Position numbers and translations under genes: made by a program
IMG/VR virus record: IMGVR_UViG_3300047666_001017
Coordinates: 1 to 26,696 of that record
Strand: one strand, 5' to 3'
DNA length: 26,696 nucleotides
From: a virus
Shown: one piece after another, positions 1-26,696 of the stretch
How positions within the stretch are numbered: the first letter of the stretch is position 1
Layout of the letters: each line of letters begins with the position of its first letter
Notes under the pieces: model-generated
Database searches by the model: none
What the model saw: only the letters and a program-made list of their open reading frames with translations
Told to the model about the DNA's origin: nothing

Positions 1-360
1 GCACTTCGTTGATTTCAGAAACCTGTTTTAGCTCTTCGATTTGACGTACTTCGTTGATTTCAGAAACCTGTTTTAGCTCTTCAATTTGACGCACTTCGTT
101 GATTTCAGAAACCTGTTTTAGCTCTTCAATTTGACGCACTTCGTTGATTTCAGAAACCTGTTTTAGCTCTTCGATTTGACGTACTTCGTTGATTTCAGAA
201 ACCTGTTTTAGCTCTTCAATTTGACGCACTTCGTTGATTTCAGAAACCTGTTTTAGCTCTTCGATTTGACGTACTTCGTTGATTTCAGAAACCTGTTTTA
301 GCTCTTCAATTTTGCGCACTTCGTTGATTTCAGAAACCTGTTTTAGCTCTTCGATTTGAC
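1..360 (-). repeat. 45-bp tandem repeat, 8 near-identical units, in tape measure gene
   Basis: Eight consecutive 45-bp units start at 1, 46, 91, 136, 181, 226, 271 and 316. Each encodes QIEELKQVSEINEVR on the minus strand. All differences between units are synonymous (ATC/ATT for Ile, GTA/GTG for Val) except at the junction of the units at 271 and 316, where CAA becomes AAA (Gln to Lys). The array begins at or beyond the window edge, so the real copy number is unknown. The hydrophobic residues sit at every third position of the unit. Confidence 0.97.
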
Positions 361-2860
361 GTACTTCGTTGATTTCTGTCAATTGCTTGACAGCTTCGAT
401 ATGGGGGGGGGCAACAACCACAGAAACCTGTTTGGCCGCTTCAATTTGTGGAGTATTAACAGCGTTAGAAACGTGCTTGACTGCCTCAACTTTTAGCGTT
501 TGAGCAACCTTGGCCACTGGCTTGACTGCTTCAATTTCGGGCGTTTCAGTTATTGCATTAACCTGCCTGACCGTTTGTACAACTTCTGCGACATTATTTT
601 CACCGGCAAACCAATTAACAATCTCGCCAAACGCCTCCTTAATAGCTGAGATTGGAGACATTACAGCATCAACAATCCAATCTAAAAAGCCGCTAGCTAA
701 GTCCTTTATGCCGCCCCATAAACCACTGAAAAATGCGGTGATAGGTTGCCATGAGGATATAATAAGACCCAGTGGTGTCCAAGACAATAACATCGTAAAT
801 AGATCCCACGCACCACTAAACTCCGACTTCACACTTCCCCATAAATCCCCGAAAAACCGCGAAACAGGTGTCCAATCATCAACTAACGACAACCCCCACG
901 CCGCAAGCGCCACGATCGCGACTATCAACAATCCGATAGGGTTAGCCATAAGGATCAGGTTAAACAGGGTCATAGCACCAGACATAACACCGGTTGAAAT
1001 CGCTGCAGCCTTGCTTGCTACAGACATAGCAATAGTGGCGGTGGTATTGGCTATCGCTGCCACTTTACTGGCAATCATAGACCCCTTTGCACGTAGATTT
1101 GATAAAGTGAAAAAGTCTAACGCTGCTCGAGCGCTGATCAGGGAGTTTGAGAAAAAGGCAATGGAAAAACGCGCGGCAATGCTGGCCACTTTAAACGCGA
1201 TGAGTCCAACCACGGCAAACGCAATGACTTGACTTAACAGCGGGAATGTTTGAATAAAACTATCTAATCCTGTTGCAAAGCCACCGATTACGGACCCAAT
1301 AGCAACAAGTGCAGGGCTAAACAATTTACCCACGGTATAAGCCAAGTTATCGATACGCTGAGTAACAATTGTTAAGCTTTCCGCAGGACCATGACCAATC
1401 GCGTCGGCCATTTCCATTGTAGTTGACATTCCTTTGGCCAGTTCGCCTTGCATTTCGACAGTTTTACCGGTTAATTCATCCAGTTTAGGTAATAACATAT
1501 CGATCATGTCGACCGCTTCTTTTGTGCCAAACGCTTTTTTAAGCTCTTGTTTAGCCATGTCATTTAGCGTACCGCCATACTTGTCACTGATGGCCGTTAA
1601 AATATCCCCTGTTGATAGTAAATCACCGTTGGCGTTGTGAACTTGTATACCCAGTTTTTCTGATGCTTTACCCGCATTCGCTAAAAATTGCTGGTATTTT
1701 GTAGCAGCTTGACCGCCCTTAAACGTGGCAGACAACATACCGCCCACCGCTAACTGTTCGGCCAAACTTTGTTTCGCTTGAGTTGCAGACGCGCCTAGGG
1801 TTTGCATATATTGACTAATTTTATCACCGTCGGTTTTAAACATTTTTACCGAGGACGAAATACCTGCACTGAAATATTTGCCGAACTCTAAATCCTTATC
1901 GGCTTTTGATAACGTATCCCAATCTTTGATAACCGAGGCACCAAACTGGGTAAATTGCTCTCGATAGATTGAATAGCCGGTTGCAAATAAATCGGTCATT
2001 GTGCCAACTGAAGCCTTTGTCCCTGTTGCAGTTAATGCGGCTATTTTTGTGAATTCGCCCACGGCAACATCAGATAAAGAATAAATGCCAGATTTAATAT
2101 CATACGATGCTTTGATAAAATCTGTGGTTGTGGTGCCTGCCCACTGGCTAGAAAAATCACGGGAAGCTTTGGTGATCTCCTCAATTCCCTGGGAGCTAAT
2201 GCCTAATGATTTTATTTCACCCTGGGCAGATGAAACATCACCGTACGCGTCAACTAATCTTTTTAACCCATAAACGGCCACACCAACACCGATGATATCC
2301 GCAGATGCAGAGGCGCGCATTTGACTGTTTCGGTCACGGATTTTAGCCAAGGCTTTTTGCTTGTTAGCTGTTTCAGATAGTTTTTGTTGATTTTTATCTA
2401 ACTCTTGATTGTACTGTTTAGTTTGCTCTCGGATCTTGCGCGTGGCTTCATTGAGTTTATTTGTAGCCACACCCGCGCCCGTCAAACGTGATCGTAATTG
2501 TTGTAATTCGGTTTGTTCTCGTTGATGGCTCGCGCTAAGTTTTTTTACCTCTGTTTGAGCGCGTTTAAATTCAGCCGTTAATTTTCTGGTAGGTTGGGTT
2601 GTCTTATTTAGTTCAGCACCTAAGCGGCTTGCCTTTGATTTTGCGGCGTCTAACGAAATGCCCGAGACGTCAATTTGTGACTTCAACTTTCTAAAATGCT
2701 CGATATCTTTAGTGGTTGCCCCAAGCTTTTTTAACTTAGCCTGATTGTCTTCAATTTTTGACGATAAATGAGTGACATTTTTAGTGACGTTACGGATCGG
2801 TGCTGTGATTTTATCAATCAACCCCATCACCATATTCAATTTCATATTTTTATCTGACAT
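1..2860 (-). CDS. T: Tail tape measure protein (P2 gpT-like), 3' end outside window
   Basis: The tape measure sets tail length and occupies the tube lumen. The frame starts at the ATG at 2860 (MSDKNMKLNMVMGLID) and stays open to the window edge, so at least 953 residues are present and the C-terminus is missing. Residues about 1-30 match the usual start of gpT/TP901-type tape measures. Residues about 30-170 are charged and look coiled-coil (KIEDNQAKLKKLG, EQTKQYNQELDKNQQKL). A long Ala/Gly/Ile-rich hydrophobic region lies at about 580-660 (MANPIGLLIVAIVALAAWG), typical of the family. From about residue 759 the protein turns into 15-residue repeats. I see no strong ribosome site upstream. The gene follows FI, FII, E and E' exactly as in P2. 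The nine-base homopolymer at 403-411 keeps the frame. Confidence 0.93.
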   Translation of the reverse strand, partial: MSDKNMKLNMVMGLIDKITAPIRNVTKNVTHLSSKIEDNQAKLKKLGATTKDIEHFRKLKSQIDVSGISLDAAKSKASRLGAELNKTTQPTRKLTAEFKRAQTEVKKLSASHQREQTELQQLRSRLTGAGVATNKLNEATRKIREQTKQYNQELDKNQQKLSETANKQKALAKIRDRNSQMRASASADIIGVGVAVYGLKRLVDAYGDVSSAQGEIKSLGISSQGIEEITKASRDFSSQWAGTTTTDFIKASYDIKSGIYSLSDVAVGEFTKIAALTATGTKASVGTMTDLFATGYSIYREQFTQFGASVIKDWDTLSKADKDLEFGKYFSAGISSSVKMFKTDGDKISQYMQTLGASATQAKQSLAEQLAVGGMLSATFKGGQAATKYQQFLANAGKASEKLGIQVHNANGDLLSTGDILTAISDKYGGTLNDMAKQELKKAFGTKEAVDMIDMLLPKLDELTGKTVEMQGELAKGMSTTMEMADAIGHGPAESLTIVTQRIDNLAYTVGKLFSPALVAIGSVIGGFATGLDSFIQTFPLLSQVIAFAVVGLIAFKVASIAARFSIAFFSNSLISARAALDFFTLSNLRAKGSMIASKVAAIANTTATIAMSVASKAAAISTGVMSGAMTLFNLILMANPIGLLIVAIVALAAWGLSLVDDWTPVSRFFGDLWGSVKSEFSGAWDLFTMLLSWTPLGLIISSWQPITAFFSGLWGGIKDLASGFLDWIVDAVMSPISAIKEAFGEIVNWFAGENNVAEVVQTVRQVNAITETPEIEAVKPVAKVAQTLKVEAVKHVSNAVNTPQIEAAKQVSVVVAPPHIEAVKQLTEINEVRQIEELKQVSEINEVRKIEELKQVSEINEVRQIEELKQVSEINEVRQIEELKQVSEINEVRQIEELKQVSEINEVRQIEELKQVSEINEVRQIEELKQVSEINEVRQIEELKQVSEINEV
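361..585 (-). repeat. Five diverged 45-bp units of the same repeat
   Basis: The 45-bp period continues for five units with strong sequence decay. On the minus strand they read VVQTVRQVNAITETP, EIEAVKPVAKVAQTL, KVEAVKHVSNAVNTP, QIEAAKQVSVVVAPP and HIEAVKQLTEINEVR, in protein order. The consensus is xIEAVKQV followed by a variable half that ends in Pro in several older units. The homogeneous units at 1-360 look like a recent expansion of the last of these. Confidence 0.85.
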
Positions 2861-2881
2861 AATTACATCTTATAAAGGAAA

Positions 2882-2913
2882 AAATAACAACCTATCGTCA
2901 TCGGTTGTTATTT
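2882..2913 (-). terminator. Terminator-like hairpin between E' and tape measure gene
   Basis: The perfect 11-bp arms AAATAACAACC (2882-2892) and GGTTGTTATTT (2903-2913) form a hairpin with a 10-nt loop. On the minus strand it runs into six T residues (2884-2879). The stem is AT-rich, so termination may be partial. The hairpin contains the stop codon of E'. Confidence 0.6.
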
Positions 2914-3045
2914 AGATTTTTCTACACTTTCCATACGCTCACCCGCGATCCGATGCCAATCAAGCAACTCATCCAGGTACATTGACGCAGTACACGATGG
3001 ACCCCACCCCGTAAAAACGAGATATAGATCGGCCTCTAGCTCCAT
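2908..3045 (-). CDS. E': GpE' family tail assembly protein (45 aa)
   Basis: The start ATG overlaps the stop of E by one base (TAATG). The product begins MELEADLYLVFTGWGPSCTA and contains YLDELLDWHRIAGERME, the (L/M)xLxELLxWHxxA signature of the small P2 GpE' family. In P2 this sequence is made as a -1 frameshift extension of gpE. Here the frame is -1 relative to E and is open back to a T6C slippery site inside E, so the physiological product is probably the fusion. The gene has no evident Shine-Dalgarno sequence of its own, which also favours frameshifting or coupled reinitiation. These proteins act as tail assembly chaperones for the tape measure protein encoded next. Confidence 0.85.
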   Translation of the reverse strand: MELEADLYLVFTGWGPSCTASMYLDELLDWHRIAGERMESVEKSK

Positions 3046-3326
3046 TACATCAGTTGTGCAAGTTTCGAGGCCACGAAAAAACTGGCAACTTCCGCCTGTA
3101 TTGTCAAAACGTCTTCAACATCTAATGTTAAAAACTCAGCTTCGGTTATGTCAGTGATCCGTGGGATTAGTTTTTTATGACTGTCAAAATCTAGTTCGAC
3201 AATCGCCGTGGTTTTTAAACCCCGCAAATGACCGGCTTTCGGTTTTTCGATAGATAGTTCTTGGATTATTTTTTCGCCGCGCTTGAAAGGCACAACTAAT
3301 GTCACTAGGGTTTCGTTTGAACTCAT
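3045..3326 (-). CDS. E: Tail assembly chaperone gpE (P2-like)
   Basis: This is a 93-residue protein, close to the 91 residues of P2 gpE, between the tube gene and the tape measure gene as in P2. The sequence (MSSNETLVTLVVPFKRGEKI then LDFDSHKKLIPRITDITEAE) fits the phage gpE/TAC family. Near the 3' end, codons 82-84 read AGT TTT TTC, forming a T TTT TTC slippery heptamer. Tail chaperones of this class coat the tape measure before tube polymerisation. The terminator at 3354-3383 lies upstream, so this gene needs read-through or its own promoter. Confidence 0.88.
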   Translation of the reverse strand: MSSNETLVTLVVPFKRGEKIIQELSIEKPKAGHLRGLKTTAIVELDFDSHKKLIPRITDITEAEFLTLDVEDVLTIQAEVASFFVASKLAQLM

Positions 3327-3353
3327 TACATTTTACTCTTAAAAAATAGTATT

Positions 3354-3383
3354 AAAAAAGCCCATCTCATGCATGAGATGGGC
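3354..3383 (-). terminator. Rho-independent terminator between FII and E
   Basis: A perfect palindrome spans 3360-3383 (half-site GCCCATCTCATG). On the minus strand it is followed immediately by six T residues (3359-3354). This is the strongest terminator in the tail region. Confidence 0.85.
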
Positions 3384-3398
3384 CAATAATTAGGTGGG

Positions 3399-3905
3399 TT
3401 ACTGTGCTAGCGCTTCACGTATTTTCGTGTTTCGGTCGATACCATTAACACGGAAAATGTTGTTTTCTTTGTCAATATGAATAATTTCTTTGGAGTCTAG
3501 TTCGAGCGTAAAAACCTCAACGCAAATAGCAAATTTAGTGGTGACTTCCGTTTCTGGCTTAAACTCGCCAAATTCGACTTCTTTCCACAGCCCTTGCATG
3601 CTAACAACCAATGTAGAAATATCATCGCCCGTATCGATGGCGCCACGTAAAACTAACGTTTCGTCACGACTAGCACGGTCGCCGATCAGACCAAGCACCT
3701 CGCTCGAATACTGCGAAATAGTAATGCTTGATTCGAGTTTTTCGAGTTTACCGATATCACGTTCAACATCTCCCGCAAAACCTGCCAGGACCATGTCAGT
3801 GGTTTTAGTCACGATTTTAGGGAGGGTTGCCACATTAGCGATCCCTACAAATGATTTATTTTTGATGAAACAATTAATGTCTCTAACTATACTGGGTAAT
3901 GCCAT
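3399..3905 (-). CDS. FII: Major tail tube protein (P2 gpFII-like)
   Basis: The 168-residue protein is close in length to P2 FII and sits directly after the sheath gene. The start MALPSIVRDINCFIKNKSF resembles the family opening, in which P2-type tubes begin M(A/S)LPRxLxxxNxF. Later segments (AGFAGDVERDIGKLEKLESS, RGAIDTGDDISTLVVSMQGL) fit the same family. The protein stacks in hexameric rings to form the inner tube. Hairpins with T-runs lie on both sides of the gene. Confidence 0.93.
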   Translation of the reverse strand: MALPSIVRDINCFIKNKSFVGIANVATLPKIVTKTTDMVLAGFAGDVERDIGKLEKLESSITISQYSSEVLGLIGDRASRDETLVLRGAIDTGDDISTLVVSMQGLWKEVEFGEFKPETEVTTKFAICVEVFTLELDSKEIIHIDKENNIFRVNGIDRNTKIREALAQ

Positions 3906-3927
3906 AATATTTAATGTCCTAATTTAG

Positions 3928-3965
3928 AAAAATGCTGGCACTTTTAAACGGATTAAACGTGCCAG
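3928..3965 (-). terminator. Terminator-like hairpin between FI and FII
   Basis: The arms CTGGCAC (3935-3941) and GTGCCAG (3959-3965) are perfect and continue inward with A/T pairing after one mismatch. The minus strand then reads CA and five T (3932-3928). It may attenuate transcription or protect the end of the sheath transcript. Confidence 0.5.
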
Positions 3966-3985
3966 AATAAAGTGCTGGGTAACGA

Positions 3986-5128
3986 TCAGCTAAAAATAGC
4001 TTGGTTGTATTTGTTAGTGATGTGCTGTCTAAACGTCATGCGCTCAGCAACGTCGTAAAAACCTAAATCATAATCCCAGTAAACCTGCCCGGTACCCATG
4101 GCAGCCACGTTAAGCTCTTTATCTATCCAGCACTCACCGCCCGATATAACCTGTCGAGATATTAGGCGACGAATTAAGCCGCCGACTCGATTTTTAACGC
4201 CTTGTGCATACGACTTGGTGACGTTGCGATCAAGCATTTCTTGGTGCGCATAAAGTATCGAATCACCGACGATGTAGCGAATACGCTGTTGCGGTAATGC
4301 ATTACCGTTCGTTAAACGGTTACCCCATAAGTACCACCCACCTTGTTGGTTAACAGCCACCGTCACGTTGGCCATGTTGTACAGATTGGCTTTACTGGTT
4401 TTGCTACCCATTGCGTGATCAATGATTTCAACTGTCCGCAATACGCCGTAAATTTTACGATTAGAGGGGCTATTCCAATACCCCTCTTCGTTGTCTACTC
4501 GTACAATATGACCCGCCACGGTGGCCGACATATAGCGCTCAACGTCGGCTTTTGCTACTGCATCAAAAAATACAAACCCACCGTTTAAAAAATAAACGCC
4601 ATCATAGTTAGCAGCCGCATTTATAACAGCGGAATACCCCCCGGCATGATCACCATCGATCAACGCTATAGCATTTAGTTTTTTAGCTATAGACGCCATT
4701 TCAGCGCCCACGGCTGGTAAATGGCTGTACTGAGGCGCAATGATTAATCGAGGACGCAAACCGAGCACAGACTCAGCACTCAACAAAGCGTTAAGCCCTG
4801 AAAATGCATTCAAATCATTATCAATTGCGCCTATAATTTTTGCTATTTGCGTGGATTCGTCTTCGTCCTCACCTTCACGCACGACGACAATTAACGAGCC
4901 GCTTTGACGATAGATGTCTTCAAGGGCTGCACGTAAAGAGCCTGTTGTGCCTGCCGACGCTATCATTTTTTTACTGTTAACTAATACAGGCAGGCCGATG
5001 GGAAAAACCGATGCATCTGCATCGTCAGCGGTGGCAACTAAACCGATTACCGATGATGCCAGAACTTCAATCGGCTTCTCGCCATTTTCTAAAAAATACT
5101 GTTCAACGCCGTGAAATACTAATGACAT
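3986..5128 (-). CDS. FI: Contractile tail sheath protein (P2 gpFI-like)
   Basis: The 380-residue protein has the size and order of P2 FI (396 residues). The N-terminus MSLVFHGVEQYFLENGEKPI and the following VLASSVIGLVATADDADAS are typical of the sheath family, whose first residues exchange between neighbouring subunits. The C-terminal half carries the conserved WGNRLT segment and ends in a beta-rich, membrane-free domain. The sheath polymerises around the FII tube and contracts on infection. The start is supported by AAGGAAA about 6 bases upstream of the ATG. A strong palindromic terminator lies 50 bases upstream, so a promoter may sit in 5129-5178, though I cannot point to one with confidence. 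Confidence 0.95.
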   Translation of the reverse strand: MSLVFHGVEQYFLENGEKPIEVLASSVIGLVATADDADASVFPIGLPVLVNSKKMIASAGTTGSLRAALEDIYRQSGSLIVVVREGEDEDESTQIAKIIGAIDNDLNAFSGLNALLSAESVLGLRPRLIIAPQYSHLPAVGAEMASIAKKLNAIALIDGDHAGGYSAVINAAANYDGVYFLNGGFVFFDAVAKADVERYMSATVAGHIVRVDNEEGYWNSPSNRKIYGVLRTVEIIDHAMGSKTSKANLYNMANVTVAVNQQGGWYLWGNRLTNGNALPQQRIRYIVGDSILYAHQEMLDRNVTKSYAQGVKNRVGGLIRRLISRQVISGGECWIDKELNVAAMGTGQVYWDYDLGFYDVAERMTFRQHITNKYNQAIFS

Positions 5129-5178
5129 TTCATTTTCCTTTTGTTAATGATGTTTAAAAATTTTTAATCGTTGTGCAT

Positions 5179-5208
5179 AAAAAAACCCACTATTAATAGT
5201 GGGTTTTT
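5179..5208 (-). terminator. Terminator upstream of sheath gene
   Basis: The stem AAAAACCCACTA (5181-5192) pairs with TAGTGGGTTTTT (5197-5208) around TTAA. On the minus strand the stem's T-run extends to seven T (5185-5179). The symmetric structure could end transcription in either direction; the gene layout makes minus relevant. Confidence 0.85.
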
Positions 5209-5211
5209 AGT

Positions 5212-5232
5212 TTTTGAATTTTGAATTTTGAA
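5212..5232. repeat. TTTTGAA x3 heptanucleotide repeat
   Basis: Three exact 7-bp copies at 5212, 5219 and 5226 lie between the terminator and the stop codon of the next gene. This is a small microsatellite with no evident function. Confidence 0.8.
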
Positions 5233-5703
5233 TTAAATGACCTTAAACACATGCTCATCAATGTTGAATTTAAAGCGCGCTAATTCATCGGGACTCAATT
5301 CTGAATTGAGTAAATCACTATTCACTATCCATTCTCCGCCTGTTTTGAAATTGATTTCGATAGTAAACGATCCGTCGGATGCAATATCAGCGATCATGTA
5401 CGCCTCGCGTCCGGTATCAGTACGCAAAAACGGGACGCGGAATTTCTTCAATCCCATGTCAAACATCAGTTTTAGTCCCGTTCCAATTGCTACTGAATTG
5501 GAGTTTTCAGACACCGTATACTGAGTATCTTTATCGTCAAAATCAGGCAATGTGTTAGATGGCTTTTCGATGACAATGGTAATTAATTGCACGTTGACCG
5601 GTGCTTTTATCGTAATTCTACGAAATACAGAGGTAACTCCATTATCATCTTCTAGTCTATCGCCATTTTTTGGCAGCATGTTAGGATGTGTTAAGTTTTT
5701 CAT
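5233..5703 (-). CDS. Uncharacterised protein, possible tail fibre accessory or chaperone (156 aa)
   Basis: I do not recognise a family. The product starts MKNLTHPNMLPKNGDRLEDD and is soluble, with no signal peptide or membrane segment. It alternates beta-like stretches (VNVQLITIVIEKPS, SFTIEINFKTGGEW) and has an acidic C-terminal part (SELSPDELARFKFNIDEH). It occupies the slot of P2 gene G, between the fibre genes and the sheath gene, which suggests a fibre assembly or accessory role. That is inferred from position only. The start has AGGA about 14 bases upstream, so initiation signals are weak. It lies 14 bases after the preceding gene, in the same transcription unit, which ends at the terminator at 5179-5208. 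Confidence 0.75.
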   Translation of the reverse strand: MKNLTHPNMLPKNGDRLEDDNGVTSVFRRITIKAPVNVQLITIVIEKPSNTLPDFDDKDTQYTVSENSNSVAIGTGLKLMFDMGLKKFRVPFLRTDTGREAYMIADIASDGSFTIEINFKTGGEWIVNSDLLNSELSPDELARFKFNIDEHVFKVI

Positions 5704-5717
5704 TATTAGATACTGTC

Positions 5718-6992
5718 CTATATCGCTTGTGCGTCAGCAATGAGTTTCCATGGCAAGCGCTCTTCCGTTAAATCTGGTAAAAACTTACCTGCAGCGTAAC
5801 TAAAATAATGAACGTTTGATGTATTTGTAGTCGTTGAGCAAAGGTTAATTACCTCCAGTCCATCTCTAGATGTCAATAACCAACCCTTATTAATTGCATT
5901 AATAGGGGTTGAGATTAACGCTTGAGACCATGTTTTACCGGCATTATGAGTGGCTGCTACAATTTGCGTTAAAGAATTATTATTGCTGTTTTTTTGATGG
6001 ATATAACTGATATGAATACTTCCCGATTCTTTTGCCATTGTCACATTAGTTAAACGGGTGTATGTACCATTCAAATTATGATACATATTGGGTGTCGAAA
6101 ACTCTGACCAGTCATCCCCGCCATTAGATGTGTACTGTATACGACATTTTTCCGTATCCGCTATAATCATTTTTTGACCATCTGCGCTCACTTTACATAA
6201 TAATTTCGGATGAGTGGAAAACGGACCGAGTAGCGGAACAGACACAAACGTTACACCTCCGTCTTTAGACAATTCTACCGTTTCATTCTGAACAAAGACG
6301 AGAATTGTTTGTAAATCATCACTCGCATCTAAACTAACAATACCGTTGCTGCTAAATCTATGTATGATACTAGCAGTAACTAAGTCAGTCGATTTCAGTA
6401 TGCCAGACACAGGGCCATCGCAACATTGAACAGCTATTAAGAACGAGGTTCCAGTGCTGTGACACGCTATCGCGTCAGGCGATCCTGAGGCAACACCAAC
6501 AGCACCATACCCTCTTATTGGCCCTAGTGTAGTGCCTTGGTTTTGAGTAACCGTCCACTCGATTTTGTTCGTACAATCTGCAAATAAAATTAACGTTTCA
6601 CCGTCTGAACTACCCACTATCCCTCGACACATAAAAGATAACGAAAATGCAACCTGGCCAATAGGTACAAAATCGCCTTCAACAGTCCATTTATGAATCG
6701 AACTATTATTAGATCTAACGGACATGCCCATGACGTTTCCGTTATCCACATTGCCACCAATATTATACATGAAATGACAGCTACCTAAGAAAACATCTGA
6801 AACATTATTTGTCGATATTGGCGTTTTTTGCGCGAGAATCGGGTATTCGGCAGAGTCAACAACACTGCCATTTGGAATAATGAGCCGCTTGCCGTCCGGC
6901 AATACATCATTATCTGTTACTTTGTAATCGCCTATTTCATTCCCGCCGCCTCCACTGCCCGCGCCGCCGCCTTCTAATTTTGTAGATATCAT
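5718..6992 (-). CDS. Receptor-binding fibre protein with Asp-box (BNR) beta-propeller
   Basis: The start is placed at the ATG at 6992, whose ATGA overlaps the stop of the preceding fibre gene; the ATG at 7001 is an alternative. The product is about 424 residues. Residues 8-17 are a Gly/Ser/Ala linker (GGGAGSGGGG). At least three Asp-box-like motifs follow: SKDGGVTF (about 242-249), TSNGGDDW (288-295) and THNAGKTW (348-355). A degenerate SSDGETLI lies near 128. Such repeats occur in sialidase-type and other six- or seven-bladed beta-propellers. I see no clear sialidase arginine triad, so binding is more likely than hydrolysis. Its place after H suggests the distal part of a two-piece tail fibre. 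Confidence 0.75.
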   Translation of the reverse strand: MISTKLEGGGAGSGGGGNEIGDYKVTDNDVLPDGKRLIIPNGSVVDSAEYPILAQKTPISTNNVSDVFLGSCHFMYNIGGNVDNGNVMGMSVRSNNSSIHKWTVEGDFVPIGQVAFSLSFMCRGIVGSSDGETLILFADCTNKIEWTVTQNQGTTLGPIRGYGAVGVASGSPDAIACHSTGTSFLIAVQCCDGPVSGILKSTDLVTASIIHRFSSNGIVSLDASDDLQTILVFVQNETVELSKDGGVTFVSVPLLGPFSTHPKLLCKVSADGQKMIIADTEKCRIQYTSNGGDDWSEFSTPNMYHNLNGTYTRLTNVTMAKESGSIHISYIHQKNSNNNSLTQIVAATHNAGKTWSQALISTPINAINKGWLLTSRDGLEVINLCSTTTNTSNVHYFSYAAGKFLPDLTEERLPWKLIADAQAI

Positions 6993-7771
6993 ACTTTCCA
7001 TATTCCTTTCACGTTTACAACACTGTGGATCACGCCTGATTCTGTTATTTCGCAAATGTCAGAATCAACGCCCCTGACTTTTATTTTATTTTTTTGATTG
7101 TCTAAAAAGCTAGGGGCTAATAATCGACATTGATTAACATCGCTAAGGACGACCGAATCATCAACTAAAAATCTAAACTCAGTGCCGCTTTCAGGTATCT
7201 GTAAGTCACCTGCCGCAGTGAATATATGCAATTTACTTAACGTTGCAGTGACATTGCCGGCTATTTCCACATGATTATCTTTTTCGTCCGCATGATTTTT
7301 AGCCCGTTGTAACACATTATCGGCGTAATCTCGCGTGGCTAAAACAACGCTCGGATCGATCAATAAATTAATCGTTGCGGTATTGTCTGTTACAAAAACA
7401 ATTCGAACATTAACCTCTGATATTGCACCATTGGCCGCTGCGCTTTTATAACTCGGTGGGTATTTAGCAATACCATAGCAAATGCCCGTATCAGTAAAAA
7501 ACGCCGCTTCTCTTATTGTAAATCCACCAACATGCTCGGGTACAACGCCTTCTAGAATAAATTGATTGGGTTTTTCAGGGTCATAAATAATGTTATTAAT
7601 GGCCCCCCTGTATCGCTCATTGACTAATGCAGTCTCATAACCAGTCGGATCGTATTCAACCCCTGCGCTGTCGCCGACTGCGAATTCAGTTAAATTGACA
7701 GATTCATCTGATCCCTTGGCATTTGATTCTGCAGCAAATCCAGATTGGGTGACTAAAGAATAGTAGTTCAT
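6989..7771 (-). CDS. H: Tail fibre protein, N-terminal attachment type (P2 gpH-like, DUF3751)
   Basis: The 260-residue product starts MNYYSLVTQSGFAAESNAKG and continues with LTEFAVGDSAGVEYDPTGYE and REAAFFTDTGICYGIAKYPP. These are characteristic of the phage tail-collar fibre N-terminal domain (DUF3751) that attaches to the baseplate next to gpI. The protein is much shorter than P2 H (669 residues): after about residue 165 only a short domain follows, and the host-binding part appears to have moved to the next gene. The start overlaps gpI by four bases (ATGA). Confidence 0.88.
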   Translation of the reverse strand: MNYYSLVTQSGFAAESNAKGSDESVNLTEFAVGDSAGVEYDPTGYETALVNERYRGAINNIIYDPEKPNQFILEGVVPEHVGGFTIREAAFFTDTGICYGIAKYPPSYKSAAANGAISEVNVRIVFVTDNTATINLLIDPSVVLATRDYADNVLQRAKNHADEKDNHVEIAGNVTATLSKLHIFTAAGDLQIPESGTEFRFLVDDSVVLSDVNQCRLLAPSFLDNQKNKIKVRGVDSDICEITESGVIHSVVNVKGIWKV

Positions 7772-8472
7772 AGTTTTGGGTTTACCGTTTGTTTGATTGA
7801 AGTTTTCATCACTGCACCGCGATAAAACAAACCTTGTTGAGTTATATCAGTGAACAAATATGGCTGGACAATCGTTTTTATGTGTAAAGTTTTCATCACT
7901 GCACCGCGATAAAACAACCCAGTTCGGCTTATCTCGTTTAATAGGGATGGCTGGACAGTCGTTGTGATTGCATTTTGCATGAAAGATGCTGAAAACATTT
8001 TACTCTGACGCTCTAAAATGAGGCGTAATAAATAATGTGCAGTGGCACGTTTATTATTTTTAATCGCAGTGTGAATAGAGCCACTTAGTTTTTCTGTTAT
8101 ACCCTGATCATTAACCAATATATCGACGTTAAATGTTCCGGGCACACCATTGGGTTCGGTTTCAAACCATTCTGTGATTTCAGTGTCGAGTGAAAGCGAA
8201 TTTAACCCGTGCTCAATGGCAGGACGGGTACCTTTAATTTTGTGCAAATCGAGTGAGTTAGCAACAACCTGACGTTTAATATTTTCAGGCCACTCGCTCA
8301 CCCAATCATCAACTGATAGCGCCCACGCTAAAAACGGCAAAACATCAACGGGGCAGGTTAACGGATCCCATAATTTGTTTAATGGTATATCAATCTCATG
8401 CATTCGAGCGATGGCCAGATCCAGCCCCCTCTCTAGATCTGATAAATTGCCTGGCAATAAAGATTCAGTCAC
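7768..8472 (-). CDS. I: Baseplate protein gpI (P2-like tail protein I)
   Basis: The start is assigned to the GTG at 8472. It overlaps the J stop (TAGTG), has AAGG upstream, and gives TESLLPGNLSDLERGLDLAI, which aligns with the P2 gpI N-terminus; the longer frame from 8532 lies entirely inside J. The product is 234 residues. The conserved core LWDPLTCPVDVLPFLAWALS is present. The C-terminus carries two copies of a 29-residue module containing GLFYRGAVMKT, 87 bases apart. gpI connects the baseplate wedge to the fibres. Confidence 0.92.
   Translation of the reverse strand: MTESLLPGNLSDLERGLDLAIARMHEIDIPLNKLWDPLTCPVDVLPFLAWALSVDDWVSEWPENIKRQVVANSLDLHKIKGTRPAIEHGLNSLSLDTEITEWFETEPNGVPGTFNVDILVNDQGITEKLSGSIHTAIKNNKRATAHYLLRLILERQSKMFSASFMQNAITTTVQPSLLNEISRTGLFYRGAVMKTLHIKTIVQPYLFTDITQQGLFYRGAVMKTSIKQTVNPKL
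7800..7917 (-). repeat. Direct repeat, 31-bp identical blocks 87 bp apart, in gpI C-terminus
   Basis: Positions 7800-7830 and 7887-7917 are identical over 31 bases, and the surrounding modules are similar at the protein level (TTVQPSLLNEI against TIVQPYLFTDI). A third partial unit (TVNPKL) ends the protein. The repeat lies just before the fibre gene. Confidence 0.92.
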
Positions 8473-9302
8473 TAAAGCACCACCTTGGTCAGTGTGATAC
8501 CGGTGCAATTCGGGGCTTGATTGTATAAACAAACAATGTCAGTCCAGTTGGTTAATGCGACACGCTCAACGCCTTCAACGGTCAACGCCCAGTGCACACT
8601 GGATACGTTAACTTGCCCTTTTAATATTCGACGTTGCTCAACATAAATATCAATACGTGCCTGAGCGGTGGCTAACGCGATTTCACCATCTGGCCCAGAT
8701 TTCATATAAAGCGTAGCGGTTACCGTATAGTTAACCAGTTCAGCCGCTTTTACAGTGACGTGATCAGTGATGGGTCTGCGCGGCCACAAATACGCTTCCA
8801 CTAAATCTAGCAAATTTTGTTCAGGCACCCCCGTTTTCGCCAATATATAAACGTCCATTTGGACCGGAGCGGGGCTGTTCACTTCAACCGCTTTAACGTC
8901 AGCGCTGGCGCTTAAAGCGTGGAATTTATACGCATCATCGGGACCAGCAACAGATAATCCCTCTGGGGATTGTTGTAATCTGTTTTTAAAATCACCGTCT
9001 TGTTCCTCCGTCAGTCTCAAAACGGGCGATCCGTCGGGATGGCGATAATACGTCACACCAAGGTGATCGAGTTCGGCGCCTGATGCAAACGCTAACGTAA
9101 GACCAAGGGCCATATCGTTTGCGGATTGTCGTAACGTCATTTCGCGATATGCCGCCGCCAGCACGACTCGATAAGCGGGATCAGATGGGCTGGCATTTTC
9201 TAGCGCTGCTCGAGCCACTATATCATCAACAATCAACTGAAAATCAACTTGCTGAACGACATCAAGAGGAGGTAATAGCGCTAAATTTAAACGGTTACTC
9301 AT
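8472..9302 (-). CDS. J: Baseplate assembly protein J (P2 gpJ-like)
   Basis: The 276-residue protein starts MSNRLNLALLPPLDVVQQVD, the usual opening of the baseplate J family, and contains DRLxVTYYRHPDG-like (LDHLGVTYYRHPDGSPVLRL) and KAVEVNSPAPVQMDVYILAK segments typical of gpJ. It is a wedge component of the contractile baseplate and interacts with W and I, its neighbours on each side. The length is close to P2 J (302 residues). No odd features. Confidence 0.94.
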   Translation of the reverse strand: MSNRLNLALLPPLDVVQQVDFQLIVDDIVARAALENASPSDPAYRVVLAAAYREMTLRQSANDMALGLTLAFASGAELDHLGVTYYRHPDGSPVLRLTEEQDGDFKNRLQQSPEGLSVAGPDDAYKFHALSASADVKAVEVNSPAPVQMDVYILAKTGVPEQNLLDLVEAYLWPRRPITDHVTVKAAELVNYTVTATLYMKSGPDGEIALATAQARIDIYVEQRRILKGQVNVSSVHWALTVEGVERVALTNWTDIVCLYNQAPNCTGITLTKVVL

Positions 9303-9308
9303 AAATAG

Positions 9309-9659
9309 TTACTCATAAATAATGCCTTGAAACTCTATTGGTTTGCCATCGATTAATGCGTTGCCGATAATTTTAAATTCGAGCTGATTATTGCCCAGGG
9401 ATTCCACTGTCATTTCTGACAATTTAAAATCTTCCAACCCATTAGCTGGATTATTAATTGATTCAGCGAGACGAACATACACATTCATATAAAATCTGCG
9501 GTCAACATTGTGATCGACCATTTCAAATATACGAGACCCAAAATCACGCGCACCGACTACAGATCCTAAAGGGGTATTAATGACATCAGCTAAACGTTGG
9601 CGTAAATAAGGGGTCCCCGTTAATGTTTTACCCGTTACTCTATCTGTGCCTTGTTTCAT
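9309..9659 (-). CDS. W: Baseplate wedge protein W (gp25-like lysozyme fold)
   Basis: The start is placed at the ATG at 9659, which overlaps the previous stop (TGATG) with AAGG about 8 bases upstream; a GTG at 9662 is possible. The product is about 116 residues, typical for GPW/gp25. It contains RQRLADVINTPLGSVVGARD and DFGSRIFEMVD, matching the family's conserved TxPGxRxxRxxFGS pattern. The T4 gp25 homologue couples the baseplate to the sheath. Confidence 0.93.
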   Translation of the reverse strand: MKQGTDRVTGKTLTGTPYLRQRLADVINTPLGSVVGARDFGSRIFEMVDHNVDRRFYMNVYVRLAESINNPANGLEDFKLSEMTVESLGNNQLEFKIIGNALIDGKPIEFQGIIYE

Positions 9660-9856
9660 CACGCAACCTTATATGATCCCGCGCTTGATCCACCCGTAAC
9701 AACCACTTGTGCATCAGCCTTTATTCCATCGATTAACGCCTCAACAATCGCCTCAACCATGATCGATTGCTTTGAATGTTCTCCACCGGTTACAAAACCT
9801 TTTGATTCTAATGTTCTCATAGCTGCAGATGTGATTTTTGACGCACTTAACCCCAT
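9659..9856 (-). CDS. Small conserved phage protein between V and W (65 aa)
   Basis: The product starts MGLSASKITSAAMRTLESKG and ends VVVTGGSSAGSYKVA. Small proteins of this form occur between V and W in other P2-like tails, but I know of no function. It overlaps its neighbours at both ends by a few bases. No membrane segment. A baseplate or spike accessory role is an inference from position. Confidence 0.75.
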   Translation of the reverse strand: MGLSASKITSAAMRTLESKGFVTGGEHSKQSIMVEAIVEALIDGIKADAQVVVTGGSSAGSYKVA

Positions 9857-10485
9857 TATTTACCCGCCTTGACTTGTGATGAGCAATCGCTATGGGGTGC
9901 GCCCGTATAAGCACACACATGTGCACCGGTAACCACGCCCGCGCCATTATTTAAGCTGATATTTTTAGCATCTGAATGAATAGTGACGCTACCTTTGCTG
10001 CTCAATAGAGCGTTACCCTTACTATTAATGCTGGTTTCCCCAGCCGTATTGATAGTGGTATCTTTTTCGGTATTTATGATGGCCGATCCTTTATACGTCG
10101 CTGTGTAATCGCCAGTGCTTCGGTCGTGACTGATTTGTGAACCGTCACCGAACTGAACAATAAACAAATCTGGATTGTCGCTTGGCGCGGGGGTTTGTGC
10201 GTGATAACTGCCAGGGTAAACTTCACCGAGCAACAAATTGCCAGGTGAAATAACCGTGGCACCCTCGCCAACTTCGGGAAACCACCAAACAATTGCCGCA
10301 CCTGAACGAATAGGTTTAATGGGTAACCAGGCTGTGTGCATAGGTTTTTCAGCGCTACCGTACGCCACTTTTACCAAGTAATTTACAGCGTCGACTTCAC
10401 TGATTTTCCCGCGAACAACGGTTTCAGACAGCGCGCGCTCGAGGTCATTAATGCGCTGTAATATTTCTGCGAGTTGCTCACTCAT
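9856..10485 (-). CDS. V: Baseplate spike protein V (P2 gpV-like)
   Basis: The 209-residue product is close to P2 V (211). After a short N-terminal helix (MSEQLAEILQRINDLERAL) comes an OB-fold domain (RGKISEVDAVNYLVKVAYGS, WWFPEVGEGATVISPGNLLL). The C-terminal half is a triple-stranded beta-helix type stretch (NTEKDTTINTAGETSINSKG, NALLSSKGSVTIHSDAKNIS). The end, GVVTGAHVCAYTGAPHSDCS, matches the conserved tip of short gpV spikes. The trimer punctures the outer membrane. The start overlaps the upstream gene by 8 bases. Confidence 0.94.
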   Translation of the reverse strand: MSEQLAEILQRINDLERALSETVVRGKISEVDAVNYLVKVAYGSAEKPMHTAWLPIKPIRSGAAIVWWFPEVGEGATVISPGNLLLGEVYPGSYHAQTPAPSDNPDLFIVQFGDGSQISHDRSTGDYTATYKGSAIINTEKDTTINTAGETSINSKGNALLSSKGSVTIHSDAKNISLNNGAGVVTGAHVCAYTGAPHSDCSSQVKAGK

Positions 10486-11026
10486 TTCGAGTACCTATAT
10501 AATTGGCTTCATGCGCTAAGCCAATTTCAGGAGCAAAACCAAACAGCGCGTTCGTGGGTAAAAAGTCTGGCTCTTGATTAATCTCGCCGATATAAACGGT
10601 TTGTTTTGCAACAACGACCCATGATTCGAACCCTTTATCACCGGATTTAAATAAGCCGGGATAAAGATGTATGTCTTCCGAACTAGTCACTGAGCGACCC
10701 AGCCCAAATTTGTTGTTTTTAATGGTTTGAGCCACGGCCGCTGCAAAATTTCTAATTTCTAGCTCTACATTTTTTGTCATAGTTGACAAAATGCAGTGGT
10801 AAACCATCTCACATTCAAACGCCATGCGACCATCCCCACGGTTTTCACCCGGAGACATTTCAGCTATCTCAATTAAAACCGCAGGCGACTTGACTCGTAC
10901 ATGATGCCCATTTTCATCATCTGCAGGTTTGTACGATTCGCACGTGTTCAATGGCAATTTTTTATTTAATTCGGTGATTTGCGCGTCGTGTAAATCCGTA
11001 AAATTCAGTAGTATGTTATTTTGCAT
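10478..11026 (-). CDS. Neck or tail-completion protein, possibly Mu gp37/DUF1834-like (182 aa)
   Basis: The product starts MQNNILLNFTDLHDAQITEL. An internal KSPAVLIEIAEMSPGENRGD and FECEMVYHCILSTMTKNVEL resemble the pattern of Mu gp37/DUF1834-type proteins, which are small neck or tail-terminator proteins. It lies between the gpZ-like gene and V, where P2 has R and S. The family call is from memory of the pattern, not a search. Overlap with the previous gene is 11 bases. Confidence 0.65.
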   Translation of the reverse strand: MQNNILLNFTDLHDAQITELNKKLPLNTCESYKPADDENGHHVRVKSPAVLIEIAEMSPGENRGDGRMAFECEMVYHCILSTMTKNVELEIRNFAAAVAQTIKNNKFGLGRSVTSSEDIHLYPGLFKSGDKGFESWVVVAKQTVYIGEINQEPDFLPTNALFGFAPEIGLAHEANYIGTRNE

Positions 11027-11558
11027 GATTCACCACGTAATTTAATTCTTGTTTAAGCAATCGCTGAAACTCAGCAGGGACCCTCAATTGAAAACGATTG
11101 AAAACTTCAGTTGCCTGTTCGCTGATTTCAACCACTTCTGCTTTAACGGGAAATCGACTCGCGCCGACCCTTCTCCACACTCTGGATTTATCGCCGTAAA
11201 CTTTGCGGTAAAAAGCCCCGGCGTATTTTCGTTTGCCGACTGTCACGCCGCTTTTTGTCTGCCGCGCATGACCTAACATTTCTGCTGGTAATGCATTGAC
11301 ACCCATCCACAAAATGGTGGTTGCATCGAGACCCACACCGTCAGTTGACAAATAAAATCGGGGAGCAAGGGCTTTTTGAGAAACCGCTAAACTTTGCGCC
11401 AGCTCTCGGGCCATTCTTGATTTTACCCAGCGCATTGTTTTTTTAATGGCTCGTTGGCCGGCTAACGCGAGTTGCTTTGGAGTGCCCTGAATTAATGCAC
11501 TCGCTAGCTGTAATTCTTTTGCAAAATCGATCTGAATATTAACGCCATTTTGAGACAT
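11016..11558 (-). CDS. Minor tail protein Z-like (tail completion/neck)
   Basis: The start is set at the ATG at 11558 (MSQNGVNIQIDFAKELQLAS), with GAGG 9 bases upstream. A longer open frame to 11720 would give a hydrophobic, Met-rich leader overlapping the previous gene and is not credible. The 180-residue product has AIKKTMRWVKSRMARELAQS followed by KALAPRFYLSTDGVG and KRKYAGAFYRKVYGDKSRVW, the layout of lambda gpZ/HK97 gp10-type tail completion proteins. It overlaps the upstream gene by 20 bases. Confidence 0.8.
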   Translation of the reverse strand: MSQNGVNIQIDFAKELQLASALIQGTPKQLALAGQRAIKKTMRWVKSRMARELAQSLAVSQKALAPRFYLSTDGVGLDATTILWMGVNALPAEMLGHARQTKSGVTVGKRKYAGAFYRKVYGDKSRVWRRVGASRFPVKAEVVEISEQATEVFNRFQLRVPAEFQRLLKQELNYVVNHAK

Positions 11559-11910
11559 TGTTTTGATCCTCAAAGATGGCAGTTTCGGACAAATCGTCCG
11601 ATAAAAAAATGACGGTACAACCATCACCGTCATCATCATGATCCGCAGCAAAAAAAGATTTTCCCAAATGCGGAATGATAATTTTCCACTCTTTTGATAA
11701 TTCACTGTGTTCAAGATCACTGACGCATAAAGTGGCCGAAAAGTTTTTTAAAACCAAGCCGCCTTTTTTGCCCTTTACGATCACATCTTCTTCAGGCCCC
11801 GCATAAACGCCTTTTATTTTGATGGGCTCGCCGTCTGGTTTTAAAAAAGTAATGGGTTTGCCAAGCCGCCGGATTATCCGGCGGCTTGCCATCGCGAAAG
11901 GATCGCGCAT
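11539..11910 (-). CDS. Head-tail connector protein, possibly lambda gpFII-like (123 aa)
   Basis: The ATG at 11910 overlaps the capsid stop (TAATG). An in-frame ATG at 11892 (MASRRIIRRLGKP) is an alternative start. The short basic and beta-rich protein (KPITFLKPDGEPIKIKGVYA, KKGGLVLKNFSATLCVSDLE) has the size and position of lambda gpFII, the head-tail joining protein encoded after capsid E. The acidic run ADHDDDGDG near residue 90 is unusual. The first 48 bases carry two hairpins that would hinder ribosome access. Confidence 0.7.
   Translation of the reverse strand: MRDPFAMASRRIIRRLGKPITFLKPDGEPIKIKGVYAGPEEDVIVKGKKGGLVLKNFSATLCVSDLEHSELSKEWKIIIPHLGKSFFAADHDDDGDGCTVIFLSDDLSETAIFEDQNNVSKWR
11862..11907 (-). 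promoter_or_regulatory. Two adjacent hairpins in the first codons after the capsid gene
   Basis: CAAGCCGCCGGA (11862-11873) pairs perfectly with TCCGGCGGCTTG (11877-11888) around a 3-base loop: 12 bp with 9 G/C pairs. Next to it, CGCGA (11893-11897) pairs with TCGCG (11903-11907). On the minus strand they begin 3 and 22 bases after the start of the connector gene. No T-run follows directly, so this is not an ordinary terminator. It may reduce translation of the connector relative to capsid, or shield the 3' end of the capsid message; that role is inferred. Confidence 0.6.
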
Positions 11911-12908
11911 TACGCAGATTTAATACGTAATTTACGCACAGCCAGTGGGCTAGTACATACATTGATTGGGTTGGATTGCGACTCAAGATCAACGCCTTTA
12001 CCCATGCGCTTTGGCTCTGATTTAGAGTAATATGGCAAACCAATCGTATTCACCGTCTCGTTATAGTTTGCAGGAGAAAAACGGGTCAAGAATAATCCTG
12101 GCTTATCTTCTGGAAAAACCACGGCCTCACCCTCTTTCATAAATTCAGTGCCGTTCACATCCTGCATAAATTCTTCCCAATAGATGCCTTGCCACAATAC
12201 TCCAACCCGTACATCATCACGTAATGCACTGCTGTTTTCATATCGATCAAACGCCTTAACAAAATCAGCATTTTCAAGAAGCTCATTAAAGAACGTGGGT
12301 GAGACGAAACCGCGATAGCGCTTACCTATAATGCCAGACTGATTTTTTTCTGATGCGCGTTTTACATCTAGCAATTGAGTACGCAAAGGTTTTGTAAAAT
12401 CGATTTCATGGTAAATATTTTTTTCAGTAATGTTGAAACGCTTAAACAAGTCTTCGATAACATTGCCTGTTGCGCCCAAAATTTTACCGAAAATGGCGCC
12501 AATACGGTGGTACTCAAGCGTTACATCTAAACTGATGCGTTGCTCCTCATGTTTTTCCATGATCAGCGCTTCTAATGGTTCAAGCTCGTCTTCGCTGCCA
12601 AACGCGCGCGTGTTTTGAATATCATCTGCAAAGATGCTAGCTTCAAGGGGTAAATGCACCGATCTAAACGTATAAATATCGCGTTGTGAATCATCAATGT
12701 GCGTGCCATCCGCTCCACGGGGTTTTTCTGGCACCAGAATAAATTTGCCGTCTTTGTATTCAATATCGACAGATGTGGTGCGTATTCCTCGCTCTTCAAA
12801 AAGCTTTAATGCAGCGATCCGAGTTTTTGGCACATCAACCGTGTTAATGGATGCAGTTAAAGATTTAACCGTGAATTTTTCTGATGCGATTGCTTGTTCT
12901 AAGTCCAT
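11910..12908 (-). CDS. E: Major capsid protein (lambda gpE family)
   Basis: The 332-residue protein is close to lambda E (341). It carries the family's EKFTVKSLTASINTVDVPKT, ALKLFEERGIRTTSVDIEYK and VLWQGIYWEEFMQDVNGTEF segments and ends with an IGLPYYSKSEPKRMGKGVDL stretch like other PF03864 proteins (YAxxxP type). It forms the T=7-type shell, stabilised by the decoration protein encoded just upstream. The gene symbol follows lambda and is not the tail gene E. The next gene starts within the stop codon. Confidence 0.95.
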   Translation of the reverse strand: MDLEQAIASEKFTVKSLTASINTVDVPKTRIAALKLFEERGIRTTSVDIEYKDGKFILVPEKPRGADGTHIDDSQRDIYTFRSVHLPLEASIFADDIQNTRAFGSEDELEPLEALIMEKHEEQRISLDVTLEYHRIGAIFGKILGATGNVIEDLFKRFNITEKNIYHEIDFTKPLRTQLLDVKRASEKNQSGIIGKRYRGFVSPTFFNELLENADFVKAFDRYENSSALRDDVRVGVLWQGIYWEEFMQDVNGTEFMKEGEAVVFPEDKPGLFLTRFSPANYNETVNTIGLPYYSKSEPKRMGKGVDLESQSNPINVCTSPLAVRKLRIKSA

Positions 12909-12947
12909 TGTGTGATCTCTTAATCTATAAATAAAGGGGGTGACTGT

Positions 12948-13310
12948 TTACAGACGTACAATAATTTGTTGCGTTGCCAATTCAGCTATTGCCGCTGTTT
13001 TTTCTGAGGCTGTGATAGATTCGGGCCATATTAAATGAGTATCTAAAACAGCCGTCAAACGGGTATGCGCCAAAGCGGTGACAGCGGTACCGGTGGCATC
13101 AGCTGGGCCAAATAAAATAGCCGTGGCAACATTGCCCTCGGTGGCGCTTGTAGCAATGTCTAACTGCACAAACGTGCCGTCTGCCATTTTTCCGAGTACC
13201 GTTGCGCTTAGGTGGTTACCCGACGCTACCGTAATTTCATCTTTAGACAGTCCCGAAATTTCAGACGTGATATGGGCGCTTTTACGCGCGCCTAATACAG
13301 AATGATCCAT
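12948..13310 (-). CDS. D: Head decoration protein (lambda gpD-like)
   Basis: The start is set at the ATG at 13310 (MDHSVLGARKSAHITSEISG) with GAGA about 9 bases upstream; a TTG at 13325 would add five residues. The 120-residue product includes KMADGTFVQLD and ends IAELATQQIIVRL, as in the HDPD/gpD family (lambda D, 110 residues). It binds as trimers at local three-fold axes of the expanded head. It lies between the protease/scaffold gene and the capsid gene, as in lambda. Confidence 0.92.
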   Translation of the reverse strand: MDHSVLGARKSAHITSEISGLSKDEITVASGNHLSATVLGKMADGTFVQLDIATSATEGNVATAILFGPADATGTAVTALAHTRLTAVLDTHLIWPESITASEKTAAIAELATQQIIVRL

Positions 13311-13362
13311 AATGTAATCTCTCAATTTAATTGTTAGTCAGTAAAAATAAAGGCTGTGTTAA

Positions 13363-13881
13363 TTAACGATTTTTATAAATGTCATTCGCGTTTAATTCAG
13401 CCTCTTTTTCATCTTTTTTATCAATGATATGTCGAGAGCTATCACTCGTTTCATCAGCGCTCGCTTGTGCGTCATGGATCGCTAACCCGACCATTTTGAT
13501 AGGATCTTGCATGTGCGTAACCAGTGACTCAAATGAAGCGCTTAAACCCGATGCAGCCAAAGTGTCTTTCAATGCGCTGGCTGATGTGATCATGCTTAAG
13601 GCTAATGCTTTAGTCACCCCCGGCTGCAACAGTGTTGCCGACATTGCTGGCATATTCGACTCAACACATAAATCAACGATAGAATAAACGTCGTCTAGAG
13701 CCATCAATTCGGGCGCGGGTGTTAATGAAACGTTTAATGCTGTCATGACGTCCGGGCGCTCGGTTTTAATTGATGCAATAAAATCAGCAGCACTTACCGC
13801 AGATGCAAGAGGTAAACGTAATTCGGATGGGGTTTTATTGTCTGTATTTGACGTTTCATCGCCATTATTAGCTTTTGCCAT
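13363..13881 (-). CDS. Nested scaffold protein (lambda Nu3-like) by internal start
   Basis: Codon 296 of the protease gene is an in-frame ATG at 13881. The upstream sequence is CCAGGAACAAACACTT, so an AGGA site sits about 10 bases away. Translation here would give a 172-residue protein starting MAKANNGDETSNTDNKTPSE, corresponding to the C-terminal domain alone. Lambda makes Nu3 the same way inside C. The internal start is inferred from the site and the homology of layout. Confidence 0.6.
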   Translation of the reverse strand: MAKANNGDETSNTDNKTPSELRLPLASAVSAADFIASIKTERPDVMTALNVSLTPAPELMALDDVYSIVDLCVESNMPAMSATLLQPGVTKALALSMITSASALKDTLAASGLSASFESLVTHMQDPIKMVGLAIHDAQASADETSDSSRHIIDKKDEKEAELNANDIYKNR

Positions 13882-14766
13882 AAGTGTTTGTTCCTGGTTT
13901 CCTGAGTTAATTTGTGATTGATTAACGAGTTCGCTGATCACATCTTCATAGCTGCCTAATCGGTGAGCCATCCCTTTGTCTACTGCGTTTTGTCCGACTA
14001 AAACACCGCCTTGGCCAAATTCGGTTAAGACCGTTTCACGATCTACATGCATATTTCGCGCAATGCGATCAATGAAAATATCAGCCAGTTGATCTGCTTC
14101 GTTTTGATAAGATTTTCGCCCTTCTTTTGTGCCGGGGTCCAAACGTTTTTTAGGTGACTGGCTGGATATTATTTCTATGATTTCAGTGTCGTTTTCATCC
14201 GATTTAGAGCGTCTGAAACTTATAACCGTACCGATTGAACCCACTCTGGCGGTGGCATCCATCACCACCTCATCAGCAGATGAGGCGATCCAGTAGGCTG
14301 CAGAACAACAAGACGATCCGACGTAAGCGGTGATCGGTTTATTGCCTCTGGATTTAAATACCATTTCTGAAAACTCATGAATGCCGTCCGCTTCACCGCC
14401 GCCGCTGGCAAAATTGAGTACTACAGAATGAATGTCGGCTCGCTCTTGTGCCGTAGTCCAACATTTAGCCAGATTTTGTGTGGATGTGCCGCCGCAAATA
14501 TCGTCAAACATACTGGCGTAACGACTTATCACACCTGTTATATGAATAATGCCCACACCCTCACGTACTTCTAAACCGCGACTGACTTCATCACCGCTTT
14601 TGCCTTCAAGCGCGGTAATAACTGCATCTGAGACGTTGCTGTTATTACCCACGAATTTTATATTGTCGAGATCACGTGTAGATAACGATTTCATGATATC
14701 GAGATAACTTTGCTCCACTGCCCATCTGCGGGACATGAGGAAATCAAGGCTGAGAGCTTTTTTCAC
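13363..14766 (-). CDS. C: Head maturation protease, S49 family (lambda gpC-like)
   Basis: The 467-residue protein has an N-terminal S49 (SppA/ClpP-like) protease domain and a C-terminal scaffold domain. Landmarks: GVGIIHITGVISRY (about 70-83), NFASGGGEADGIHEF (118-132) and the nucleophile region GSSCCSAAYWIASSADE (150-165), probable catalytic Ser155. VGSIGTVISF follows at about 175-184, and a Lys pair near 206-207 may supply the base. From residue 296 the sequence is Ala/Ser-rich and helical, as in lambda Nu3. It overlaps the portal gene by four bases. It would cleave scaffold and portal during prohead maturation. Confidence 0.93.
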   Translation of the reverse strand: MKKALSLDFLMSRRWAVEQSYLDIMKSLSTRDLDNIKFVGNNSNVSDAVITALEGKSGDEVSRGLEVREGVGIIHITGVISRYASMFDDICGGTSTQNLAKCWTTAQERADIHSVVLNFASGGGEADGIHEFSEMVFKSRGNKPITAYVGSSCCSAAYWIASSADEVVMDATARVGSIGTVISFRRSKSDENDTEIIEIISSQSPKKRLDPGTKEGRKSYQNEADQLADIFIDRIARNMHVDRETVLTEFGQGGVLVGQNAVDKGMAHRLGSYEDVISELVNQSQINSGNQEQTLMAKANNGDETSNTDNKTPSELRLPLASAVSAADFIASIKTERPDVMTALNVSLTPAPELMALDDVYSIVDLCVESNMPAMSATLLQPGVTKALALSMITSASALKDTLAASGLSASFESLVTHMQDPIKMVGLAIHDAQASADETSDSSRHIIDKKDEKEAELNANDIYKNR

Positions 14767-16259
14767 GCGTTTTTATCTCCGTCGGGTAATATTTCAGGTT
14801 CGTTAAATAAGCCAGGTAAGTTACCCGGATTTTTCACCCCTTCTTTTTCGCAAATTTCTTGCCAACGTTTTTTGGCTTTGGCATTGCGGATCATGTTGTC
14901 TTCGAGATCATGGCCATAATCGGCGGCTTCCGATTCAACATTACTGATGTGCGAGTCAACCGCTTTGCGGCGGGTGTTAATGTCTTGTTCGGGGTGCAGG
15001 TGTTTGAACGAGTCAAAACGAATGTCTAACGCTAGATATTGGTAGGGATCATTAGCAAAGCCGGGGGCCGATAAACGCCCCGTTGTGATCGCTGATCCGA
15101 TGGCCCAGCGCCAGATACCATAGCCGACCTGAAAACCTGACAGATTTTCTTGGTCAAAACCAATACCCCGCCGATACTCATTTAAAAACGCTCGAACTAA
15201 TCGATCATTAAGCCCAGCCCAGTCTCCTGTTAGTAATGCGTAAGGAATGTCTAAACCAGCAGACAACTGCAATGCTTGCCAACGCACGTAATCTGAATAG
15301 CCTTGTCCGGTATTGTCACCTTCAAACAATTGCAGTTTTTCACCTGGTACGCCTCGCAACATAGTGCCAACATCCACTGAATTTTGCTCAGACGCTTGGC
15401 CACTGTCGTCAAAAAGCGGCTTGCCTGTTGCCGGGTTAAAGTCCCAATCATCTTCTTCAAATTGCTCACGGTATAAAAATCCCGTAAAAGCCGAGCGGTT
15501 TTTTTTACGGACTAATTCGGCATCGTCATAATCACCAAACGTTTTGTCTTTTAGTAAAGCGACCGCAGCATCAGGCTCAGCTCTGACTTGTCCAGGGCGA
15601 GTTTGTTTGTAATGATGAATAATGTCTTTCACCGGCACTCGTTCAAGATTGTACAAACTCGCCATGTCGATACCATCATCGGGATGACTTTTATAGAGCC
15701 AAACCGCCACTTTAAGTTTACCGCTAAACTCAATGCCTTGGATTATTCGATTGCCGTTTCTCAATTTTTCATTCAGTGAAATAGGGCAAAGATCCGCTTC
15801 AATTATTTCAACTTGTATCGGAACCGCTAAATTAGCGGTCGAGCGGCGGCGTAAACGACGAATGAAAACCTCACCTGACATGCGCCGCGCCCGAACGGCT
15901 AGATCGATAATAGCGCCAAAATTCATGTCGCCCCAAGGATCCAATTGCGTCGCGACTATTTTCCAAAGTTTGTTCAAGGCGGCTTTAAATTTATCGTCCT
16001 TACAGACACTAATCAGTGTGAAACCTTTCCCCACTTCGTTAGTCACATTTTTATTAATACCAGAGCGAAGTAATAGGCTGTTTCTGTATCCCGCTCTGGT
16101 GCGGTTTCTCAACGGCTGGGCGGCGGCAGCCAGTGCGCGATTAGGGCCAATACTGGGGGCATTCCAACTCATTGCACGCGCTTGATTGGTTGCGCCGTCG
16201 TATGCTTGGGACTGCCTAATGGGTTGACCATCCACGCCAACAATTTTAGGGCTAGGCAT
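14763..16259 (-). CDS. B: Portal protein (lambda gpB family)
   Basis: The 498-residue product (lambda B: 533) has the family's early RALAAAAQPLRNRTRAGYRN and RSGINKNVTNEVGKGFTLIS, the RRMSGEVFIRRL segment, IIHHYKQTRPGQVRAEP and the later LQLSAGLDIPYALLTGDWAG and EYRRGIGFDQENL. It forms the dodecameric ring through which DNA enters and leaves. It starts two bases after gpW and overlaps the protease gene. In lambda the portal is clipped near the N-terminus by C; here the N-terminal 20 residues are similarly polar and flexible. Confidence 0.95.
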   Translation of the reverse strand: MPSPKIVGVDGQPIRQSQAYDGATNQARAMSWNAPSIGPNRALAAAAQPLRNRTRAGYRNSLLLRSGINKNVTNEVGKGFTLISVCKDDKFKAALNKLWKIVATQLDPWGDMNFGAIIDLAVRARRMSGEVFIRRLRRRSTANLAVPIQVEIIEADLCPISLNEKLRNGNRIIQGIEFSGKLKVAVWLYKSHPDDGIDMASLYNLERVPVKDIIHHYKQTRPGQVRAEPDAAVALLKDKTFGDYDDAELVRKKNRSAFTGFLYREQFEEDDWDFNPATGKPLFDDSGQASEQNSVDVGTMLRGVPGEKLQLFEGDNTGQGYSDYVRWQALQLSAGLDIPYALLTGDWAGLNDRLVRAFLNEYRRGIGFDQENLSGFQVGYGIWRWAIGSAITTGRLSAPGFANDPYQYLALDIRFDSFKHLHPEQDINTRRKAVDSHISNVESEAADYGHDLEDNMIRNAKAKKRWQEICEKEGVKNPGNLPGLFNEPEILPDGDKNA

Positions 16260-16261
16260 GG

Positions 16262-16471
16262 TTACAGCCTCCGATTGACGTCAGTAGCCATACCCGCTAA
16301 CGGGTTGGTTTTAATGCCAGCCTGACGTTTTAGGCTTCTCAAGATTGTCCGTCTGGATCTATGTAACGCCTCGATTGATCGATACGTCACTTCACGACCA
16401 TTGATTTTAACGTTCAATTCACCGCTGGCTATCGACTCGTTAATGGCTGCTAGGTCGTCAGATGTAAACAT
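16262..16471 (-). CDS. Head-tail joining protein gpW (lambda-like)
   Basis: The 69-residue protein is almost the same length as lambda gpW (68) and sits between the terminase and the portal as in lambda. It contains GELNVKINGREVTYRSIEAL, the typical gpW core for positions 20-40, and a basic C-terminal half. It completes the head after packaging. I leave the symbol empty to avoid confusion with the tail gene W above. Confidence 0.92.
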   Translation of the reverse strand: MFTSDDLAAINESIASGELNVKINGREVTYRSIEALHRSRRTILRSLKRQAGIKTNPLAGMATDVNRRL

Positions 16472-16505
16472 GGTATTTCCTAAATTTTTAATTCAAATGA
16501 GGCGC

Positions 16506-18587
16506 TTACACCCGGCGGCGGCGCTTAATTGGCTTATCTGATAACTCAGCATCACCTTGTAAAATCTCGCTGTTTTCTTCAATGGGTAACGCATAAGCCG
16601 GGGGATTATCCCAATCGATTAAATCCGCTTTTTTTTCGTAAATAATCGCCCAGTTATAAACAAATAAATCGAATGTTTCGTTTCTAGAGCGACTTGATGA
16701 TTTAGTCCATTTGCCCGTTGTGGCATTACGTGTTTCGTCTGATATTTCGTCAAATACCCACTCGGGTAACCATTTTGGAAAATGAACAAAACGGCGACCC
16801 GGCTCCACACGATTAATCGAGTGACTAACCGTGTCTTTAATACGATCGGTATTTAATAAAAATATGGGTACATCACCATGGGCCTTGGCCTTACGATCAG
16901 AGCGTTTGCTGTTGTCTGGGTATGATTTTGTGATTTTATCGGCGCTTATTCTGCTGCCGCCTTTTATTAAAATGAAGCGACGGGCCAAACCTTGTTTTTT
17001 CAGTTTACGATAATATTCATACGCTTGATCGGTTACACCATCCTCACCGCCACTATCACATGATGTTTTGGTAATGGGCATAAAGCGATCGGTATCATCA
17101 TCAAGCCGGTAATTTCGCTTGATAACCAATTCGGTTATGCGATCCCAATCTTCTAAATATTGACCAGGTGAAATACGCACAAACTTTGTTGCATCGTCCG
17201 GGTGAATACGCATTGATTTTTCAATTTTGAAACGATCAATGATAACGCTTTCTAAATCTCTTCCCCAACCCAACACCATCACGTCGAAACGACTCGTTTT
17301 TGTTCCACCTTGCACATCGACGGATGCTGTTAGGAACCTGACCCATGCAGGCACCAACCTTTTACCTAATCGTTCATCACGGCGCTCCATCAAATCGTTA
17401 GCGGTTCGTTCTTGATCGCGAGGTGGTGTAAACGGTTTTCCTTGATCGGTGTTAACCGTGGCTTGCAGATCTTCTAAATTGCCCGTTTTCTCATATTCTT
17501 GTAATGCGGATAAATATTTATAAACCAGTTGGTTCCAAGATTGAAAAGCGGCGGTTGGCCCCTTTTGCCAAAAAGACGCGATGCGACTTTCTCGGGCCTC
17601 GCCTTGCATTTCTCGGTTTTGGTCTAAATAACACCCCTGTGGCACCCAAAGACCCGATTTATTTTGAGCTAATTTGAAACGGTCTTTACCCATCCGATCA
17701 TCTTCGTAATGCGCCTCGTCACAATGCGGACAAACGATTTCGACCGTTTTACTGGCTTGATATGGGTCAGTTTCGTTAGTGTCGTAACGCAATAAATCAA
17801 AATCAGGCTCGTACCATTCTCCACAGTCGGGGCATTGCCAGTTGAAGAGCCTTCGATCACCTTGGTTATAAAGCGATAGTATTCCCCCAGTTGGGGGCGC
17901 TTCGTGAGCTGAGGAAACTTTATAGCTGGGGTCGGTCACCAAAAAGCCGGGGCTAGATTCAGCTAGCACCATTCCTGACGACATAAACGTTTGTGTTCGT
18001 TTTCCGGCTAATATAAAACCTGATCCCTCACCGCCAATATCTGGCGGCATACGGTCGTAATCGGTCAGCGCAACACGTTTCCAATCACTCGATGCGAAAA
18101 TATTTTTAGTGGGCCAACCCAGACTTAAAAAATTACCACGTTTAAAAATTTTACTGTGAACATTATTGTCGTGGCCTCTTGGTGATAATTGGGCTCGTAC
18201 TTCATCACTGGCCGCGGCTTCACGGTCAAATCGTTTTTTACTATGCTCGGCGGCTTTATCTTGCGTTATTTGCACCAGCAGAAAATCTGCAGGATCATTA
18301 ACAATAGTGTGCATTAGCCAACCGTCGACTAATGACACGGTTTTAGCTGTTCGAGCAGGGCCGGCAAAAATAACCGCGTCATATTTACGAGATTGAAGGC
18401 AGTTCATTGGCTCATGCATATAAGGCACAAGATCACCGTCCCACGGAACCATTGATCCAGACTCTTCAACGTACAATAAACGCCTGGCACTTTCTGACAG
18501 TTTTTCTCGAATTGGCGGTTTCATCAATTCAATGACGTCACTACGCACATCAGATGATCGCGCATAGGGATAGTCATAAATTGACAT
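16506..18587 (-). CDS. A: Terminase large subunit, GpA family
   Basis: The 693-residue protein (lambda A: 641) packages and cuts DNA. A Walker A-like AGPARTAKT lies at about 75-83; the usual GKT is replaced by AKT with an Arg upstream, as in the GpA family variant. A zinc-ribbon-like pair (CPDCGEWYE and CPHCDEAHYE) lies near 250-290. The nuclease domain begins near FLTASVDVQGG, with FDVMVLGWG after it. Start: AGGGG lies 5-7 bases upstream of ATG. The C-terminus ends in KPIKRRRRV, a basic tail that in lambda contacts the portal. It follows the small subunit by seven bases. Confidence 0.95.
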   Translation of the reverse strand: MSIYDYPYARSSDVRSDVIELMKPPIREKLSESARRLLYVEESGSMVPWDGDLVPYMHEPMNCLQSRKYDAVIFAGPARTAKTVSLVDGWLMHTIVNDPADFLLVQITQDKAAEHSKKRFDREAAASDEVRAQLSPRGHDNNVHSKIFKRGNFLSLGWPTKNIFASSDWKRVALTDYDRMPPDIGGEGSGFILAGKRTQTFMSSGMVLAESSPGFLVTDPSYKVSSAHEAPPTGGILSLYNQGDRRLFNWQCPDCGEWYEPDFDLLRYDTNETDPYQASKTVEIVCPHCDEAHYEDDRMGKDRFKLAQNKSGLWVPQGCYLDQNREMQGEARESRIASFWQKGPTAAFQSWNQLVYKYLSALQEYEKTGNLEDLQATVNTDQGKPFTPPRDQERTANDLMERRDERLGKRLVPAWVRFLTASVDVQGGTKTSRFDVMVLGWGRDLESVIIDRFKIEKSMRIHPDDATKFVRISPGQYLEDWDRITELVIKRNYRLDDDTDRFMPITKTSCDSGGEDGVTDQAYEYYRKLKKQGLARRFILIKGGSRISADKITKSYPDNSKRSDRKAKAHGDVPIFLLNTDRIKDTVSHSINRVEPGRRFVHFPKWLPEWVFDEISDETRNATTGKWTKSSSRSRNETFDLFVYNWAIIYEKKADLIDWDNPPAYALPIEENSEILQGDAELSDKPIKRRRRV

Positions 18588-18594
18588 GATGCCC

Positions 18595-19089
18595 CTAAAT
18601 CTCTTTAAGTTTTGTTAACTGTTGGTATAGCTGCTGCCTAAACGCATCCGTTGCGACTTCTAATTCTTCTAATTGATCAGGAGTAAAACAGCGTCTTCGC
18701 TCCATTTTGTCCGGTAGTGAGTCGAAAAAAGAAATGGTTTTTTTGAGTGGTGAAACTAATCCATCTCTGTGATTAACAACGGGGATAAGATCACCTATTT
18801 TTTCTTGAAATTTTAATCGCTCGTTCTCAGACTGAAACCACTCCTTTCTTGATTTTGGATCAAGGTCGTCAATGTTAATTTCACCCGATCCACCGGACCC
18901 ACTGCCCTGAAACAAAACCGTCGCCACATCTTTCAAAACATATAGTGGTGCGTTTCCAGATTTCCCGACTGATTTTAATCCTGCCGCTGTTAATTTCTTT
19001 TTAACGGTGTCTCGATGAATGCCAAATGCGTCACCTATTTTTGTTAGGTTCCAATGGAACGCCTCGTTTATTTGGGTTATTCCTGCCAT
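18595..19089 (-). CDS. Terminase small subunit, DUF1441/Nu1-like
   Basis: The 164-residue protein starts MAGITQINEAFHWNLTKIGD, then AFGIHRDTVKKKLTAAGL, a winged-helix HTH, as in the DUF1441 group of DNA packaging proteins. A Gly/Ser linker (GSGSGGSG, about 70-77) is followed by KEWFQSENERLKFQEKIGDL, a helical part that in Nu1 mediates dimerisation and contact with the large subunit. GAGG six bases upstream supports the start. It probably recognises the packaging site. It sits directly before the large subunit. Confidence 0.88.
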   Translation of the reverse strand: MAGITQINEAFHWNLTKIGDAFGIHRDTVKKKLTAAGLKSVGKSGNAPLYVLKDVATVLFQGSGSGGSGEINIDDLDPKSRKEWFQSENERLKFQEKIGDLIPVVNHRDGLVSPLKKTISFFDSLPDKMERRRCFTPDQLEELEVATDAFRQQLYQQLTKLKEI

Positions 19090-19115
19090 GGCTCACCTCG
19101 CAAGAATTAATCAAT

Positions 19116-19289
19116 TTATTTATTCAAACAGAAAATAGCAGGGCCAGCCTTTGCCATATCATACACATTCAATGCCCCACTTTTCTTGGATGGATTAATT
19201 TTTCCATCCTTTAATCGTTTGCGAATGGTCGGTCTTGAAATATTAAACATGACAGACATTTGAGAAATATTTAGATATCGATCTGGCAT
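19116..19289 (-). CDS. Small HTH protein, partial paralogue of the next gene (57 aa)
   Basis: The start is set at the ATG at 19289 (MPDRYLNISQMSVMFNISRP) with AAGG about 8 bases upstream; a GTG at 19298 is possible. The 57 residues align with the N-terminal HTH of the neighbouring terminase small subunit: LNISQMSVMFNISRPTIRKR against WNLTKIGDAFGIHRDTVKKK, and KSGALNVYDM against KSGNAPLYVL. The helical C-terminal region is absent. It may bind the same or a related DNA site as an accessory or regulatory factor, or be a remnant of duplication. It lies 26 bases before the full-length gene. Confidence 0.8.
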   Translation of the reverse strand: MPDRYLNISQMSVMFNISRPTIRKRLKDGKINPSKKSGALNVYDMAKAGPAIFCLNK

Positions 19290-19317
19290 ATTAAGCACCT
19301 TTTAAATACATATTAGG

Positions 19318-19551
19318 TCACTCTAAGGCCAGTAAACACGCGGCATTTTCCACCAAAGTGGAAACAGTGCTGCTGCCACATAGAAAAGCGAAATATTTTC
19401 CAATCCCCGCGAGGCTTACCCCCGTGGTTAATACTGAAGCCCTCAGGGTCCCCGACGTTTTATTCACCCGCTTATGCATTCTTATTGATATAAGCCCGTA
19501 AATACTGACACTTTTATTCATGCATTCACTTGTTATGCAGTTGTCATTCAT
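19318..19551 (-). CDS. Doubtful small gene in lysis region (77 aa)
   Basis: The frame starts MNDNCITSECMNKSVSIYGL and overlaps the previous stop by ATGA. I recognise no domain and find no lipoprotein box or clear Rz/Rz1 pattern, though this is where spanins often lie. Bases 19321-19500 hold 87 G/C of 180, richer than the flanks. The region is also open in a second minus-strand frame that ends at 19313 and lacks an early start codon. This looks as much like a conserved DNA or RNA element as a gene. Confidence 0.35.
   Translation of the reverse strand: MNDNCITSECMNKSVSIYGLISIRMHKRVNKTSGTLRASVLTTGVSLAGIGKYFAFLCGSSTVSTLVENAACLLALE
19347..19364. repeat. Inverted repeat TTTCCAC/GTGGAAA
   Basis: The 7-bp arms TTTCCAC (19347-19353) and GTGGAAA (19358-19364) flank CAAA within the GC-richer segment. 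There is no T-run after it. It is the clearest hairpin of that segment; the function is unknown. Confidence 0.6.
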
Positions 19552-19781
19552 TTGCTGCGATCTGCCATCATGCGACTATATCCAAAACAAATATTGACGA
19601 TGAGAAAAACAAACCCGCCTACGCTGATAATATCTGATGCGTATATAGTAAAATCACCGCTGAACACTTGGACTAGACTCGAATTTAACAAAGACTGTTC
19701 GCTCGATGATATTTTTGCTCCCCCTATTGCTAGTGAGCCTGCGGTACATGTAGCCGCTAAATCCGATGCTTTGCTTATCAT
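19548..19781 (-). CDS. Small membrane protein, possible second holin/antiholin (77 aa)
   Basis: The product starts MISKASDLAATCTAGSLAIG and has one clear membrane segment, DIISVGGFVFLIVNICFGY, followed by the basic end SRMMADRSK. This resembles single-span class III or HP1-type holins. It overlaps its neighbours by TAATG upstream and ATGA downstream, in a lysis cluster after the lysozyme and the 3TM holin. It could be a holin, an antiholin, or an inner-membrane lysis accessory. I cannot choose among these from sequence alone. Confidence 0.6.
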   Translation of the reverse strand: MISKASDLAATCTAGSLAIGGAKISSSEQSLLNSSLVQVFSGDFTIYASDIISVGGFVFLIVNICFGYSRMMADRSK

Positions 19782-20281
19782 TATTTAACCACTCCTAGCA
19801 TTTTACTTTTATCGCTGCTGCTTTTAGTTGTGCCGACCCAGTATGCTATTGATGCCGCCCACGCGGTTAAAACTTGGCCGAATACCATATACAATATGCT
19901 TGCGTTTGCGGGGGGTATTGTTGCGACTATCAGGGCATAAGAGCCAGCCGATACCATTGCTGTTAGTAATAGGCATAAAACCGCTGGCATGGGGCTATCG
20001 TTATGATGTGTCCTAGCACTGTCCCTGTCTGCGACTTCAAGCTTAAAAACATCAACGCCCAATTCTGCCATTTTTAATTTAAAATCAGCGTCCGATTGTT
20101 TGATTTTTAGTAATTGGTCAGGATTAGCATTCACGATCAGACGTTCTAATTCTTGCTCAGTCGCGCTGTCATTACCCAACAAAGCAGTAGAAAGCGCTTT
20201 AATTGCACTGCCCGCCATGGGTCCACCCAGCGCCGAACCGATAATTGGCGCAATGCTTTTAACTATTGATTGCCATTTCAT
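19781..20281 (-). CDS. Holin of the 3TM (GTA_holin_3TM) type
   Basis: The start is set at the ATG at 20281 (MKWQSIVKSIAPIIGSALGG), whose ATGA overlaps the lysozyme stop with GGAG 7 bases upstream; an ATG at 20287 lies too close to that site. An amphipathic/Gly-rich N-terminus is followed by helical charged residues (LKIKQSDADFKLKMAELGVD) and two to three membrane spans (AVLCLLLTAMVSAGSYALIV, MVFGQVLTAWAASIAYWVG). The pattern KMAELGVD, then AxxDRxSAR, then PxP is typical of this holin family. It would release the signal-less lysozyme encoded just upstream. Confidence 0.85.
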   Translation of the reverse strand: MKWQSIVKSIAPIIGSALGGPMAGSAIKALSTALLGNDSATEQELERLIVNANPDQLLKIKQSDADFKLKMAELGVDVFKLEVADRDSARTHHNDSPMPAVLCLLLTAMVSAGSYALIVATIPPANASILYMVFGQVLTAWAASIAYWVGTTKSSSDKSKMLGVVK

Positions 20282-20700
20282 TGCCATTCTCCGCTTTGTA
20301 ATTGCTCTGCTAGCTCATGCGCTCGTCTGCCAACCTGATCTGCATATCTACTATCTAATAGTTGTGCGGATGCTTCGGCAAAATCTTCACTTTCCAATGC
20401 GTTCAACATGTTTTTGAAATTTAGGAGGCCGCTCACGCCTAAATTGAACGCCATATTGACCAAAACAGCTTGACGGCATGGGGTGATATCTCTAAAAATG
20501 GGTAGTTTGCGACGCAAATGTTCTTCAAAATAAACAATATCGTTATCGAGCATGACCATGGCTTCATCTTCTGAAATGCCTTTGGCTTCTAGGTTTCTGC
20601 CTACGCCAATTGTTAACTTGTCTGATGTGCACTTGTACGGTTTAAGCCTTAATCCTTCATGACCAATTAGTTGGCATTTTAGCTTTTCGTAATTCATCAT
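20278..20700 (-). CDS. Endolysin, T4/P1-type lysozyme (GH24)
   Basis: The start is set at 20700 (MMNYEKLKCQLIGHEGLRLK) or 20697. The longer frame to 20745 runs through a terminator hairpin and is not credible. The 140-residue product has the glycosidase triad in E-Cys-T form: Glu in HEG, Cys nine residues later in YKCTSD, and Thr in KLTIGVG (the T4 equivalents are E11, D20, T26). The Cys variant occurs in P1- and P22-like enzymes. I see no signal or SAR segment, so export should depend on the holin. The C-terminal AFNLGVSGLLNF segment is also typical. Confidence 0.93.
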   Translation of the reverse strand: MMNYEKLKCQLIGHEGLRLKPYKCTSDKLTIGVGRNLEAKGISEDEAMVMLDNDIVYFEEHLRRKLPIFRDITPCRQAVLVNMAFNLGVSGLLNFKNMLNALESEDFAEASAQLLDSRYADQVGRRAHELAEQLQSGEWQ

Positions 20701-20715
20701 AGAAATCTCAGGTAT

Positions 20716-20743
20716 AAAAAAGCCCCAGCGGTAAGGCTGAGGC
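20716..20743 (-). terminator. Terminator just upstream of lysozyme gene
   Basis: On the minus strand GCCTCAGC pairs with GCTGGGGC around a 6-base loop, using one U-G wobble that works only in minus-strand RNA, then six T follow (20721-20716). It ends 15 bases before the lysozyme start, so late transcripts must read through it. Confidence 0.85.
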
Positions 20744-20853
20744 AAAGGGAATAAATAGTAAGTAGTTGTTGGCTAATTGATGCTTTTAACAGGTTGCCAC
20801 CCTGAACTAATCCCTCTCATAGAGCTTGTGCGGGATACGTTGCAATCACACAT
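20744..20853. other. Gene-free spacer between two terminators
   Basis: This lies within the 264-base gap between the Q-like gene and the lysozyme gene. I see no convincing open frame, tRNA or promoter hexamer pair. A small CAGG/CCTG hairpin lies near 20791-20805. The spacer may hold a leader RNA between the tandem terminators. Confidence 0.4.
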
Positions 20854-20882
20854 AAAAAAGCCCCTAGAATTACCAAGGGGCT
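20854..20882 (-). terminator. Terminator downstream of Q-like gene
   Basis: AGCCCCT (20859-20865) pairs with AGGGGCT (20876-20882) around a 10-base loop, and the minus strand continues with a six-T run (20859-20854). Together with the hairpin at 20716-20743 it forms a tandem block ahead of the late genes. Confidence 0.8.
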
Positions 20883-20935
20883 GGTTACAAATACTGCGAC
20901 TATGGGAATAATGTACTCTTTTTATTGGCAATAAA

Positions 20936-20953
20936 ATCACCAAGTATGGTGAT
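20936..20953. promoter_or_regulatory. Inverted repeat ATCACCA/TGGTGAT after Q-like gene
   Basis: Perfect 7-bp arms around a 4-base spacer lie 12 bases after the Q-like stop. On the minus strand it runs into TTTTATTG, so it may be a weak terminator. The symmetry would also suit a repressor operator at a late promoter. I cannot decide between the two. Confidence 0.4.
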
Positions 20954-20964
20954 AATTGATTTAT

Positions 20965-21408
20965 TTAACGCAACATTACCTCTTTTTCCGCCCTATCCAG
21001 CCAGAACCCCTGTGAATCTTTATTTTTTATGTACATTTCCATTAAAGGCACTCTCAGCTTTCTATCTAAAGTTTCAATAAAGTCATCAAGCTCTCTTAAT
21101 GAGAGCGGAACAAACACCTCTTTATTATTTGATACGGGGACTCTTGTTTGCGTTGCTGTGGCATCAAAAGGGAGCTCAACACCTTGTGCTTTGTTTGAAC
21201 GAGCCTCTCCGGCTTTTGTTAGCCGGCCTAATCTTTTATCATAGTTGGTTTGTGAGCGTTGGCTTTGAATAAACGCATCCATTAAGCTTGTGCCAATACC
21301 TCCATCCGTTCGATTTTTCCAAAAACTACCCCAATCTCTTAGCTCAGATCTAACTTGTTTTATTGTTCTGTCAGTCTCTTTTATTAACAAAACGGTATAT
21401 CTCCTCAA
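20965..21408 (-). CDS. Possible Q-like late antiterminator/regulator (147 aa)
   Basis: The product contains VRSELRDWGSFWKN near residues 19-32, like the LxxWGxW opening of phage 82/21-type Q proteins, and LDDFIETLDRKLRVPLMEMY in the region where Q proteins have a helical segment before their C-terminal HTH. The last part (IKNKDSQGFWLDRAEKEVML) has no obvious HTH, so the protein may be short or divergent. Position favours the call: after NinG and directly before two terminators and the late genes, as Q in lambdoid phages. The start at 21408 overlaps the previous gene by 38 bases, with TAGG upstream. Confidence 0.5.
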   Translation of the reverse strand: MRRYTVLLIKETDRTIKQVRSELRDWGSFWKNRTDGGIGTSLMDAFIQSQRSQTNYDKRLGRLTKAGEARSNKAQGVELPFDATATQTRVPVSNNKEVFVPLSLRELDDFIETLDRKLRVPLMEMYIKNKDSQGFWLDRAEKEVMLR

Positions 21409-21580
21409 TGCTGTAACCTAAATACTTAAGAATTTCAAAGACGTTTAGAAATGAAGGCTCGGTTTTTCCTGTCTCATACCTGCACAATGTATTTTGAGAA
21501 ATCCCGTACTGAACTGAAAGTTCAAGTTGAGTGTAACCCCTAGCCACTCTTGCGGTTTTTATTAGCACCCCACCTTTCAT
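21371..21580 (-). CDS. Cro/C1-type HTH regulator (69 aa)
   Basis: The short protein is one XRE-type HTH: LIKTARVARGYTQLELSVQY then GISQNTLCRYETGKTEPSFL (about 6-45), ending with EILKYLGYSIEEIYRFV. It overlaps NinG by ATGA and the downstream Q-like gene. It is too short for a CI-type repressor with a cleavage domain. A Cro-like or host-type accessory regulator of late or early transcription is plausible. No operator is assigned. Confidence 0.88.
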   Translation of the reverse strand: MKGGVLIKTARVARGYTQLELSVQYGISQNTLCRYETGKTEPSFLNVFEILKYLGYSIEEIYRFVNKRD

Positions 21581-22149
21581 GATTGATGCTTCGATTCAGG
21601 ACAAGGACAATCAATAAGTGCGCGAGCTATATTCCTCTCGAGCTCTTTTATTTTCAACTTATATTCGATTTTCAATTGCTTGATTTGCTCAATGGTGTAT
21701 TTTTTTGGATCGTGCTTACCTTCGATCCATGCAACCCGTTCAACGCCTATTTTTTTAACTAAATTAACTCGGTAGCTGATCAAATTACCGCTTAAATGGT
21801 TGTTGCATGGTGCACACTGCTTATGTACGTTGTCAGGTTCAAACCGTAATTCTGGGGTGCTTCCTTTGCTTCTGTAATGCCCTGCATGGTATTGCCCTGA
21901 GTGGTGTCTCTGGCAACTGATGCAAGGCTGGTCGGCATCGGTAAGGCGGACCCATTTGTTGAATATCGATTCAAGCTCTTTTTTGTGATAATTAGCAGTC
22001 TTCAAAACCTCCCGCCTTAACTTTAAATCCTTGCGTTTGCGTCTCTCAGCTTCTACTCGAGTGAGCTTTAAGGCACATTCAGGTGAGCAAGCTTTTTGTA
22101 AACTGTTCCACTGATCAAAGTTTTTTTTACATTGTTTGCATTTAGCCAT
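21577..22149 (-). CDS. ninG: NinG/Rap recombination protein
   Basis: The 190-residue protein starts MAKCKQCKKNFDQWNSLQKA, with a Cys cluster (C4, C7, C21, C25) and the helical RRKRKDLKLRREVLKTANYH. It then carries the core PCISCQRHHSGQYHAGHYRS and HKQCAPCNNHLSGN, an HNH-like zinc centre typical of NinG. Lambda Rap binds and cuts branched recombination intermediates. It is coupled to both neighbours (TAATG upstream, ATGA downstream). A Lys-rich end (IKQLKIEYKLKIKEL) follows. Confidence 0.95.
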   Translation of the reverse strand: MAKCKQCKKNFDQWNSLQKACSPECALKLTRVEAERRKRKDLKLRREVLKTANYHKKELESIFNKWVRLTDADQPCISCQRHHSGQYHAGHYRSKGSTPELRFEPDNVHKQCAPCNNHLSGNLISYRVNLVKKIGVERVAWIEGKHDPKKYTIEQIKQLKIEYKLKIKELERNIARALIDCPCPESKHQS

Positions 22150-22364
22150 TACTTTTCCCTATGCTTTGCCGCTTCTGCTTTGAGCCAAGTGTTAGCTAGT
22201 TTTCTTTTTTCGACGCCACCTTTACCGTAAATTTTTGAATATGCAGTGCAGGCAGCTTGTCTTAAACCAATTGGTATAATTTTTAACATGTCCGTTATCC
22301 ATTTCAGATCCGACTCTCTTTTATGTCTGTAGTGATATTGAGGTGGGTATATATCCATGCTCAT
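22149..22364 (-). CDS. Small conserved phage protein in nin-type region (71 aa)
   Basis: I do not recognise a named family. The product MSMDIYPPQYHYRHKRESDL continues with KIIPIGLRQAACTAYSKIYG and ends in a helical basic stretch (EKRKLANTWLKAEAAKHREK). It is soluble and basic. It is coupled to NinB-like (ATGA) and NinG (TAATG). Its place between them suggests a part in recombination or replication, by position only. Confidence 0.75.
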   Translation of the reverse strand: MSMDIYPPQYHYRHKRESDLKWITDMLKIIPIGLRQAACTAYSKIYGKGGVEKRKLANTWLKAEAAKHREK

Positions 22365-22852
22365 GCCGCTTGGTCCTTATCTAAATACTGGAGAGGTAAA
22401 CCATTGTTTTTCAAATAAAAAATAATGGTGTCCCGGTACCAGTTGTGCTGCTGAGTGTTCATTAAGCTAGAGATTTGAATGACACCAATAAAAACCACTT
22501 GCTGCTCTCTGGTCATGGTAAAAAATCTAGCTGATTGCAGTGCGTGGCCAATCACCGGCCCTATCTCCTTATCAGCTAAAATAATGGGCAAACCAAAATC
22601 GATTTTGCATTCACCCCCCACTGTTTTTAAATCTGTATCTGTAAACTTCGATATCTGTTTATAGAAAACATGCAGTTGAGCGTTAGCGGATAAACTTCGA
22701 TTTTTAGGCTTAGGTGTAATATTTACGTAAAATGGTTGAGTGGGGTTGTGAGATAGGATCCGATTAACTTCATCAATAAAAACGCTCCTGTTTGTTAGTG
22801 ACAGCAAAAAGTTTTTTAATACTACTGGTTTTAGTGTTTGGATTTGGCTCAT
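22361..22852 (-). CDS. Possible NinB (lambda Orf)-like recombination protein
   Basis: The 163-residue protein contains PKPKNRSLSANAQLHVFYKQ near residues 47-66, like the NRSLxQNxxLHxxxxxI segment of lambda NinB/Orf, which binds ssDNA and loads recombination functions. The rest (TVGGECKIDFGLPIILADKE, NTQQHNWYRDTIIFYLKNNG) is more divergent than in lambda. It is three genes after the helicase and two before NinG, which fits. The ATGA overlap with the methyltransferase supports the start. Confidence 0.55.
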   Translation of the reverse strand: MSQIQTLKPVVLKNFLLSLTNRSVFIDEVNRILSHNPTQPFYVNITPKPKNRSLSANAQLHVFYKQISKFTDTDLKTVGGECKIDFGLPIILADKEIGPVIGHALQSARFFTMTREQQVVFIGVIQISSLMNTQQHNWYRDTIIFYLKNNGLPLQYLDKDQAA

Positions 22853-24348
22853 GCTATAAGCTCCAATGACAGTAACTCTGGCATGTTTGAATCAACCAAC
22901 GCTTTTGCAAGTGGTGGACAAACTGAATTACCACACCTGGCAACTTGATTTTGTTTGGTTACCTTATTGCCATGCTTGTCTACATCGATTATGTAGTCAG
23001 ATGGAAATCCTTGTGCATTGAATAACTCCCGGGGACTTAACATTCTCATGCCAATATCTACAATCTGGTAATCCTCCCCTTTAATCGTTACTAGTCCAAA
23101 CCTATCTCGGGTTGTAACTGTGTGCAGTGGTTCTTTTAAATTGCACCCGTCTTTTTCATTGCCATAATATTTAATTAAAAAGGCTCTGACTTCGCCCATG
23201 TGTCCACCGCCACTGGTGATGGTATGCATAGGTTCGTTCATGTGGTGGCCGGTGCAGCCATTGCGAAGTTTTATCATGTGGCTGGTAACTAACGAGTTAT
23301 GATCCTTAGTTGTAACCGTGGGCAATGGCTTATCAACTCCTACCCCCACAACGCCTGTGTAATGCTTTGCTATAAACGCTGTGACTAGTGCAAAATGCCC
23401 GCCTTTTACCCCTGCGCATATTGTCCTTAGTGGCTCATTCAGTAGCATGTTTCGTTGGTTACTGGCGTTGGCATGCTCGGTTATGAACGGCGCAACCTCA
23501 TTTACTACAAAGGGCTTATCACTATCGATTACATAGCGCTGTATACCCTTTGCTATCCTTTTCAATGTGTTTTCGGCTAGCGGCTTTTTACGTTCAAATA
23601 TAGACGGGCAAGGTATAGACCAATCAATACAGGTCGCTGCAGTCTTCCAAGGTTTTAATTTTCCACGTTTAACCATCGGTGAATCAGGGGATCCGTGGGT
23701 TGGATTGGGCCACTGTATTTTTTGGCCATCTCTCCTAGCAACTAAAAATAGGCGTTTTCGAATTGTTGGAGCTCCATAGTCACACGCACGGAGCTCTTTA
23801 AATTCAACCTGGTAACCTTGGCGTTTTAGTGCATTAACAAAAGAATTAAATGTACGTCCTTTATTATCTGGGCAAGGCATTCCATTTTTTAAAAGTGGAC
23901 CCCAAGTTTTAAACTCTTCAACGTTTTCCAACATTATTACTCGAGGACGGGTTGTAGCTGCCCACCTAATAACTATCCATGCAAGGCCTCGAATATTTTT
24001 GCTGACCGGCTTAGAACCTTTGGCTTTAGAAAAATGTTTGCAATCTGGGCTAAACCAAGCAAGGCCAACTGGTAGACCGTTAACGACTTTACGAGGGTTA
24101 ATATCCCAAACTGACTCACAAAAATGTTCAGTTTCAGGATGATTCATTTCGTGCATTCGAATTGCATCAATATCATGATTAATAGCAATATCTACATGAC
24201 GTCCCGTTGACTGAAAAATACCCTGGCTAGCACCACCTCCACCCGCAAAATTATCAACAAATAATTCCCTAAAAAGGCTCATGGTTTTTTGCACGGATTC
24301 TAAATGTTTAGCTTGGGTTGGTGTGAGTATTGGTGTGAGTATTTCCAT
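22849..24348 (-). CDS. Phage DNA cytosine-5 methyltransferase
   Basis: The product is 499 residues from the ATG at 24348 (GGGG upstream) or 503 from the ATG at 24360. Motif I FAGGGGASQG is at about 34-43, the motif IV region FSPDCKHFSKAKG at 99-111, and motif VI MLENVEEF at 139-146. Motif VIII PTIRKRLFLVARR and motif X ARCGNSVCPPLAKAL are near the C-terminus. Motif IV reads P-D-C, not P-P-C or P-C-Q; this form is seen in a phage subgroup. The target-recognition region has four degenerate modules (NEPLRTICAG, DKPLPTVTTK, NEPMHTITSG, KEPLHTVTTR). No restriction partner is visible, so protection of the phage genome or control of host or phage genes is more likely. Confidence 0.93.
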   Translation of the reverse strand: MEILTPILTPTQAKHLESVQKTMSLFRELFVDNFAGGGGASQGIFQSTGRHVDIAINHDIDAIRMHEMNHPETEHFCESVWDINPRKVVNGLPVGLAWFSPDCKHFSKAKGSKPVSKNIRGLAWIVIRWAATTRPRVIMLENVEEFKTWGPLLKNGMPCPDNKGRTFNSFVNALKRQGYQVEFKELRACDYGAPTIRKRLFLVARRDGQKIQWPNPTHGSPDSPMVKRGKLKPWKTAATCIDWSIPCPSIFERKKPLAENTLKRIAKGIQRYVIDSDKPFVVNEVAPFITEHANASNQRNMLLNEPLRTICAGVKGGHFALVTAFIAKHYTGVVGVGVDKPLPTVTTKDHNSLVTSHMIKLRNGCTGHHMNEPMHTITSGGGHMGEVRAFLIKYYGNEKDGCNLKEPLHTVTTRDRFGLVTIKGEDYQIVDIGMRMLSPRELFNAQGFPSDYIIDVDKHGNKVTKQNQVARCGNSVCPPLAKALVDSNMPELLSLELIA

Positions 24349-24350
24349 GA

Positions 24351-25679
24351 TTAACCCCATTCCTTTTCTTTGGCTGGCTCTGGTGCTTCTTCGTCATTGC
24401 AGACAAATCGCTGATAATCCAGTTGATTGGTTAGCATCTTCACGCACGTTTCACCAAATCGAACCTTGTTAAATATTTCGTGTGTAAACATGCCTTTTTG
24501 CGGCTTTGAATTTTCGCTGTCGGTATGCAGAAAAATTAATAAATCAGAGTCGTTTTCGATTGCGCCAGTTTCTCTGAGGTCGCTTGCAGTGGGTATGCCC
24601 GTGGTGTTTTTCTTCAGTTGCGCAAGTACAATCCCAGCACACCCTAATTCCATGAATAGATCTTTTAGTCGGTTACTCGCGGTGGTTAGCTCGTGATACA
24701 TAGAGCCGCTGCCTGATATTTTTATACGCTGAATGTAATCAAAACAAATTAGGTCTAAATCACCATACTTGGCTTTGATTTGACGTGCCTTGCGCTCTAT
24801 GTCGTCAATAGTCAAACCTGAACTATCATCGACGTGCATTTTTGAATTTTTAATTACCTGGGCGGCGTCTGATACGTGTGACCATTGACTGTCATTCATA
24901 TCTGCCGTTTTAATGGCAGAAAATGGGACGTTGCCAACGTCAGAGCATATTTTCATCATCACTTTTTGGCGCTTCATTTCAGTACTGAAAAATAAAACCC
25001 TGCGCCCCATTTTTGCAAAATGAGTCATTATGTTAATTGCTTTGGTAGTTTTACCGGCACCAGATTTAGCCGCTATTGCGACGTAGTCACCCCGATGTAA
25101 ACCACCACTCACCTGATCGATGTGTTCGTCACCCGTTGACATGCCAGACATTTCGCCGTCTGCATTAACTAAACGTTCCATTTCTGCAATGAAGCTTTCA
25201 GCCAGTGCGGGGCCGTCATAAATTAATTCTTCGCCCTTGTTTTGGAATAGGCCTTCTAAGTCACTGTAAAGATCTTGCCTTGCATATTCATACTCTGCGG
25301 TATCATAAACGCGATCTAGCGCCTTGTGGCAAGCCTCGATAATTTTACGCCCATTCCAGTGGTTAACTATCATGCTGCAGTATTCAGTCACGTTTGCAGA
25401 GCTTGGTGTGTCCCTCGCCATTTGCACTAAATATGGGAAGTGGTCGCCCGTTTGGAATTTATTTTCCAAATAATCCCCAAGCGTCGTGATATCAATCACT
25501 GTGTTTCTTGATGCCAGCTCTTTGATACAAGTAAATATTTGCTGATTTGTTAGGTTGTAGAAATGATCGCAGGCAACCAATTCCAGCACTGAGTTTAAAC
25601 AACCGTTGTTTATCAGAATTGAACCGATGATGTTTTGTTCTGCAAGACAGCTTTGAGGTGGAATTTTTAAATCATTCAT
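24351..25679 (-). CDS. dnaB: Replicative DNA helicase, DnaB family
   Basis: The start is set at the ATG at 25679 (MNDLKIPPQSCLAEQNIIGS), with GGAGAG about 8 bases upstream, giving 442 residues. The N-terminal DnaB domain (residues about 8-110) includes GSILINNGCL and SANVTEYCSMI. The RecA-like domain has Walker A AAKSGAGKTT at about 203-212, Walker B LDLICFDYIQRI and the arginine-finger region. An encoded helicase beside an O-like initiator parallels P22 gene 12 rather than lambda P, so the phage would not need to capture host DnaB. Confidence 0.95.
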   Translation of the reverse strand: MNDLKIPPQSCLAEQNIIGSILINNGCLNSVLELVACDHFYNLTNQQIFTCIKELASRNTVIDITTLGDYLENKFQTGDHFPYLVQMARDTPSSANVTEYCSMIVNHWNGRKIIEACHKALDRVYDTAEYEYARQDLYSDLEGLFQNKGEELIYDGPALAESFIAEMERLVNADGEMSGMSTGDEHIDQVSGGLHRGDYVAIAAKSGAGKTTKAINIMTHFAKMGRRVLFFSTEMKRQKVMMKICSDVGNVPFSAIKTADMNDSQWSHVSDAAQVIKNSKMHVDDSSGLTIDDIERKARQIKAKYGDLDLICFDYIQRIKISGSGSMYHELTTASNRLKDLFMELGCAGIVLAQLKKNTTGIPTASDLRETGAIENDSDLLIFLHTDSENSKPQKGMFTHEIFNKVRFGETCVKMLTNQLDYQRFVCNDEEAPEPAKEKEWG

Positions 25680-25681
25680 GA

Positions 25682-26518
25682 TCAATCTCTCCACTGCTTT
25701 TCATTCAGTAGCTTAGGCAGTTGCATATTTTCAAAACGATTGAAGCCTTGAACGTCATGTGCTTTTTCTATGAATTGGGAAAGTTGATTTATTTCAGCCT
25801 TGAAATCTTCAAGAGAATTTTTATTGAAGTAAGCAGAATTGAATATTGACTTAAAGTTTTTATCAAAGGTTTTAGTTTTTGGTGAAGTGTCAGTTTTGCC
25901 GATATTAGATTTACAAGATTTCCACTTTTTCCAGATGTGTTCAAATGCAGATTTCAAGCGTGAAAGATTGGCTTGCCTATCACTATCTTTTATATCTTTA
26001 TTATTACTAACATTATTACTATGTTGTTCGGTTGGTGATTCACTTTGCTGTTCGCACCCACTGCTCAAGCCCTTTAAATATGCGACTTCTGACCGTTCGA
26101 TTGGCTGTTCGGTTGGCTGTTCGATATTTTGCCACTTTTCCCAGTTATTTAGGGTGATGATTTGGCCTATAAAATGACCTTTATGCTTAACATTTGACTT
26201 TGTGATGATGTCTAATTTTGCAAACTTTTCTAAACATCTATGCACTTTAGAGTCACTATCAACCCCAGCGGCTTCACCAAGCTCTGTGCGCGATATTATT
26301 AACTGCCCTTCTCTTAGCTCTATCGTTTTACCTTTGTAAGTGGTTTGCTTTTGAGTGTGCTGAGCTGCCATGATTAACTCTATAAAGATAGATTTAGCTT
26401 CAAGGTCTTTTTTCCAAAACGATTGCTTTTTAATATCCCGCCAAAGTTTTATGTAACCGTTCTTACTTGGCATTTCACGCCTCGGGTTAATATTTGTGAC
26501 TAACGATAAAACAGTCAT
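25682..26518 (-). CDS. Replication initiator, lambda O-like, with winged-helix domain
   Basis: The 278-residue frame starts at the ATG at 26518 (TAATG overlap with the previous gene). An internal ATG at 26473 (MPSKNGYIKLWRDIKKQSFW, with GAGG upstream) is an equally good start and gives 263 residues. Residues about 25-140 resemble the winged-helix initiator domain: KSIFIELIMAAQHTQ, REGQLIISRTELGEAAGVDS, KVHRCLEKFAKLDIITKSN. The middle is low-complexity (EQPTEQPIERS, then SESPTEQHSNNVSNN) and coincides with iteron-like DNA and an AT-rich stretch. The C-terminal LPKLLNEKQWRD is common in this family. The helicase gene follows directly. Confidence 0.8.
   Translation of the reverse strand: MTVLSLVTNINPRREMPSKNGYIKLWRDIKKQSFWKKDLEAKSIFIELIMAAQHTQKQTTYKGKTIELREGQLIISRTELGEAAGVDSDSKVHRCLEKFAKLDIITKSNVKHKGHFIGQIITLNNWEKWQNIEQPTEQPIERSEVAYLKGLSSGCEQQSESPTEQHSNNVSNNKDIKDSDRQANLSRLKSAFEHIWKKWKSCKSNIGKTDTSPKTKTFDKNFKSIFNSAYFNKNSLEDFKAEINQLSQFIEKAHDVQGFNRFENMQLPKLLNEKQWRD
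25986..26024. other. AT-rich stretch next to the iterons, candidate unwinding element
   Basis: This 39-base run has only 6 G/C. It lies on the downstream side of the repeats in the direction of the gene, the same order as iterons and AT-rich region in the lambda origin. Together they make a candidate phage origin. Confidence 0.45.
26025..26128. other. Iteron-like repeats (YGTTCG...) in the initiator gene
   Basis: TGTTCG-type units occur at 26025, 26049, 26094, 26106 and 26118. Three extend to GTTCG(A/G)TTGG, and the last three are spaced exactly 12 bp. The spacing, repetition and position inside an O-like gene suggest initiator binding sites. The 12-bp units also encode the EQPx repeats, so part of the pattern may be coding. 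Confidence 0.5.
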
Positions 26519-26696
26519 TACCCCACCACCCGCAAATGTGTCATTTTAAGAGTTTCAGCTTGATACATGGCGTGTTCTGCTTTAATTGCATCATCTATCA
26601 GTTGCTTGATATCTCTGCGCTTCATGGGCGTTGTGTTGAAGCCGTTGGCAATTGAAAGTTGTGCTTTATTGCCGTAACCCTGAATGTTGATATTTT
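26518..26696 (-). CDS. C-terminal part of an unidentified protein, cut by window edge
   Basis: This minus frame is open from the edge to the TAA at 26518 and reads NINIQGYGNKAQLSIANGFN, then MKRRDIKQLIDDAIKAEHAM and ends MTHLRVVG. The N-terminus is outside the window, so the family cannot be named. The helical, charged end and TAATG coupling to the initiator suggest an early-region phage gene. Confidence 0.6.
   Translation of the reverse strand, partial: NINIQGYGNKAQLSIANGFNTTPMKRRDIKQLIDDAIKAEHAMYQAETLKMTHLRVVG

Follow-up and report, generated by a model that had tools for sequence, protein, structure and literature searches.

The tape measure protein (TMP) gene at the edge of the window, the entire 26,696-base IMG/VR record analyzed here, contains a tandem array of at least 13 in-frame 15-residue units. 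We favor a reading in which this array is a segment of the TMP that has grown in frame, is most likely helical in the lumen of the tail tube, and is counted in tail length; we put the probability of this combined reading at roughly 0.5.

An earlier note, made from the DNA letters without database searches, had called the truncated ORF a tape measure gene, and profile matches agree: Pfam PhageMin_Tail (PF10145, 2.8e-14, above cut-off), phrog_28 (3.4e-101) and NCBIfam tape_meas_TP901/TIGR01760 (above cut-off). The ORF has the core domain of P2-like TMPs (phrog_28/PhageMin_Tail) and sits in the P2-like gene order of sheath, tube, assembly chaperone E/E' and TMP, with the structural genes on the minus strand; the same sheath–tube–E/E'–TMP order recurs in L008–L012. 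The E-like chaperone ORF and the GpE-like ORF overlap by one base; in P2, the E/E' pair is fused by frameshift. Farther along, the C-terminal part of another tail gene (7768–8532) carries an 87-bp tandem duplication at 7800–7963 (1.9 copies, 80% matches), in which the peptide GLFYRGAVMKT is repeated. Feature coordinates are collected in Table 1.

Table 1 Features of the window bearing on the TMP array and its gene neighborhood
Feature	Position	Strand	Remark
Contig end, exact copy of 136–262	1–127		mark of an assembly-graph loop
TMP gene	2–2860	-	953 codons; 3' end missing at contig edge
Eight recent 45-bp units, 15 residues each	2–361	-	7/8 are RQIEELKQVSEINEV, 1/8 is RKIEELKQVSEINEV (K at position 2)
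Five older, diverged 15-residue units	362–586	-	same frame and register as recent units
Unit 1, EVVQTVRQVNAITET	542–586	-	aligns with motif kept in array-less relatives
NPIG motif to end of last W/F module	587–944	-	two W/F modules only
GpE-like ORF	2908–3045		
Phage_TAC_7, E-like chaperone ORF	3045–3326		
Tube FII	3399–3905		
Sheath	3986–5128		

The earlier description of eight nearly identical 45-bp units beside five decayed ones, all keeping the reading frame, holds up. TRF reports a period-45 array at 1–376 (8.4 copies, 94% matches), and reading the minus strand in frame shows that the frame stays open through all 13 units, from 2 to 586; as in a CL31-type coding minisatellite of a tail gene, the 13 45-bp units are in tandem and in frame. 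Within the older units, positions 403–411 are a run of nine G on the plus strand, which the TMP gene reads as nine C (GCC CCC CCC CAT), and slippage at this run would throw the TMP out of frame.

The earlier note had also argued, from near-exclusive synonymous variation, that the repeated peptide is under selection. Selection on the peptide stands, but the recent units are weak evidence for it, as they differ at just four sites, three of them synonymous (chance p 0.035–0.055). The older units carry the case. Pairwise identity among units 2–6 is 0.61 at first, 0.70 at second and 0.35 at third codon positions, and dN is below dS wherever dS is computable by the NG86 method. Because third codon positions are the most diverged, the peptide of the older units was under purifying selection. 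Among the recent units, neighbors differ by a mean of 2.3 bases vs 1.0 for alternate units, which suggests recent growth of the array in two-unit (90-bp) steps, with the proviso that the unit order itself is the assembler's path.

Relatives of TMP residues 1–760 occur in Vibrio phages, in IMG/VR and in plasmid prophages of Vibrio, Aeromonas, Edwardsiella, Pseudomonas and others. The family has a common layout: an N-terminal coiled part, the PhageMin_Tail region, hydrophobic helices, 41-residue W/F modules, a linker and a C-terminal domain. The window's array lies in the linker, C-terminal to the W/F modules. Whereas this linker spans ~44–68 residues in close complete relatives, it is at least 199 residues long in the window. 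In complete relatives the C-terminal domain is conserved (a beta-hairpin plus a helix, with an ...RGRLYD end); the window contig stops inside the array, and we infer that the corresponding domain lies beyond the contig end. The nearest relative, L003, has more W/F modules than the window's two, raising the suggestive idea that the longer array is offset by fewer modules (992 residues in L003 vs ~1,000 or more in the window), a comparison of one pair only in which the window's copy number is limited by assembly.

Sequence comparison further indicates where the array may have begun. Unit 1 aligns through EVVQTVRQV with a motif of the VEVTQKVKQVSEQVP type in relatives, and it matches units 2–5 in register (p 0.001, the best of 15 registers); compared directly, the later units resemble that motif only weakly (p 0.02–0.15). 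Because unit 1 both aligns with the relatives' motif and matches its neighbors, it is probably the seed of the array. On the preferred reading, the process would probably have started with duplication of this 15-codon motif downstream of the last W/F module. Later growth would have proceeded by unequal recombination or slippage, lately perhaps two units per step, and each unit would lengthen by 15 residues the stretch that separates the W/F region from the C-terminal domain of complete relatives.

Comparison among relatives shows that repeat-driven length change occurs in this TMP family. First, the TMPs of L003 and L007, phages with 99.6% DNA identity, are set apart by a single 41-residue (123-bp) W/F module; because exact repeats there are no longer than 70 bp, this one-module difference is not a collapse at k = 127. 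Second, close sisters differ in whether they have a linker array. L082 carries an array of a 19-residue unit, cut by its contig end, that its 96% identical sister L085 lacks, and L079 carries an array of a 42-residue unit that is missing from its ~95% identical sister L083. Finally, the complete TMP gene of L053 (IMGVR_UViG_2579778963_000002) contains a near-perfect linker array of 19 residues x 9.8 (57-bp units, 8096–8654), a count that may also depend on sequencing mode, as the array holds a 180-bp exact repeat. This array may be an amplified segment, judging by eye from one similar stretch in L105; a search of phages and plasmids found no copy-number variants of it. With the 14-residue units of L119 and the 17-residue units of L147, an automatic classification places linker arrays in 6 of 99 TMP clusters (the window, L053, L079, L082, L119 and L147), and the five other arrays are unrelated in sequence to the window's 15-mer. 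That the TMP grows in frame by repeats is well supported, and the window's own array presumably varies in copy number as well.

The 195 residues of the array carry a net charge of -17 and include no W, F or Y, so that it lacks the defining trait of W/F-repeat TMPs of the Belcaid type, a W or F every 11 or 18 residues. Hydrophobic residues occupy every third position in the recent units (40/40), and in the older units 19/24 hydrophobics fall in one phase of three. This period of 3.0, with a moment of 2.54 at 120 degrees vs 0.13 at 100 degrees, falls outside the ~3.5–3.75 of heptad or hendecad coiled coils, and across the array (2–586) it matches neither an alpha-helix face nor a coiled coil. 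We rejected the idea that the period-3 pattern stems from a 9-bp repeat in the DNA: lag-9 identity, at 0.37 vs ~0.22–0.35 for other lags outside the multiples of 45, is too weak to account for it. AlphaFold2, run with a C-terminal alignment built with trimmed relatives, predicts a single 134-residue helix across the array with high confidence; the program is prone to helices over charged perfect repeats. By contrast, the L053 array is predicted to be unstructured and to run into the beta-hairpin and helix. The predicted helix and the period of 3.0 fit poorly together, and helicity of the window's array is accordingly a model-based expectation. A search of solved structures returned as its best match an internalin (E 0.013), which we judged to be chance given the low-complexity query, and Foldseek searches with both the window and L053 models gave nothing below E 0.001.

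How array length might be read out can be considered by analogy with characterized tails. Tail length in TP901-1 is dictated by the length of its TMP: each residue is worth 0.145 nm, ~127 residues do not count, and repeats on the C-terminal side of the hydrophobic segments do (PMC5099701). The TMP of the myophage A-1(L) is for the most part a six-helix bundle whose C-terminus is bound to the spike, and the tube rise is 36.2 Å (PMC10966104). The tail of the telomere phage Valp1 measures 90 nm (PMC11054321), and the 596-residue tail protein at its TMP position gives ~0.15 nm per residue. By this analogy, it is plausible that array length in the window is read out as tail length, with the array itself expected in the tube lumen. 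Each unit would then correspond to ~2.2 nm or 0.6 of a tube ring, two units to ~1.2 rings, and the assembled 195 residues to ~28 nm. The long predicted helix is what a ruler would need, the TP901-1 repeats are a counted precedent, the minisatellite in a tail gene of corynephage CL31 varies among 4, 6 and 8 copies, and the sister pairs reveal the expected kind of length change; against this reading stand a hydrophobic period ill-suited to an amphipathic helix or coiled coil, the predicted disorder of the L053 array at the equivalent place, the assembly-limited copy number, and the lack of a second 15-mer array in the collections searched, where all relatives found are without it. Searches of viral and genome contigs with a degenerate pattern of the 15-mer gave 0 matches, tblastn of the array against phages and plasmids returned none apart from one 25%-identity Lactococcus match, and no close relatives of the contig at the DNA level were found among phages and plasmids.

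The main rival to the ruler reading is that the linker is a tolerated tether, which need do no more than join the TMP's hydrophobic and W/F portion to its hub-binding end, is nearly free in sequence and length, and lets duplications persist without setting tail length. We consider this possible, if somewhat doubtful. Because arrays of unrelated sequence recur in this linker and that of L053 is predicted to be unstructured, a flexible tether is a real rival, and the poorly conserved linkers of close relatives, rich in Ala, Gly, Pro and Ser, point the same way. However, in the older units of the window the peptide and its period-3 hydrophobics persist despite divergence at third positions, so the sequence is not free, and a helix is predicted over the array.

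This same retention of the period-3 pattern in diverged units could instead reflect binding, with each 15-residue unit docking a partner, for example the hub, the tube wall or a tail chaperone, and the number of units setting avidity rather than length. The resemblance of unit 1 to a motif conserved in relatives would fit such a role. Nevertheless, no partner is known, one motif suffices in relatives, the arrays at the linker position of other phages share no motif with the window's, and the structure and fold searches gave no match; we therefore regard a binding array as improbable.

The contig end limits what can be said of copy number. The first mismatch between the contig start and its internal copy is at position 128, and 127 bases is the longest prefix that recurs elsewhere in the contig; 127 is also a usual largest k-mer setting of SPAdes-type assemblers. 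The break inside the array comes from a loop in the assembly graph, with a 127-mer branch point, and, since bases 1–127 equal 136–262, eight recent units is an at-least count set by assembly rather than a measured copy number. Two relatives behave alike: the contig of L140 stops inside the W/F modules, where 127 bp are repeated exactly, and that of L082 breaks off exactly 127 bp into its linker array (8062–8188). These ends, and the many plasmid prophages among the relatives, are what could be said for the array being an artifact of assembly, or a repeat that matters only as DNA (plasmid iterons, for instance), rather than a protein feature, but this is highly improbable, as assemblers do not invent five unique diverged units and several recent unit types, every unit is in frame, and the older units diverge at third codon positions. 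The suspect part of the array is only its copy number and the order of the recent units. More generally, because short-read assemblies break in TMP arrays at such 127-bp loops, as in the window, L082 and L140, variation of this kind is under-reported.

More broadly, and with considerable reserve, the linker could be a length cassette of this TMP family, in which unrelated short peptides are repeatedly amplified. A population would then hold a spread of ruler lengths, and tail length could shift within a few generations with no new genes; the window's cassette would be a period-3 hydrophobic peptide, maybe forming an unusual rod in the tube. We think this broader scheme unlikely as a whole. If linker arrays do translate into tail length, they provide a mechanism for fast tail-length change, and natural sister phages offer a direct test of the tape measure without engineering. 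If they are not read out, they mark where along the TMP ruler counting stops.

Repeats in TMPs are already known, as the earlier note had stated and the literature bears out: TMPs with 11- or 18-residue W/F repeats were described by Belcaid in 2011 (PMC3271669) and in TP901-1 (PMC5099701). The window shares with them tandem TMP repeats, which in W/F-repeat TMPs vary in number between relatives. In contrast, its unit is 15 residues long, lacks W, F and Y, is near-perfect in DNA and follows separate 41-residue W/F modules. Coding minisatellites of variable copy number have likewise been described in tail genes of phages. The clg55 gene of corynephage CL31, which encodes a minor tail protein, contains a 42-bp (14-residue) in-frame minisatellite with 4, 6 or 8 copies between plaques, units that are beyond the resolution of short reads (PMC8002715). 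Like clg55, the window has short in-frame units in a phage tail gene, although in the window that gene is the TMP gene, and the measured copy-number variation is that of CL31. Closer to hand, the 41-residue W/F modules of L003, L007, L008 and L010 belong to the same TMP family and an adjacent region, and change copy number in frame between near-identical phages; unlike the window's units, they are aromatic, amphipathic and mutually diverged, and differ in unit length and position. The L053 array is likewise a near-perfect repeat in the TMP linker; the gene is complete there, with the conserved C-terminal domain downstream of the array, but the L053 unit is unrelated and is predicted to be unstructured. 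What is new in the window is the 15-residue unit, its non-aromatic period-3 character and its place after the W/F modules, together with the repeated appearance there of unrelated arrays.
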